52,911 bases of DNA from a virus: positions 1 through 52,911 of the IMG/VR virus record IMGVR_UViG_3300032242_000759. One strand, written 5' to 3'. The notes beneath the pieces were generated by a model. It saw only the letters and a program-made list of their open reading frames with translations. It was not told the DNA's origin and made no database searches. The translations under genes and the position numbers were made by a program. Of the stretch, positions 1-52,911 are shown in pieces; the stretch's first letter is position 1; each line of letters opens with the position of its first letter.

Positions 1-123
1 AATTTGTGAAAAAAATATTGGGGTTGTAAATGAATCTCGCTGACGTACTCAAGGCCTTGTTGCCAATACTGGTGGCCTGCATAGGCTGGCTCTTGAGTGA
101 AGTCAGTTCTTTTCAGACACGCC
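1..123. repeat. Direct terminal repeat, left copy
   Basis: The first 123 bases are identical to the last 123 (52789-52911). The repeat covers the end of the 71-residue membrane protein gene and the start of the gene at 30. Gene content is continuous across the junction. It most simply reflects assembly of a circular or circularly permuted genome, with a unique length of 52788 bp. A true 123-bp packaged terminal repeat is possible but less likely, because the repeat cuts through genes. Confidence 0.95.
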
Positions 124-296
124 TCACCCAAATTGAAGGGAAGATGCCTGCGCTCATTACGAGTGAAGGCATCCCCACTGACAGTCCTATTTCGGCTGAA
201 CGCAGGCATGCACTGCGCAACGAGATAGAAAAAGAAATCGTCGACTTGCAGGTGCGCGTTCGCCTCATGGAAGAGCGTCAAAGGATGGCGAAATGA
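30..296 (+). CDS. Small membrane-anchored coiled-coil protein, candidate inner-membrane spanin or holin partner
   Basis: The 88-residue product has one N-terminal membrane segment (about residues 8-24) followed by a charged helical stretch likely to form a coiled coil. That layout matches Rz-type i-spanins and holin accessory proteins. It lies in the lysis cassette: the previous gene (52602-52817) stops immediately before its ATG, and its own stop overlaps the next ATG (ATGA at 293), so the genes are translationally coupled. Spanins bridge the inner and outer membranes at the last step of lysis in Gram-negative hosts. No o-spanin lipoprotein was recognised, so the assignment rests on topology and position only. 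Confidence 0.55.
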   Translation: MNLADVLKALLPILVACIGWLLSEVSSFQTRLTQIEGKMPALITSEGIPTDSPISAERRHALRNEIEKEIVDLQVRVRLMEERQRMAK

Positions 297-790
297 ACTG
301 GCTTGAACAAGTAGCACCGACTATTGCCACGGCCCTTGGAGGCCCGTTGGCTGGCCTTGCCGTTGAAGCCGTGTCCAAAGCCCTTGGCGTGGATGGTGAG
401 CAGGCCAAAGCCATGCTGGACGAAGGCAAGATGACCGCCGATCAGATCGCTCAGGTCAAGGTGGCCGAACTGGAACTTCAAAAGCAGGCTCAGGCCCTTG
501 GCCTCAACTTTGAGCAATTGGCTGTGGAAGACCGCAAGTCGGCACGAGACATGCAGATCGCCACCAAGTCGTATTTGGTGCCTTCGCTGGCCGTGATCAT
601 CGTCACCTCGTTCATTGGCGTGGTGGTGGCAACACTGGCTGGGTTTTCGAAGATCGAGTCGGCTATGGCAGGCACCCTGATCGGGTATTTGTCGGCCAAA
701 GCCGAGCAGGTGATCTCGTTCTACTTTGGGTCGTCTGCTGGTAGCCAAGCCAAAGACCACATGATCTACAACTCGACGCCCAACAAATGA
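293..790 (+). CDS. Holin-like protein (3TM / GTA-type holin family)
   Basis: This 165-residue protein has a soluble, helical N-terminal half and two strong hydrophobic segments (about residues 94-116 and 124-145). It then has the sequence FYFGSSAGSQAKD. A C-terminal YYFGSSAGS-K motif after the last membrane helix is typical of the 3TM phage/gene-transfer-agent holin family. Holins make the inner-membrane lesion that releases or activates the endolysin. The gene overlaps its neighbours by 4 bp on both sides and is followed directly by the endolysin, which supports the role. Confidence 0.75.
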   Translation: MNWLEQVAPTIATALGGPLAGLAVEAVSKALGVDGEQAKAMLDEGKMTADQIAQVKVAELELQKQAQALGLNFEQLAVEDRKSARDMQIATKSYLVPSLAVIIVTSFIGVVVATLAGFSKIESAMAGTLIGYLSAKAEQVISFYFGSSAGSQAKDHMIYNSTPNK

Positions 791-1215
791 ACCTTTCCGA
801 GCACTTCACCCTTGAGGAATTGACGATCACGGATCACCGTGAGTTCGACAACACCCCAAATGACGCAGAGAAGGCCAATTTGGCCCGTCTGGCGGCCTTT
901 TTGGAGCGGGTGAAGGGGTTGCTAGGTGGCAAGCCCGTTATGGTCAACAGCGCCTTCAGATCGAAGCAGGTGAACGATGCCGTGGGCTCCAAGGACACCA
1001 GCCAGCACCGGATCGGTTGCGCGGCTGACCTGAGGATACCCGGCATGACTCCAGATGAGGTGGTTCGGGCGGTGATTGCGTCCGATCTGCCGTTTGACCA
1101 AGTGATCAGAGAATTTGACCGTTGGACGCATATCAGCGTGCCCAACGCCCCAGAATTAAAACCCCGACGACAAGCGTTGATTATTGACAAGACCGGAACA
1201 AGACCCTTTGCCTAA
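787..1215 (+). CDS. Endolysin, peptidase M15A family
   Basis: The 142-residue protein matches the M15A peptidases that cut peptidoglycan stem peptides. Visible motifs are SAFRS (55-59), SQHRIGCAADLRI with zinc ligands His74 and Asp81, and REFDRWTHISV with Glu109 and zinc ligand His115. The domain fills the whole protein, with no signal peptide or cell-wall-binding module. It therefore depends on the holin encoded just upstream (4-bp ATGA overlap) to reach the periplasm. It closes the lysis cassette that starts at 52602. Confidence 0.9.
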   Translation: MNLSEHFTLEELTITDHREFDNTPNDAEKANLARLAAFLERVKGLLGGKPVMVNSAFRSKQVNDAVGSKDTSQHRIGCAADLRIPGMTPDEVVRAVIASDLPFDQVIREFDRWTHISVPNAPELKPRRQALIIDKTGTRPFA

Positions 1216-1258
1216 TTGCTTTTTCAATGGGAAAATAGAACAAAGATGAAGGAATAAT

Positions 1259-1897
1259 ATGACGAACATCCCATCATGGGTGCTGACTTATGACAGCTTA
1301 ACCTCCACAGTGCTCCAGTACTTGGAGCGTAAAGATGCGGCTGTCGTCCAAGCAATTCCTACCTTCATTTCGTTGGCTGAATTTGAAGTTGCTCAAGAGA
1401 TCAAAACCTTAGGCCAATTGCAGGTAGCAAATGCCCTCATGACGATGGGTAACCCGATCCTTCAAAAGCCAGCCCGATGGCGCAAGACTGTGTCCATGAA
1501 TGTGATTGTTGGCGGCAAAAAGCAACCCATCTATCTTCGCAAGTACGAGTACCTTGAGAATTACTGGCCTGACAACACCCAAGTTGATGTGCCCTTGTAC
1601 TACGCAGACACTGACTGGGATCATTGGTACATTGCCCCAACACCTGCGTCTAACTACAATTTTGAAGTGCTCTACTATGAGCGCATCGCACCACTTAGTT
1701 CAACCAATCAGACCAATTGGCTGACACAAAACGCACCGAACGCCATGCTGTTTGGCACGCTGTTGCAAGCAATGCCGTTCCTGAAAAACGATCAGCGAAC
1801 AATTTTCCAACAAAAGTACACCGAGGCGCTCCAAGCCCTGAAAGCTGAAGATGTGGCGCGTGTTGGTGATCGTCAAGCCGTTGCCGTGGATTCCTGA
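1259..1897 (+). CDS. Head-tail adaptor protein (SU10-type)
   Basis: The 212-residue protein begins with a helical region ([20 protein letters not shown]), continues through a beta-rich middle with many aromatic residues, and ends in a helical tail with [20 protein letters not shown]. Adaptors of podoviruses such as SU10 show this layout. They form a dodecameric ring under the portal that continues the DNA channel. It sits upstream of the tail nozzle gene (3336), as expected. A second adaptor-like gene lies at 44975. The start follows an AAGGAATAAT ribosome-binding region. Confidence 0.7.
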
Positions 1898-1899
1898 TC

Positions 1900-3336
1900 A
1901 TGACTAGTTACGTAAACCCATACACCGGACAGACCATCAGCCCATCACAAGTGGGTTATGAAAACCTGACCATTAGCGCAGACACAACGCTTCAATGGCC
2001 TGTCAACGGCAACACCACAAGCGTTGTCGCCAACATCATTGAGATCACTGCCACGATGGGCGCTGGCTCATTCACTGGCTACATCAGCGGCACAACCCTG
2101 ACCATCAGCGCAGTGGCATCTGGCACTTTGAACGTAGGCCAAGTCATCAGCGGGACTGGAATTGCAATCGGAACATCGATTACCGCTTTTGGAACTGGAA
2201 CTGGCGGCGTAGGTAACTACACCGTGTCAATCTCCCAAACCGTGGGATCAAGTGGTTCACAAAGAACCATCACCACATCGCCATTGAAATTGATCATGCC
2301 TCCGGCCACCGAAGTGTCGGTCGGCCAGTCTTCTTTGATCATGAACATTGGTGCGATTGCATTTACGGTGACAGACAACAGTGGCAACACAATCGTATCG
2401 GTTGCATCTGGAATCGCCCAGTACATTTACGTTACCAACAACACCACCATCAATGGCACATGGGATGTTGTTCAATTCGGTGCTGGCACCTCAGCAGCCA
2501 ATGCTGCCACGTTGGCAGGGTACGGTCTCACGGCCATCAACACCACGCTGAACTCACAGACTGCTGTCAGCACGTTTTCTTCTGCCTACACGTTCTTCCC
2601 CGGCGATCGTGCATCTTTGTATGTGTGGACTGGTGGCGCAGGCACAGTGACTTTTCCATCTGCTGCTGACGTGGGCCCCGGCTGGTTTGTGGTAATCAAG
2701 AACGATGGAACAGGAATTTTGAACATTGCCTTGACAGGCACCAACACCATTGACAACCAAGTCAGTGCACAATTGCAAATTGCAGAATCCTTTGTTGTTG
2801 TCTCTGATGGCAACAATTATTTCAGCTATGCATACGGTCAGTCAGCCCAGTTTTTCTTTACCCAATTGGTTAAAAATATTACTGGTGGCACGGTTACTCT
2901 GACATCGGCTGAAGCTTCTAGCATCATCCAAGAGTACCAAGGCACGCTGACATCGAATTGCACGGTGATCCTTCCCCCAACGGTTCAGTTGTACTCGCTG
3001 CAAAACAAAACCACGGGCGCGTTCACGTTGACATTCAAAACGTCTTCTGTGGGCGGCACGACGATCACACTTCCGCAGAACCAAACCATCATTGCGATTT
3101 GCGATGGCACGAACGTCTACAACGCTCAGACTTCAACCTCTTCGTTCATCAATGCATTGACTTTAGGCAACGGCTCTGCTGCATCACCTTCGATGTCATT
3201 TGCTAGTGATGCAAGTACTGGCTTGTACCTTGCGGCCAGCCATCAACTTGGCTTTGCAGTCAATGGGGTGAACGGAGCAACATTGACTCCAACTGGCTTA
3301 CTCGTTCCTGTAGGGATTAACGGTGGAGCGTTCTAA
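1900..3336 (+). CDS. Glycine/serine/threonine-rich virion protein with beta-repeat module, probable tail or fibre component
   Basis: The 478-residue protein is low in charge and rich in Gly, Ser, Thr and Val, typical of beta-structured virion proteins. Residues about 50-125 hold a module with [22 protein letters not shown] and [16 protein letters not shown], which recurs in the product of the gene at 40730. The C terminus reads GINGGAF, close to the GIAGGAF end of the fibre at 46416. The stop overlaps the next start (TAATG at 3334-3338). It lies between an adaptor and the nozzle, so a tail-attached or fibre-connecting role is likely. No enzymatic motif was seen. Confidence 0.55.
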
Positions 3337-5354
3337 TGACGGCAAAAGTCATCACCCTTCAAGTTGGGCCGGGGATTCAACGCGACGGAACGCAGTTTGC
3401 GTCCGGGACGTATGTGGACGGCCTTTGGGTGAGGTTCCAGTATGGCCGACCACGCAAGATGGCAGGTTACAACGGAGCATTTCTGAACGCATCCGGTGTC
3501 AGTCGCGGGATGATTATGAGCGCCGACAACGGGATCAACTACGTAATCTCTGGCTACAACAACGGTATCGAGAGATGGACAACTGACAATGATGATGCTG
3601 TAGGTTTTGGCCCAATTCCAATTGAGCCAGCAGGTTCGATTGCCACCATCACAATTACCAATCAAGGCTCCGGCTATACCAATGGCACCTATACCAACGT
3701 GCCCATCAATGCGGCTGTTGGATCGGGCGCTGTAGCCACGGTCACAGTTTCCAGCAACTTAGTGTTTAGCGTGGTGATCACTGGCGGCGGCACTGGGTAC
3801 ATTCACAACGAAGCAGTCACCATCAGTTCGGCCAGCATTGGCGGCACTGGATCGGGGTTTGCCGGGTACGTTGAGAACCTTACAACCTATGCACCCAACG
3901 CCAATACTTTGTGGCAGATGGACATTGGTTACGATGCCTTGGGAAACGGCCAGAACAACTTGATTGCTCACCCCGGCCAAAACCTGAGCGACATTTCCTC
4001 AACGGCGAACACGCGCCCCATGTTCGGGCCTTTTACCGGAACATCGCTGTCACCTGTTGGTGTGTTTACTGAAACGGGCACCACGACTAACACATCAACC
4101 ACCGTTACCTTTGCCAACACTAATGTGGCAATTGGTGCTGGCGTATCGGTCTCAGGTGCAGGAATTCAAGCCGGGACTACTGTGGTGTCAGCCTCGACCG
4201 TTGGCGGCGTGTGGACGGCCATTTTGAGCCTTCCAGCCACTGCATCGGGCACGGTGCCTTTGACTTTTGACAACAACATCTCCGTGTCTGGTGGCATCGT
4301 GATGCTGTTTCCATACCTATTCGTGTATGGCAACAACGGCTTGATTCAAAACTGTGCGGCAGGCGACTTCAGTAATTGGACATCGGCTGACTCCAATGCC
4401 AACAACGTCTCCTCGACCAAGGTCATCAAGGGCCTGCCAGTTCGCGGCGGTACGACCTCACCTTCAGGATTGTTTTGGACTTTGGACTCTGTGGTTCGCG
4501 TCAGCTATGCGCCGACCACCGTGGGCAATCAAACCTTGTATTGGAAATATGACCTGATCACTCAGCAGTCATCCATCATCTCCAGTTCATGCGTGATCGA
4601 ATACGACGGCATCTTTTACTGGATTGGCACTGACCGATTCCTCTGCTACAACGGTGTGGTGCAAGAGGTAGAGAACAAGCAGAACAACAACTACTTTTTT
4701 GACAACTTGAACTATGCCCAACGCCAAAAGGTCTGGGTGAGCAAAGTGCCTCGCTGGGGCGAAATCTGGTGGTTCTTTCCATCTGGCAACAGCACCGAAT
4801 GCAACGATTGCATCATTTACAACGTGCGTGAGAAATGCTGGTATGACTCAGGTCAAGCCTTGGGTGCCAAACGCTCTGCTGGCGTGTTTTCTGAAGTGTT
4901 CCAACGTCCTATTTGGGGCGGTACAGAACAGAACACCGCAGGCAGATACACCCTGTGGCAGCACGAAAAAGGCACAGATCGCGTCTACACGAACAACGTG
5001 GACGCAATTGAATCCTATGTTGAGACCAACGTCCTTGGCGCACGCATGGGTCTTGTTGGCTCTGTAGATCAACCCGGAGACAACGTCTGGACTCGCATCG
5101 AAAGAATCGAGCCGGACTTTGTACAAAATGGGACAATGGATGTGATCATCACAGGCAAATCATATGCCGATGACACGGATGACCCGTCTGATCCTTATCC
5201 ATTCAATCCTGACACGCTCAAGATTGATATGAAGGAGCAGCGGCGAGAGATGCGTCTGCGCTTTAGAAGCAACACCCAAAATGGAAATTATTTCATGGGT
5301 CGAGTTTTGTTGAGCATAGACACAGGCGATGTGCGTGGATCAGGTAACCCATAA
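3336..5354 (+). CDS. Tail nozzle / packaged-DNA stabilisation protein (P22 gp10-like)
   Basis: The 672-residue protein starts with QVGPGIQRDGTQFASG followed by DGLWVRFQYGRPRKMAGYNG. That signature is common at the start of gp10-like nozzle proteins of marine and freshwater podoviruses. The central part is beta-rich and includes Gly/Thr-rich inserts around residues 95-180 and 240-300. The last third (from about residue 410) has the conserved WIGTDRFLCYNG and WWFFPSGNSTECND blocks, suggesting a beta-propeller. Nozzles close the DNA channel below the adaptor and are opened at ejection. The inserts make it longer than P22 gp10 (about 470 residues). Confidence 0.65.
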   Translation: MTAKVITLQVGPGIQRDGTQFASGTYVDGLWVRFQYGRPRKMAGYNGAFLNASGVSRGMIMSADNGINYVISGYNNGIERWTTDNDDAVGFGPIPIEPAGSIATITITNQGSGYTNGTYTNVPINAAVGSGAVATVTVSSNLVFSVVITGGGTGYIHNEAVTISSASIGGTGSGFAGYVENLTTYAPNANTLWQMDIGYDALGNGQNNLIAHPGQNLSDISSTANTRPMFGPFTGTSLSPVGVFTETGTTTNTSTTVTFANTNVAIGAGVSVSGAGIQAGTTVVSASTVGGVWTAILSLPATASGTVPLTFDNNISVSGGIVMLFPYLFVYGNNGLIQNCAAGDFSNWTSADSNANNVSSTKVIKGLPVRGGTTSPSGLFWTLDSVVRVSYAPTTVGNQTLYWKYDLITQQSSIISSSCVIEYDGIFYWIGTDRFLCYNGVVQEVENKQNNNYFFDNLNYAQRQKVWVSKVPRWGEIWWFFPSGNSTECNDCIIYNVREKCWYDSGQALGAKRSAGVFSEVFQRPIWGGTEQNTAGRYTLWQHEKGTDRVYTNNVDAIESYVETNVLGARMGLVGSVDQPGDNVWTRIERIEPDFVQNGTMDVIITGKSYADDTDDPSDPYPFNPDTLKIDMKEQRREMRLRFRSNTQNGNYFMGRVLLSIDTGDVRGSGNP

Positions 5355-5587
5355 TGGTTTGCTACGACCCACGACACATGACTTGGGATGAGTACTGCAA
5401 ACTCATGGCCGAGTTGTTTGCCCCTAACCAGTTGGGGTATGTGACAGAAGATAACTGGAGAGGCTGGGTCGATGCCTTGTCAGGGATCGGGAATTTCTCT
5501 AACTCAGGGATTCCAGATTCGCGTGGATTTGAGTCATGGCAAGACTGGGCCAAGCAAATGATAGGCATCTTAAATTTGGGGGCATGA
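5354..5587 (+). CDS. Small Trp-rich protein of unknown function upstream of the ACP gene
   Basis: The 77-residue product is rich in Trp, Asp and Asn (MTWDEYCKLMAELF, NWRGWVDALS, SWQDWAKQMIG). It has no membrane segment and no recognised domain. It is coupled on both sides: its ATG overlaps the nozzle stop (TAATG) and its stop overlaps the ACP start (ATGA). It is therefore made together with the nozzle and the ACP/ketosynthase pair, and could be a small virion protein or an accessory to the acyl cassette. Function unknown. Confidence 0.6.
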   Translation: MVCYDPRHMTWDEYCKLMAELFAPNQLGYVTEDNWRGWVDALSGIGNFSNSGIPDSRGFESWQDWAKQMIGILNLGA

Positions 5588-5868
5588 TGGACTTTCTTGA
5601 ACTGTTAAATATGGTGGCGCGTGAGGCGCGTCCCGCATTCCGTGATCTCTCTCCGATAAACAGCATGGAGATGCCGTTTGTTGAGACCGAAATTGACTCT
5701 TTGGATGGCTTGATGGTGGTCATGTACATGTCCATCATTTACGACATTGAAGACGATCTGGTCAAGGATTTCCACCCAGAAACGCCGCAACAGTTGCTTG
5801 ACTTCTTAGTTGAACACAAAAAACGCGATCCGGCATCGGTCGAAGAGGCTAAGGAGATGATCAAATGA
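5584..5868 (+). CDS. Acyl carrier protein-like protein
   Basis: The 94-residue acidic protein has the helix layout of acyl carrier proteins. Its motif IDSLDGLMVVMYM corresponds to the canonical DSL-x-x-V/M site. Ser39 is the predicted 4'-phosphopantetheine attachment residue, at the start of helix II. The C-terminal part (IEDDLVKDFHPETPQQLLDFL) matches helices III-IV. The start at 5584 gives a 4-bp ATGA overlap with the gene before; 5587 is also possible. The next gene is a ketosynthase that overlaps by 4 bp, the natural partner of an ACP, which strongly supports the call. No phosphopantetheinyl transferase is encoded, so a host enzyme would have to activate it. Divergence from bacterial AcpP is large. 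Confidence 0.75.
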   Translation: MMDFLELLNMVAREARPAFRDLSPINSMEMPFVETEIDSLDGLMVVMYMSIIYDIEDDLVKDFHPETPQQLLDFLVEHKKRDPASVEEAKEMIK

Positions 5869-6980
5869 TTTACCTCAGCGACTACCGACTGGCCTATTCC
5901 ACAAACACACAACTACTGGACGATCTGCGCCATCCTCAGGTGGTGAACTGGTTTCCAGAGTCATACGACAAGGTCAAGACTGGCCTTGTGTACCCTCCCC
6001 ACAAAGTTGCTGACAAAGTTATTGACCAAGCTTTGGCAAAGCAATTGCGTGAAGACACGCAGGCCAAGACAGCATTCATCCTTGCTTCAGGCAACAGCCA
6101 CTTTGCTGGCATCAATCCGCTCAAGCTGGAGCCCACCCGGCTGACCTACGAATACAAGTTCCTGCCACTGACGTTGACTCAGGTCTACGCTGGCCGCACG
6201 GCTCAGGCTTTTGGTGCAGCAGATCACATCGTCACCGACTCCAGTGCCTGCGCCTCCAGCATGAAGGTGCTGATGGATGTCCAGACCCTGATGCGCTTTT
6301 ATGGCTTTAACCGGGTGATCGTATTGGCCGTTGAGGATCAAATCAGCAACTTGACGCTAGGTTTCTTCGGCGAGACTGGTGCTTCTCTATGCTGGAAAGA
6401 CGAGAAGGATGGCGCAAAGCCATCAGCCTTTGACAGTGTCAATGGTGGCTTCCATGTGGGCCAAGGTGCCTGTTTGGCCGTTTTTGAGGACGAGGAGACG
6501 GTCAAACGCCGGGGAGTAACCCCTAAAGCACGACTTTTGGGTGCATACACGGCCAGCGAGGACTGTGCAAATGCCATCGGTCAAAGCGATAATGGCGAAG
6601 GCTTTGTGAAAGCCGCCAAAGGAGCCCTCAAAATGGCCGAATTAAGCCCTCAAGACATTGTTGTGGTCAAGTCCCATGGGACAGGTACCAAGTCCAACAA
6701 CAGGGCTGAAAGAGCCGCCATTGAGACCTTGTTCGACAAATTTGTAGCGACCTCGTACAAACAAGTAATCGGCCACACCATGGGTGTCAGTGGCTTACTT
6801 GAAACTTGCATGTTGATCGATGACATGGCTAAGGGCTTTGTGCCGGGCATTCCTAACAGGACAGAAGAAGATGATGTCTTCTTGTCGCATGACCTGTACC
6901 CACCTGAAGGTGCTTTTATTTCTTTGGCGGCTGGCATGGGCAATGTGTACTCAGCCGCAGTAATGACAACGGAGTTGTGA
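5865..6980 (+). CDS. Beta-ketoacyl-ACP synthase-like (thiolase-fold) protein
   Basis: The 371-residue protein is a condensing-enzyme homologue. It has the nucleophile motif DSSACASS with Cys129, the first histidine motif KSHGTGTKSNN with His271, and YKQVIGHTMGVSG with Lys299 and His304, spaced as in KSxxGHxxGAAG. The glycine-rich C-terminal strand is SLAAGMGNVYSAAVM. The full Cys-His-Lys-His set is kept, so decarboxylative Claisen condensation on ACP is chemically possible. It is shorter than FabF/FabB (about 410 residues), mainly at the N terminus. It overlaps the ACP gene and sits between virion genes, so it is expressed late. It may extend acyl chains or move an acyl group to another target; the substrate is unknown. 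Confidence 0.85.
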   Translation: MIYLSDYRLAYSTNTQLLDDLRHPQVVNWFPESYDKVKTGLVYPPHKVADKVIDQALAKQLREDTQAKTAFILASGNSHFAGINPLKLEPTRLTYEYKFLPLTLTQVYAGRTAQAFGAADHIVTDSSACASSMKVLMDVQTLMRFYGFNRVIVLAVEDQISNLTLGFFGETGASLCWKDEKDGAKPSAFDSVNGGFHVGQGACLAVFEDEETVKRRGVTPKARLLGAYTASEDCANAIGQSDNGEGFVKAAKGALKMAELSPQDIVVVKSHGTGTKSNNRAERAAIETLFDKFVATSYKQVIGHTMGVSGLLETCMLIDDMAKGFVPGIPNRTEEDDVFLSHDLYPPEGAFISLAAGMGNVYSAAVMTTEL

Positions 6981-6981
6981 C

Positions 6982-7413
6982 ATGCCAATAAATTCAAAAC
7001 AACAACACTTGAACTCCGCAGGAGTCATCTCGGATTGGCTCAAGCACAATCCCCAGCCCCATCCACCACAGGTAATGATGGCAGGCATCCTGCAAGAGTT
7101 GAGCGACCCATCCGTAAAGACCAAGCAGTTTGGCAACACTCTTTTTGAAGTCATGCCCGGCAAAGATGGGCAAGCATTTTTCAAAGCTTTCAATGCTGAC
7201 AGCGGCCCAAACTTTGTTGACAACAGCAAATTGTTTTGTGTATGGGCGCGGCGTGTCTTGGGGCTCAAAACTTTGGTCACAGAATTTAGCGATCCATCAC
7301 TTGAGCGTTTGTTCAAGATTATTTCAATGAACCCTCCAATCCCAAAAATGGGGTATCAGGTCTTTCATATGAGCAATGGATCAACTCGTATTGCTTTGAA
7401 TTTGGGGGTTTGA
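6982..7413 (+). CDS. Unknown protein, possible T7 gp13/GNAT-like accessory
   Basis: The 143-residue protein contains GQAFFKAFNADSG, LKTLVTEFSDPSLERLFKII and MGYQVFHMSNGSTRIALN. The last part resembles the final strands of compact acetyltransferase-fold proteins found beside podovirus internal proteins (T7 gp13-like). An acetyl-CoA pyrophosphate loop cannot be confirmed by eye. It starts one base after the ketosynthase stop and ends one base before the next large gene, so it belongs to the same transcript. If it is an acyltransferase, it would fit an acyl-transfer cassette; this is tentative. Confidence 0.4.
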   Translation: MPINSKQQHLNSAGVISDWLKHNPQPHPPQVMMAGILQELSDPSVKTKQFGNTLFEVMPGKDGQAFFKAFNADSGPNFVDNSKLFCVWARRVLGLKTLVTEFSDPSLERLFKIISMNPPIPKMGYQVFHMSNGSTRIALNLGV

Positions 7414-7414
7414 T

Positions 7415-10312
7415 ATGGGTGCCGTTGTAAGCGCAGTTGAGAGTGTTGTTAGCGCGGTAGGCAATGCCGTAGGCGAAGTTGTCCATGCAGCAGAACAAGT
7501 TGTAGAGACAGTCGTTAAAGACGTAGTCGAGCCTGTTGCAAAAGTTGTTGAAAACACTGTTCAAAGCGCCATCAACGATCCAATTGGAACAATTGCCAGA
7601 GTTGCTGCTGTAGCCACAGGCAACGTCGAATTGCTGCCATTGATTGGTGCGGCTGATGCGGCAGCACATGGGGCTTCTCTTGACAAAATTTTGCTTAGTG
7701 CAGGCACATCGTATGTGGCTGGTCAAATCGGCACCAATATTGGCGATCAGATTGGTACTGGGATCAGTAACAACTTTGATGTTTGCTTGAGTTGCAAGGT
7801 ACAGGATGCATTAAACAGTGGTGTCAAAGGTGCTACAGGTTCACTTCTGCGCGGTAAAAATCCTTTGTGCGGCGCAATCAGCGGCGTTGTCAATAACGAA
7901 CTTAACTGTGGCATCAAGACTGCATACAAGTGCATCACCAGCGGGTCAAGTGATTGCGGCCCTAAATGCACAGCGTTGCCTATTGTTACTCGTGGATTGT
8001 CTAATGATTGCACTCAAGGCTGTGCATCAAAAGTCAATGTTGGCGCTTTACCAACCATTTCCAACAACAACGATCAAATTTCGAATAACCAACAATGTTG
8101 TGTCTCTACCAACAATAATTTAAATAACAAAAATTGTTCCACTAATACATCGTTCCAAGGCTACCCATCCGTTCAAGCATTTTTGAATGCTCAAAATCAA
8201 AAGTTTGCTGAGGATCGCGGATTTCCTGATTTTGCAACTGGAGCAAAATTTGGTTGGGATTGCGTTGCTTACAACAATCAAAACCAAACATGTGCCACCA
8301 CAAACATCAGCCCAGTAACCGTCACTGGTCAAAAAGGAAATTGTTGTGTTGGTGCACTGCCAACGGTAATGACATCAACAAATACAAATGTATGTTGCTC
8401 TTCTAAGGTCGGTGCATTACCAACTGCAAATGTTATTGGCAATTGCTGCTCATGCATTACACCTATAACCACTGTTACAAACAAAACAAGTGATTGCTGC
8501 ATACCTGTTACCAGAGGATTGACATCGGTCACAAGTAAAACGAACGATTGCTGCGTTTGCACAAGTCCAGTAACCACCGTTACAAGCAAAACAAATGATT
8601 GCTGCGTGCCTGCGATAGGTGGCTTACCAACCGTTACTACAACGTCGAAAACAACTGATTGCTGTGTATGCACCACACCAGCAGTAACGACCACTGCAAA
8701 GACAAGTGATTGTTGCGTTCCTGCGGTAGGCGGTTTACCAACCATTGCCACAACTTCAAAAACAACTGATTGTTGCGTACCAAGCGTTCCGTTAATTAAC
8801 GTAACTGGAAAATCTGGCGATTGCTGTAATTGTTGTATTCCCGCATTGCCACCCGTAACTGTCACAGGGAAAAAAGACACCTGCTGTTGCATTCCTGAAC
8901 TGCCTCCAGTTACCGTCACTGGCAAAAGAATTGATTGCTGCTGTATCCCTGAATTACCACCTGTTACCGTAACGGGCAAAAAATCAGACTGCTGCTGTAT
9001 TCCAGAATTGCCTCCCGTTACAGTAACGGGCAAAAAAATTGACTGCTGTTGTGTTCAAGAGTTGCCACCTGTCACCGTAACAGGTAAAAAAATTGATTGC
9101 TGTTGCATTCCTGAATTACCTCCAGTTACCGTAACGGGTAAAAAAATTGATTGCTGTTGCACTGTTGAACTTCCACCTGTTACTGTTACAGGAAAGAAAA
9201 ACTCATGTTGCTGCACCACAGAGTTACCTCCAGTAACTGTTACAGGTAAAAAAATTGCTTGTTGCTGCACTACGGAGTTGCCACCTGTCACCGTAACTGG
9301 TAAAAAAATTAATTGCAGCGATTGTTGTGATTGCTGCAAAATTCCGAATATTAATTTTCCAAAATTTAGTACTCCAGTTACAAAACCCAAAAAGCCTGCT
9401 AAGAAAACAACGACTGCATTGGGTGGTCTTGGATGCGGCGCTATTCCATGGCTGAATTCCGCTCCTGAAGTTTTAGCAAATGCAAACAGCCTGAGTCATA
9501 TTCTTAAAAGAGATGAGAACAGCTTGAAAAATATTCAAAATCAAATTAACCCAGACTTGTTGGAACTTATGAAGCAGCGCGGTAATTTTGGCGGCGTACC
9601 TGAAGTGAAAATTGGTGGCTTGTCAGCATTAGATTGCTCTCCAACTGGTTACGCTGTCGGTGGTTGTGTGGCTGGTTGTACGTTTTGCATGAACCAAAGT
9701 CCAAAGTACATGCCAAGATTTGTGTGCACTGGCGCAGATGTATTGTCTGGTTCTTCTGCATCGCGTCATGCTCCAACATCATTGGCTCAACTCAAACAAA
9801 TGCGTGCCCAAATTTCCCAAATGGGGAACATGGGCGGCATGGCACATGGTGGATTGCCACGCAAATATGCAGAGGCTGCTCCCGAAGGTCACCATCCTGA
9901 ATTCATTACCGGAATGACAGGGTACTATGCATGTGGTGGCGGCACTGGTCAGTCAGACGACATTCCAGCCATGCTCCATGACGGCGACTATGTGATGGAC
10001 GCTGAGGCTGTATCTGCGCTTGGCGACGGTTCTAGCAAGGCTGGCCGCGAAGTCTTGGATGGCTTCCGCAAACAAGTTCCACACCACGAATCAACCAAAG
10101 GCCAAGCGGTTCCGGCCAAGATTGCTGATGGTGAATACGTTTTCCCCGCTGGATTTGTGACCGCTATCGGTGGCGGCAGCAATAAAAAAGGCGCTGAAAT
10201 TCTAAATGGCCTGCGTGAGCAATTACGAATGCACAAAAGATCAGCACCCACCAGTAAAATACCCCCTAAAGCGAAATCACCGCTGGACTACATCAAGAAG
10301 GCGAAAGGTTAA
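7415..10312 (+). CDS. Large internal virion (ejection-type) protein with tandem LPPVTVTGK / CCC repeats
   Basis: This 965-residue protein has three parts. Residues 1-120 are Ala/Val-rich amphipathic and glycine-rich helices, typical of membrane-active ejection proteins. Residues about 220-640 are Cys-rich: first units such as TSKTTDCCVP, then nine tandem 16-residue units of the form ELPPVTVTGKKIDCCC (nt 8844-9310). Residues about 800-965 carry two copies of a motif seen in phage internal and tape-measure-like proteins (SDDIPAMLHDGDYVMDAEAV and AKIADGEYVFPAGFV). The repeat peptide resembles TonB boxes of outer-membrane transporters. Repeat codons differ while the residues stay the same, which argues for selection on the peptide. 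It follows the ACP/ketosynthase genes and precedes another Cys-rich internal protein. Confidence 0.7.
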   Translation: MGAVVSAVESVVSAVGNAVGEVVHAAEQVVETVVKDVVEPVAKVVENTVQSAINDPIGTIARVAAVATGNVELLPLIGAADAAAHGASLDKILLSAGTSYVAGQIGTNIGDQIGTGISNNFDVCLSCKVQDALNSGVKGATGSLLRGKNPLCGAISGVVNNELNCGIKTAYKCITSGSSDCGPKCTALPIVTRGLSNDCTQGCASKVNVGALPTISNNNDQISNNQQCCVSTNNNLNNKNCSTNTSFQGYPSVQAFLNAQNQKFAEDRGFPDFATGAKFGWDCVAYNNQNQTCATTNISPVTVTGQKGNCCVGALPTVMTSTNTNVCCSSKVGALPTANVIGNCCSCITPITTVTNKTSDCCIPVTRGLTSVTSKTNDCCVCTSPVTTVTSKTNDCCVPAIGGLPTVTTTSKTTDCCVCTTPAVTTTAKTSDCCVPAVGGLPTIATTSKTTDCCVPSVPLINVTGKSGDCCNCCIPALPPVTVTGKKDTCCCIPELPPVTVTGKRIDCCCIPELPPVTVTGKKSDCCCIPELPPVTVTGKKIDCCCVQELPPVTVTGKKIDCCCIPELPPVTVTGKKIDCCCTVELPPVTVTGKKNSCCCTTELPPVTVTGKKIACCCTTELPPVTVTGKKINCSDCCDCCKIPNINFPKFSTPVTKPKKPAKKTTTALGGLGCGAIPWLNSAPEVLANANSLSHILKRDENSLKNIQNQINPDLLELMKQRGNFGGVPEVKIGGLSALDCSPTGYAVGGCVAGCTFCMNQSPKYMPRFVCTGADVLSGSSASRHAPTSLAQLKQMRAQISQMGNMGGMAHGGLPRKYAEAAPEGHHPEFITGMTGYYACGGGTGQSDDIPAMLHDGDYVMDAEAVSALGDGSSKAGREVLDGFRKQVPHHESTKGQAVPAKIADGEYVFPAGFVTAIGGGSNKKGAEILNGLREQLRMHKRSAPTSKIPPKAKSPLDYIKKAKG
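8844..9310 (+). repeat. Tandem 48-bp coding repeats (LPPVTVTGK-CCC units)
   Basis: Nine in-frame copies of a 16-residue unit lie here, each LPPVTVTGK followed by Lys/Arg, a variable pair and a Cys triplet (a C-S-D-C-C cluster in the last). Less regular units continue upstream to about 8300 (SPVTVTGQK, NVTGKSGDCC, SKTTDCCV). The third codon positions vary freely between units, so the array is conserved as protein rather than as DNA. Confidence 0.95.
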
Positions 10313-10314
10313 AA

Positions 10315-12213
10315 ATGGCAAACTTACTGCAATCCTCGCAAAACAAAGAAACGACAGCACCGGGTTATTACACCAACTATCTGTCTGATCTTGCAAGCAA
10401 GGGCCAAACAGCCCAACAAAACGCTCAGTTTGTTTGCGCCCAGCCACTCCAAACCAAAGCATTCACTCAAGCATGCCAAAACTTTGGTGCGTTTCAAGCG
10501 CCCATCACCACTGGTGAAGGCTACACGGGCCAAGCCGCAAGTCAAAACGTCACTGGTGCAGCGACTCCATTTCTTCAAGCAGCAACTTCAAACAGCCCTT
10601 TAAGCACCCTGACACCATATGCCCAGAGCGCCATGGGCACCACTGGTTTGCAAGCTGGTCAATGCTTGATCAAACAAGGCGCTGGCATGTCTGGCTTGAG
10701 TTCGGCCAGTGGTTTTCTTGGCCGTGCAGGCAATACTTGCGCTGCTGCCTTAGCGGGTGCAGATGTCAACCGTGCCACTGGCATGAGCAGCGTATGTGCT
10801 GCAAATCCTTATTTGGCTCAAGCCGCAACAAGCGGCGGCATCAACAATGCCCAGCCTTATTTGTGCAAAGGCATGAACATCAATGCTCTGTGCACAGCAA
10901 GCCCCTATCTTCAAAAAGCCGCTCAAAATGGTGGTTTGTGCGCGGCTCAATCATATTTAAGACAAGCGACGGGCACCAGCCCGGCCGACTTGGCCGCTCA
11001 GTACATGAATCCCTATCTCAAGACTGCCGTTCAAGGCATGTCTGATGTGGCGCAACGTAACATTCAGCAAAACCTTGCACCTGCTGCCACTGCGGCGGCT
11101 GTTGGCTCTGGTCAATTTGGTTCTCAGCGCGGCGCTCAAGTGCTGGGCCAAGTCAAGGCTCAAGCCGAGCAGTGCTTGAACAACCAGATTGCACAGATGA
11201 TGTCTCAGGGCTATGGACAAGCTTTGTGCGCCGCTGGCAAGCAAAACGCATTGGCTGCAAATGCAGGCCAGACCGCAGGCACTTTGGCGCAACAGCAGGC
11301 TTCTTTGCTGGCTCAATTGGGTCAAACTGCTGGTACGTTGTCCACACAACAGCAACAGAACATTCTCAATGCGGCCAATACGGCTGGTACGTTGGGCCAG
11401 CAACAAGCTGGTCTGTTGGGCAACTTGGGCCAGACTGCTGGTTCATTGACTGCACAGCAACAGCAGAACCTGATCAATGCAGGAAACGTAAAAGGTACGT
11501 TGGCACAACAGCAGGCCAATTTGCTTGGCAACTTGGGATCGACTGCCGGGTCGTTGACCAATCAGCAGGCTCAAAACATGCTCAATGCTGGATCGAACCT
11601 TGGAAACTTGCAACAAGGTGCAAACCAAATTACGGCTGGTTTGGGATCAACTGCGGCCAACGCTCAAGCACAACAGAACCAAGCCAACCTCACTGCGGCT
11701 CAAACCGCATCGCAGGCGGCGGCAAGCCAAGGCAATTTGTTAAACCAAGCAGGCCAGAACATGGGTGCCTTGGGCACTCAAGCGGCCAACATGAACTTAG
11801 CCTGTATCAACGCACTGTCAACTCTTGGCGGCCAACAACAGACCATTGCTCAGAACAAGCAAAACTTCCCGCTCACTTCTTTGTCATCTTTGGCTGGTTT
11901 GCTTCAGGGCTACAACATTCCCGTTGGCTCCAAGACCACTTTGTGCATGTCGCCTTTCTCTGCGGCTGGCGCTCTTGGTGCTGGCGCACTGGGTACGTTG
12001 TGCAAATTGCCCGGCATTAAAAAATCGCTTGGCAATATTTTTAGTGGCAAGTGCGGCAAAAAATGTGAGCCTGCATGCTGCTGCACTTGCTGCTGCACTT
12101 GCTGCTGCTGTACCTGTGCAGCAAGCGGCGGCTTAATCAAAGCAAAAGCCAAAGGTTACAGAGGCTGTGCTTCTACCAAATCTCGTGGCGCATTGCCATC
12201 CAAGAAAGGTTAA
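10315..12213 (+). CDS. Ala/Gln-rich internal (ejection) protein with Cys-cluster C terminus
   Basis: The 632-residue protein is rich in Ala, Gln, Asn and Gly. Residues about 315-440 repeat units such as AGTLAQQQASLLAQLGQTAG, which predict long amphipathic helices like those of podovirus ejection proteins. The N-terminal third has scattered repeats of the type NPYLxQAA / CAAxSYL with many single Cys. The C terminus has KCGKKCEPACCC followed by TCCCTCCCCTC before a basic, Gly-rich tail. Internal proteins pass through the tail into the host envelope. The Cys clusters suggest metal binding, disulfide cross-linking or S-acylation. It starts two bases after the 965-residue gene. Confidence 0.65.
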   Translation: MANLLQSSQNKETTAPGYYTNYLSDLASKGQTAQQNAQFVCAQPLQTKAFTQACQNFGAFQAPITTGEGYTGQAASQNVTGAATPFLQAATSNSPLSTLTPYAQSAMGTTGLQAGQCLIKQGAGMSGLSSASGFLGRAGNTCAAALAGADVNRATGMSSVCAANPYLAQAATSGGINNAQPYLCKGMNINALCTASPYLQKAAQNGGLCAAQSYLRQATGTSPADLAAQYMNPYLKTAVQGMSDVAQRNIQQNLAPAATAAAVGSGQFGSQRGAQVLGQVKAQAEQCLNNQIAQMMSQGYGQALCAAGKQNALAANAGQTAGTLAQQQASLLAQLGQTAGTLSTQQQQNILNAANTAGTLGQQQAGLLGNLGQTAGSLTAQQQQNLINAGNVKGTLAQQQANLLGNLGSTAGSLTNQQAQNMLNAGSNLGNLQQGANQITAGLGSTAANAQAQQNQANLTAAQTASQAAASQGNLLNQAGQNMGALGTQAANMNLACINALSTLGGQQQTIAQNKQNFPLTSLSSLAGLLQGYNIPVGSKTTLCMSPFSAAGALGAGALGTLCKLPGIKKSLGNIFSGKCGKKCEPACCCTCCCTCCCCTCAASGGLIKAKAKGYRGCASTKSRGALPSKKG

Positions 12214-12216
12214 TCC

Positions 12217-14049
12217 ATGGCTGAAAAAGACCAAGCAGTGACAGGATTGGGCACAGACCCAACCAAGATCAATCCTTATGGGGCATCTGATGAACAGTTG
12301 CAACGCTACCGTGATTCGCTTGACGAAGGTGTAAAGGCGCTTCAGGAACGCTACGAAAAGCCTAACTGGTTCAAAGTGGCAGCAGGGTTTGCCAAGCCCC
12401 AATTGGGCGGCTTTCTTGCGTCTGTTGGTAGCGCGGCTGAAGCGATGGGAGAAAACGTAGAGCAAGAACGAGCACAGCAATTACCTATTGCCCAAATGAA
12501 AGCCCAAATTGCTCAGGCTGATATCTTGGCTGGGCAAAACAAAAAAGTGGCCGCAATGGTGGCTGATCGCCGTGCCAAAGGTTTGCCAATTTCACCTGAA
12601 TTTGTTTCTGAGATTGTCAATACCGCACCTGATTCTGCAACCGCCAAAGCATTGCAAGCCGAACTTCAAACTCAGCAGAAACAACAAGAGATTACTTCTC
12701 AAGTGCAAGGCAATGCATTAAAGGCCATAGAGGCCGCACGTGTTGCTGGTGTTGAGATTGATCCAAAGTTGTACACCCAAGCTGGCCTCAAGCCACCGGG
12801 CTTGGTTGCCGACACTGATACGACTGACAACACAACAGGCAAGATACCTCGTGAGACTTTGCCCGGCGCTGTCACCAATCCTGCTGTTGAAATTCCCTCG
12901 GCAAACACTGTGCCGGGTGCTGACACTTCGGTGCAAAAGTTGCCTAATGGCGCACGTGTTAATGACGCGCAAATGCAATTGTCGCAATTGGGTATTCCAA
13001 TTATCAGTGGTGTTCGCACGCAAGAAGAGCAGGACGCTCTCAAAGATCATAAAGATTCAAATGGAAATTGGCTTACCAAGCAAGGTTTGCCTGTTGCTAA
13101 TACGGCCAGCAAGCATTTGACTGGGCAGGCAATTGATGTTGATTCAAGCAAATTAACTGATGAACATCGCGGCATGTTGAAAGCTTTGGGATACAAGCAA
13201 CCCATGCCACAACAAGACCCCAATCATTGGGAATTGTCTACGGCTCCTGCGGGTACTGCCGCCCCGGCAAAGCCTGCTCAAAAACAGATGATTGCCAGCG
13301 GTGAATACAACTTCAATCCTTTGTATACCCCGGCAGAGGCATCGCGTTTGCGTGCTTCTTCTGACGAAGAGTTAAACAAGCAAGCCAGTGGTCGATTTGG
13401 TTCTTTGGAAGCTGTTGCTAACCCCAAAACTTATCGAGAAAACCAAAACGCAATTGATTCAATGATTGCTACGATTACCTCAAATCCAAAGATGGCAAAT
13501 AAGGTTACCAATCCTTTGGCGCAACAAGGTGGGTTGTTGGGTGGTCTATTGAATGCTGCTGATGCAGGTATGGGTTTCAGTGTTTCAGGCATTGCTGGAA
13601 ACATTCACGTTCCAGTGTTGCAAGGCATTGTTGGCTCTTACGACAAAGACCAACGTAACTATTACGATGCGTTGAATACGCAAGCTGCCAAGGTTGCTCA
13701 AATTCAGCAAAGCATGAATAACGTGAACCCAAGTTCAATTCGTTCTGGTGAGATTGAGTTGTACAAAAATGCAAGCGTAAATCCAAACACTCAATTTCCA
13801 AATGTGATGTTGTACAACCTTCAGTATTCAAGACTGAATAATGACATGCTGCATGAAATGTACGATCGTGCAAATAAAATTCGCACCAATCAAGACCCAG
13901 AATATGCGCTACATCCAAAATCTCGCACTCAAATTTTGGACATCATGACTAGTCCTGCAATGGCTGACATTGCTGATAAATACCAATCAAAGTTCAAGAA
14001 ATTGGACAGTGAATTTTTAAGCAGTATTCAACCTAAGAAAAAGCAGTGA
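12217..14049 (+). CDS. Internal virion protein with embedded M15/VanY-type peptidase domain
   Basis: The 610-residue protein has helical, Gln/Ala-rich ends and a compact domain at residues about 250-345. That domain shows M15B D,D-peptidase signatures: SGVRTQEEQDAL, SKHLTGQAIDVD with zinc ligands His300 and Asp307, and NHWELS with His337 and the nearby Glu339. Such domains cut peptide cross-links. Placed in an ejection-type protein, it would open the cell wall locally during DNA entry, distinct from the endolysin at 787 that acts at lysis. It lies between two other internal-protein genes. Confidence 0.75.
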   Translation: MAEKDQAVTGLGTDPTKINPYGASDEQLQRYRDSLDEGVKALQERYEKPNWFKVAAGFAKPQLGGFLASVGSAAEAMGENVEQERAQQLPIAQMKAQIAQADILAGQNKKVAAMVADRRAKGLPISPEFVSEIVNTAPDSATAKALQAELQTQQKQQEITSQVQGNALKAIEAARVAGVEIDPKLYTQAGLKPPGLVADTDTTDNTTGKIPRETLPGAVTNPAVEIPSANTVPGADTSVQKLPNGARVNDAQMQLSQLGIPIISGVRTQEEQDALKDHKDSNGNWLTKQGLPVANTASKHLTGQAIDVDSSKLTDEHRGMLKALGYKQPMPQQDPNHWELSTAPAGTAAPAKPAQKQMIASGEYNFNPLYTPAEASRLRASSDEELNKQASGRFGSLEAVANPKTYRENQNAIDSMIATITSNPKMANKVTNPLAQQGGLLGGLLNAADAGMGFSVSGIAGNIHVPVLQGIVGSYDKDQRNYYDALNTQAAKVAQIQQSMNNVNPSSIRSGEIELYKNASVNPNTQFPNVMLYNLQYSRLNNDMLHEMYDRANKIRTNQDPEYALHPKSRTQILDIMTSPAMADIADKYQSKFKKLDSEFLSSIQPKKKQ

Positions 14050-14056
14050 GGACACC

Positions 14057-15043
14057 ATGGCTGATAAACCTGAATTTACTTTTCTGCCAAAAGATGATGA
14101 GGATTCACCAAAGAGTGATGCTGCGCCCAAAAGTGATGCTGCGCCAAAGAAAAATGACTCTGCTTCTGCGTCTGAAGATTCTGGGCCAACATTTACATGG
14201 GTGCCTCATGATGAAGAGATACAGCACGAACAAAATACTACTACAGCGCCTAACTACGTTCCTGCTGCTGGTGCCGTTGCTGGCGGTTATGCAAGCTATA
14301 GGGGTGCTGGCTTGGATATGTTCAAGCCGGACGAACGTGTCTTTGCTCCAAGAAAAATTGACACAGGCACTCCTCATGAAATATTTTCTGTGACACCCGA
14401 AGAGTACGCGAGTCGTACCGGGAATGCCATGAGCGATGTAGAGCACACCATGCAAAGCGGCCAAGGCACGCGAGAGGGTGTCACTGGCCGTCAACGTGAA
14501 TCTGCCCACAATTGGGAAACCAATCGGCAATCTCTTGCCACCAAGGAAGGCCTAAAAGCCCCCGGCGCTGCTAAAGCTGTTGTTGAAGCTGGGCCAATGT
14601 ACCCAACACGTGGCGGCATTGCTGTACCGCAAAACGTGGCCGAAACTTTGTCCGAAGAACAAAAACTTGCCGCTGCACGTGCAAAGGTGCAAGCTGACAA
14701 GGCCGCATTTGATCAAGCCCAAAAATTGGCTGCACAAAAAGCAGAACAGCAGGCGGCTGAACAAAGCGCCGCCAAATGGGCAGGAATACGCTCAGGAGCC
14801 GCCAAAGTAGGCTTGGGTGCACTAGGGGGTGCATTTGCTGGAAAAGACATCTACGAGGCTGTTGACGAGATGCGTAAACGTGGCATTGATGATGAGAACA
14901 TTGCCAAACTGGTTGGTGGCGTTGGCGGTGGACTGATGTCTATCCCAACTCCAATGACTGAAATGGGAGGTGCCGCTCTTGTTGGCGGCTCTATGGCATG
15001 GCCTTATGTACGCGAACATTTGGGCTTCAAAACCAAACATTGA
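14057..15043 (+). CDS. Putative internal virion protein with C-terminal hydrophobic helices
   Basis: The 328-residue protein begins with an acidic, low-complexity section (repeats of SDAAPK). A glycine-rich hydrophobic stretch follows at about 73-90 (AAGAVAGGYASYRG), then a helical Ala/Gln/Lys-rich region at about 200-240. The Gly/Ala-rich C terminus (KVGLGALGGAFAGKDIYEAV, GGVGGGLMSIP) could insert into membranes. It is the last gene of the late region, just before tandem terminators. Position and composition suggest a fourth internal or ejection-associated protein; no family was recognised with certainty. Confidence 0.55.
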   Translation: MADKPEFTFLPKDDEDSPKSDAAPKSDAAPKKNDSASASEDSGPTFTWVPHDEEIQHEQNTTTAPNYVPAAGAVAGGYASYRGAGLDMFKPDERVFAPRKIDTGTPHEIFSVTPEEYASRTGNAMSDVEHTMQSGQGTREGVTGRQRESAHNWETNRQSLATKEGLKAPGAAKAVVEAGPMYPTRGGIAVPQNVAETLSEEQKLAAARAKVQADKAAFDQAQKLAAQKAEQQAAEQSAAKWAGIRSGAAKVGLGALGGAFAGKDIYEAVDEMRKRGIDDENIAKLVGGVGGGLMSIPTPMTEMGGAALVGGSMAWPYVREHLGFKTKH

Positions 15044-15070
15044 GATCACGCAGGCCGTCTCCCCGGCGTG

Positions 15071-15124
15071 AGGGCATTGCAGTTGCCCTTTTGCCCCATC
15101 TAGCCCCCTAGGTGGGGCTTTTTT
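15071..15124 (+). terminator. Tandem terminators closing the late region
   Basis: Two hairpins follow the last late gene. The first is AGGGCA-TTGCAGT-TGCCCT (15071-15089) and ends in TTTT. The second pairs GCCCCA with TGGGGC around a short loop (15093-15118) and ends in six T. They lie between the rightward late genes and the leftward early operon that ends at 15188, so they probably keep the two converging transcripts apart. Confidence 0.8.
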
Positions 15125-15187
15125 CCAACACGAAGACAAACAGGATCACTGCGACCACGAGGTTTGCAATTAAGCACCTTAGGATAG

Positions 15188-15424
15188 TCACAATGGGCCC
15201 TTCTTGTCTTCAAGTGCTTGAGCCACTGCCGGGTTAAGGCTGCGAACAAATTCGATGCAACGATTGCGTTCAGCCTGTGTGGCCTTGTACACCCGCTCAT
15301 TGAGTTCGTTGTCGCGCAAATCTGCAAAGGCTTTTGCCAGCTTCAGCAAGTCGTCTTCAAGGAAGTTGTAGTCGCCCTCAAGGCCTGCTGCAAAGAAAGC
15401 TTGGAAGATTTCTTCTTTTTTCAT
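15188..15424 (-). CDS. Small helical protein of unknown function (early operon)
   Basis: The 78-residue, mostly helical, charged protein (MKKEEIFQAFFAAGLEGDYN ...) is the last gene of the leftward operon. ATG at 15424 is preferred to the GTG two codons upstream because a GGAG lies five bases before it; the GTG would have no spacer. It starts two bases after the stop of the gene upstream. No domain was recognised. Operon context suggests a role early in infection or in DNA metabolism. Confidence 0.65.
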   Translation of the reverse strand: MKKEEIFQAFFAAGLEGDYNFLEDDLLKLAKAFADLRDNELNERVYKATQAERNRCIEFVRSLNPAVAQALEDKKGPL

Positions 15425-15426
15425 GC

Positions 15427-15642
15427 TCACTCCGTTGGGATGGTGGATTGCTCGGCCACAAAAGCGGCTTCTTCAATCTTTGCGCCAGCACTCATGAGTC
15501 GTGCAACATCGATGGTCTTAGCGACTTCGACGCTGAACATCTTGCCTGCAATATGGCGAAGGGCTTGTGCTTGGCTTGCTGCCTGCACGAGATAAATCTT
15601 GTCACCGTTGGTGACTTTGTAAATGCGTTGTTCTGTAGCCAT
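15427..15642 (-). CDS. Small protein of unknown function (early operon)
   Basis: The 71-residue protein starts MATEQRIYKVTNGDKIYLVQ and continues as a short alpha/beta domain (ASQAQALRHIAGKMFSVEVA). The start at 15642 is preferred over a longer reading because GGAG sits seven bases upstream. The pattern, a strand, an 'ASQAQALRH' helix, then a strand, recalls small phage proteins that act on single domains or host factors, but no function can be assigned. It lies between the exonuclease gene and the 78-residue gene. Confidence 0.65.
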   Translation of the reverse strand: MATEQRIYKVTNGDKIYLVQAASQAQALRHIAGKMFSVEVAKTIDVARLMSAGAKIEEAAFVAEQSTIPTE

Positions 15643-15644
15643 TT

Positions 15645-16433
15645 TTAAACTCCAAAGTTGTTTTTCAATTTCCAAAAGCGAAGCAAAGCTTGGAACATAT
15701 CCCAGCCCTTCACCAGTTCGTCCTCAGGCCACTCGACGACCTTTACAAGGCCGGGGTGAGTGCGAGAAACAAACACGTTTGCACAGCGTGCATAAGGTAC
15801 GTTGAGGCCATTGCGGTATGCCGCCAATTGCATCAAGTGTTCATCGTAGGCATCGATCTTGTCGTCTGGGCCAAAGTCTTTTGACTTTGCATCGAGCACG
15901 ATGCCAACAGGTGCGTGCTCATCGGCCACGCAGTACAAGTCAACCTTGCCACCAAAACCCATTGGGCTGGCAAACGAACGCTCTGCAAGCCAAGGCTGGA
16001 AGGGATGGGTTTTAAAGTGATTGAAGATGGACTCCTCAAACGCTTTTGCCATCTCTTCGTGTTCCACTGAGCGCACGCCTGCCATCCATGCCTCGATGGA
16101 TTCGTGGATGCGCGTACCCATTTCAGCGGCTTGCTTACCTGTCTCTTTCGAGTCGGCCACAATGCGTGCGATGTAGGCTTTCTCTGGCTCGTCCGGCAAT
16201 TTAGGAAGGGTCATGGCCGCAAGAAGCATTTGCTCCAGCTTCCACTGCTCTAAACCGGGCTTGGCGGCGATTTTCATGATGGTGGTGACCGAAGGTACCA
16301 AGTCCATCTTTCGTGCGTCCCTGAGGGTCGTGGGGCGGTCTGAGCCGTCCTTTGCCTTCACGGTGTACTGCGGGCCGCCGTCCTGTTTGTACCAGTGAAC
16401 AGACTCTGCTGATCTGGCAATAATTGTTGTCAT
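15645..16433 (-). CDS. PD-(D/E)XK exonuclease, RecB/Cas4-like
   Basis: The 262-residue protein shows the ordered motifs of RecB-family nucleases. These are GTRIHESIE with His110, LAERSFAS with Glu151, GFGGKVDLY with Asp165, VLDAKSK with Asp181 and Lys183 (the D-x-K core), and the late MQLAAY with Gln202 and Tyr206. Such phage nucleases resect DNA ends for recombination-dependent replication, usually with an SSB or annealing protein. The SSB is encoded two genes upstream in the same operon. The start at 16433 has AAGGAG five bases upstream; a GTG one codon earlier is possible. No Cys cluster for an iron-sulfur site is visible, unlike Cas4. Confidence 0.85.
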   Translation of the reverse strand: MTTIIARSAESVHWYKQDGGPQYTVKAKDGSDRPTTLRDARKMDLVPSVTTIMKIAAKPGLEQWKLEQMLLAAMTLPKLPDEPEKAYIARIVADSKETGKQAAEMGTRIHESIEAWMAGVRSVEHEEMAKAFEESIFNHFKTHPFQPWLAERSFASPMGFGGKVDLYCVADEHAPVGIVLDAKSKDFGPDDKIDAYDEHLMQLAAYRNGLNVPYARCANVFVSRTHPGLVKVVEWPEDELVKGWDMFQALLRFWKLKNNFGV

Positions 16434-16442
16434 CACATCTCC

Positions 16443-16793
16443 TTAGTAAGTAAAACCGTTGTCGTCTTCAAATCTGCTGCGCCTTGGCTTGGTCAATGTC
16501 CGGTACTCGAACATGCCAGCCATCTCAGGAAAGCGCAGGTCAAACAACCGGGGCAAGTAGGGCCTGTGGTTGTTGTTGATCTTCCACATGCCCCCAACCT
16601 CTTCCACCGCCGAGTGGTGTCTCAAAAACTCGACGATGGTGTAGCTGGAGTAATGTGTACGTCCACGAGCACGAATTTTCAAGGCCTCCGATACGAAGGC
16701 ATTCCAAACGTGCGCGTTCTGTGGGAGCCACTCAATGAAGTCATCGCTGAATTGGCCCGGGTTCTCAGCGATGAGTTGCAGTAAGCGTTCCAT
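16443..16793 (-). CDS. Conserved phage protein of unknown function, winged-helix-like
   Basis: The 116-residue protein has two blocks, FIEWLPQNAHVWNAFVSEAL and SYTIVEFLRHHSAVEEVGG, followed by WKINNNHRPYLPRLFDLRFP and a basic tail. The WKINN-x(2)-PYLxRLF pattern is familiar from small proteins encoded next to phage nucleases and SSBs. A helix-turn-helix-like DNA-binding role is possible but not shown. It starts two bases after the SSB stop with no clear ribosome-binding site, so it is probably translated by coupling. It lies between SSB and exonuclease, which suggests a recombination or replication accessory. Confidence 0.6.
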   Translation of the reverse strand: MERLLQLIAENPGQFSDDFIEWLPQNAHVWNAFVSEALKIRARGRTHYSSYTIVEFLRHHSAVEEVGGMWKINNNHRPYLPRLFDLRFPEMAGMFEYRTLTKPRRSRFEDDNGFTY

Positions 16794-16795
16794 GA

Positions 16796-17458
16796 TTAAA
16801 ACGGGATGTCATCATCCTCAGAAAAGTCAACGGCTGGCTTGGGCGCGTTTGCAGAAGCCGCTTCATTTTTTGCGTACTCTTTGTTTTGAAACTTTTGCCA
16901 CTCAGGCGAAGACTGAATTTTCTTCTTGAGGTTTTCGCTAAACGTATTGAACATTTCCATGTCCGGATCAGCGATGTTGAACAACTCGTTCTTGTTGATG
17001 GCCGCAGGCATGCCGTTTTGCTTGATCATTGCAGGCACTGGAGTCACACCGTTGACGTTGGTGTAGGTCTTGCCATCTTGGCCGGGGCGCTCGATGACGT
17101 TCAGCATGCACCATGCACCCAGCACGTTCTTCAGGTCAAACCGACGCATCTCTTCCTGCGTGAAAGGACGGCCACGCCACGACTGAAGATCAAGTCGCAA
17201 GTTGGCTTTCTCAGACCATGAGAGTGTGTAGTTTTTGAAGATGGCAAACGGGCGACCGTCCATCATCTTGATGGGTGTACCATCATCGTTCATGCCGTGG
17301 ATTTCCCAGCCCAGCATCACTTTGTTCAAGTACTTGACCTGACCCATATACTCCGACTTCTGGGTGCCTACGCCTACGATTCGGTAACACCGGGCGAGGT
17401 GCATACCAGAGGGGCAACGCTCAAAATTGCCTCCTGTATCTTCCACAATAAAACTCAT
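16796..17458 (-). CDS. Single-stranded DNA-binding protein
   Basis: The 220-residue protein ends in an acidic tail with FSEDDDIPF, the SSB C-terminal peptide that bacterial SSBs use to recruit host replication and repair enzymes. The body (residues 1-170) is a beta-rich fold with MGQVKYLNKVMLGWEI and LSWSEKANLRLDLQ, as in phage SSBs of the DUF669 or OB-fold type. The start at 17458 has AAAGGA six bases upstream and removes a poorly fitting 15-residue extension. It is the first gene of the leftward operon, directly behind a divergent operator region. It would coat ssDNA and probably tether host DNA polymerase and repair factors, which fits the lack of a phage polymerase. Confidence 0.85.
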   Translation of the reverse strand: MSFIVEDTGGNFERCPSGMHLARCYRIVGVGTQKSEYMGQVKYLNKVMLGWEIHGMNDDGTPIKMMDGRPFAIFKNYTLSWSEKANLRLDLQSWRGRPFTQEEMRRFDLKNVLGAWCMLNVIERPGQDGKTYTNVNGVTPVPAMIKQNGMPAAINKNELFNIADPDMEMFNTFSENLKKKIQSSPEWQKFQNKEYAKNEAASANAPKPAVDFSEDDDIPF

Positions 17459-17520
17459 GATCTTTCCTTTATAAAACGTCCCGCAGGACAGAAATCCGGT
17501 CAAGTGACCGTAGAAAGACT

Positions 17521-17551
17521 ATAACACAGAATTAGATATTGTGTTAGACTC
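17521..17551. promoter_or_regulatory. Divergent double operator/promoter between the two early operons
   Basis: The 115-bp gap between the leftward SSB gene and the rightward regulator gene holds two overlapping copies of the phage operator. On the minus strand it reads TCTAATTCTGTGTTATA. On the plus strand, TTAGATATTGTGTTAGACT contains an extended -10 (TGTTAGACT). Each copy points at one of the two flanking genes. The arrangement resembles an early switch at which a Cro-like protein could control both directions. Confidence 0.65.
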
Positions 17552-17573
17552 TGTACCGGAAAGGAGAAAAAAG

Positions 17574-17774
17574 ATGAACCTAAAACAATACTTCAGCGAA
17601 GAACCGTATGGTGCTAAGAAGGAGATGGCAGAGTACTTGGGCATTACGCCAACATGGTTGGGATTGCTAATTCGCAAGGCTCGTCGTCCATCCCCTGAAC
17701 TGGCAAAAAAGATCGAGAAGGCTACTTCAAGTCTCGTGACAGCAAAAGAACTGCGCCCTGATATTTTCAATTGA
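17574..17774 (+). CDS. Cro/YdaS-like DNA-binding regulator
   Basis: The 66-residue protein reads as a helix-turn-helix: KKEMAEYLGITPTWLGLLIR gives the two core helices, followed by RRPSPELAKKIEKAT. Small phage Cro and YdaS-type regulators share this layout. The start at 17574 has AAAGGAG upstream and removes an 11-residue extension. It is the first gene of the rightward early region, behind the double operator, so autoregulation is likely. It is the best candidate to bind the 17-bp palindrome found at 21960, 22855, 24969, 26888 and 27543. Confidence 0.75.
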   Translation: MNLKQYFSEEPYGAKKEMAEYLGITPTWLGLLIRKARRPSPELAKKIEKATSSLVTAKELRPDIFN

Positions 17775-17791
17775 CCCGATGTTGGGTTTTT
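17774..17791 (+). terminator. Weak hairpin with T-run after the regulator gene
   Basis: ACCC-GATGTT-GGGT followed by four T lies directly after the regulator stop and before the ParB-like gene. The stem is short, so it may act as an attenuator that lets part of the transcription through. No new promoter was seen before the ParB-like gene. Confidence 0.35.
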
Positions 17792-17805
17792 AACCGGAGA
17801 TGTGA

Positions 17806-18600
17806 ATGAAAAAAGTGAACTTGAATGACATAAGGATCGATGGCGGCACCCAAGGCCGCGCTGTAATCGATCAACCCACCGTCTACCACTATATCGACTG
17901 CATGAAGGAGGGCGACACTTTCCCTCCTTTAGAGACAGTGTTTGACGGCGTTACGCACTGGCTGGTGGATGGCTTCCACCGTTATCACGCATACAAAATC
18001 ATCGGCATCAAGCAGGTCGATGTGAACTACAAGCCGGGCACTCAAGCCGAGGCGCAGGTCATCTCGTTTGGTGTCAACGGCAAGCACGGCAAGCCACGCA
18101 CCAAAGAAGACAAGCACCGCATTGTTGAGGCCGCTTTGGTTCACGAGTTGACCAAAGACAAAACCGACTACGAGATTGCCAAAATCTGTGAAGTGTCCAA
18201 GTCCTTTGTGGCTTCGGTTCGCAACCCAGAGAAAAAGCAAAAACAAGCCGATGCCAAGAAGAAGCACATCGTCAAAAAAGCTCAGGAGATCGTTGAGGAG
18301 CAAGCCCAAAATGATAGTCAGACTACCAATTCCGAGCCTAACTCAAACGATGGAATTGGCCCAGATGAAGACGAATTGAAGGCCAACGAACTGGCTTTGC
18401 AGGCTGACCAAGATGCCATGTACAAGCTATTGGAGTCCGACGAGCCGCTCAAGGTCGCACACGAAGAAATAACACGCCTGAACCACCTGAATGCTCAACT
18501 AGAAGTCCGTTTGCATGGACTGATGAACGAGCGCAATGAGGCCGTGAAGATGGTCAAAAAACTTCAGAAAGAACTTGACAAGTCAAAGGCCAAAAAATGA
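17806..18600 (+). CDS. ParB/Srx-fold protein with helix-turn-helix
   Basis: The 264-residue protein has an N-terminal ParB/sulfiredoxin domain with WLVDGFHRYHAY (Asp55, His58, Arg59), matching the DG-HR nucleotide-binding box. A helix-turn-helix-like part follows at about 110-145 (DYEIAKICEVSKSFVASVR). The C terminus is a charged coiled coil from about 150 to 264. ParB-type proteins bind CTP and DNA in plasmid partition, and related phage proteins regulate transcription or nick DNA. No ParA is encoded, so partition is unlikely; a regulatory or nuclease role is more plausible. The stop overlaps the next start by 4 bp. Confidence 0.75.
   Translation: MKKVNLNDIRIDGGTQGRAVIDQPTVYHYIDCMKEGDTFPPLETVFDGVTHWLVDGFHRYHAYKIIGIKQVDVNYKPGTQAEAQVISFGVNGKHGKPRTKEDKHRIVEAALVHELTKDKTDYEIAKICEVSKSFVASVRNPEKKQKQADAKKKHIVKKAQEIVEEQAQNDSQTTNSEPNSNDGIGPDEDELKANELALQADQDAMYKLLESDEPLKVAHEEITRLNHLNAQLEVRLHGLMNERNEAVKMVKKLQKELDKSKAKK
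18312..18328. repeat. 17-bp palindrome copy 1 (TGATAGTC-A-GACTACCA)
   Basis: This is one of four copies of a near-perfect palindrome, TGGTAGTC-N-GACTACCA. This copy has one mismatch between the arms and lies inside the ParB-like gene. The other copies are at 24904, 31158 and 46910. Confidence 0.7.
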
Positions 18601-18776
18601 AAGACGTAACCATTCAAGAGGTTGTGACTTTTATCAAGCAAACCCGTGAAGAGGCCATCGCATTAGCTTACGACATGGGTGGTGGTGAAGTTCATGCCTT
18701 GCACTTCATGATGACCAACCTAATGCCTTCTGCCAAACCTATTGGCTACCTTGTTCTTCCACTTTCGAAAGATTAA
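18597..18776 (+). CDS. Small protein of unknown function before the helicase
   Basis: This 59-residue reading frame starts at an ATGA overlap with the ParB-like stop and ends two bases before the helicase start. The sequence (KDVTIQEVVTFIKQTREEAI ... GYLVLPLSKD) looks like a compact alpha/beta protein with a good mix of residues. The tight spacing on both sides makes it very likely real. No family recognised. Confidence 0.7.
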   Translation: MKDVTIQEVVTFIKQTREEAIALAYDMGGGEVHALHFMMTNLMPSAKPIGYLVLPLSKD

Positions 18777-18778
18777 AA

Positions 18779-20314
18779 ATGACCAAAGACCTAGCGCCAA
18801 GTGAGCGTGATGATGGATCAAAGTTCCCCTCCCCCCGGCCTTTCCAAATCGATGCACATCAGTTGCTCAGACAAGGATTCAAGGAGGGACACAAAAACCA
18901 AATGATCATGGCCCCCACCGGGGCTGGCAAGACTTACCTTGGCCTGCGTATCTGCCACGAGGCGATGCAAAAGGGCAAGCGTGCCGTGTTCTTGTGTGAC
19001 CGCACCACTTTGATCAACCAGACCTCTGAGGTCGCTGATAGGTACGGTTTGCATGAGCACGGCATCATCCAAGCCCAGCACTGGCGGCGCAGGCCTGATG
19101 AATTGCTTCAGATTGCCAGCGTTCAAACAATTGCCAAGCGTGAGTTTTGGCCGCAGTTGGACGTTCTAGTGGTCGATGAGGCCCACACCACGTACAAAGC
19201 TTGGACTGAGTTTGCCAAGACCACTGGGGCTGCTGTGATTGGTTTGTCGGCCACGCCGTTCACTGTGGGACTGGGCAAGATATTTACGAACCTTGTGAAT
19301 GCCACCACGATGTACGACTTGACTAAGTCTGGTGTGCTGGTGCCCATGCGAATCTTCTCCTGCCAAAAGCCAGACATGACGGGCGCGGAAACGTCCGGCG
19401 GTGAATGGACTGACAAAGCTGCTGAAGAGCGAGAGTTGAAGATCGTGGGCGACGTTGTGACTGACTGGATGAAGTTTGGCGATAACCGCAAGACCATCGT
19501 GTTTGGCGCAACGATCAAGCACTGCGAAGAGTTGGCAAAGCAATTCATCAATCAAGGCGTGATGGCCGCTGTGTTCACTTCTGAGACCACGGCCACCGAG
19601 CGCGAGAACTTGCTCAAGGAGTATCGCAAGCCCAACAGCCACTTGAAGATTTTGATCAGCGTGGAGGCCTTGGCAAAGGGCTTTGACGTACCTGACGTTG
19701 GATGCATCTGCGATGCCCGGCCACTGCGTAAGTCACTGAGCACCGCGATCCAGATGTGGGGGCGTGGCCTGCGCTCGTCACCCGACACCGGAAAGAAGGA
19801 TTGCCACCTGCTGGACTTCAGCGGCAACATCATTCGGTTCTTTGAGGACTTCAACGACATCTACTTCAATGGCTTGGAGAAGCTGGACGACGGCGACAAG
19901 TTGGATAAAGCCATTCGAACCAAGGAGGAGTTTGAAGCCAAGGGTTGCCCCCGCTGCGGTTACAGCCCGTTCCACAAGCGGTGCATGGCCTGCGGCTTCG
20001 AGAAGGTCAGCACGCAGATCAGCGAGGCTATGCCCGGCCACATGAAGGAAATCTTTATTGGTGAAGGCAAGAACAAAAAGAAGCTGGCCGACAACGCAGA
20101 ACACTTGTGGCATCAGGTGGTGGCCTACGCCAAGTTTCACAGCCAACCTGAGAAGCAGTCAGCGCGTGCATGGCATCTGTTCAAGCAGATCACCGGGCAA
20201 GAGACACAGTGGCAATTCTCGAAAGCACCATCGGTCGAGATCACCAAGAATGTGTACAACAAAATCCAGCAATTGAACATTGCGTTTAAGCGCGGTGTAG
20301 GAGCACGTAAATGA
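18779..20314 (+). CDS. DEAD/DEAH-box superfamily 2 helicase
   Basis: The 511-residue protein has the SF2 motifs in order: Walker A APTGAGKT (45-52), DEAH (133-136), SAT in GLSATPF (about 151), and motif VI QMWGRGLRSS (from residue 325). A zinc-finger-like segment follows from Cys390 (CPRCGYSP then RCMACGF). The overall form resembles phage replication or recombination helicases of the UvsW / T5-like type that open duplexes or branched DNA. The next genes encode a small protein and the primase, forming a replication block. It probably works with the SSB and host replication proteins. The stop overlaps the next start. Confidence 0.9.
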   Translation: MTKDLAPSERDDGSKFPSPRPFQIDAHQLLRQGFKEGHKNQMIMAPTGAGKTYLGLRICHEAMQKGKRAVFLCDRTTLINQTSEVADRYGLHEHGIIQAQHWRRRPDELLQIASVQTIAKREFWPQLDVLVVDEAHTTYKAWTEFAKTTGAAVIGLSATPFTVGLGKIFTNLVNATTMYDLTKSGVLVPMRIFSCQKPDMTGAETSGGEWTDKAAEERELKIVGDVVTDWMKFGDNRKTIVFGATIKHCEELAKQFINQGVMAAVFTSETTATERENLLKEYRKPNSHLKILISVEALAKGFDVPDVGCICDARPLRKSLSTAIQMWGRGLRSSPDTGKKDCHLLDFSGNIIRFFEDFNDIYFNGLEKLDDGDKLDKAIRTKEEFEAKGCPRCGYSPFHKRCMACGFEKVSTQISEAMPGHMKEIFIGEGKNKKKLADNAEHLWHQVVAYAKFHSQPEKQSARAWHLFKQITGQETQWQFSKAPSVEITKNVYNKIQQLNIAFKRGVGARK

Positions 20315-20451
20315 AGACATATCCAAGCAAAGAGTTGTGCCTGCGTATGGCTGAGTACCACTGCGAGACCACCAAAAACGAAAAGTTGATGTGGACTTGG
20401 CTGATCACATGGGCTTTCCATGAGATGTACATTGAAGGGTGGGTCGAATGA
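20311..20451 (+). CDS. Small protein of unknown function
   Basis: This 46-residue frame (MKTYPSKELCLRMAEYHCET ... HEMYIEGWVE) starts with a 4-bp overlap with the helicase stop and ends with a 4-bp overlap with the next start. That double coupling is strong evidence for a real gene. It is rich in aromatic residues and probably helical. Function unknown. Confidence 0.65.
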   Translation: MKTYPSKELCLRMAEYHCETTKNEKLMWTWLITWAFHEMYIEGWVE

Positions 20452-20651
20452 ACTTCAATTTTGAAGAGTGGATTGCCGAGAAGGTGAATCGAGGCGAAGA
20501 GGCGACTATCAGTTTGGGCCTGCTTGAAAAATTGATGTACGAGCCTGCGATTAAGCACTGGATTGGAAGCACAGCCAAGAAGTTGGGTTGCAAAGTCACT
20601 ATTCATTTGCCCAGTGGTGTCGTAACCTTTTACCCAGTGAGTGCATCATGA
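20448..20651 (+). CDS. Small protein of unknown function before the primase
   Basis: The 67-residue protein starts MNFNFEEWIAEKVNRGEEAT and ends in a short beta-rich part (KVTIHLPSGVVTFYPVS). The start at 20448 is chosen for its ATGA overlap with the gene before. The stop overlaps the primase start in the same way. No known domain; its place between helicase and primase suggests a replication accessory. Confidence 0.65.
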   Translation: MNFNFEEWIAEKVNRGEEATISLGLLEKLMYEPAIKHWIGSTAKKLGCKVTIHLPSGVVTFYPVSAS

Positions 20652-21526
20652 GTTTTGTTGACTTTGCACGAGCCCATGGCGTGGACATTGATCACTCAAA
20701 TTTGTATGCCTCAGACAAGATCAGACGTACTGGCACATTGGAAAAGCCCAGATCAGGCAACGGTGCCTATTTCTGGGACGGCCAGCGCGGCTGGGTTATG
20801 GATTGGTCAGGAGAGGCTAGAGTCGTTTGGTACGAAGACCCGCATGCCAAGCCTTGGTCTGACGAAGAAAAGCGTGCGTGGGCCTCAAAAAGGGCCTTTG
20901 CGGCCACGGATCAGGAGCGCAAGTACGATCAGGCGGCTTTGCAGGCTGACATTGTCCTGCGGTCGGCCAAGATGGATCAGCATGCCTACCTTGAGATGAA
21001 GGGCTTCAAGACCACCCGTGGGCTGGTGCTGGACGACAAGCTGCTGATCCCCATGCGGAACGTGGTCACCAACAAATTGCAAGGCTACCAGTCAATCCGC
21101 TGGAACATGGATGAGCGCAAGTACGAAAAGAAAATGCTGCACGGCATGAGAGCCAAAAATGCTGTGTTGTTTTTAGGCACTAGGGATTTACCCGAATGCT
21201 GGCTGGTCGAGGGTTTTGCCACGGGTTTGAGCCTGCGTGCGGCACTTAGGAGCGTGGGATTGCCTGCGTCGGTGGTGGTGTGCTTCTCTGCATCGAATCT
21301 GGTTCAGGTGGCCGACCAGATACCCGGCAAGCGGTTTATCTTCGCTGACAACGACGAGAGCAAGACTGGCGAGAAGTCAGCCATGCAGGCTGGATTGCCA
21401 TGGACGATGGCTGACACTGTTGGATGGGATGCCAATGACCTGCACATGCGTGAAAGCTTGTTCGCTGTTGTTGCCAAAATCATGGACTTGCGAAAGCGAG
21501 AAAATATTTATTTCGAAGGGACTTGA
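20648..21526 (+). CDS. Toprim-domain primase-like protein
   Basis: The 292-residue protein has an N-terminal part resembling the catalytic core of phage and plasmid primases. A Toprim domain follows, with the acidic residue in LVEGFATGLSL (Glu188) and the Asp-x-Asp in FIFADNDES (Asp234, Asp236). The GWDANDL motif near the end is typical of P4-type and plasmid primases. No zinc-binding domain is visible at the N terminus. It would make RNA primers with the helicase encoded upstream. The start at 20648 uses the ATGA overlap; the longer upstream extension is not needed. Its stop lies inside a strong promoter for the following RNA locus. Confidence 0.85.
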   Translation: MSFVDFARAHGVDIDHSNLYASDKIRRTGTLEKPRSGNGAYFWDGQRGWVMDWSGEARVVWYEDPHAKPWSDEEKRAWASKRAFAATDQERKYDQAALQADIVLRSAKMDQHAYLEMKGFKTTRGLVLDDKLLIPMRNVVTNKLQGYQSIRWNMDERKYEKKMLHGMRAKNAVLFLGTRDLPECWLVEGFATGLSLRAALRSVGLPASVVVCFSASNLVQVADQIPGKRFIFADNDESKTGEKSAMQAGLPWTMADTVGWDANDLHMRESLFAVVAKIMDLRKRENIYFEGT

Positions 21527-21553
21527 CACGGGTTGTTGAAATCCGTTTAAAAT
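21523..21553 (+). promoter_or_regulatory. Strong sigma-70-type promoter
   Basis: A perfect -35 TTGACA (21523-21528) and a -10 TAAAAT (21548-21553) are separated by 19 bases; reading TTAAAA as the -10 gives 18. The -35 overlaps the primase stop codon. It lacks the phage palindrome, so it may escape the phage regulator and use host RNA polymerase directly. It points into a region with no convincing large gene. Confidence 0.65.
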
Positions 21554-21559
21554 CCACAC

Positions 21560-21680
21560 AAATGCAAGCCGTGGAAAGCATGCATGAAAGCCGTTAAGTC
21601 AAACTCCGACCCCGACTGGGGTGCCGTTCCTTCAAAAGAGGGATGGGTTTCCACCGGGGTTTGTCTTAACGGCTTTTTTG
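21560..21680 (+). ncRNA. Candidate small RNA of about 120 nt
   Basis: A transcript starting about 7 bases after the -10 would run to the T-run at 21674-21679. A perfect 12-bp inverted repeat, AAAGCCGTTAAG (21587-21598) with CTTAACGGCTTT (21665-21676), closes the structure and joins directly to six T, as in an intrinsic terminator. Inside it, ACCCC-GACT-GGGGT (21609-21622) forms a second hairpin. A 12-bp perfect pairing next to a T-run is unlikely by chance. A 46-residue reading frame overlaps it (21584-21724), so a dual or purely coding role cannot be excluded. Confidence 0.5.
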
Positions 21681-21724
21681 TTTTTCACGACCTTGCCGCC
21701 CAACTGGACGCGCACTGGCGGTAG
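21584..21724 (+). CDS. Possible 46-residue reading frame overlapping the small RNA
   Basis: ATG at 21584, with GGAAAG five bases upstream, opens a frame reading MKAVKSNSDPDWGAVPSKEG and then WVSTGVCLNGFFVFHDLAAQ before a TAG at 21722-21724. The composition is protein-like. However, both arms of the 12-bp inverted repeat and its T-run lie within it, so transcripts ending there would cut it short. It could be a leader peptide, a real small protein, or chance. Confidence 0.25.
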   Translation: MKAVKSNSDPDWGAVPSKEGWVSTGVCLNGFFVFHDLAAQLDAHWR

Positions 21725-21729
21725 CGGTT

Positions 21730-21950
21730 GGGGGATATTCCTACTACGGGAAAGATGCTGAGACAGGAAGAGGGGTGGCGAAGTGAGTGCCCCTGCATCG
21801 AACGACTGACGGGTCAGAAACTCCGACGGGTATCTGTGAAGGCTCATCCTCTTCTGGGAGGGCTGAGTCTGTCCACCTCTGGGTATCAAGGGTTCAAGAG
21901 TAAGGTGAAGTAAGGTATCAATAAGGGGCCGGGCCGGGCCCATTTTTTTT
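21730..21950 (+). ncRNA. Candidate structured RNA of about 200 nt
   Basis: This stretch has no convincing gene but several hairpins in a row. AGGGG pairs with CCCCT (21771-21794), CTGA-CGGG-TCAG lies at 21806-21817, and CTCA-T-CCTC pairs with GAGG-GC-TGAG (21843-21867). A strong terminator follows at 21926-21950. The 10-mer AAACTCCGAC occurs both here (21818-21827) and in the RNA upstream (21601-21610). It could be a second RNA or a read-through extension of the first. Short reading frames on both strands exist but look like chance. Confidence 0.4.
21926..21950 (+). terminator. Intrinsic terminator
   Basis: GGGCC-repeat stem (21926-21941) followed by A and eight T (21943-21950). It closes the RNA locus just upstream of the operator/promoter that drives the 2OG-oxygenase-like gene. 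Confidence 0.8.
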
Positions 21951-21959
21951 GTTTGCGAC

Positions 21960-21976
21960 TCTAATTACGTGTTAGA
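21960..21976 (+). promoter_or_regulatory. Phage operator/extended -10 promoter, copy 2
   Basis: TCTAATTACGTGTTAGA is the 17-bp palindrome, overlapping the extended -10 TGTTAGACT. A weak -35 (TTGTTT) lies 18-19 bases upstream. It drives the gene at 22006, which begins after an ACGGAG ribosome-binding site. Confidence 0.7.
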
Positions 21977-22005
21977 CTTGATGTGCATTTACACACGGAG
22001 AAATC

Positions 22006-22635
22006 ATGGACAAACTTGAAGAAATGCACTACTTCGCCACCCCGGTATACGTAGTGGACAAAGCAGATTTTTTAGAGCCAGTTCGCACTGTTTCTAACCG
22101 ATACATTGAAGCGGCCAAGCAGCACAAAAACAAAGACGATTACGTGGTGCTCATGACTGGCAGCTTCTCGCATGAGCCAGAGTTAAAAGACTTCTCCGAG
22201 TACATCAGCCAGACCGTTTGGAACATCCTGTCTTCTCAGGGTTACAACATGGACAACTTGGTGACGTACTTCACCGAGATGTGGACGCAAGAGCACAATT
22301 ACTTGTCTTCGATGGACACCCATGTACATGGATCAGGTTCGCAGATGACTGTATTCTTTTTCATTGATGTACCTGAGAAAGGCTGCAAGTTGGTGGTTCA
22401 TGATCCACGGCCCGGCAAAGTCATCATCAATCTGCCGCAAAAAAGCGATGATGAAATCACGATGGGATCACATCAGATTGTGTTCACTCCAAGGCCCGGC
22501 ACGTTAATCTTCATGAACGCATGGGTACCGCACTCGTTCACCAAAAACTTCAGCAATGAGACCATGCGGTTTGTGCACATGAACTTGTCGGTGGCGGTTG
22601 CACCCGAAGAAGAAAAGTCGGTGGAGGTGATATGA
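22006..22635 (+). CDS. 2-oxoglutarate/Fe(II) oxygenase-like protein
   Basis: The 209-residue protein has the layout of small 2OG-Fe(II) oxygenases of the TIGR02466 type. Candidate iron ligands are the histidines in MDTHVHGSG (His106, His108) and WVPHSF (His176). Arg188 in MRFVHMNLSV is a candidate 2-oxoglutarate contact. The intervening beta strands (SQMTVFFFID, CKLVVHDPR, GTLIFMNAW) fit a jelly-roll. Such phage enzymes may hydroxylate proteins or nucleic acid; the substrate here is unknown. It is the first gene behind its own operator/promoter and overlaps the next gene by 4 bp. Confidence 0.65.
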   Translation: MDKLEEMHYFATPVYVVDKADFLEPVRTVSNRYIEAAKQHKNKDDYVVLMTGSFSHEPELKDFSEYISQTVWNILSSQGYNMDNLVTYFTEMWTQEHNYLSSMDTHVHGSGSQMTVFFFIDVPEKGCKLVVHDPRPGKVIINLPQKSDDEITMGSHQIVFTPRPGTLIFMNAWVPHSFTKNFSNETMRFVHMNLSVAVAPEEEKSVEVI

Positions 22636-22859
22636 AATTTCGCATCAGGTTCAACAAGAGCGCAGGCCAGCCCGGCAGAGGAACTGTTGATCACAGATGG
22701 CGCGTGTTTGATGAGACTGGCAAGGAATACATCTGCAAAAACGTGCGAATCCAAGCCGTTGCATGGACAGCAATGGATGCCAACGGTGTGGATTGGAACT
22801 TTGAAGCCGAGGGCAAAATGATCAAAGAGAAATCGACATCGACTATTGTCATAGTCTAA
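22632..22859 (+). CDS. Small beta-rich protein of unknown function
   Basis: The 75-residue protein (MKFRIRFNKSAGQPGRGTVD ... KSTSTIVIV) is rich in beta-forming residues and ends in a hydrophobic strand. It is coupled by an ATGA overlap to the oxygenase-like gene, so the two are co-expressed. Its stop codon (22857-22859) lies within the next operator. No known family. Confidence 0.6.
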   Translation: MKFRIRFNKSAGQPGRGTVDHRWRVFDETGKEYICKNVRIQAVAWTAMDANGVDWNFEAEGKMIKEKSTSTIVIV

Positions 22860-22871
22860 TTTTGTGTTAGA
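22855..22871 (+). promoter_or_regulatory. Phage operator/extended -10 promoter, copy 3
   Basis: TCTAATTTTGTGTTAGA overlaps the stop codon of the previous gene and the extended -10 TGTTAGACT. TTGTCA at 22846-22851 is a good -35 with 16 bases between. It drives the gene at 22911. Confidence 0.75.
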
Positions 22872-22910
22872 CTCTTTTTACCACGACGATGTGGGCTAAC
22901 AGGAGAGTCA

Positions 22911-23327
22911 ATGACACACTATTCGCATTTCGATGTATTGATGGCAAGTCCAACGGAGCCCTTGCCATTAAAAAAACGCCAGCACCAAATGAGCATGATG
23001 CGTGCTGCTTTGGCCCGTCTGCATAACTCAACAAGTCCCTCTCGACATGACTGGATGGCCGTCGCTACTGCGGTGGACATGATGGAGACCTTGCTCGACA
23101 TGGGATTGGTGCAAGACCCCGATAAGGCCTTGGAAGATGCCATGATTGCTTTGATGCAAAACAACGTCAACGACATTGAGTTCAAGATATTCAATGGCAT
23201 CTTTGAAGATTATGAATACGTAATGGAAAACCTGTCTGCACGCACCATGATTGCCGTGCATCGCGCAACAGAAAAACGCATTCAAGGAAATTTAAACAAG
23301 GGCCAAAAAAGAAGGGTGGCCGCATGA
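22911..23327 (+). CDS. Helical protein of unknown function
   Basis: The 138-residue protein is helical, with the block HDWMAVATAVDMMETLLDMG followed by QDPDKALEDAMIALMQ and a basic C terminus. The pattern recalls small phage proteins of 120-140 residues found in early regions, but no function is known. GGAG precedes the ATG by six bases. It begins a run of coupled genes leading to the RuvC-like resolvase. Confidence 0.6.
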   Translation: MTHYSHFDVLMASPTEPLPLKKRQHQMSMMRAALARLHNSTSPSRHDWMAVATAVDMMETLLDMGLVQDPDKALEDAMIALMQNNVNDIEFKIFNGIFEDYEYVMENLSARTMIAVHRATEKRIQGNLNKGQKRRVAA

Positions 23328-23602
23328 CCGAAGAAGAACTTGAGAAAGCCATTGTGATCCATGCACGCAGGCGCAAGACGTTCGTTGAAGAAGGTTTGTG
23401 CGAAGAACAGGCATGGGACTTGGCCGAACAAATGTTTGAGCGTGACCGCGATGGTCTCGACGATCGTCATGTGTGCTTTGAATGTAGTAATTACATCGCC
23501 AAGATGTGCACCGCGATCACTGACAAATATGACCGTCCAACGATGCAATTGAGGTTCGTTCTTCAGCGTTGCCCAAAGTTCATCCTCAAGGGGAAAAAAT
23601 AA
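23324..23602 (+). CDS. Small protein of unknown function with Cys pair
   Basis: The 92-residue protein (MTEEELEKAIVIHARRRKTF ...) has the segment HVCFECSNYIAKMC, which could bind a metal, and a basic tail (FILKGKK). It overlaps the genes on both sides by 1-4 bp. A zinc-binding accessory in DNA metabolism is possible; no family recognised. Confidence 0.6.
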   Translation: MTEEELEKAIVIHARRRKTFVEEGLCEEQAWDLAEQMFERDRDGLDDRHVCFECSNYIAKMCTAITDKYDRPTMQLRFVLQRCPKFILKGKK

Positions 23603-23832
23603 TGTGGATGCTCGGACAAAAAGATGGCAAGCCATGGTGGCACAAGCGCGACAACAGAGACAACTGGGTTCCAGTGACTGAAGAAGAAGCCGCTTCAGAA
23701 AAAAAATATTGGAATGACAAATTTGATGAAATTTGTGCAAAAGTTTTTAGCGAAGCATTTAACAGGCCACTCACCGACGAAGAGCGCCACCAGATTGACG
23801 CATCAAATCAACATCAGGAGCGAGACGAATGA
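23602..23832 (+). CDS. Small Trp/charged protein of unknown function
   Basis: The 76-residue protein starts at the TAATG overlap at 23600-23604 (MWMLGQKDGKPWWHKRDNRD ...) and is highly charged. The longer upstream reading from a TTG is rejected because of that junction. It ends with an ATGA overlap with the resolvase gene. Function unknown. Confidence 0.6.
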   Translation: MWMLGQKDGKPWWHKRDNRDNWVPVTEEEAASEKKYWNDKFDEICAKVFSEAFNRPLTDEERHQIDASNQHQERDE

Positions 23833-24278
23833 GAACACTTGGAATTGACCCCGGCGCAACAGGCGCAATTGTTTTGCTGGAAGACGGCCAGCCCATCGAA
23901 TGGACGGCCATGCCCGTGCTCAAGGTTGGATCGGCCACCAGAGTCAATGCGGCAGCACTGACCGACTTTATTGCATCGAGTTGCTGTGAGCATGTGTACG
24001 TCGAGCAAGTGGGCGCGATGCCCGGCCAAGGCGTGACCAGCATGTTCAATTTCGGCCATAGCTGCGGCACCGTGATGGGTGTGCTGGGTGCGATGGGCCT
24101 GCCACACACCATGGTGACACCGCAGTCATGGAAGAAAGCCGCAGGCTTGATTGGCACCGACAAAGATGCCGCACGGGCGCGTGCAATCCAACTATGGCCC
24201 AAGTGGCGCGAGTTGGACAAAAAAGGTAAGGGTCAGGCTCTTGCTGATGCCGCATTGATTGCGAAGCATGGATCATGA
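23829..24278 (+). CDS. RuvC-like Holliday junction resolvase
   Basis: The 149-residue protein has the RuvC fold signatures: IDPGATGA with Asp7, VYVEQVG with Glu59, the MFNFGHSCG stretch after it, and KGQALADAALIA with Asp140. These acidic residues would bind two metal ions. The fourth acidic position of RuvC is not obvious (Gln136). Such phage enzymes cut branched DNA before packaging or during recombination. It sits among small genes and two genes upstream of a Ref-like nuclease. Confidence 0.85.
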   Translation: MRTLGIDPGATGAIVLLEDGQPIEWTAMPVLKVGSATRVNAAALTDFIASSCCEHVYVEQVGAMPGQGVTSMFNFGHSCGTVMGVLGAMGLPHTMVTPQSWKKAAGLIGTDKDAARARAIQLWPKWRELDKKGKGQALADAALIAKHGS

Positions 24279-24314
24279 GCGGCTGGCGTAAACGACAAAT
24301 ACAGGAGAAACAAA

Positions 24315-24656
24315 ATGAATCAGAAGGACATCAACGACGCAGTGGATTACCTGTATATCCACGGGCGCAAATTTGCAGAAGCCAAAGCACACCGGACGTA
24401 CCTCGAAGAGTTCCGAAAAAGCCAAAAGTCAATCCTGATGAAGGCCGCACTGGCTGATGGCCGCGCAAAGTCATCTGCCGCCGCTGAAATGGAGGCCTAC
24501 GCAGACCCGACCTACATTGAACTGCTCAAGGGCATAGAAGGGGCCGTGGAGGCCGAAGAGACGTTTCGCTGGGGGTTGGTATCAGCACAGGCCAGAATCG
24601 ATGTCTGGCGGTCGCAGGAGGCCAGCAATCGCACCATGGATAAGGCGGCGGCATGA
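24315..24656 (+). CDS. Conserved phage protein of unknown function, helical
   Basis: The 113-residue, mostly helical protein (RKFAEAKAHRTYLEEFRKSQ ... QARIDVWRSQEASNRTMDKA) resembles a family often found beside RuvC and HNH genes in phages. It is likely a coiled-coil protein. ACAGGAG precedes the ATG, and the stop overlaps the nuclease start (ATGA). Because of its position it may assist the resolvase or nuclease, but no function is known. Confidence 0.65.
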   Translation: MNQKDINDAVDYLYIHGRKFAEAKAHRTYLEEFRKSQKSILMKAALADGRAKSSAAAEMEAYADPTYIELLKGIEGAVEAEETFRWGLVSAQARIDVWRSQEASNRTMDKAAA

Positions 24657-24928
24657 ACGGCAGTTACAACAAGGCTGAACGCACATGGATTGGCATGGTT
24701 AAGGAGCAACCCTGCTCTGTCTGCGGCCAAGCCGGGCCTAGCGATGCCCATCACATCAAGCAGGGCAGACACTACACAGTGGTGGCCCTTTGCAAGTCCT
24801 GCCACCAAGGCAGCAAGATGGGATGGCACGGCGAAAAAACTGCGTGGCGCATAGCCAAAATGGAAGAAATCGATGCTTTGAACGTCACGATTGCCAACGT
24901 AATTGGTAGTCTGACTACCATAGGGTAA
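24653..24928 (+). CDS. Ref-like HNH nuclease (RecA-dependent nuclease family)
   Basis: The 91-residue protein has CSVCG (Cys21, Cys24), DAHHIKQGRHY (His33, His34) and CKSCHQG (Cys47, Cys50, His51). This layout matches the HNH/zinc domain of phage P1 Ref and NinG/Rap-like recombination nucleases. Such proteins make breaks in RecA-bound DNA or help recombination. It is smaller than P1 Ref, so only the catalytic domain is present. The 17-bp palindrome (24904-24920) overlaps its last codons. Confidence 0.75.
   Translation: MNGSYNKAERTWIGMVKEQPCSVCGQAGPSDAHHIKQGRHYTVVALCKSCHQGSKMGWHGEKTAWRIAKMEEIDALNVTIANVIGSLTTIG
24904..24920. repeat. 17-bp palindrome copy 2 (TGGTAGTC-T-GACTACCA)
   Basis: A perfect 8+1+8 palindrome lies over the end of the HNH nuclease gene and is not followed by a T-run. 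The symmetrical form looks like a protein-binding site, of the general type bound by GntR/FadR-like regulators (inference). Confidence 0.75.
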
Positions 24929-24968
24929 ACACTTAGAAAAATAATTTAAAAAAAGCTTGCACACAGAA

Positions 24969-24985
24969 TCTAACTTCGTGTTAGA
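24969..24985 (+). promoter_or_regulatory. Phage operator/extended -10 promoter, copy 4
   Basis: TCTAACTTCGTGTTAGA overlaps the extended -10 TGTTAGAAT; TTGCAC at 24957-24962 is a candidate -35. It drives the gene at 25029 through a 5' leader with a short hairpin. Confidence 0.75.
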
Positions 24986-24993
24986 ATTCTTCT

Positions 24994-25020
24994 CACTGCA
25001 ATGTCGCAGGTTTATTTAGG
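24994..25020 (+). promoter_or_regulatory. Shared 5' leader with CTGC/GCAG hairpin
   Basis: CACTGCAATGTCGCAGGTTTA folds CTGC (24996-24999) against GCAG (25006-25009). Nearly the same leader follows copies 5 and 6 at about 26913 and 27568: the stem is kept while the loop differs. It ends in an AGGAG ribosome-binding site. Confidence 0.6.
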
Positions 25021-25028
25021 AGATCAAC

Positions 25029-25349
25029 ATGATCACAGAAACGCAAGCAACTATCCAAGCACTCGCCGCTGTCGAGTCATTCTCATCTGACATCGATGCA
25101 CTCTATGTGCTCGATCAGCAAGCCAAAGCATTGGCAGACCAAGTCAAAGCCATGAAAGAGGCCATCGCCAACAAGTACGGAGAAGGCAAGCACGTTGGCG
25201 AGTTGCACTCAGTCACAGTCGCATTGTTCGCTGTCAAGGGTACTGTCGATTACGCCAAGCTTTGCGTGGCATATGGCATCCAAGACGATGTGCTCGACAC
25301 ATTTCGCAAAGCAGATCGCGCAGACATTCGCGTCACACCTAAAAAATAA
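25029..25349 (+). CDS. Conserved phage protein of unknown function
   Basis: The 106-residue protein has a helical N-terminal half (VLDQQAKALADQVKAMKEAI) and a C-terminal part with GTVDYAKLCVAYGIQDDVLD and ADIRVTPKK. Proteins with this layout are common in phage early regions near recombination genes. The function is unknown. It is the first gene of a middle-expressed unit, directly behind an operator/promoter and the shared leader. Confidence 0.6.
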   Translation: MITETQATIQALAAVESFSSDIDALYVLDQQAKALADQVKAMKEAIANKYGEGKHVGELHSVTVALFAVKGTVDYAKLCVAYGIQDDVLDTFRKADRADIRVTPKK

Positions 25350-25354
25350 ACTAC

Positions 25355-25370
25355 TGGGGCTACGGCCCCA
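25355..25370 (+). promoter_or_regulatory. Intergenic hairpin
   Basis: TGGGGC-TAC-GGCCCCA, a tight stem between two genes. It lacks a T-run, so it more likely protects or processes the transcript than ends it. Confidence 0.5.
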
Positions 25371-25385
25371 TCAAAGGAGCACATC

Positions 25386-25769
25386 ATGAATCTTGGAACA
25401 CACACAGGCAGTTTGGTCAATCACATGTACAGCCGCATGATCGGCGCACCAGCCCCTGAAGTCGGCATGGGGGTCACCATGCTGTCGTGGACTGATCGCC
25501 ACGCAGGCACCATTGTGGAAGTCAACACGAAGAAGCGTTACATCGCTGTCACCGAAGACAACGCCAAGCGCATTGACAACAACGGCATCAGCGAGTCGCA
25601 GGAGTACGAGTACACCCCGGTGATGGACGGGTACCGCAACTACTATCGCAAAGACACCAAGGGAAACTGGAGGCCATGTGTCTTCAACGAGAAAGGCCGC
25701 CTTGTCTTTTGCGGCCACCGAGGCCTGATCGTTGGCCGTCGTGAAACGTACCATGACTTTTCTTTTTAA
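25386..25769 (+). CDS. Protein of unknown function
   Basis: The 127-residue protein has a beta-rich core (TMLSWTDRHAGTIVEVNTKK, YIAVTEDNAKRIDNNGISES) and aromatic residues near the end. The GTIVEV pattern recalls small SH3-like barrels. No enzymatic motif is visible. AAAGGAG precedes the start. It is co-transcribed with the gene upstream. Confidence 0.6.
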   Translation: MNLGTHTGSLVNHMYSRMIGAPAPEVGMGVTMLSWTDRHAGTIVEVNTKKRYIAVTEDNAKRIDNNGISESQEYEYTPVMDGYRNYYRKDTKGNWRPCVFNEKGRLVFCGHRGLIVGRRETYHDFSF

Positions 25770-25781
25770 TCGGAGCACACC

Positions 25782-26063
25782 ATGAAAATCAAAATCACCG
25801 CACATGTTCATTACAACAAATACTCGTGGGAAGACGAGGGGAAATTTGAAGTTTTTAGCGTTAGGTTTGACGACGACGATCATCGCACTTACGTTGGCGA
25901 ACAAGAGATCGAGATCGACGTGCCTGATAGCTACGATCCACGCGCCCAGCAGATTGCCGCATTGGAAAAGCAAAAGCAAAAAGTCATGGCCGACTACCAA
26001 AAAATGGTGACCGACATCAACGACCGTATCAGCAAGCTGCAAGCGTTGGAATACACGGTATGA
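25782..26063 (+). CDS. Small protein with C-terminal coiled coil, unknown function
   Basis: The 93-residue protein starts with a beta-rich region (MKIKITAHVHYNKYSWEDEG) and ends in a coiled coil (ALEKQKQKVMADYQKMVTDI). It probably forms oligomers. The last base pairs overlap the next start (ATGA). Function unknown. Confidence 0.6.
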   Translation: MKIKITAHVHYNKYSWEDEGKFEVFSVRFDDDDHRTYVGEQEIEIDVPDSYDPRAQQIAALEKQKQKVMADYQKMVTDINDRISKLQALEYTV

Positions 26064-26284
26064 AAATTACACCTATGGAGGCGTATGCCACCACCGATGG
26101 AAAGTTGTTTCACGACAAACTGGAGGCTGAGGCCCACCAGTTCGGCATCGATATCACCCCCGAGATCGAAGCCCACATTGGTGTGGAATACCGGATGTCA
26201 GTCACTGGATATTCTCGCCTGAACTGTATCCTAGATTGGGAAACCTCCCGCAAACTCAATCAACTGAAAGCACAAAATGTCTGA
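26060..26284 (+). CDS. Small protein of unknown function
   Basis: The 74-residue protein reads MKITPMEAYATTDGKLFHDK then LEAEAHQFGIDITPEIEAHI, resembling small phage proteins in which an initial ATTDGKLF segment precedes a helix. It overlaps the genes on both sides by 4-8 bp. Function unknown. Confidence 0.6.
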   Translation: MKITPMEAYATTDGKLFHDKLEAEAHQFGIDITPEIEAHIGVEYRMSVTGYSRLNCILDWETSRKLNQLKAQNV

Positions 26285-26531
26285 AAAAAAAGAATTGAGC
26301 CCCTTAGCCCGGCAACTTCTGGGTAATAGTGGGGCCGTCAAGTTTTATACCCAACAAGAATTTGACGACGCATTGACGATCGCAAAGGCCGAAATCATGA
26401 CCGTGGCAATTCAGACCAGCAAGCAGGCCATCTTCATTGAGCGGCAGGCCTGCGCTGATCTGGCCGCTGAAGCTGGCTTCTTGGAGTTGGCCGAGTTCAT
26501 TCGTAACCGCATACCAAGTCAAAGGCAATGA
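26277..26531 (+). CDS. Small helical protein of unknown function
   Basis: The 84-residue protein is mostly helical (DDALTIAKAEIMTVAIQTSK ... CADLAAEAGFLELAEFIRNR). Its start overlaps the preceding stop by 8 bp. No family recognised; it is part of a run of five closely spaced small genes. Confidence 0.6.
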   Translation: MSEKKELSPLARQLLGNSGAVKFYTQQEFDDALTIAKAEIMTVAIQTSKQAIFIERQACADLAAEAGFLELAEFIRNRIPSQRQ

Positions 26532-26532
26532 T

Positions 26533-26862
26533 ATGGAAAGCCGCCAATCAGATGTAATCGAAAAGATCAGTGAGTCATTGGAAATGCGCGTCAATGAAAC
26601 GCTTAAAGATGCCATTGAGCAATACGATTCAAGCGTGGCACTTTATGTTTTAGTCAACGTAGCAACCAGCATGCTGGCTAAAGCATTGATCATGACTGAT
26701 CCGTCCCACAGAGAAATCGTTGAAGACATTGTGGGAAAAATCGTCAAGATGAAAGTCAAAGAGGGTAACGCTGCTGTGCAGTCTTACGTGGCTATTCATA
26801 AAGCCATGGTCGTGGGATCAGGCTCATACACATGCCAGCAGTACCCACCAAAAAAGAATTAG
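26533..26862 (+). CDS. Small helical protein of unknown function
   Basis: The 109-residue protein starts MESRQSDVIEKISESLEMRV. The start at 26533 lies two bases after the preceding stop and avoids a 32-residue upstream overlap. It is helical and ends in YTCQQYPPKKN. No function can be assigned. It is the last gene of its unit, followed by the next operator. Confidence 0.6.
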   Translation: MESRQSDVIEKISESLEMRVNETLKDAIEQYDSSVALYVLVNVATSMLAKALIMTDPSHREIVEDIVGKIVKMKVKEGNAAVQSYVAIHKAMVVGSGSYTCQQYPPKKN

Positions 26863-26887
26863 GGAAAACACCTACTTGTGCATAGAC

Positions 26888-26904
26888 TCTAACTTTGTGT
26901 TAGA
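26888..26904 (+). promoter_or_regulatory. Phage operator/extended -10 promoter, copy 5, with shared leader
   Basis: TCTAACTTTGTGTTAGA overlaps the extended -10 TGTTAGAAT, with TTGTGC at about 26875 as a possible -35. The following leader repeats the CTGC/GCAG hairpin seen at 24994 and ends in a ribosome-binding site before 26948. Confidence 0.75.
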
Positions 26905-26947
26905 ATTCTCATCACTGCAATACAGCAGGTTTATTTGAGAGATCAAC

Positions 26948-27547
26948 ATGACAACAATTCGCGGCGCACACATCGAACATCCAGCAGCATGGGAAGCAGC
27001 ACGTAAAGCCAAAATAATTGCCAACGCCCAAAAAACATGGCGTATCAACACTGAGCGTGCAGACGAAATTGAAGACGCTTTGCACTTGGGCCGCATCATT
27101 GGCGACTACGGCCATGAGGGCTACAAAGAGGGTTTCATGGGTTCTATGGCTCAATCCTTCGACAGCTACGGCAAGCTGTCACCTAAGCAGTGTGAGGCCA
27201 TTTTGAAGGGCATCGATGCACGTGCCGCCAAAAAGGCCGAATGGGCCAGCCAGAAAGCCGCTTTGGATGCAAAACGTGCTTTTGTGGGCACCGTGGGCGA
27301 AAAGATCACCTTGACTATCACCACTATGTACATCGTCGTTCTGGACGGCGTGTATGGAACCAACTACATCTACATTTGCGAAGACGCAGACAAGAACGTC
27401 ATCATCTACAAAGGCACTGCATCCAACTTTCCTTTAAAGGGCGAGACGGCCACCATCAAGGCTACCGTCAAGGAGCATGGCGTGCGTGATGGCGTGAAAC
27501 AAACCGTGATTCAACGCCCCAAAATAATTGTTGACACCACAATCTAA
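26948..27547 (+). CDS. Protein of unknown function with C-terminal beta domain
   Basis: The 199-residue protein has a helical first half with a conserved-looking EGYKEGFMGSMAQSF and a basic helix (KKAEWASQKAALDAKRAFVG). The second half is a small beta domain (KITLTITTMYIVVLDGVYGT ... KVKEHGV region), possibly an OB-fold. Single-strand or RNA binding is conceivable, but no motif proves it. It is the only gene of its unit, driven by operator copy 5; its stop lies in operator copy 6. Confidence 0.6.
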   Translation: MTTIRGAHIEHPAAWEAARKAKIIANAQKTWRINTERADEIEDALHLGRIIGDYGHEGYKEGFMGSMAQSFDSYGKLSPKQCEAILKGIDARAAKKAEWASQKAALDAKRAFVGTVGEKITLTITTMYIVVLDGVYGTNYIYICEDADKNVIIYKGTASNFPLKGETATIKATVKEHGVRDGVKQTVIQRPKIIVDTTI

Positions 27548-27559
27548 CTTCATGTTAGA
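27543..27559 (+). promoter_or_regulatory. Phage operator/extended -10 promoter, copy 6, with shared leader
   Basis: TCTAACTTCATGTTAGA overlaps the stop codon of the gene before it and the extended -10 TGTTAGAAT. A perfect -35 TTGACA lies at 27530-27535. The leader again carries CTGC-loop-GCAG and a GGAG ribosome-binding site before 27603. Confidence 0.8.
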
Positions 27560-27602
27560 ATTCCAATCACTGCACTGAGCAGGTTTAAATAAGGAGTTAG
27601 AT

Positions 27603-27851
27603 ATGTCATACATCGCAGAAATTGAAACCCGTATCGCAGGCATTCCCTGCATCGTTGGCGTGACCCACTTTGAGAGTGTCAAGGGCTCGTACAGCTACCA
27701 CGCAGACAGCGACTGGGACTACCATGGATATACCGAATGCGAGTTCGAGGTTCTTGACCGCCGTGGCCGCAAAGCCGCATGGTTGGAGCGCAAACTGACT
27801 GACGAAATCACAAGCGAGATCGAGTCCGAGATCGCCGAATACTTCAACTAA
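27603..27851 (+). CDS. Small protein of unknown function
   Basis: The 82-residue acidic protein starts MSYIAEIETRIAGIPCIVGV and continues with an aromatic beta region (SYSYHADSDWDYHGYTECEF), then a helical end (ITSEIESEIAEYFN). It is first in the unit behind operator copy 6. No family recognised. Confidence 0.6.
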   Translation: MSYIAEIETRIAGIPCIVGVTHFESVKGSYSYHADSDWDYHGYTECEFEVLDRRGRKAAWLERKLTDEITSEIESEIAEYFN

Positions 27852-27861
27852 GGAGAATGAC

Positions 27862-28128
27862 ATGGAAGACTTTAAACCGATGATCAAGATGACCGCCGAC
27901 ACTATGGTAGAGGTGGCTTTAGACACCGCAGGCAAGGCCCAAAGCCTGATGGCCTACTGCGACTACATCGCCAACAGCATCAAGCACAGCTTGCCTGTCG
28001 CAGGCGTTTACACCAGCAAGGTCAAAAGCGACTTGCACCCAGAAGGCGGCTACCTTTTGACTACCAAGAAGACCATCGAGGCCGAGTACCTTGGGAAGAA
28101 ATACATCATCACCGTGGAGGAAGCATGA
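27862..28128 (+). CDS. Small protein of unknown function
   Basis: The 88-residue protein (MEDFKPMIKMTADTMVEVAL ... KKYIITVEEA) has a helical start and a beta end. AAGGAG lies upstream of the ATG. Its stop overlaps the start of a short membrane protein (ATGA at 28125). Function unknown. Confidence 0.6.
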   Translation: MEDFKPMIKMTADTMVEVALDTAGKAQSLMAYCDYIANSIKHSLPVAGVYTSKVKSDLHPEGGYLLTTKKTIEAEYLGKKYIITVEEA

Positions 28129-28244
28129 ACATACTCATTGAGATGACTTTGATCACCTTCGTGGCTGTCGGTGGCTTTTTTGTTGGTGTTTTTTTTGGAT
28201 GGCTTGGAGGTTTTGTCCATGGCAATTACTGGAGACACAAATGA
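28125..28244 (+). CDS. 39-residue single-span membrane protein
   Basis: This short frame (MNILIEMTLITFVAVGGFFV then GVFFGWLGGF) is almost entirely one membrane helix with a short polar tail. It overlaps both neighbours by 4 bp (ATGA on each side), which supports it as a real gene. Small phage membrane proteins can act in superinfection exclusion or host-membrane change; nothing more can be said. Confidence 0.55.
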   Translation: MNILIEMTLITFVAVGGFFVGVFFGWLGGFVHGNYWRHK

Positions 28245-28486
28245 ACAAAGACGAAGCATTGAAGCTGGCGCTTGAGGCGCTGGAAGCAGCAGAAATTGAT
28301 GGGAATTGCGAATACGGGGCAACGGAAATTATCCGTGAAGCTTTAGCACAGCCAGCGCAGCGCAAGCCGCTGACGCATGAACAGATTGAGGCAATATTTC
28401 AAGAGTCAGCAGGCGCAGACGAAGGCACAGTGGAGCGTTTTGCAAGAGGAATTGAATTTGCCCACGGCATTAAGGAGAACACATGA
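28241..28486 (+). CDS. Small acidic helical protein of unknown function
   Basis: The 81-residue protein starts MNKDEALKLALEALEAAEID. The start at 28241 is chosen for the ATGA overlap with the membrane protein gene. The DEALKLALEALE repeat pattern with a central QRKPLTHEQIEAIFQ is common in small phage proteins. It overlaps the next start by 4 bp. Function unknown. Confidence 0.6.
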   Translation: MNKDEALKLALEALEAAEIDGNCEYGATEIIREALAQPAQRKPLTHEQIEAIFQESAGADEGTVERFARGIEFAHGIKENT

Positions 28487-28674
28487 ATCGCCAAGAGATC
28501 GACGAAATGATGAAAGATTTACCAAGCCAACAGCCGGAAGAAACCTTGTGTCAAAAGCTGATCATCAGCGCATGGTTTGTCATGTTCCTGATCCTATGCT
28601 GCTACGCACCCGACATTACTTACCAACCCACTGAGGAGATTACCCATGGCAACAGCCAAGAAAACTGCCGCTAA
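28483..28674 (+). CDS. Small membrane protein of unknown function
   Basis: The 63-residue protein has a charged start (MNRQEIDEMMKDLPSQQPEE) and one membrane segment (ISAWFVMFLILCCYAPD). AAGGAG precedes the ATG. It overlaps the next gene by 29 bp. The role is unknown; two small membrane proteins within 500 bp are notable. Confidence 0.5.
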   Translation: MNRQEIDEMMKDLPSQQPEETLCQKLIISAWFVMFLILCCYAPDITYQPTEEITHGNSQENCR

Positions 28675-28945
28675 AAAGGCCGCAACGAAGAAGGTGGCAC
28701 CTAAGCCTACCCCAGCCAAGAAAACGGCTCCAAAGCGCGTTTTAGCAAGCCAGCGCACGGTTGCCAGCGCAAAGGCAGACGAGATGTTCGCCATGCCGCA
28801 AGAAGTCAAGGAATGGATCGACCGGGCATCGAGCACCATGAAGCATCAAGCCAACCAGATTGCAGTGCTCAAGGATGAGATCGCCAAGCTGAAGGCCTAC
28901 CGCAAATTCGCCGAGCACAGAATCCTTGGCTCCAGCCATGAATGA
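28646..28945 (+). CDS. Histone H1-like Lys/Ala-rich protein with coiled coil
   Basis: The 99-residue protein opens with a strongly basic AAKKA-type tail (MATAKKTAAKKAATKKVAPK) and then a helical section with a coiled coil (NQIAVLKDEIAKLKAYRKFA). Such tails bind nucleic acid. It may compact or protect phage DNA, or act on host DNA, before packaging. GAGGAG lies upstream of the ATG. It overlaps the next gene by 8 bp. Assignment rests on composition. Confidence 0.6.
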   Translation: MATAKKTAAKKAATKKVAPKPTPAKKTAPKRVLASQRTVASAKADEMFAMPQEVKEWIDRASSTMKHQANQIAVLKDEIAKLKAYRKFAEHRILGSSHE

Positions 28946-29114
28946 ACTGCAAATCCAGATGTACGGCACAGCAGAGGTGTACCTTGAAGGCTGGTACAGC
29001 ATTGCCGAACTTCAGGAGGTGATCAAGACCATGGAAGGGATCAATGAGGTCAATCGCATGATGCTAGAAGAGGACAAACCCGATCCCTTCACAAATACCA
29101 TGCTAAAGAGGTAA
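28938..29114 (+). CDS. Small acidic protein of unknown function
   Basis: The 58-residue protein (MNELQIQMYGTAEVYLEGWY ...) starts inside the end of the histone-like gene. It has a Trp/Tyr-rich first half and a helical, acidic end. It is the last gene of the early/middle region before the terminase genes. Function unknown. Confidence 0.55.
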   Translation: MNELQIQMYGTAEVYLEGWYSIAELQEVIKTMEGINEVNRMMLEEDKPDPFTNTMLKR

Positions 29115-29160
29115 ACTTCCAGTTATGCGCTGAAACGATTGCGCGACAAAGGACTGGAAC

Positions 29161-29721
29161 ATGACCGACAAGAAAACAAAAGAACCCGCCGCGCCAAAGA
29201 AGCCGACTGGTAGACCATCCACATACGACCCTGACATCGCTCGACAGATGTGTGAGCAACTCAGTGAAGGAATACCGTTAAGACAGATATGCAGGCAGGA
29301 AGGCTTTCCCCTGTGGAGGACGGTGTATAACTGGATGGCTAAGGATGCTGACCTTTCTTCAGCCATCGCGCATGCGCGTGATGTGGGCTACGATGCCATG
29401 GCCGAGGAATGCCTGACCATCGCTGACACCCCAATGCTGGGCGAGGAGGTCAGCGAGAGCGAGACCCCTGAGGGCAAAGACGAGGATGGGAACATCATTG
29501 TCAAGAAGACGGTGACCATCAAGAAGGTGGACATGCTGGGCCACCGCAAACTCCAGATCGAGACCCGGCTGAAACTGCTGGCAAAGTTCAATCCCAAGAA
29601 GTACGGCGACCGAGTTGTCCACGCAGGCGACGACGAGAATCCGGTGGTGATCGAGAACAACCTTGGTGTCTTTGGCGAATTGCTGGAGAACATTCGCCTA
29701 CAAAGGCAGTCTGAGACATGA
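29161..29721 (+). CDS. terS: Terminase small subunit
   Basis: The 186-residue protein has a helix-turn-helix region (RQMCEQLSEGIPLRQICRQE and WRTVYNWMAKDADLSSAIAH), a middle helical part and a C-terminal region ending ENIRLQRQSET. This matches the terminase small subunits that recognise phage DNA and control the large subunit. The large subunit gene follows with a 4-bp overlap. It opens the late region. Confidence 0.85.
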   Translation: MTDKKTKEPAAPKKPTGRPSTYDPDIARQMCEQLSEGIPLRQICRQEGFPLWRTVYNWMAKDADLSSAIAHARDVGYDAMAEECLTIADTPMLGEEVSESETPEGKDEDGNIIVKKTVTIKKVDMLGHRKLQIETRLKLLAKFNPKKYGDRVVHAGDDENPVVIENNLGVFGELLENIRLQRQSET

Positions 29722-31151
29722 GCGCAGTAGTTGAAGACATCCTCCTGCGCGAGGACACGCAAAAGGAGTTCACCCTTCTCAAGTCCTATAACCAGACCGT
29801 CTTCAACTGGCAGTACAAATGGCTCAAGCAGCAGGCGCACAAACACCAACTGGTGCCCTTGGGCGATTGGTGGAACATCTGGCTCATGCTGGCTGGCCGT
29901 GGAGCCGGAAAGACCCGTGCGGCGGCTGAGACGCTGGCATGGTGGGCATGGAGTGAACCCAACACCCGCTGGTTGGTCTCCGCGCCCACCTCAGGTGACT
30001 TGAAGGGCACATGTTTCGAGGGCGACTCAGGCCTGCTCAAGGTCATTCCATCTGTCTTAATCGCCAAGTACAACAGCAGCCTGCATGAAATCCATTTGAT
30101 CAATGGCTCGTTCATCAAGGGCATCCCAGCGTCCGAGCCTGAGCGGTTCCGGGGGCCGCAGTTCCATGGCGGCTGGCTGGATGAGTTGGCCGCATGGGAG
30201 TATCTGCAAGAAAGCTGGGACATGATCCAGTTCGGCATCCGGCTGGGCCAGCGCACCAAGCTGATCTGCTCGACCACACCCAAGCCCAAAGACGTTGTGA
30301 TCGACCTGATTGGCCGTGAAGGCGACGACGTGACCATCACACGGGCCAGCACGTACTCCAACATCGCCAACCTCGCGCCCAGCTTCAAAAAGCAAATCCT
30401 CCAGTACGAGGGCACCAACCTTGGCCGCCAAGAGATTCACGCTGAGATCATTGACCCGGAAGAAGGCGGCATTGTCAAAAGGGATTGGTTCAGGCTCTGG
30501 CCGGACGGCAAGCCCTTCCCCAAGTTCGAGTACATCATTCAGTCCTACGACTGCGGCTACAAGGACGGCGAGTCCAACGATCCGACCGGGTGCATCACCC
30601 TCGGCGCGTTTAAGCCACTGGACGGCGGCATGTGCGTCATGGTGATCGACTGCTGGCAAGACAAGCTGACTTACCCTGACCTGCGCCCAAAGATCATTGA
30701 CGAGTTCGAGGTGGTGTACGGCGAAGGGCGCGACAAGAAGCGCGTTGACCTGCTGCTAGTGGAAGACAAGGCCGCAGGCATCAGCCTGATCCAAGACTTG
30801 CAACGCGCCCACCTACCCGTGATGGGCTACAACCCCGGCAGGGCCGACAAGACGCAGCGCCTGTCCATCGTGGCTAACGTGATCCGTGCCGGGCGCGTGT
30901 GGGTGCCGGAGCACAGCCAGCGCAAAGGATTCGTTCGGGATTGGGCCGAGGGCATGGTCAGCCAGATATGCAGCTTCCCCGAGACGGCGCATGACGAGTT
31001 CGTGGACTGCATCAGCCAAGGCCTGCGCTACCTGCGTGATGCCGGGTGGATCAGCATCGACGCGCCCCCAAGGGACGACATCGAGGCCGAGGACATCACC
31101 GATGCCGAACTGTTCAACATGCGCTCGAAGGAGAACCCGTACAGTGCCTGA
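29718..31151 (+). CDS. terL: Terminase large subunit
   Basis: The 477-residue protein has the packaging ATPase motifs: Walker A AGRGAGKT (59-66) and Walker B WLDELAAW with Asp155-Glu156. The nuclease domain shows SYDCGYKDGE (Asp278), LLLVEDKAAG (Asp350) and ETAHDEFVDC near residue 430. It belongs to the terminase 6 type, with an RNase H-like nuclease. It pumps DNA through the portal (34243) into the procapsid and cuts it. The length is typical. Confidence 0.95.
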   Translation: MSAVVEDILLREDTQKEFTLLKSYNQTVFNWQYKWLKQQAHKHQLVPLGDWWNIWLMLAGRGAGKTRAAAETLAWWAWSEPNTRWLVSAPTSGDLKGTCFEGDSGLLKVIPSVLIAKYNSSLHEIHLINGSFIKGIPASEPERFRGPQFHGGWLDELAAWEYLQESWDMIQFGIRLGQRTKLICSTTPKPKDVVIDLIGREGDDVTITRASTYSNIANLAPSFKKQILQYEGTNLGRQEIHAEIIDPEEGGIVKRDWFRLWPDGKPFPKFEYIIQSYDCGYKDGESNDPTGCITLGAFKPLDGGMCVMVIDCWQDKLTYPDLRPKIIDEFEVVYGEGRDKKRVDLLLVEDKAAGISLIQDLQRAHLPVMGYNPGRADKTQRLSIVANVIRAGRVWVPEHSQRKGFVRDWAEGMVSQICSFPETAHDEFVDCISQGLRYLRDAGWISIDAPPRDDIEAEDITDAELFNMRSKENPYSA

Positions 31152-31157
31152 CCGGAA

Positions 31158-31174
31158 TAGTAGTCTGACTACTA
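31158..31174. repeat. 17-bp palindrome copy 3 (TAGTAGTC-T-GACTACTA)
   Basis: A perfect 8+1+8 palindrome lies seven bases after the terminase stop, with no following T-run. It is one of four copies in the genome. Its position next to the packaging genes could mean a regulatory or packaging-related site; this is speculation. Confidence 0.75.
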
Positions 31175-31207
31175 AGTAGAAACCCTTACTCAACTTTAGG
31201 AAGAACC

Positions 31208-31426
31208 ATGACTCATGACAACTACCTCGAAATTGTTACCGGAGACAACTACCGAAAAACCGTCCAGCGCGACGGGGTCAAGACGACTATGTGCCTTAAC
31301 AGATTCGAGGTTCTTTGCTTACAAAACGCCGACATGCAAGAGCGTCAGATCATGGCAATGCTTAAAGACTGGCTTAGATATCGCAGGCAAGAGATGCTGC
31401 GAGTGTCTGGGGATATGCCAGAGTGA
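31208..31426 (+). CDS. Small protein of unknown function
   Basis: The 72-residue protein (MTHDNYLEIVTGDNYRKTVQ ... MLKDWLRYRRQEMLRVSGDM) has a beta N-terminal part and a basic helical C-terminal part. TTTAGGAAG precedes the ATG. A second frame over the same DNA runs on 52 bases past its stop and reads KRCCECLGICQSDGRCVDCP, a zinc-motif-like segment (see findings). Function unknown. Confidence 0.55.
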   Translation: MTHDNYLEIVTGDNYRKTVQRDGVKTTMCLNRFEVLCLQNADMQERQIMAMLKDWLRYRRQEMLRVSGDMPE

Positions 31427-31503
31427 TGGGCGATGCGTGGATTGCCCGGTAGACCAAACCTATGGATCAAAGGCATAATTGAGTTATTCATGAAGGGCAA
31501 TAA

Positions 31504-32322
31504 ATGATCCCAGACGACATTCGACGGAAGCTACAGCAATTGCGGCAAGAGGCCGCTATGCGTGCTCAACTGCAACAGCAGTATGACCAAGAGATGGCGT
31601 CGAAGTACATACGGGATATGCCCACATTCAAGGACTGGTTGGCCCAGCGCCAGCAACCCAAAGCCAAGGGTGGCAAGGTCAAGGGCACACAGCCACTGAT
31701 TCCCAAAGATACCGTAAAGGCCTATAAACTTTTCCGTGTCGATCAAAAGCAACCCGGCAAGCTGTTCCCATTATTTGTGGATGCAAACACGCCAGTTGAA
31801 AAAGATCAGTGGGTTGATGCCAAAGTCGGCGAAATGACAGGTAACAAGGTCAAGTCCAAGATCGGGCCATTGGCCTATCGTCCCGGCTGGCATGCAGGCG
31901 ATCTGCCCGTGGCAACTCATATCGGAGAAAAGTCCAACCAAAACCTGACCGCGCCCGACCGTCGCCCCAAAAATCAAGTGTGGGCCGAAGTTGAGATGCC
32001 AAACGATGTGGACTGGCAGTCCGAAGCCAACCGCCGTGGTACAAATGCCCAAGGCAGGCTGGTGCCCGTCAAAGCGCACATCACAGATCAAATTCCCGTT
32101 GGTGGTCATTACCGCTACAAAACAAACCCAAACATGACAGGCAACTGGCTGATCGGTGGCGCGATGAAGGTGAATCGAGTACTGCCCGACGAAGAGGTGC
32201 AGAAGATCAACAAGAAGGCAAAGGTGTCAGACCTGCCCCGCAGTCAGCCAATCAATCTCAAGGATTACGGCTTCCTCAGTGGTGGCCGTGTTCAACCCCT
32301 CATACCTAAGTTCAAGGAGTAA
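31504..32322 (+). CDS. Conserved phage protein with KLFPLFVDA domain, unknown function
   Basis: The 272-residue protein starts with a basic helical tail, then a compact domain from about residue 75 to 245. The domain contains YKLFRVDQKQPGKLFPLFVD, IGPLAYRPGWHAGDLPVATH, VWAEVEMPNDVDWQ, HYRYKTNPNMTGNWLIGGAM and KVNRVLPDEEV. I recognise this block pattern from other phage and polyvalent proteins, but the activity is not known to me. The conserved Arg, His, Asp and Tyr/Lys residues could form an active site. It lies between terminase and portal, so it may be packaged in the virion. Confidence 0.55.
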   Translation: MIPDDIRRKLQQLRQEAAMRAQLQQQYDQEMASKYIRDMPTFKDWLAQRQQPKAKGGKVKGTQPLIPKDTVKAYKLFRVDQKQPGKLFPLFVDANTPVEKDQWVDAKVGEMTGNKVKSKIGPLAYRPGWHAGDLPVATHIGEKSNQNLTAPDRRPKNQVWAEVEMPNDVDWQSEANRRGTNAQGRLVPVKAHITDQIPVGGHYRYKTNPNMTGNWLIGGAMKVNRVLPDEEVQKINKKAKVSDLPRSQPINLKDYGFLSGGRVQPLIPKFKE

Positions 32323-32324
32323 CC

Positions 32325-34007
32325 ATGGCAACCATGGCTGAAATGAAAATGGCTCTGGCACATCGTGCTAACCCGCTTGAGATGCAAGACGTAGGCGTGG
32401 ATGAAGCGCCCAACATGAACCCAAAGATGTTTGTGTCCCCTGACAAGGGCGACATGAAAGCCCCACCACCCGGCGGCGTATCGACACCAAATGGCATGCC
32501 CATCGGCGGCATTGACACCAGCAAGCAGCAGCCCGGCCAGCAACTGATGCCCAGCCAGCCACCGCAAAGCCAACCACCGCAGCCACCCGGCCCACCTCCA
32601 CCCGGTACGGGAGCAACGCCCGGCATGGGGACAACACCCGGTGGCCCACCACCAATGGGAAATATGCTCCAGATGACACCGCAAGGCCAGACTATGTCTG
32701 CTCTTGGTGGGCCTCCACAGCCACCCGGCATGAAGACAGGCGGCGGCGTACAGAAATTCTCTGGCGGCAATCGAGTGCGTCCCAAGTTCGCCATCGCACC
32801 CGCTCAAGAGCCCGCCAAGGGCCCTGAACACTTCACGCCATACGACAAGACCAAACCAGATGTCAAAGGCCTTGCAACGGCTTTTGACGAGGCTATTGCT
32901 CACCATTTGAGCCTGCCGCCTGAAGAGCGTGCACAAAACAGTGTCCGTGCCGCTGAACGTGTGGCTGACATTGTTGGCCGCACCAGCAACGGCACCCCAA
33001 AGGACTTGCTGGGCAAGAACGAGAAGCTGAAGAAGTCCGAAAAGGGCGTGGAGGGCGAAGAGCCCATCAAGCTGCCGGATGACCGTGGCGTTGAAACAAC
33101 AGGCTTGGCTTTGGCCCCCGCCTATCGTGAAGGCAAGTTCGACACCTGCCCCAACAGCCATTCATGCAAGGCCGAGTGCTTGGGCAAGACATCGGGCAAC
33201 TACTTCAAGCTGGGCGGCGGCAAAGACTTGGAAGAGTTCAAGGGCCCACGCCTGAACAGCCTGCTCAAGACCCACGCATTCCTGCATGCGCCCCATGATT
33301 TTGCTGTCAAGCTGCACGACGAGATCAGCGATGCCAAGGCCATGGCCGCACAGAACGGCAACCACTTGGGCCTGCGCCTCAATGTGTTGTCGGACATCAA
33401 CCCACGAGTGCACAAGGCAATCATCAACGCGCACCCTGATGTGACGTTCTATGACTACACAAAAAACAACACTGACCCCATCGCGCCCAACCACCACTAC
33501 ACGTACTCCAGCACAGGTGTAAGCCAGCCCGGCGTTGAGAACCAGCACACCAACTGGAAGTCAATGCGTCGCCGCCTTGAGAACGGTGACAACGTAGCCA
33601 TGGCATTCAGCCACAACGAGCATCTGCCTGAAGAAGTGCATGACCAAGAGACTGGCAAGAAATTCAAAGTGGTCAACGGTGACACGCATGACTTCCGACC
33701 ACTTGATATTCAGCCAGAAGGCGAACATGGAGTTATTATTGGTTTGAAGAATAAAAAGGCCACAGGCAAGATCAACGAAGCACATGTTGACTCGCATGGC
33801 TTCTTTGTTCACTATGACCCGCAGTTGAAAATGGCAAAAAATAAACACGGTGCACCCGTCTACGCACGTACACCCAGCACCCGCATCAGTCCCAAGACTG
33901 GTAAGCCCATGCTTGGTGAAACGATCCCGCAGAATAGAACCGTGAACATCCAGCCACAAACTCGCGGAATGATTCACATGACCAATGACGATGGAGAAGG
34001 CGTATGA
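32325..34007 (+). CDS. Protein with Pro-rich linker and gp88-like domain
   Basis: The 560-residue protein has an N-terminal region, a Pro/Gly/Gln-rich linker (about residues 45-140, runs such as QPPQPPGPPPPG), a helical part, and a C-terminal domain from about 245 on. That domain shows TCPNSHSCKAECLG with three Cys, LRLNVLSDINP and PDVTFYDYTKNN. This set matches the 'gene product 88' domain of mycobacteriophage L5 and many other phages, whose function is unknown. Here it is fused to a disordered tail and placed between terminase and portal. A start three codons later (32334) is also possible. Confidence 0.7.
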   Translation: MATMAEMKMALAHRANPLEMQDVGVDEAPNMNPKMFVSPDKGDMKAPPPGGVSTPNGMPIGGIDTSKQQPGQQLMPSQPPQSQPPQPPGPPPPGTGATPGMGTTPGGPPPMGNMLQMTPQGQTMSALGGPPQPPGMKTGGGVQKFSGGNRVRPKFAIAPAQEPAKGPEHFTPYDKTKPDVKGLATAFDEAIAHHLSLPPEERAQNSVRAAERVADIVGRTSNGTPKDLLGKNEKLKKSEKGVEGEEPIKLPDDRGVETTGLALAPAYREGKFDTCPNSHSCKAECLGKTSGNYFKLGGGKDLEEFKGPRLNSLLKTHAFLHAPHDFAVKLHDEISDAKAMAAQNGNHLGLRLNVLSDINPRVHKAIINAHPDVTFYDYTKNNTDPIAPNHHYTYSSTGVSQPGVENQHTNWKSMRRRLENGDNVAMAFSHNEHLPEEVHDQETGKKFKVVNGDTHDFRPLDIQPEGEHGVIIGLKNKKATGKINEAHVDSHGFFVHYDPQLKMAKNKHGAPVYARTPSTRISPKTGKPMLGETIPQNRTVNIQPQTRGMIHMTNDDGEGV

Positions 34008-34243
34008 GCAAGCAAAAACTGTCCGTTGAAGACTTCTACCACCAGTTCCATGGTCATGAGCACCACAATGATCCGGGCGAGTACACCAAGCCAAAGCATC
34101 ACCTGCGTAATCCCTCATTGGCATCCAAGCACAAGGGCCTTGACCTGCGTGCATTAGGTAATGCCAAGCGCAAAAAACCTGTTGTGGTTCACAAAAGCCT
34201 TGACACCATGCGCCTTGAGATGACAAAGAAAAAGGCTAAATAA
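34004..34243 (+). CDS. Small basic His/Lys-rich protein of unknown function
   Basis: The 79-residue protein (SVEDFYHQFHGHEHHNDPGE ... MRLEMTKKKAK) is rich in His and Lys. It overlaps the gene before it (4 bp) and the portal (1 bp, TAATG-type junction). It could be a small DNA- or portal-associated protein. No family recognised. Confidence 0.55.
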   Translation: MSKQKLSVEDFYHQFHGHEHHNDPGEYTKPKHHLRNPSLASKHKGLDLRALGNAKRKKPVVVHKSLDTMRLEMTKKKAK

Positions 34244-36690
34244 TGGCAGACAAAAAACAAAACGAGTATCCGATCGAAGAGCAAGACGACGGCAGTGCTG
34301 TCGTTGATCTGCCGGAGATGGATACCGAAGAACAACCAGATGGTTCGGCAATCGTCAATATTGATGATGGCCCAGAATTCAATCCCGATTTTTACGACAA
34401 CCTAGCAGACTCGATTGGCTCCAGCGAACTAAGTTCGTTATGCATGCGATACCTTGATTTGCTGGAAACCGACAAGCAGGCAAGAGAATTACGTGATAAG
34501 CAATACGAAGAAGGCATTCGACGCACTGGTATGGGCAATGATGCCCCCGGAGGTGCAACCTTTATGGGCGCATCTAAGGTTGTGCACCCTGCCATGGCTG
34601 AAGGATGCGTGGACTTTGCCGCTCGTGCAATCAAAGAGTTGTACCCACCTGATGGCCCGGTCAAGACGAAGATTATGGGTAAGATGGATGCGGCCAAGTC
34701 GGACAAGTCGGAGCGCAAGCGAGATTATCTGAACTGGCAGATCACTGAGCAGATTGAGGAATTCCGCGACGAGCAAGAGCAATTGCTGACCCAGTTACCA
34801 CTGGGCGGCTCACAATACTTCAAGCTGTGGTTTGATGAGCAAAAGAAACGCCCATGCGTGGAGTTCCTGCCCATCGATCGGGTGATCTTGCCATTTGCGG
34901 CCACCAACTTCTACACGGCGCAGCGTGCAGCCGAAGTACACGAAATCACTGAGTTTGAATTTGCCCGTCGCATCCGCACTGGCATGTACCGCGATGTCAA
35001 TTACGCCAAGGCATCGGGCACGTTGGATCAAAACAAAGTCGAGCAGGCCAACAACAAGGTTGAAGGCAAGAAGTTTGAGGACAACAAAGACGGTATCCGC
35101 AAGGTCTACCACATCTATTGCTACCTTGAACTGGAAGACGACAAGCACACCAAAGGTGAGTACGCGCCCTACATCATGATGATCGATGAACTCGACAATG
35201 AAGTAGTTGGTTTGTATCGCAACTGGGAAGAACAAGACAAGACCATGACCAAGCTGGACTGGGTCGTGGAGTTCAAGTTCATCCCATGGCGCGGTGCCTA
35301 TGCCATTGGCCTGCCACAGTTGATTGGTGGCCTCTCAGCGGCCCTTACAGGCGCTTTGCGTGCCTTGCTGGACACTGCCCACATCAACAACACAGCGACG
35401 ATGCTGAAGCTGAAAGGCGCAAAGATCAGCGGCCAGTCCCAGCAAGTTGATGTGACTCAGATCGTGGAGATTGAAGGTGCACCCGGCGTGCAGGACATTC
35501 GCCAAATTGCAATGCCCATGCCTTTCAACCCACCCAGCGATGTGCTGTTCCAATTGCTGGGTTGGCTGGACACTGCTGCCAAGAGCGTGGTCACCACCAG
35601 CGAAGAGAAGATTGCCGACATCACATCCAACACCCCAGTTGGAACCACGCAGGCTTTAATCGAGCAGGGCGCGGCTGTCTTCTCAGCAATCCATGCTCGA
35701 CTGCATGACTCTCAAGCCCGTGTGCTCAAGGTGCTGTGCCGCCTGAATCGTTGGCACTTTGATGAAATGAAGAAGGGCGATGTTGTCGCCGATCTGGAGA
35801 TCACCCGCGAAGACTTCAACAAGAACACCGATGTGGTGCCCGTCAGTGATCCGCACATCTTTTCTGAGACCCAGCGTATGGCTCAGAACCAAGCCGTGCT
35901 GGCGCTGGCCGAGAAGCATCCCGACCAGTTCAACATGGATGCGGTGCTCAGTCGCATGCTCAAGCAAATGAAGGTGCCGAACATCAATGAATTGATGAAG
36001 GATGTACCTGCACCAGAGCAACGTACCAGCGCAGACGAGAACGCTGCATTGCTCATCGGCCAACCAGCCTATGCGTACATCCAGCAAGATCACATCGCGC
36101 ACATTCAGGATCACTTGCAATTTGCATTAAACCCATTCTTGGGCCAATCTCCGTTTGCAGACCCGAACTACTTGAACAACTTGATCGAGCATTTGAAGCA
36201 ACACATGACCTTGTGGTACCTAAACCGCTCAAATGGTTACGTCGAGCAGTCCATTGGGAAGCCCGTGGACGATTACGACGATCCAAATCTTACGGCAACC
36301 ATCGACAAGGTCTACACCACGATGGGTGCTCATGTCATGCTGGACACCAACCAAGTGTTTGGTCAATTCCAACAAGCCCTGCAAACAATCGTGCAGATGG
36401 CGCAAAATAAAACTGGTGCACCTGCGCCATTGCCTCCAGATGCCCAAGTTGTCAAAGACACCAGCATGGCCGAGACACAACGCAAAACGCAAGCAGATCA
36501 GCAGAAGGCTCAATTCGACCAAGCCAAGCTGCAAGCCGACATGCAGAAATTTCAGATGGACAACCAAACAAAGATTGCCATCGAAAATGCCAAATTGACG
36601 CACGAAGCCATTCAGGCTCAGGCTCAACAACCTGCGGCACCCGCCGCGCCATCAATGCCACCTCAAGGAGAACCAAATGGCAACGTCTGA
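34243..36690 (+). CDS. Portal protein
   Basis: The 815-residue protein is the size of P22/SU10-type portals. The start carries two copies of an acidic motif, EEQDDGSAVVDLPE and EEQPDGSAIVNIDD. The core contains GATFMGASKVVHPAMAEGCV and AARAIKELYPPDGPVKTKIM, then KSVVTTSEEKIADITSNTPV, typical of podovirus portals. The last 100 residues are a Gln/Lys/Ala-rich coiled coil (barrel) ending in Pro/Ala. The portal forms the DNA gateway for packaging and ejection and contacts the adaptor. It sits after terminase and before scaffold, as expected. Confidence 0.9.
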   Translation: MADKKQNEYPIEEQDDGSAVVDLPEMDTEEQPDGSAIVNIDDGPEFNPDFYDNLADSIGSSELSSLCMRYLDLLETDKQARELRDKQYEEGIRRTGMGNDAPGGATFMGASKVVHPAMAEGCVDFAARAIKELYPPDGPVKTKIMGKMDAAKSDKSERKRDYLNWQITEQIEEFRDEQEQLLTQLPLGGSQYFKLWFDEQKKRPCVEFLPIDRVILPFAATNFYTAQRAAEVHEITEFEFARRIRTGMYRDVNYAKASGTLDQNKVEQANNKVEGKKFEDNKDGIRKVYHIYCYLELEDDKHTKGEYAPYIMMIDELDNEVVGLYRNWEEQDKTMTKLDWVVEFKFIPWRGAYAIGLPQLIGGLSAALTGALRALLDTAHINNTATMLKLKGAKISGQSQQVDVTQIVEIEGAPGVQDIRQIAMPMPFNPPSDVLFQLLGWLDTAAKSVVTTSEEKIADITSNTPVGTTQALIEQGAAVFSAIHARLHDSQARVLKVLCRLNRWHFDEMKKGDVVADLEITREDFNKNTDVVPVSDPHIFSETQRMAQNQAVLALAEKHPDQFNMDAVLSRMLKQMKVPNINELMKDVPAPEQRTSADENAALLIGQPAYAYIQQDHIAHIQDHLQFALNPFLGQSPFADPNYLNNLIEHLKQHMTLWYLNRSNGYVEQSIGKPVDDYDDPNLTATIDKVYTTMGAHVMLDTNQVFGQFQQALQTIVQMAQNKTGAPAPLPPDAQVVKDTSMAETQRKTQADQQKAQFDQAKLQADMQKFQMDNQTKIAIENAKLTHEAIQAQAQQPAAPAAPSMPPQGEPNGNV

Positions 36691-36841
36691 CAAAGAACAA
36701 ATGAGCATCAACGTCAAACAAAACAAGCGCCTCGCTATGGGCGTTAAGTTGGACGGCACCTCGATGCAGGCCAAGGGCGAAGGCAAGGCACCTAGCAAAC
36801 CTGCTGGTGGCCTGTCCGGCTCAAAGAAACGCAATGATTGA
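36677..36841 (+). CDS. Small Lys/Gly-rich protein of unknown function
   Basis: This 54-residue frame (MATSDKEQMSINVKQNKRLA then MGVKLDGTSMQAKGEGKAP ...) has AAGGAG five bases before its ATG, inside the end of the portal gene. It overlaps the next start. It is probably a small capsid-region protein; no family recognised. Confidence 0.55.
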   Translation: MATSDKEQMSINVKQNKRLAMGVKLDGTSMQAKGEGKAPSKPAGGLSGSKKRND

Positions 36842-37013
36842 ACAACTGATCCACAGGATTAAGTTGCGTCAAGGAGAGATTCAGATGGCTTTGGCCTCTG
36901 GCTCTCCAAGTACGTGGGAATCGTATCAACGCATGGTTGGAGAACATATTGGCCTGCAAGCCTCTATGGACATGATCGATGCCATGCTTGATGAAGAAAA
37001 GAATCAAGATTAG
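36834..37013 (+). CDS. Small helical protein of unknown function
   Basis: The 59-residue helical protein (MIEQLIHRIKLRQGEIQMAL ... SMDMIDAMLDEEKNQD) starts 8 bp inside the previous gene and ends before a hairpin at 37016-37030 (GCCCC-ACTCC-GGGGC). It resembles small phage proteins that form helical oligomers near the portal. Function unknown. Confidence 0.55.
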   Translation: MIEQLIHRIKLRQGEIQMALASGSPSTWESYQRMVGEHIGLQASMDMIDAMLDEEKNQD

Positions 37014-37089
37014 TAGCCCCACTCCGGGGCGAGACCGCGCTGACTAAGCGCATAACGATGCACCTGAAATATGGTGTCAAGGAGCGATG

Positions 37090-37545
37090 ATGAGTGAGAA
37101 GTTGAAGATTGTGACTTTTGAGAGCACAAATGACACGCCAGACCCAGAAGAGTTGGCGTGGGCTTTCCCAGATGTAAATCCGGGAATGATTCCTTTGGGT
37201 GGGCGAGTAATCGTCAAACTCCGACGAATCAAAAAGAAGACAGGACGCATCGTTCTGGTTGAAGAGACCAAAGAGAACGAAAAGTGGAACAACATGATCG
37301 GCCAAGTCGTCGCGTTGGGCCCACTAGCGTACAAAAATCGTGACACCATGCAAGCATGGCCGGAAGGCTCTTGGGCGCAGGTAGGCGATTTCGTTCGAGT
37401 CCCTAAATGGGGCGGCGATCGTTGGGAGATGAAAGACCCAACGAACGAAGAGAACGAAGACCCGGTGTTGTTTATGACATTGAATGATCACGAGTTGATT
37501 GCCAAAGTCACGAGCAACCCACTTTCTTTTAAAGCCTACGTCTAA
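37090..37545 (+). CDS. GroES-like co-chaperonin
   Basis: The 151-residue protein shows a GroES-type core: MIPLGGRVIVKLRRIKKKTG at the start of the barrel, NMIGQVVALGPLAYKNRDTM, and GDFVRVPKWGGDRWEM. The barrel ends with the MTLNDHELIAKV strand, similar to the DDVLAII end of GroES. T4 gp31 and other phage co-chaperonins replace GroES so that GroEL can fold large capsid proteins. The gene sits between portal and scaffold/capsid genes, which fits that role. ATG at 37090 (GGAG five bases upstream) is preferred to 37087. Confidence 0.75.
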   Translation: MSEKLKIVTFESTNDTPDPEELAWAFPDVNPGMIPLGGRVIVKLRRIKKKTGRIVLVEETKENEKWNNMIGQVVALGPLAYKNRDTMQAWPEGSWAQVGDFVRVPKWGGDRWEMKDPTNEENEDPVLFMTLNDHELIAKVTSNPLSFKAYV

Positions 37546-37557
37546 CAGGAGGAACAA

Positions 37558-38544
37558 ATGGCTGATCCAAAGGAAAAACAGGTTGATATAGCCGTGGTAG
37601 AGGAGCAAGATGGCTCTGCCGTGGTTGATTTGCCTGAAAATATGCTCGATGGAGTTGGAACCGACGACTCACAAGAATCAAAAGCAGACGGTGGAAGGGT
37701 ATCTGATGAAGATGCTGACCATCCAGATGACGATGATGAACTGCGTGCAGCAAAACGCAACCGCCGCCGTGCCAAAAAAGACCTGATTCGCAAAACAAAT
37801 CAGGAAAAAGATGCCCAATTGACAGCTTTGCGCCGTGAAAACGAGCAATTTAAGCAACGTCTGACCCAATTGGAGCGAAATACCAAGTCTGAACACATCA
37901 CTCGCATCGATAAGGGCATTGAAGATGCTCAAGTGCGCTTGGAATACGCCAAAATGAAGCTGGCCGAGGCCACACAAAACGGCGACGGCCAAGCAATGGT
38001 GGAAGCCCAGACACTTTGGCAATCTGCTCAAGAAGAAGCACGCAATTTGACCAAGTTGCGGAATCAAGCCGATCGTGAATTGCGCCAGCCGCAAAATAAC
38101 GATGTTGACGTGCCTGATCCGGAAGTCCAAAGGCTTGCTGCCCAATGGATGCGACGCAATAAATGGTACAACCCAACGGCTTCAGACCCTGATAGCCGTA
38201 TTGCCAAGAAAATCGATGAGGTAATGTCTACGCAAGGCTGGAATCCGACTGATCCCGATTATTGGGACGAATTAGATAGTCGCTTGCAAAAAGAGTTGCC
38301 ACACCGTTACAATGATTCCAATGACGACGAGACCCGTAATGTCAGACGACCAAGGAATGTTGTGGGAAGTGCAGGACGCGAAGCTTCAGCCGCCTATGGT
38401 GGTTCTAACCGCACCCAGTTTGTTTTATCGCCTGACCGAGTCAAAGCGATGAAAGAAGTGGGCGCGTGGGACAACCCTGAGCGCAAAGCACGAATGGTCA
38501 AGCAGTTTATTGAATTCGACCGTAACAACGGTCGCCGCAACTAA
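37558..38544 (+). CDS. Scaffolding protein
   Basis: The 328-residue acidic, helical, coiled-coil-rich protein sits just before the decoration and major capsid genes, the normal place for a scaffold. It has an N-terminal EEQDGSAVVDLPENM, almost identical to the start of the portal. Long charged helices follow (ENEQFKQRLTQLERNTKSEH), and the C-terminal part is basic (RVKAMKEVGAWDNPERKARM), of the type that binds the coat. Scaffolds assemble the procapsid and then leave. The shared motif may help to bring portal and scaffold together. Confidence 0.75.
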   Translation: MADPKEKQVDIAVVEEQDGSAVVDLPENMLDGVGTDDSQESKADGGRVSDEDADHPDDDDELRAAKRNRRRAKKDLIRKTNQEKDAQLTALRRENEQFKQRLTQLERNTKSEHITRIDKGIEDAQVRLEYAKMKLAEATQNGDGQAMVEAQTLWQSAQEEARNLTKLRNQADRELRQPQNNDVDVPDPEVQRLAAQWMRRNKWYNPTASDPDSRIAKKIDEVMSTQGWNPTDPDYWDELDSRLQKELPHRYNDSNDDETRNVRRPRNVVGSAGREASAAYGGSNRTQFVLSPDRVKAMKEVGAWDNPERKARMVKQFIEFDRNNGRRN

Positions 38545-38561
38545 TCTAAGGGGAAAATATT

Positions 38562-39107
38562 ATGGAATCTCGTCTCAAAAAATCTCTCAGTGCTGGTGGC
38601 CGCAATGATCGCGCAAGCGAGGACGCTACCCGCCAAGCACCGGAAGAAAAGTTCATTTCTAGGCAGGAACGTCGCAAGATGTGGAGCGAGGAATGGACGC
38701 AATCAGCATTGCCAAAACTGCCCGAAATCGACGGGTGGCACCTTTGCTGGCTTTCAACAACCAATAGCTACGATAGCATCGATAAGCGGATTCGCCTTGG
38801 GTACGTTCCAGTTAAGTCTGAAGAGATACCCGGCTATGAAGATTACCGTGTGAAGTCGGGTGAGCATGTTGGCTATATTTCTTGCAACGAAATGTTGTTG
38901 TTCAAGTTGCCGATGGATATTTTTCAGGAAATTATGTTGTCAATGCACCATGATCAACCTCGTGAGGAAGCGGAGAAAATCCGAATCCAAGTCGAAAATC
39001 TCCAAGGTCAACGTGATAGCAATGGTCGTTCGCTTGTGAATGTTGAGGGTGAAGGTATTGGCTCTATTGAAAAGCAACCAAACCGTAACCCCGTATTTGC
39101 GGGATAA
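38562..39107 (+). CDS. Conserved phage protein near the capsid genes, unknown function
   Basis: The 181-residue protein has a basic tail, then EEWTQSALPKLPEIDGWHLC and WLSTTNSYDSIDKRIRLGYV, and a helical C terminus. This pattern (HLCWLSTTN-x(4)-DKR-x-RLGY) recurs in phage genomes beside capsid genes. It is probably a minor head or assembly protein. No function is known. Confidence 0.65.
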   Translation: MESRLKKSLSAGGRNDRASEDATRQAPEEKFISRQERRKMWSEEWTQSALPKLPEIDGWHLCWLSTTNSYDSIDKRIRLGYVPVKSEEIPGYEDYRVKSGEHVGYISCNEMLLFKLPMDIFQEIMLSMHHDQPREEAEKIRIQVENLQGQRDSNGRSLVNVEGEGIGSIEKQPNRNPVFAG

Positions 39108-39125
39108 CAATCAAGGAGTTTGACT

Positions 39126-39722
39126 ATGTCAGCAACAAATGCTCCGTTTGGCTTGCGCCCTGCGTTCCATCCCTCTGGTCTGGATCGCGCTCAGGCGTTA
39201 GCTGGCGGCATCGTTTCGGGGTATACCTCGAACATTCTCAAGGGTCAACCCGTTCAGTACGGTACGACTGCAAATAGCGGTACTTTAGGTACCATCGTCA
39301 TCGCCGCCAATACTGGCGCGTGGGTAGGCGCTTTTGCAGGTGTGCAATGGACTGATACGACTGGCCGTGCACGTATCTCCAACTACTGGCCTGCAAACAC
39401 TGCGTACACCGCAGGTACTTGCGTGGCTTATTTCTACAACGATCAAAACATCGTTTATGAAATTCAGTCGGATGCAACGATTGCACAAACGTCAATTGGT
39501 AACGAGTACAACTTCAGCAACATTGCCGCTGGTTCCACAACCACTGGTTTGTCGCAAGCGACTTTGGGCGTGTCCACTGCTGTGGGTAACGGCCAACAAG
39601 GTCAAATGCGTGTTGTCGATATTGCACCGTATCCTGACAACAACTGGGGCGACGCTTACGTTATTGTTCGTGTCGTATGTGCTAACTCGCAATTCTTCGG
39701 TGCTGTCACCGCGATTGCTTAA
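39126..39722 (+). CDS. Putative head decoration/stabilisation protein
   Basis: The 198-residue beta-rich protein starts MSATNAPFGLRPAFHPSGLD, a start seen often in proteins encoded directly before the major capsid gene of podoviruses. It has a Gly/Thr/Ala-rich body. Position and composition suggest a capsid decoration or stabilising protein. The start at 39126 has AAGGAG upstream and drops a TTG-started extension. Its stop is 18 bases before the capsid gene. Confidence 0.55.
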   Translation: MSATNAPFGLRPAFHPSGLDRAQALAGGIVSGYTSNILKGQPVQYGTTANSGTLGTIVIAANTGAWVGAFAGVQWTDTTGRARISNYWPANTAYTAGTCVAYFYNDQNIVYEIQSDATIAQTSIGNEYNFSNIAAGSTTTGLSQATLGVSTAVGNGQQGQMRVVDIAPYPDNNWGDAYVIVRVVCANSQFFGAVTAIA

Positions 39723-39740
39723 TTTAAGGGAGCATAAATT

Positions 39741-40655
39741 ATGGCCGCCCCAATGCGTAGTACGGACTTCCGTTCAATTGTCGAACCCATCTTGAATGAG
39801 TGCTTTGACGGAGTCTATGACCAACGTGCCGACGAGTGGAGCCGTGTGTTCCGCGAAGAAGACGGCATTCCACGTAACTACCACGAAGAACCCGTCTTGT
39901 ACGGTTTCGGTGCCGCACCTCAGTTACCTGACGGTACGCCCGTGACCTACCAACAAGGTGGTGTCCTCTTCTTGAAACGCTACCTGTACAAAGTGTACGG
40001 CTTGGCATTTGCTTTGACCAAAGTCTTGGTTGAAGACGGTGACCACATCCGTATCGGTCAGGTATATGCACGCCACTTGGCTCAATCCTTGGTGGAAACC
40101 AAAGAATTGCTGGCCGCTAACGTGCTGAACACAGCGTTCAACAGTGCCTATCCCGGTGGCGACGGCGTGCCTTTGATCAGCACAGCCCACCCAATCGTGA
40201 ACGGTACTTTCAGCAACCAACTGTCCACTGCTGCCAACTTGTCCCAGACTTCTCTGGAGCAAATGTTGATCCAAGTGCGTCAGGCTGTTGACAACAACGG
40301 CAAGAAGATTCGTTTGGTGCCCCGTCAATTGATCGTGGCTCCCGGCAACATTTTCCAAGCTGAAGTTTTGTTGAAGAGTGTGTTGCGTACTGGTAATGCA
40401 AACAACGACATCAACCCCGTCAAGTCTATCGGCTTGTTGGACGAAGGTGCCGCAGTTCTGTCTCGCTTGACTAACCCAAGCGCATGGTGGGTTCAGACCG
40501 ACGCTCCAGAAGGCTTTAAGCTTCTGATGCGCCGTCGTCTGGAGAAGACCATGGAAGGTGACTTCGAGACCGACACAATGCGTTACAAGGCCACTGAGCG
40601 TTACGACCTTGGGTTCACAGACCCACGTTGCGCTTACGGTACTTACGGCGTGTAA
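39741..40655 (+). CDS. Major capsid protein, Mu gpT-like HK97 fold
   Basis: The 304-residue protein resembles the Mu gpT-like coat family. It has an N-terminal arm with MRSTDFRSIVEPILNECFDG, a region with ARHLAQSLVETKELLAANVL and NTAFNSAYPGGDGVPLISTA, and a C-terminal part with TDAPEGFKLLMRRRLEKTME and RYDLGFTDPR. The LISTAHP-type phrase and the AARNVLN-like helix are typical of gpT coats. It follows the scaffold and decoration genes and is followed by a strong terminator, which may adjust capsid levels. Confidence 0.9.
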   Translation: MAAPMRSTDFRSIVEPILNECFDGVYDQRADEWSRVFREEDGIPRNYHEEPVLYGFGAAPQLPDGTPVTYQQGGVLFLKRYLYKVYGLAFALTKVLVEDGDHIRIGQVYARHLAQSLVETKELLAANVLNTAFNSAYPGGDGVPLISTAHPIVNGTFSNQLSTAANLSQTSLEQMLIQVRQAVDNNGKKIRLVPRQLIVAPGNIFQAEVLLKSVLRTGNANNDINPVKSIGLLDEGAAVLSRLTNPSAWWVQTDAPEGFKLLMRRRLEKTMEGDFETDTMRYKATERYDLGFTDPRCAYGTYGV

Positions 40656-40660
40656 GAGAC

Positions 40661-40695
40661 AAGGGGGGCAGGATAAAACCTCCCCCCTTTTTTGT
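40661..40695 (+). terminator. Strong terminator after the capsid gene
   Basis: AAGGGGGG pairs with CCCCCCTT around an 18-base loop, then seven T follow (to about 40695). No clear new promoter was seen before the next gene at 40730, so partial read-through may set the ratio of capsid to later proteins. Confidence 0.85.
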
Positions 40696-40729
40696 TTAAT
40701 GTTTCGTCAACTTTTCATGGAGAAAGACG

Positions 40730-41704
40730 ATGCCTCAATTTTCTGATGACCTATTTTTAGGCCCTGCCCAAACGTACATGGGCACTGGCTTGAACCAAAC
40801 TGAAGCGGTGATGACTGGTTCCATTTCTGGCACCTCAATGAACATCACTGCCGTTTTGTCCGGCGAGCCCATTGTGTTGGGTCAATTTGTTGGCGGTACT
40901 GGTGGCGGCGGCGTATCTGCTGGTACTTATGTCACAGCATTTGGCACTGGCTCTGGTGGCGTTGGCACCTACACGGTGAACAACTCACAAACTGTGACAA
41001 GCACAACCCTGACATTTTCCGGTGACGGTGGCCTTGGTGATCCTTCGCCAATGGACTTGGGTGTTGGCCCTCTGGGTCGCACTTACATTTGGGATTGCGT
41101 GCCTCAAGCATTGCAAACCGCAAACATCGCCGCATCGCAAACTGCATCTGGCGCAGGCGCTATCACTTTGACTGCTGGCACTTCTGCCAAGTCTGTGGTT
41201 CGTGCCGACGGTACAACTGTGATCCAGTTGAACTCTCCTCGCGCACTGCAAGTGAACACTTCTACCACTGCTCGTACAGTGACCATCAGCGGCTACGACT
41301 ACTTCGGTCAAGCAATGACTGAAGCAATCACTGTGGCAACTGCTGGTACTGCCAAGTCTGGCAAGAAAGCGTTTTACCAAATTGTCAGCGCAACCATCAG
41401 CGGCTCTGCTACCGCAGTGACCATTGGCACCACCGACATCCTTGGTTTGCCAGTCCGTGTGATCGACGCAGGCTACGTGGTGAAAGTTGGCTGGAACAAC
41501 ACTTTGGCGCAAGACGCTGGCACTTTTGTTGTGGCCGATATGACCAACCCAGCAACCAGCACCACTGGTGATGTTCGCGGTACATACACTCCATCTTCAG
41601 CTTCTGATGGTTCCAAGCGTTTGGTGATGACTATCGCCTTGCCTGCAATTGCCGTCGGCCCCAATGCAACTCGCACTGGTGCTCTTGGCGTAACCCAAGC
41701 CTAA
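40730..41704 (+). CDS. Beta-rich virion structural protein
   Basis: The 324-residue protein has a Gly/Thr/Ser/Val-rich composition and one module (about residues 27-100: [36 protein letters not shown]) that also occurs in the gene at 1900. The C-terminal part has repeated beta strands and ends [10 protein letters not shown]. It lies directly after the capsid terminator. It is likely a head-surface or tail structural protein; no enzyme motif seen. Confidence 0.65.
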
Positions 41705-41715
41705 GGAGAGCAACC

Positions 41716-43371
41716 ATGGGTCAATTCAAACCAATGGTGAAGATGTTCACCGATGAGCCTTCAGTAATCCTGAAACTCAAAAAAGGCGGTAAAGTTGCTT
41801 CCAAGGCCGCAAGCCAAGAAGAAGGCTTCAAGTCCATGGCCCATAACAATGCCAAGGTCTTTGAAGATGCCGAACATGGTGTGGCTCCTAAAAAGCCTTC
41901 CATGGCAGAACGTCGCAAGGCAATGAACCCCAACCAGTATGCCAAGGGCGGCAAAGTCGCTCACAAGCAAATGGGTGGTGCAATGCCTATGCAAGGCGCT
42001 CCAGCAGCCGCAATGCCTATCAACCCTGCCGCACCTCAAGCAATGGGCCGCCAAGCCCTTATGGCTATGGCTCCTGCCCAGCGCATGCGTCGTGCAGCAA
42101 TGGTTCAAAAAGCTTTGTCCGGCATGAAGAAGGGCGGTTCTGCTAACGCCAAGTGCGCGGCTCTTGAAAAAGAGTTGAAGCACCATGAGTCTTTGTCGAT
42201 GGCAAAAGCCCATCCGATGAAAAAAGCATCGGGCGGCGCAGTTGACCGCGACGAGACCCGCACAACCATTGAAGGCAATGCGAAGAAATTTGCAAAGACC
42301 AAAGTGGATGACGGCGATCATCATGACAGCCATCACGGCACCAAAGGCATCAAAGATGGTGCAGTTGGCGGCTACAAGCATGGTGGTCACGCCAAGAAGA
42401 TGCACAAGTTTGCAACTGGCGGCGCAATTCCTGCTGACACTGACGAAAAAGTCAACAAAGGCAAGATCAAGATGCGTGGCACCATTGAGGGCAATGAGCA
42501 CGACTATGTGAACACTGAGATGCACCAAGCCAAGCGTGACAAAGCGCACGGCACTGGCGGCATCAAGGAATCCAACGCAGGCGGCTTCAAGCGCGGTGGC
42601 AAGATTCATCACAAAGCCCATGGTGGTAAGGCTTCCGGTGTTGGCAATGCGATTGAGCACGATGGCGATTGGGAAAACCGTCCCGCTGACGGCACACCTC
42701 CCGGCAAAACAAACGGCACCACTGGTGGCGTGCGTGAGTCCAACGGCGGTGGCTACAAAATGGGAGGGCGTGCCTCAAAAAAAGCCTATGCTACGGGGGG
42801 TCAAGTAGTTGATGATGGTCGTGCGGTCAAGATGCCGCGCCACTTCGTCAGTCGCCCTGTAGCAAACAGCCTGCAATCTGGTACCTTCGCCAAGGGCGGT
42901 AAGGTCGAGAAAGAGGAGAAGCCAAACCTTCGCCTCATCAAGACCCACAAAGGCCCAAGTGGACACGTAGCCAAGGTTTACAAAGACCGTGATTGGGATG
43001 AGCATCGCGTAAAGTTTTTCAGCCCTGAAGGCCAGCATCACCCCAATGCTGACTATCACACTGAAACCGCTGAAGATGCTCATGACACAGCCATGAGACA
43101 AGTAAGCCACGGCTATCGTAAAGGTGGAAAGGCTCGTTTTGCAGAAGGCGGCACAGAAGACCTGTCAAAAGGTGCTTACGATGCCCACTATGCAAACGAG
43201 AAGAAAGAGAATGAAGCAATGCGTGACAGCATTTTGGGTGCGCCAAAACGCGCCTATGACGCTGTCAAGAGCATGTTTGGTTCCTCTACACCTCCAGAAG
43301 GTAGCGTGACCAAGACAGAGAAATCTGTAACGGTTGCGCCCGGCAAAAAGCGTGGCGGCAAAATGTGCTGA
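41716..43371 (+). CDS. Lys/Gly/His-rich virion-associated protein with internal repeats
   Basis: The 551-residue protein is strongly basic and low in complexity. A unit of about 60 residues is repeated three times between about residues 180 and 355. Its elements are TIEGNAKKFAKT / TIEGNEHDYVN, then a GT-GIK or GTTGG turn, then GGYK or GGFKRGGK. Short GGKVA and GGAMP patches lie before the repeats. Such basic Gly/Lys-rich proteins in freshwater and marine phages may bind DNA inside the head. No enzyme motif is visible. AAGGAG precedes the start; a terminator follows the gene. Confidence 0.6.
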   Translation: MGQFKPMVKMFTDEPSVILKLKKGGKVASKAASQEEGFKSMAHNNAKVFEDAEHGVAPKKPSMAERRKAMNPNQYAKGGKVAHKQMGGAMPMQGAPAAAMPINPAAPQAMGRQALMAMAPAQRMRRAAMVQKALSGMKKGGSANAKCAALEKELKHHESLSMAKAHPMKKASGGAVDRDETRTTIEGNAKKFAKTKVDDGDHHDSHHGTKGIKDGAVGGYKHGGHAKKMHKFATGGAIPADTDEKVNKGKIKMRGTIEGNEHDYVNTEMHQAKRDKAHGTGGIKESNAGGFKRGGKIHHKAHGGKASGVGNAIEHDGDWENRPADGTPPGKTNGTTGGVRESNGGGYKMGGRASKKAYATGGQVVDDGRAVKMPRHFVSRPVANSLQSGTFAKGGKVEKEEKPNLRLIKTHKGPSGHVAKVYKDRDWDEHRVKFFSPEGQHHPNADYHTETAEDAHDTAMRQVSHGYRKGGKARFAEGGTEDLSKGAYDAHYANEKKENEAMRDSILGAPKRAYDAVKSMFGSSTPPEGSVTKTEKSVTVAPGKKRGGKMC

Positions 43372-43378
43372 ATCAAGT

Positions 43379-43402
43379 AGGGGCTTCGGCCCCTGCTTTT
43401 TA
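43379..43402 (+). terminator. Intrinsic terminator
   Basis: AGGGGC-TTCG-GCCCCT with a UUCG-type tetraloop, followed by GC and five T. It lies after the Lys/Gly-rich gene and before the gene at 43414, probably as a partial stop. Confidence 0.8.
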
Positions 43403-43413
43403 AAGGAAAAATT

Positions 43414-44193
43414 ATGAGTAATGGAATTACTGCTTCAGTCACACGCGCTGGTACCTATGAGCCTTTTGATTTGCAAGTTGCACGCAATCAAATTCAAGGG
43501 CATAGCGTTGTAAGTTTGTTTGGTTACCAAGCTTCAGTGACCACAGCTTCTATCCCAATTTGGGAAAACGCATCAACTTATACATACATTACATCAGCGT
43601 CTACATTGACGTTGGTCAGTACGTCTACATCTGACGATACAAGCGCAAAAATTTTGATCAGTGGTTTGGATTCAAGTTTCAATCCAATCTCTGAAACATT
43701 GGCGTTGAACGGCATTACTGGTGTAACTACGGTCAACAGTTATTTCCGTGTCAACAGCTTGTTGATGGTATCCCCCGGCACCAGCCAAAACACCAACGTC
43801 GGCACAATCACGCTGAAGCAATCTTCAAACGTGGTGGCTCAAATCAACATTGGTATTGGTAAGTCGCAAAGCACAATTTACACCGTGCCTGCTGGTTACA
43901 CGTTTTATCTGGATTTGGCTGAAGTCAATACGTCAAACAGCTACACAGGTAGCACCATCATCACTTACAAAGTGCAAGCTATCAACAACACAACTGGCGT
44001 TAAATTAAACGTATTGCAACAGCCATTTGTTTCAATTTATACAGCTAATCGAGCATCTGATCCTTTTGCTTACGCCGAAAAAACAGATATCCAATGGCAA
44101 TTGAACACCAACACCGGAACAATTGCGGCTGGAGTTATCGTTACAGGCAAACTGATTCAGAACAACAACAACGTCACTGGATCGGGAACTTAA
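43414..44193 (+). CDS. Beta-rich virion structural protein
   Basis: The 259-residue protein is rich in Ser, Thr, Asn and Ile (TYTYITSASTLTLVSTSTSD ... SSNVVAQINIGIGKSQSTIY) and looks like a beta-sandwich. It starts after an AAAGGA site. It is flanked by other virion genes and likely forms part of the head or tail. No family recognised. Confidence 0.6.
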   Translation: MSNGITASVTRAGTYEPFDLQVARNQIQGHSVVSLFGYQASVTTASIPIWENASTYTYITSASTLTLVSTSTSDDTSAKILISGLDSSFNPISETLALNGITGVTTVNSYFRVNSLLMVSPGTSQNTNVGTITLKQSSNVVAQINIGIGKSQSTIYTVPAGYTFYLDLAEVNTSNSYTGSTIITYKVQAINNTTGVKLNVLQQPFVSIYTANRASDPFAYAEKTDIQWQLNTNTGTIAAGVIVTGKLIQNNNNVTGSGT

Positions 44194-44195
44194 TC

Positions 44196-44714
44196 ATGCC
44201 AAGCAAATCACCTGCTCAACATCGTTTGATGGAAGCCGCCGCCCATACTAAGGGTGGCTTTGGTGGTGTTCCCCAAAAAGTCGGCAAAGAGTTTGCCAAG
44301 GCCGACGAGGGTAAAAAATTTAAGGAAGGTGGTTTGTATGAAAACATTCATCGTAAACAGCAAAGAATTGCTGAAGGCTCTGGCGAAAAAATGCGCCGAG
44401 TTGGTAGCAAAGGTGCGCCAACGGCTGAAGCCTTCAAGCAGTCAGCCAAAACAGCCAGAATGAAAGAAGGTGGGCCCAGCCTTGCAGTTGGTCGCGGCGA
44501 GAAGCTTTCGGTCGAAAAAGGCGCAGGATTGACTGCAAAAGGTCGGGCAAAGTACAACCGTGAGACAGGTTCACATTTAAAGGCCCCCCAACCACAAGGT
44601 GGTGCGCGAAAAGATAGTTTTTGCGCGAGAATGGAGGGAGTTGTTAAACATGCAAAAGGGGACGCACCACGCGCTAAAGCATCGCTGAAGCGTTGGAATT
44701 GTCCCGGTTGGTAA
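44196..44714 (+). CDS. DUF6321-like basic protein
   Basis: The 172-residue basic protein begins MPSKSPAQHRLMEAAAHTKG. The second half contains the block KGAGLTAKGRAKYNRETGSH, then PQPQGGARKDSFCARMEGVV and PRAKASLKRWNCPGW, which matches the DUF6321 domain found in many phages. Start 44196 lies two bases after the previous stop; the longer upstream frame is rejected because it overlaps the previous gene. The function is unknown; the basic character suggests nucleic-acid binding in the virion. Confidence 0.75.
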   Translation: MPSKSPAQHRLMEAAAHTKGGFGGVPQKVGKEFAKADEGKKFKEGGLYENIHRKQQRIAEGSGEKMRRVGSKGAPTAEAFKQSAKTARMKEGGPSLAVGRGEKLSVEKGAGLTAKGRAKYNRETGSHLKAPQPQGGARKDSFCARMEGVVKHAKGDAPRAKASLKRWNCPGW

Positions 44715-44726
44715 CAGGAGAAAATC

Positions 44727-44966
44727 ATGGAATATAGTCCTTGGGCGAAAATTAACAAATCTCCAAAAGAAAAACAGGCATTGATTGATGCTCCAGTACC
44801 TTCTTACAATAAAGAAGCAGTGGACAAAGAAATTAAGCGATCAAGTGAAAAAATTGGGTCTTCCGAAGCTAAAGCAATCCATGGTTTGCTTAAAGGCAGA
44901 CATGCTAAAGGTGGAAAAATTAGCACCGCTGAACACGGAAATCCTAAATGTAAAAATTGCTGGTAA
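44727..44966 (+). CDS. Small basic protein of unknown function
   Basis: The 79-residue protein (MEYSPWAKINKSPKEKQALI ... HAKGGKISTAEHGNPKCKNC) is lysine-rich and ends in Cys-Lys-Asn-Cys-Trp, which might bind metal. AACAGGAG precedes it. It lies between the DUF6321-like and adaptor genes. Confidence 0.55.
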   Translation: MEYSPWAKINKSPKEKQALIDAPVPSYNKEAVDKEIKRSSEKIGSSEAKAIHGLLKGRHAKGGKISTAEHGNPKCKNCW

Positions 44967-44974
44967 GGTAAAAA

Positions 44975-46030
44975 ATGGCTTATTCAGGAACCGTTGGACA
45001 GACAGTTGTCTCAGTACAGAAATTCATCGACCAAGGGGCCCGGATGTCGGGCAAACTCGCCGAAGAATTAACTGTCGAGCAAGTCCAAGCTTCTAAGCAA
45101 GCCTTATTTTTTATCCTTTCCAACCTGATCAACCAAGGAATCAACTACTGGTGTATCAGCAAAAAGGTCTATGGCCTCAATATAGACCAGTATGAGTATT
45201 TGCTACCCGTAGGTGGCAACGATGTCTTGAACGCGCTGTATCGCACGCTACAACGCCCTCCCGGCGCAGGTTATTCGTCCTCAGGCTCTGCCGCATTGGC
45301 TTTTGACAATAACGTCAATACTTCTGACGCTCAGACCTCGCCAAACGGTTACATCGCAATCAATTACGGTAGCAACCCGGTCTATGCTGGTTCAATTGGC
45401 ATCTTGCCTGCCACCTCCGGCTCATTCCACATCTTGCTGGAATGGTCAAATGATGGCGTGACATGGAATTTGCTCGAAGACACTGGAGTTACCACATGGG
45501 TGAATGGCGAATGGTTGTGGTACGACATTGACCCCGGCCAGACTTGCACCTATTACCGTATGCGCGAAACTGGTGGCGGCACATTGAATGTGGCCGAGTT
45601 TTATGTGGGCAACAACTCTACAGAAGTCACCATGGCTCGTTTGAACCGTGACGACTACACCAATCTGCCCAACAAGAACTTCACGGCCAATCAACCGTAT
45701 CAATACTGGTTTAACCGCACGATCCCTCAAGCAACCATTGTTTTGTGGCCTGCACCATCTGACCCATTTGTGCAGATGACAATCTGGTACTCACGCCAAG
45801 TGATGGATGTGGGTGATTTGTACGACGAGTTGGAAATTCCTCAATATTTCTACCAAGCAATCCAGTGCATGCTGGCTCACCAGATGAGCCTTTTATTGCC
45901 GGGAGTTGACCTTGCACGAATTCAGTACCTTGAAGGCCAAGCCGACAAGTACTTTACGATGGCTGAGAACGAAAACCGCGACAAGTCGCCGATCTATTAC
46001 GCGCCCAACATTTCTGTCTACACGAGGTAA
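44975..46030 (+). CDS. Head-tail adaptor with inserted F5/8-type (discoidin-like) domain
   Basis: The 351-residue protein has an adaptor-type helical start (SKQALFFILSNLINQGINYW). Residues about 105-220 then form a beta domain (ALAFDNNVNTSDAQTSPNGY, FHILLEWSNDGVTWNLLEDT, TYYRMRETGGGTLNVAEFYV) typical of F5/8 type C or CBM32 carbohydrate-binding domains. The C-terminal adaptor fold then resumes (FNRTIPQATIVLWPAPSDPF, DELEIPQYFYQAIQCMLAHQ). P22 gp4-like adaptors link portal and tail. The insertion would put a sugar-binding domain on the virion neck. It could bind host polysaccharide, or organic particles in water. Confidence 0.7.
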   Translation: MAYSGTVGQTVVSVQKFIDQGARMSGKLAEELTVEQVQASKQALFFILSNLINQGINYWCISKKVYGLNIDQYEYLLPVGGNDVLNALYRTLQRPPGAGYSSSGSAALAFDNNVNTSDAQTSPNGYIAINYGSNPVYAGSIGILPATSGSFHILLEWSNDGVTWNLLEDTGVTTWVNGEWLWYDIDPGQTCTYYRMRETGGGTLNVAEFYVGNNSTEVTMARLNRDDYTNLPNKNFTANQPYQYWFNRTIPQATIVLWPAPSDPFVQMTIWYSRQVMDVGDLYDELEIPQYFYQAIQCMLAHQMSLLLPGVDLARIQYLEGQADKYFTMAENENRDKSPIYYAPNISVYTR

Positions 46031-46033
46031 GCC

Positions 46034-46414
46034 ATGCCTCGTTTTCTAAACACAGAAGGCAATGCAGTAATCGCAATCTTCATCTGCGACAGATGCAAGA
46101 TGAAACGTGCGATTATTGAAGCCATGCCTGACCCGAACTTTCCGGGTTTAAAAGTGTGCCAACAAGGCTGTGCTGACCAAAAAGACCCTTATCGCCTGCC
46201 TGCACGCAAGACAGAGCGCATCACTTTGCAGTTTCCTCGCCCAGATGTCAGCGTTGCAGCAGATGACCAAGGCTTGGTGGTGACTCCAACTGGTACTAAC
46301 ATACCCGGAGGAAATCCAAGTGAGTTGTACATTAGTACAGAAAACGGATCAACAACACCACAGCAAAATGGCAACACCAACGTAATTACACCCAACCCAT
46401 CTTCAGGCCAATAA
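46034..46414 (+). CDS. Small protein with zinc-ribbon-like start
   Basis: The 126-residue protein has a CDRCKMK-x(20)-CQQGCADQKDPYR pattern (about residues 18-57) that could bind zinc, then a Thr/Ser/Pro-rich tail (TPTGTNIPGGNPSELYISTE). Proteins with this layout occur beside adaptor and fibre genes in podoviruses. It starts three bases after the adaptor stop. Function unknown. Confidence 0.6.
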   Translation: MPRFLNTEGNAVIAIFICDRCKMKRAIIEAMPDPNFPGLKVCQQGCADQKDPYRLPARKTERITLQFPRPDVSVAADDQGLVVTPTGTNIPGGNPSELYISTENGSTTPQQNGNTNVITPNPSSGQ

Positions 46415-46415
46415 T

Positions 46416-49037
46416 ATGAGTGGACAAGTAACCATCCTTCAACTACCAACAGCAGGAGCCTTAACTGGTTCCGAGTCTGTTCCTGTCGTACAAAATGGCG
46501 TGACGGTTCAGACCACCACGGGCGCGATTGCCGGGGCTGGTGCACTGAATTACCCATTCCTGACTGTTGGCTCGACGGCTGGTCTTCCGCAGGCCCGATA
46601 CATCACCACCAACGCTGGTCTGTCGGTGACCGATGGCGGTGCTGGTAGCACTCTGCAAGTTAATTTGCTTGGAGCCGCTCTGTCGTTAAATTCAAGTGGG
46701 ACAGGCATTCAGGTCAAGACCAACTCAAACACCGTCACAGCGCGGTCTATTGGGGTCGGCACGGGCCTTTCGATTGCAAACCCTACTGGGGTGGCAGGTG
46801 ACCCAACAATCAGCTTAGGAACCTTCCTACAGCAGTTTGTGTCCTTGACTGGCACGGGCATGTTGGCGATCCAAAGTGGCACCGTTGCTAAGGTCAACAT
46901 CGTCCCGACTAGTAGTCAGACTACCATTTTGAATGGCAATGGAGCCGCAGATGTGCAAGTCGGAATTGCCGACAATGCTGTTTTGCCGGGCACCGGAAGC
47001 GTGACTTTGCCAATTGGCACTTCAGCACAGCGTTCTGGTTCTGCTGGCGCGATCCGTTACAACTCCAGCCTTCAGCAGTTTGAAGGCCAGACCAACACAG
47101 GTTGGAACCAGTTCTCATTGACTGGTGGCGTGACATCGTTCAATGCTGGCTCTACAGGCTTTACTCCAAATACAGATACCACTGGTGCTGTGACTTTGGC
47201 CGGAACCTTAAACGTCGCAAGTGGCGGCACTGGAACATCCGGTTTGACAGGTTATGTCTACGGTAACGGCTCAGGCATCATGACTGCGTCTACCACCATT
47301 CCAACTACCCGGTTGAGTGGAACCATAACCAATGCTCAATTGACCAACAGCGCAGTGACTTACAACGGCGTGACCGTGTCTCTAGGTGGATCGGGAACAA
47401 TCACTGCGACGGCCACCAATGCATTGACAATTGGCACCGGATTGACTGGCACCAGCTACAACGGTTCAACCGCTGTCACAATTGCCATCGATTCGACCGT
47501 AGCCACATTGACTGGCACCCAGACGTTGACCAACAAAACAATGGATGGTGGATCGAACACGTTCACCAACATTGGCAACAGTTCATTAGTCAACAGTCAG
47601 ATCACGCTGGGTACAACCAATATTGCCCTTGGCGGCACTGCTTTGGCACCCGTGGGGCTCACCAGCGTCACAGTGACTCAGAACCCAACTGGTGCCCTGC
47701 AATTGGCTACCAAGCAGTACGTGGACAATTCAACTGCGGCTGGCCTTGACATTCATCCATCGGTGGTGGGTGATTCTGACTCCAACCTTGCATCGACTTA
47801 TGCACAAGGCGGCACAACCCCAACCATCACGGCCATTGCAAGCGGCACAAATTGCACCTCTGCATCACATGGCTTGTCGGTCAACGACATGGTTGTTCCA
47901 AGTGTCACGGCCAATGGTTTAGTATCTGGCACACCGTACTTTGTTTATTCAGTGGTGGATGCAAACACCATCACGCTGTCTGCAAGTTATGGTGGCACTC
48001 AGATCACCACACTGACCAACGGCTCTGGCCTGACCATCACCACCCGCGCCAACTCTGGTGTGGGCGCGACATTGACATCGACAACCAATGGCCCTTTGAC
48101 AATCGAAGGTTACACCTTTGGATTGAGTGATCGCATTTTGGTTCTTGGTCAAACCAGCGCATTCCAAAACGGTGTGTACACCGTCACTCAAGTAGGTGTG
48201 GCATCAGTCAGCCCATGGATTTTGACTCGCGCAACAGATGGCAATAAATACATTCCCAACAGTGCCAGTGGTCTGGATGTTGGCGCGTATTTCCTCGTTA
48301 CTGGTGGCGGTGATCAGGGTGAGGCATATGTCCTGTCTACCACGGGCATTTTGATCATTGGCACGACCAACCTGACGTTTGCTCAGTTTTCACAAGTCAC
48401 ACCATACACAGCAGGCACAGGCCTGACCCTGACCGGGCAACAGTTCAGCATCAGCAACACTGCGGTGACTGCTGGCGCTTATGGATCAGCCACTCAAGTG
48501 GGCACATTTACCGTCAACGCACAGGGTCAATTGACTTTGGCAGGAAACACCACGGTCACACCTGCTGTCGGATCAATTACAGGCCTTGGTACTGGCGTGG
48601 CGACCGCTCTGGCGGTCAATACAGGCTCTGCTGGCGCTTTTGTGGTCAATGGCGGTGCTTTGGGTACCCCAAGTAGTGGCACGGTCACAAACCTGACTGG
48701 AACAGCCTCAATCAACATCAACGGTACTGTAGGCGCAACTACTGCGACAACAGGGGCATTTACTACGGTCTCAGCGTCCGGTGTCATCACATCAACCGTT
48801 GCGACTGGTACTGCACCATTTACCGTGGCATCAACCACTGCGGTGACAAACCTGACTTCGCAATTTGCAACAAACGCAACAAATACCGGGATCACAGCCG
48901 CATCATCTGGTGCGACCAACTATTTGACTTTCGTAACTGCGACTTCCGGAAACCTCCCACAATTGGTAAACTCGTCGATAACCGCAAACGCCGCAAATGG
49001 CACCATAACAGGTGGTATTGCTGGCGGCGCTTTCTAA
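46416..49037 (+). CDS. Tail fibre-like protein
   Basis: The 873-residue protein is extremely rich in Gly, Thr, Ser, Ala and Val, with repeated beta segments such as TGAVTLAGTL, TLTGTQTLTNKT and GTGTSGLTGY. It starts MSGQVTILQLPTAGALTGSE, a common fibre start that packs against the tail. It contains QNPTGALQLATKQYVDNSTA (an ATKQYVD motif found in many fibres). The end is GTITGGIAGGAF. Fibres recognise the host surface. It shares the S-x-AG-x-TG-TPN-TTGAVTLAGTL block with the next gene. Confidence 0.8.
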   Translation: MSGQVTILQLPTAGALTGSESVPVVQNGVTVQTTTGAIAGAGALNYPFLTVGSTAGLPQARYITTNAGLSVTDGGAGSTLQVNLLGAALSLNSSGTGIQVKTNSNTVTARSIGVGTGLSIANPTGVAGDPTISLGTFLQQFVSLTGTGMLAIQSGTVAKVNIVPTSSQTTILNGNGAADVQVGIADNAVLPGTGSVTLPIGTSAQRSGSAGAIRYNSSLQQFEGQTNTGWNQFSLTGGVTSFNAGSTGFTPNTDTTGAVTLAGTLNVASGGTGTSGLTGYVYGNGSGIMTASTTIPTTRLSGTITNAQLTNSAVTYNGVTVSLGGSGTITATATNALTIGTGLTGTSYNGSTAVTIAIDSTVATLTGTQTLTNKTMDGGSNTFTNIGNSSLVNSQITLGTTNIALGGTALAPVGLTSVTVTQNPTGALQLATKQYVDNSTAAGLDIHPSVVGDSDSNLASTYAQGGTTPTITAIASGTNCTSASHGLSVNDMVVPSVTANGLVSGTPYFVYSVVDANTITLSASYGGTQITTLTNGSGLTITTRANSGVGATLTSTTNGPLTIEGYTFGLSDRILVLGQTSAFQNGVYTVTQVGVASVSPWILTRATDGNKYIPNSASGLDVGAYFLVTGGGDQGEAYVLSTTGILIIGTTNLTFAQFSQVTPYTAGTGLTLTGQQFSISNTAVTAGAYGSATQVGTFTVNAQGQLTLAGNTTVTPAVGSITGLGTGVATALAVNTGSAGAFVVNGGALGTPSSGTVTNLTGTASININGTVGATTATTGAFTTVSASGVITSTVATGTAPFTVASTTAVTNLTSQFATNATNTGITAASSGATNYLTFVTATSGNLPQLVNSSITANAANGTITGGIAGGAF
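46910..46926. repeat. 17-bp palindrome copy 4 (TAGTAGTC-A-GACTACCA)
   Basis: One mismatch between the arms. This copy lies inside the tail fibre gene, where the codons read as ordinary fibre sequence. Confidence 0.7.
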
Positions 49038-49046
49038 GGAAAAAAC

Positions 49047-51728
49047 ATGGCACAAAGTGGATACACCCCGATCCTGATCTACGCAAGCGGCACAGCTACA
49101 AACGTGCCTTTGGCGGCAAACATGACCAGCAGTGCATCGGGCGCTGAGTTGGCATTGAATTATGTTGACGGTAAGCTGTACTACAAAGATAGCGGTGGTG
49201 TTGTGCAAATCCTTGCATCCAAAGCAGGAAACATCAACGTATCGTCTTTCAGTGCTGGCACGACTGGCCTTACTCCCAACACCGCAACCACTGGAGCAGT
49301 GACGTTGGCGGGCACGTTGATTACGTCCAACGGCGGTACTGGACTTTCTTCATACACCGCAGGTGACTTGTCTTACTATGCCTCTGGTACAGCATTGACC
49401 AAGTTAGCTATTGGAACGAACGGATATATCCTTCAATCAACTGGCTCTGCTCCATCATGGGTTGCGGCATCCACAGTGGTTGGTGGCGCGGCTGGTTCCA
49501 ACACTCAAGTTCAATTTAACAACTCTGGTGCTTTAGGTGCGTCTGCAAACTTGACATGGAACGGTTCAACGCTTGCCGTCACTGGAACGCTTACATCTTC
49601 TGGGAATGTTGGCGCGGGAACCACAACTACAAACTACCCCCTGTCGTTCTCAGGTAACAACTCAACGTACCAAGCAACAGGTACGCAAATGGGTTTTGGT
49701 AGTTCTGGGTTCAGCGGATACGGCCCACACATCGGAACGACCAACAGAACCTATGTCCACTTCATTGGTTCGGGTGGCGGCTCTGTACTCAACACTTGGA
49801 TTCATGGATACCAAGTGGGTAACCCAGCGGGTTCTAACTATATTCGTGTTGCTCCCGGCATTTCTGGCAATCCTGTTTCTGGTTTAAGCATTGCAAATGA
49901 CGGTGTTAAATGGTATTACAACGCAAGCAAAACAACTGGCGACCCAGATTACACGCCAACGCTGTATCACACCTTAGATAGCACAGGTCTTACGGTCAGT
50001 GGCCTTATAAATATTGCTGGCGCAAACTGGCTTCAATTTGGTGGCGCAAATACGCTCTATTCATCATCTGGCGTCGGTTTCTTTTTGCAGGCCCCTGATG
50101 TATCAACTACGCCATTAACTATTCGCGGTAGTGGCGGGGCAAATTGGGCAACTTTTTCTTCTACTGGTTTGGGTGTTGGAACAACAACAACTACTTTGGG
50201 TTCAATCAACCTTGCTGGCTCTGCGGCATTGGGCATTACATCAGGCACTACTGGTGATTACTTGTCTTCTGGTGGAGGCAATAACAGTACTTACAACGGC
50301 ATTGCAATTATTTCTAATTCCAGAGGTATTGGCACACAAGCCAACTCTTCACTTCCATCTTGGATTGTAGACATTGGTGGTCGAGGTGCTGACGGTTCTA
50401 CATTCCCAGTAACAACGGCAAACAAGTTTCGTGTTGCTTATGCGGCGGCTGGAACTTCTTTTTACAGCGGTAAAGATGCGTTTTCAGTTGATTCAAGTTT
50501 GCGCATTGGTTTTGGTACGCAAGGAACCACCACTGACCGTTTAATTGATGCTTCTTTTCAAGGCGCAACTACAACTGGCGCAAATCAGTTTGGTATTGTT
50601 TTAAACCCAACATACCCAAACACCGTTACATCAAGTTTATTTAATTTTTACACTGGCGCTAATTTATCTTCTGGGGCAACTTTAACATCTGCTTATGGCG
50701 TATATGTAGAGGCTGGTAACTACAGTGGAAGCACGGTTACAAACAAGTACGGCATCTACCAAGCGGGTGCTGCTGATAGAAATTATTTTGCTGGACAAGT
50801 TGGTATCAACAACACCAACCCTACAACACGACTTGCGGTAACTTTGGCTAATAACGAAGCGGCGTCGATGACTTCAATTTCCGCAGGAACTGGTGCGGTT
50901 GGGCAAAATCAAGGCGAAATTCGAGAACTTGGATTCAATGTAAATAGTTCTGCAAACTTTGTAATTTCAAGCATCGTCACAACATCTTCTGGATGGCGTG
51001 TGGTATTCCGTGGAACGTGGTCAAACAACTACGAGGGTGGAGGACTTACAACCTATGCGCCATACATTGAGTTGAACGCCGCAAACCCTTCAACACCAAT
51101 TGGCTCAAGAACTCTTACCGTCAGTCGAAATGGTAGCGGGTATTTGATTGTTAACTCAACCGACAGTTACTACATTGCATTTGCTGGTACGGTTGAGATT
51201 TATGAAAACCCACAAAGCCAACAGCCACAGCAGTCAATGCGTTTGCTTGGGGGTATTCAGTTTCCCGCAACTGCAAACTTGTCTTCTAATGTCAACACAC
51301 TTGATGACTACGAAGAAGGAACATTTACACCACAAGTTGCTTTTGGTGGTTCTTCTACTGGTATGACGTATTCATATACAAATGGTCAATACAGAAAAAT
51401 TGGCTCGATGGTTTATTTTTGGATAACTGTTTACATTAATGTCAAAGGTTCTGGAACTGGTTCATTCGAATGTTATGGATTGCCATTCATTGGAACAAAC
51501 AGTTATTACAACGAACAAATGGTTACTTGCGGTGAATTTAATAGTGTGTCGTTCCCCGGAAGTGCTTTAAATGCTCGTGTTAATTATTCAAGTGCACAAT
51601 CACAAGTTTCTGCTGTCGGGTTGTTTAGTTACTACGCTTCTGGGGCGGGTCAATATGGTATGCAAAACACAAACTTTACTAACGGTAGTTCATTTGCTTT
51701 TGCAGGTTGCTACACAACGAATCAATAA
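49047..51728 (+). CDS. Tail fibre/host-recognition protein
   Basis: The 893-residue protein is beta-rich with runs of Gly, Thr, Ser, Asn and Tyr. It shares the SFSAGTTGLTPNTATTGAVT block with the upstream fibre. The C-terminal part begins LDDYEEGTFTPQVAF and continues with YTNGQYRKIGSMVYFWITVY, a pattern widely found in the C-terminal receptor-binding ends of tail fibres. It starts 10 bases after the previous stop with AAGG upstream. It likely forms the distal host-binding fibre. Confidence 0.8.
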   Translation: MAQSGYTPILIYASGTATNVPLAANMTSSASGAELALNYVDGKLYYKDSGGVVQILASKAGNINVSSFSAGTTGLTPNTATTGAVTLAGTLITSNGGTGLSSYTAGDLSYYASGTALTKLAIGTNGYILQSTGSAPSWVAASTVVGGAAGSNTQVQFNNSGALGASANLTWNGSTLAVTGTLTSSGNVGAGTTTTNYPLSFSGNNSTYQATGTQMGFGSSGFSGYGPHIGTTNRTYVHFIGSGGGSVLNTWIHGYQVGNPAGSNYIRVAPGISGNPVSGLSIANDGVKWYYNASKTTGDPDYTPTLYHTLDSTGLTVSGLINIAGANWLQFGGANTLYSSSGVGFFLQAPDVSTTPLTIRGSGGANWATFSSTGLGVGTTTTTLGSINLAGSAALGITSGTTGDYLSSGGGNNSTYNGIAIISNSRGIGTQANSSLPSWIVDIGGRGADGSTFPVTTANKFRVAYAAAGTSFYSGKDAFSVDSSLRIGFGTQGTTTDRLIDASFQGATTTGANQFGIVLNPTYPNTVTSSLFNFYTGANLSSGATLTSAYGVYVEAGNYSGSTVTNKYGIYQAGAADRNYFAGQVGINNTNPTTRLAVTLANNEAASMTSISAGTGAVGQNQGEIRELGFNVNSSANFVISSIVTTSSGWRVVFRGTWSNNYEGGGLTTYAPYIELNAANPSTPIGSRTLTVSRNGSGYLIVNSTDSYYIAFAGTVEIYENPQSQQPQQSMRLLGGIQFPATANLSSNVNTLDDYEEGTFTPQVAFGGSSTGMTYSYTNGQYRKIGSMVYFWITVYINVKGSGTGSFECYGLPFIGTNSYYNEQMVTCGEFNSVSFPGSALNARVNYSSAQSQVSAVGLFSYYASGAGQYGMQNTNFTNGSSFAFAGCYTTNQ

Positions 51729-51743
51729 CTGAAAGGAAAAATC

Positions 51744-51998
51744 ATGGCTCTCGAAGAAAAAACATTTATCTCGTCATTTGATTGTTTACCAACTGGAGCA
51801 ATCAGTGTTCGCAAAACAACCCAAGTCTTAAAAGACGGAGCAATTATTTCAGAAACTTATTGGCGTACTATTTTAGGAATCAATGACCCTCAAGCATCTG
51901 CTGTGCTTGACGAACCGTATTACGCCACGATTGCGGCATCTGCTTGGTCGATGACACCTCCAAGCCCAATACCCGTGCCACCTTCGCAAGGAGCCTAA
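51744..51998 (+). CDS. Small protein after the fibre, unknown function
   Basis: The 84-residue protein (MALEEKTFISSFDCLPTGAI ... WSMTPPSPIPVPPSQGA) has a beta-rich body and a Pro-rich tail. It lies between the fibre and another small tail gene. A fibre-attached or fibre-assembly role is possible. It starts after GAAAGGA. Confidence 0.55.
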   Translation: MALEEKTFISSFDCLPTGAISVRKTTQVLKDGAIISETYWRTILGINDPQASAVLDEPYYATIAASAWSMTPPSPIPVPPSQGA

Positions 51999-52000
51999 TC

Positions 52001-52357
52001 ATGTCAGCAACTATTACTTGGGTCATCGAATGGATGCAAGCGTCCACCGCCGAAATCAACGGTCATTCTGAGGTTGTTCTAACCGCAGGCTGGCGCTGTA
52101 ACGGCACGGAAACAACAGGCACTCCTGAAGTGACCTACAACGCAACGTCTTACGGCTCTGCCTCATTTCCTCAGCCAGCAGAAGGCGGCGCGTTCACGCC
52201 CTACGCTTCGCTGACACAGGCGCAAGTTTTGGGCTGGTGCTGGAACAATGGCGTTGACCAATTTACAACTGAAGCGGCTGTTGTCAACCAACTTGACAAC
52301 CAAATCAACCCACCAGTGGTGCAACCGCCCTTGCCTTGGGCAACACCTGCGGCATAA
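52001..52357 (+). CDS. Small tail-associated protein of unknown function
   Basis: The 118-residue protein starts MSATITWVIEWMQASTAEIN and contains VVLTAGWRCNGTETTG and LTQAQVLGWCWNNGVDQFTT. The pattern of a 'WVIEWM' start and a GWCW segment is common in proteins next to tail fibre genes and suggests a fibre-binding or fibre-assembly protein. The start at 52001 is used because AAGGAG lies upstream and it does not overlap the gene before; a longer upstream frame is rejected. Confidence 0.6.
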   Translation: MSATITWVIEWMQASTAEINGHSEVVLTAGWRCNGTETTGTPEVTYNATSYGSASFPQPAEGGAFTPYASLTQAQVLGWCWNNGVDQFTTEAAVVNQLDNQINPPVVQPPLPWATPAA

Positions 52358-52370
52358 TTGAAAAAGGGAA

Positions 52371-52399
52371 GCCACCACCCTATCTTGGTGGCAATTTTC
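52371..52399 (+). terminator. Hairpin after the fibre accessory genes
   Basis: GCCACCA pairs with TGGTGGC around CCCTATCT (52371-52392), followed by AATTTTC. The T-run is short, so it may act as a partial terminator before the lysis genes. Confidence 0.6.
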
Positions 52400-52412
52400 A
52401 TGGAGATGAAAA

Positions 52413-52577
52413 ATGGATGAAATTAAACTGAAAACCGATCTGGTTAACGCAATTCTTCAATATTTGGGCAACCAAAAATTTATTGATGTTGCTCAACTGA
52501 TTCAAGCAATTCAACAGCAAGCGTCGGCACAAGGCGCACAGCCTGCTGCCGCGCCTGAAGCACCAGCGGCTGAATAA
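52413..52577 (+). CDS. Small Gln/Ala-rich protein of unknown function
   Basis: This 54-residue frame (MDEIKLKTDLVNAILQYLGN ... QAIQQQASAQGAQPAAAPEA) starts at ATG 52413 after GGAGATGAAA. It is helical with an Ala/Gln/Pro-rich tail. It precedes the lysis cassette. The tidy spacing supports it as a gene; no family recognised. Confidence 0.55.
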   Translation: MDEIKLKTDLVNAILQYLGNQKFIDVAQLIQAIQQQASAQGAQPAAAPEAPAAE

Positions 52578-52601
52578 GCCAAGTTGAGCGGAGATTGATG
52601 A

Positions 52602-52817
52602 ATGGAAGACACTCACGAACTTGCCACTGAAACCGACAAGAGGTTGAGTGTTCATGAAGCAATCTGCGCTCAACGCTATGAGGGCATACAAGCCCGTTTT
52701 GATGATGGTTCCAAGCGCATGACCAAGATCGAGTACTTGCTGTACGTAGTGATCGCGGCTGTGTTGCTTGGCCCCGGATTTGCCGCAGAATTTGTGAAAA
52801 AAATATTGGGGTTGTAA
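52602..52817 (+). CDS. Small single-span membrane protein (holin or XhlA-like), lysis cassette
   Basis: The 71-residue protein has a charged helix (MEDTHELATETDKRLSVHEA), then one membrane segment (YLLYVVIAAVLLGPGF) and a short basic end. This layout fits XhlA/holin-type lysis proteins. Its stop is directly followed by the start of the next membrane protein (30-296 in the repeated copy). The lysis cassette therefore spans the window junction. Confidence 0.6.
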   Translation: MEDTHELATETDKRLSVHEAICAQRYEGIQARFDDGSKRMTKIEYLLYVVIAAVLLGPGFAAEFVKKILGL

Positions 52818-52911
52818 ATGAATCTCGCTGACGTACTCAAGGCCTTGTTGCCAATACTGGTGGCCTGCATAGGCTGGCTCTTGAGTGAAGTCAGTTCTTT
52901 TCAGACACGCC
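52789..52911. repeat. Direct terminal repeat, right copy
   Basis: Identical to bases 1-123. It shows that the contig closes on itself after 52788 bases. Confidence 0.95.
52818..52911 (+). CDS. Partial copy of the gene at 30 (cut by window end)
   Basis: The ATG at 52818 opens the same reading frame as the gene at 30. It is the same gene seen again through the circular overlap, not a second gene. The remaining codons are at 124-296. Confidence 0.9.
   Translation, partial: MNLADVLKALLPILVACIGWLLSEVSSFQTR

What the first reader, a model, noticed from the sequence alone, without database searches (positions are those of the whole stretch)
5584..6980. Acyl carrier protein and ketosynthase coupled inside the virion operon
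Seen: a small protein with a DSL phosphopantetheine site (Ser39) overlaps by 4 bp a condensing enzyme that keeps Cys129, His271, Lys299 and His304. Both lie between the tail nozzle and the internal-protein genes, in the late region, not with early metabolism genes. Known: these families condense acyl chains on ACP (FabF/FabB type). Inference: late expression next to ejection proteins suggests a role in virion or envelope chemistry, such as making or transferring an acyl group, rather than general host lipid supply. Loss of the N-terminal part of the FabF-type fold may change substrate choice.
Basis: partly seen in the sequence, partly recalled or inferred. Interest (0 to 1): 0.85.

Follow-up and report, generated by a model that had tools for sequence, protein, structure and literature searches.

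The report
Phage acyl carrier–ketosynthase gene pair
Many uncultured short-tailed phages carry an inseparable pair of genes for a tiny fatty-acid-building machine (an acyl carrier protein and a condensing enzyme), usually among the genes for the injection apparatus and, wherever it could be tested, in genomes that also make one particular acyltransferase-fold protein there, so some phages may chemically modify their particle or their host with a home-made acyl group.

Summary
ORF 5584-5868 is an acyl carrier protein (ACP; acidic, DSLD serine, ACP fold in AlphaFold2). ORF 5865-6980 is a FabF-like ketosynthase (KS) with Cys129, His271, Lys299 and His304. The scans found at least 547 KS relatives in IMG/VR contigs. 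In 165 fetched KS loci the ACP lies directly upstream wherever the contig allows (163/163). In a search started from the ACP, 77/77 assessable loci have the KS. The catalytic residues are invariant in 141 distinct KSs and DS[LM]D in 125 distinct ACPs; dN/dS is about 0.06. The viral KSs form one clade far from cellular KSs, with the FabF gate GFGG changed to GMGN. One lineage has moved ACP-KS to the replication region, yet its longest genomes keep the GNAT gene elsewhere; sister phages without the GNAT gene lack ACP-KS. My preferred but unproven model is an ACP-KS-GNAT acylation pathway; rivals are membrane remodelling or a diffusible product. No close cellular donor and no description of the module were found.

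The parts
1259..1897 (+). SU10-type adaptor (head-tail connector); marker of the virion module
   Evidence: Pfam SU10_adaptor 1.3e-22, phrog_2941
3336..5354 (+). tail nozzle / P22 gp10-like stabilisation protein
   Evidence: phrog_3287 1.9e-27; homologue annotated 'phage stabilization protein' in MW202545
5354..5587 (+). small conserved ORF ('small77') between nozzle and ACP; overlaps both neighbours by a few bases
   Evidence: found by iterated profile in 49 loci; sequence
5584..5868 (+). acyl carrier protein, 94 aa, phosphopantetheine Ser39 (codon 5698-5700), pI about 4.3
5865..6980 (+). FabF-like ketosynthase, 371 aa; Cys129, His271, Lys299, His304; gate loop A-G-M-G-N
6982..7413 (+). 'D': GNAT-fold protein, 143 aa, in the position of T7 gp13 / P22 gp14
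   Evidence: AlphaFold2 pLDDT 95.7, VIA Z 12.1 to GNAT enzymes, viral fold hits 'Internal virion protein A' and DUF2824
7415..10312 (+). first internal/ejection-type protein, 965 aa, with Cys-rich 18-aa repeats; conserved neighbour of D

Best explanation
The pair is a virus-specific, two-gene acyl-condensing cassette. Shown: ACP and KS are never separated in the loci sampled, both are under strong purifying selection with intact catalytic residues, and in all records long enough to judge the cassette occurs in phages that also encode the GNAT-fold protein D of the virion module. Inferred: the host phosphopantetheinyl transferase and malonyl-CoA:ACP transacylase load the phage ACP; the KS condenses malonyl-ACP onto an acyl primer to give a beta-ketoacyl-ACP (perhaps reduced by host enzymes), its chain choice tuned by the altered gate loop; and D, an acyltransferase fold, takes the acyl group from the dedicated ACP and puts it on an amine, most likely of a virion (ejection) protein or a host target during infection. 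The first steps (active holo-ACP plus condensing KS) I hold at about 0.85; delivery of the acyl group to D at about 0.4.
For: Pair never split: ACP in 163/163 assessable KS loci; KS in 77/77 assessable ACP-selected loci. C129/H271/K299/H304 invariant in 141 KSs and DS[LM]D in 125 ACPs. dN/dS medians 0.058 (KS), 0.059 (ACP), 0.076 (D). Link to D: D in 154/165 KS loci, the rest truncated or of the relocated lineage; 76/80 D-selected loci have KS beside D; among D-selected contigs of at least 30 kb, 24/25 have KS at D and the other has it elsewhere. In adaptor-selected contigs, 0 of 19 without D and 10 of 12 with D have ACP-KS at the site (Fisher 1.5e-6, not corrected for kinship); nine D-negative records over 30 kb have no KS anywhere. 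Relocated lineage: G164 and G172 have ACP-KS after a helicase gene while D sits in a virion module elsewhere in the same record. D is a GNAT fold. No PPTase, FabG-type reductase or FabD in 10 related phage records, so the host must supply them.
Against: No experiment. D lacks the usual Q/RxxGxG/A loop for acyl-CoA (N-A-D-T-A-x-N instead) and could be a non-enzymatic morphogenesis protein, as suggested for T7 gp13 (PMC6775973). Four D-selected loci and two adaptor-selected loci have D without ACP-KS beside it; five of these six records show no KS at all but are fragments of 8-28 kb. The D association could partly reflect block exchange of a linked cassette, and the unlinked cases may be a single relocation. 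The other contigs of the relocated lineage (up to 27.7 kb) show no D, but are fragments.
Confidence: 0.42

Rival explanations
1. Auxiliary fatty-acid metabolism: ACP and KS alter the host acyl-ACP pool or membrane composition (for instance chain length or unsaturation) during infection; the link to D is only shared descent and linkage.
For: KS and ACP are the core of type II fatty-acid elongation; acpP, fabF and fabG have been reported in phages as auxiliary genes (PMC8224337, PMC7029224, PMC11705849). One lineage carries the pair with replication-region genes. Phages with D but without the pair beside D exist.
Against: The pair is a deep virus-only clade, not a recent host copy; occurrence only with D in long records, including when unlinked; the FabF gate is altered in every member.
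Confidence: 0.33
2. The pair makes a small diffusible acyl product (signal, inhibitor of competing phages or bacteria), with D or a host enzyme as the releasing acyltransferase.
For: KS and ACP without reductases resemble minimal polyketide or acyl-amide units; weaker similarity to the acyltransferase AmcF (cispentacin) and polyketide KS profiles; D is a GNAT fold.
Against: No additional biosynthetic gene or exporter was recognised nearby; the FabF profile scores best.
Confidence: 0.15
3. ACP and KS have become assembly factors or virion structural proteins and no longer act as enzymes.
For: Most copies lie between nozzle and ejection-protein genes.
Against: All catalytic residues and the phosphopantetheine serine are invariant across deep divergence; clean empty sites with an otherwise intact virion module; the cassette is kept away from the virion operon in one lineage.
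Confidence: 0.07

Closest known systems
FabF/FabB (KAS I/II) beta-ketoacyl-ACP synthases
   Same: Thiolase-type KS with Cys-His-His plus Lys and Glu; both Pfam KS domains over cut-off
   Different: About 25-30% identity; shortened N-terminus; gate GFGG replaced by GMGN in 42/42 viral representatives (one has S for N) against 20/20 cellular GFGG; scores 118 bits against the FabF equivalog cut-off of 494; separate clade, 100/100
Type II acyl carrier proteins (AcpP)
   Same: Acidic, DSLD site, helical ACP fold
   Different: Single sequences fall below the Pfam cut-off; about 15 extra residues with a C-terminal helix
Phage-borne fatty-acid genes reported as auxiliary genes (acpP-fabF-fabG of roseobacter prophages, PMC8224337; ACP of Alteromonas phage R22Y, PMC11705849; fabF of pelagimyophages, PMC7029224)
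   Same: Phage genes for ACP or KS
   Different: In the papers' own accounts these are host-like genes, single or as a copy of the host fab cluster; here a virus-only, never-split pair tied to a virion-module gene. Their sequences were not compared here.
T7 gp13 / P22 gp14 / GNAT proteins next to internal virion proteins (PMC6775973)
   Same: D has a GNAT fold and the same place, after tail genes and before ejection proteins
   Different: No detectable sequence similarity to T7 gp13 or P22 gp14; those phages have no ACP-KS in the annotated region

Membership tests
Elongating ketosynthase (KAS I/II type) superfamily | Both KS Pfam domains above curated cut-off | tested here: met
   63.0 and 29.3 bits against 20.8
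Elongating ketosynthase (KAS I/II type) superfamily | Catalytic Cys-His-His with Lys | tested here: met
   invariant in 141 distinct proteins
Elongating ketosynthase (KAS I/II type) superfamily | Decarboxylative condensation activity | not testable with these tools
   needs enzyme assay
FabF (KAS II) proper | NCBIfam fabF equivalog score of 493.75 or more | tested here: not met
   118.3 bits
FabF (KAS II) proper | GFGG gate loop with Phe400 | tested here: not met
   Phe replaced by Met in 42/42 viral representatives, Phe in 20/20 cellular
Acyl carrier protein | Phosphopantetheine serine in a DSL-type motif | tested here: met
   DS[LM]D in 125/125
Acyl carrier protein | ACP fold | tested here: met
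   AlphaFold2 pLDDT 92; carrier proteins fill the top rows of both fold comparisons, Z up to 8.1 over 75 residues, though Foldseek E-values are weak
Acyl carrier protein | Pfam PP-binding gathering score | tested here: not met
   21 of 66 members match weakly (best E 0.0018), window protein none
Acyl carrier protein | Phosphopantetheinylation | not testable with these tools
   mass spectrometry needed
GNAT acyltransferase (gene D) | GNAT fold | tested here: met
   Z 12.1, rmsd 2.6 A over 125 residues
GNAT acyltransferase (gene D) | Q/RxxGxG/A acyl-CoA loop between beta4 and alpha3 | tested here: not met
   loop is N-A-D-T-A-x-N with N71 and D73 invariant and N77 in 124/126; loop placed from the model's secondary structure
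T7 gp13 / P22 gp14 family | Sequence homology to T7 gp13 or P22 gp14 | tested here: inconclusive
   hhalign of the D profile against the single sequences shows nothing; fold and position agree
Recently host-derived auxiliary metabolic gene | Close cellular homologue | tested here: not met
   one relative by pattern scan in 84,980 species genomes, on a contig with the same phage module; other cellular KS score at most 98 bits against 626; the second check covered one phylum only

The most novel reading that the evidence does not exclude
A large group of phages encodes its own ACP and condensing enzyme to make a dedicated acyl donor for the GNAT-fold protein of the virion module: a phage-encoded acylation pathway that would also give the long-unexplained gp13/gp14-like GNAT proteins an enzymatic role.
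Probability: 0.35. Interest if true: 0.9.

Novelty: new variant of a known kind. Interest (0 to 1): 0.72.

Why it matters
Phage ACP and KS genes have been treated as stray host genes for lipid supply. Here they form one virus-only, never-split unit found in hundreds of viral contigs and tied to a virion-module GNAT protein even when physically separated. That makes a specific, testable claim (acyl-ACP to GNAT to virion or host protein) and bears on the open question of what the GNAT-fold proteins next to the ejection proteins of short-tailed phages do.

Tried and rejected
Cys-rich internal proteins as S-acylation targets: rejected as a general explanation, since L007, L009 and L010 have ACP-KS but Cys-free internal proteins. 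ACP as chance DSL motif: rejected. Recent capture from a host: not supported. Own PPTase, FabD or FabG in the phage: none in 10 records. Sequence homology of D to T7 gp13 or P22 gp14: none detected. PDB sequence search and Pfam for D: nothing convincing; the fold was needed. Tree label 'Dneg_KSpos' for L029/L142 is an artefact of my distance rule; both carry D beside KS. ACP profile A6 was too diverse for a collection scan, so A2 was used.

Full report
WHAT WAS CHECKED. The window is a 52,911-base IMG/VR virus record with no tRNA. ORFs at 5584-5868 (94 aa) and 5865-6980 (371 aa) overlap as ATGA. The second is a ketosynthase by Pfam, NCBIfam and PDB sequence search. The first has the sequence IDSLD with Ser39, pI about 4.3. 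By itself it has no Pfam ACP match, but a profile of 66 relatives retrieves ACPs from the PDB (best E 2.4e-5); a profile comparison with E. coli AcpP aligns the DSLD motif and the helices after it; and its AlphaFold2 model (pLDDT 92) has carrier proteins as top fold matches (Foldseek E-values are weak, 0.065 at best, but the top rows are uniformly carrier proteins).

THE PAIR IS NEVER SPLIT. In 165 fetched loci the ACP is directly upstream in 163; the other two contigs begin inside or just before the KS. In 158 of 163 the overlap is exactly 4 bp. In an independent search started from the ACP, 77 of 80 loci have the KS next to it and the other three contigs end right after the ACP. Among 141 distinct KS proteins Cys129, His271, Lys299 and His304 are invariant; among 125 distinct ACPs the motif is DS[LM]D. 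These residues were not part of the search patterns of the KS scans. dN/dS medians over 18 close pairs are 0.058 (KS) and 0.059 (ACP). The two proteins are therefore functional and very probably work together.

A VIRUS-ONLY KETOSYNTHASE. The GTDB species-genome scan found a single relative, on a metagenome-assembled contig that also carries D and the internal-protein gene, so most likely phage DNA. In 148 genomes of the phylum of that assembly, other cellular KSs score at most 98 bits against 626 for the viral-type one. In a tree of 42 viral and 20 cellular KSs the viral ones are one side of a branch with 100/100 support and a very long stem. The gate loop, GFGG with Phe400 in all 20 cellular sequences, has Met in place of that Phe in all 42 viral ones (GMGN in 41, GMGS in one), while the catalytic residues and the Glu that follows the first His are kept. 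From knowledge of FabF, this loop controls acyl entry and elongation, so a changed substrate preference is likely (inference).

THE THIRD GENE. Downstream of KS lies a 143-aa gene ('D', 6982-7413), usually with a gap of a few bases. AlphaFold2 gives pLDDT 95.7 and the fold is GNAT (Z 12.1, rmsd 2.6 A over 125 residues to an acetyltransferase, many GNATs at Z above 10). Viral fold matches include 'Internal virion protein A' and a DUF2824 protein. T7 gp13 and P22 gp14 (DUF2824) occupy the corresponding place between tail and ejection genes, and PMC6775973 assigns a GNAT protein of cobaviruses to the T7 gp13 position. D shows no sequence similarity to either and lacks the usual acyl-CoA loop, which leaves two readings open: a non-enzymatic relic, or an acyltransferase that takes its acyl group from a carrier protein.

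WHERE THE PAIR SITS. The usual order is nozzle, small ORF, ACP, KS, D, internal protein. Four D-selected loci have the same order with a clean gap where ACP-KS should be. A search started from the adaptor gene, blind to D and KS, found three arrangements: ACP-KS-D (10 contigs), D alone (2), and neither (19 contigs with over 7 kb downstream). Nine D-negative records longer than 30 kb have no KS anywhere (D also absent). On the adaptor tree the D label changes about nine times, at least three forced by well-supported branches, so the block has come and gone repeatedly; block transfer alone could explain that part of the association.

THE RELOCATED LINEAGE. A second lineage, nested inside the viral KS tree (L012, L045), carries ACP-KS between a helicase gene and small genes of the replication region. 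Its longest record (G164, 39.8 kb) has D in a normal virion module elsewhere, with no ACP-KS there. Conversely, one of the four 'gap' loci (L236, record G172) proved to carry ACP-KS elsewhere in the same record. So 25 of 25 D-selected contigs of at least 30 kb carry the KS, 24 at D and one unlinked. This is the best evidence that ACP-KS is functionally tied to D and not only its neighbour; it may represent a single relocation event, and most records of the lineage are fragments.

MECHANISM. No phosphopantetheinyl transferase, malonyl transferase or FabG-type reductase was found in 10 related phage records, with controls ringing in 10-13 of 14 known genomes. The phage must use the host's. I infer that the phage ACP is loaded by host enzymes, the KS makes a particular (beta-keto)acyl-ACP, and D uses it. 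The target is unknown; ejection proteins are the natural candidate by gene order, but the relocation shows that late co-transcription is not essential. The competing view, remodelling of host lipids, is nearly as likely on present evidence.

WHAT IS KNOWN. Papers report ACP genes in phages as auxiliary genes (PMC5463345, PMC11705849, PMC10152775), an acpP-fabF-fabG set in roseobacter prophages (PMC8224337), and fabF in pelagimyophages (PMC7029224). GenBank MW202545 carries the same pair, with the KS annotated as 3-oxoacyl-ACP synthase and the ACP as hypothetical. PHROGs holds a matching family without a function (phrog_35856). I found no description of the ACP-KS pair as a virus-only unit or of its tie to D in the literature that could be searched; most subscription papers and all preprints were unavailable.

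LIMITS. IMG/VR contigs are not independent samples; counts of distinct proteins are given where they matter. Hosts are unknown.

Noticed in passing
window 7415-10312 and 10315-12213: Two internal-type proteins are extremely Cys-rich (75 and 27 Cys), with about eight tandem 18-aa repeats 'CCCIPELPPVTVTGKK' and a run 'CCCTCCCTCCCCTC'; close relatives keep this, more distant ones have none.
   Followed up: partly
L002 20001-21101 (MW202545.1): The GenBank KS gene is annotated 156 bp too short at its 5' end; the homologous start is a GTG that overlaps the ACP by 4 bp, as in relatives.
   Followed up: partly
L085 (JAGYJQ010000016.1): A contig binned as a Balneolaceae genome carries the phage ACP-KS-D-internal-protein block and is probably phage DNA.
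   Followed up: partly
L047 11101-11418, L349 5098-5409, L366 11101-11400: In the relocated lineage a third small gene of about 100 aa overlaps the KS stop codon; the L047 copy has no Pfam or PHROG match.
   Followed up: partly
window 37087-37545: GroES-like co-chaperonin gene among the head genes (phrog_3188), also annotated in MW202545.
   Followed up: no
window 22006-22635: Putative 2OG-Fe(II) oxygenase in the early region (Pfam 2OG-FeII_Oxy_5).
   Followed up: no
L262, L266, L318, L331: Sister phages with the same adaptor and nozzle but without D have a different, often very large (up to 1767 aa) protein directly after the small ORF.
   Followed up: partly
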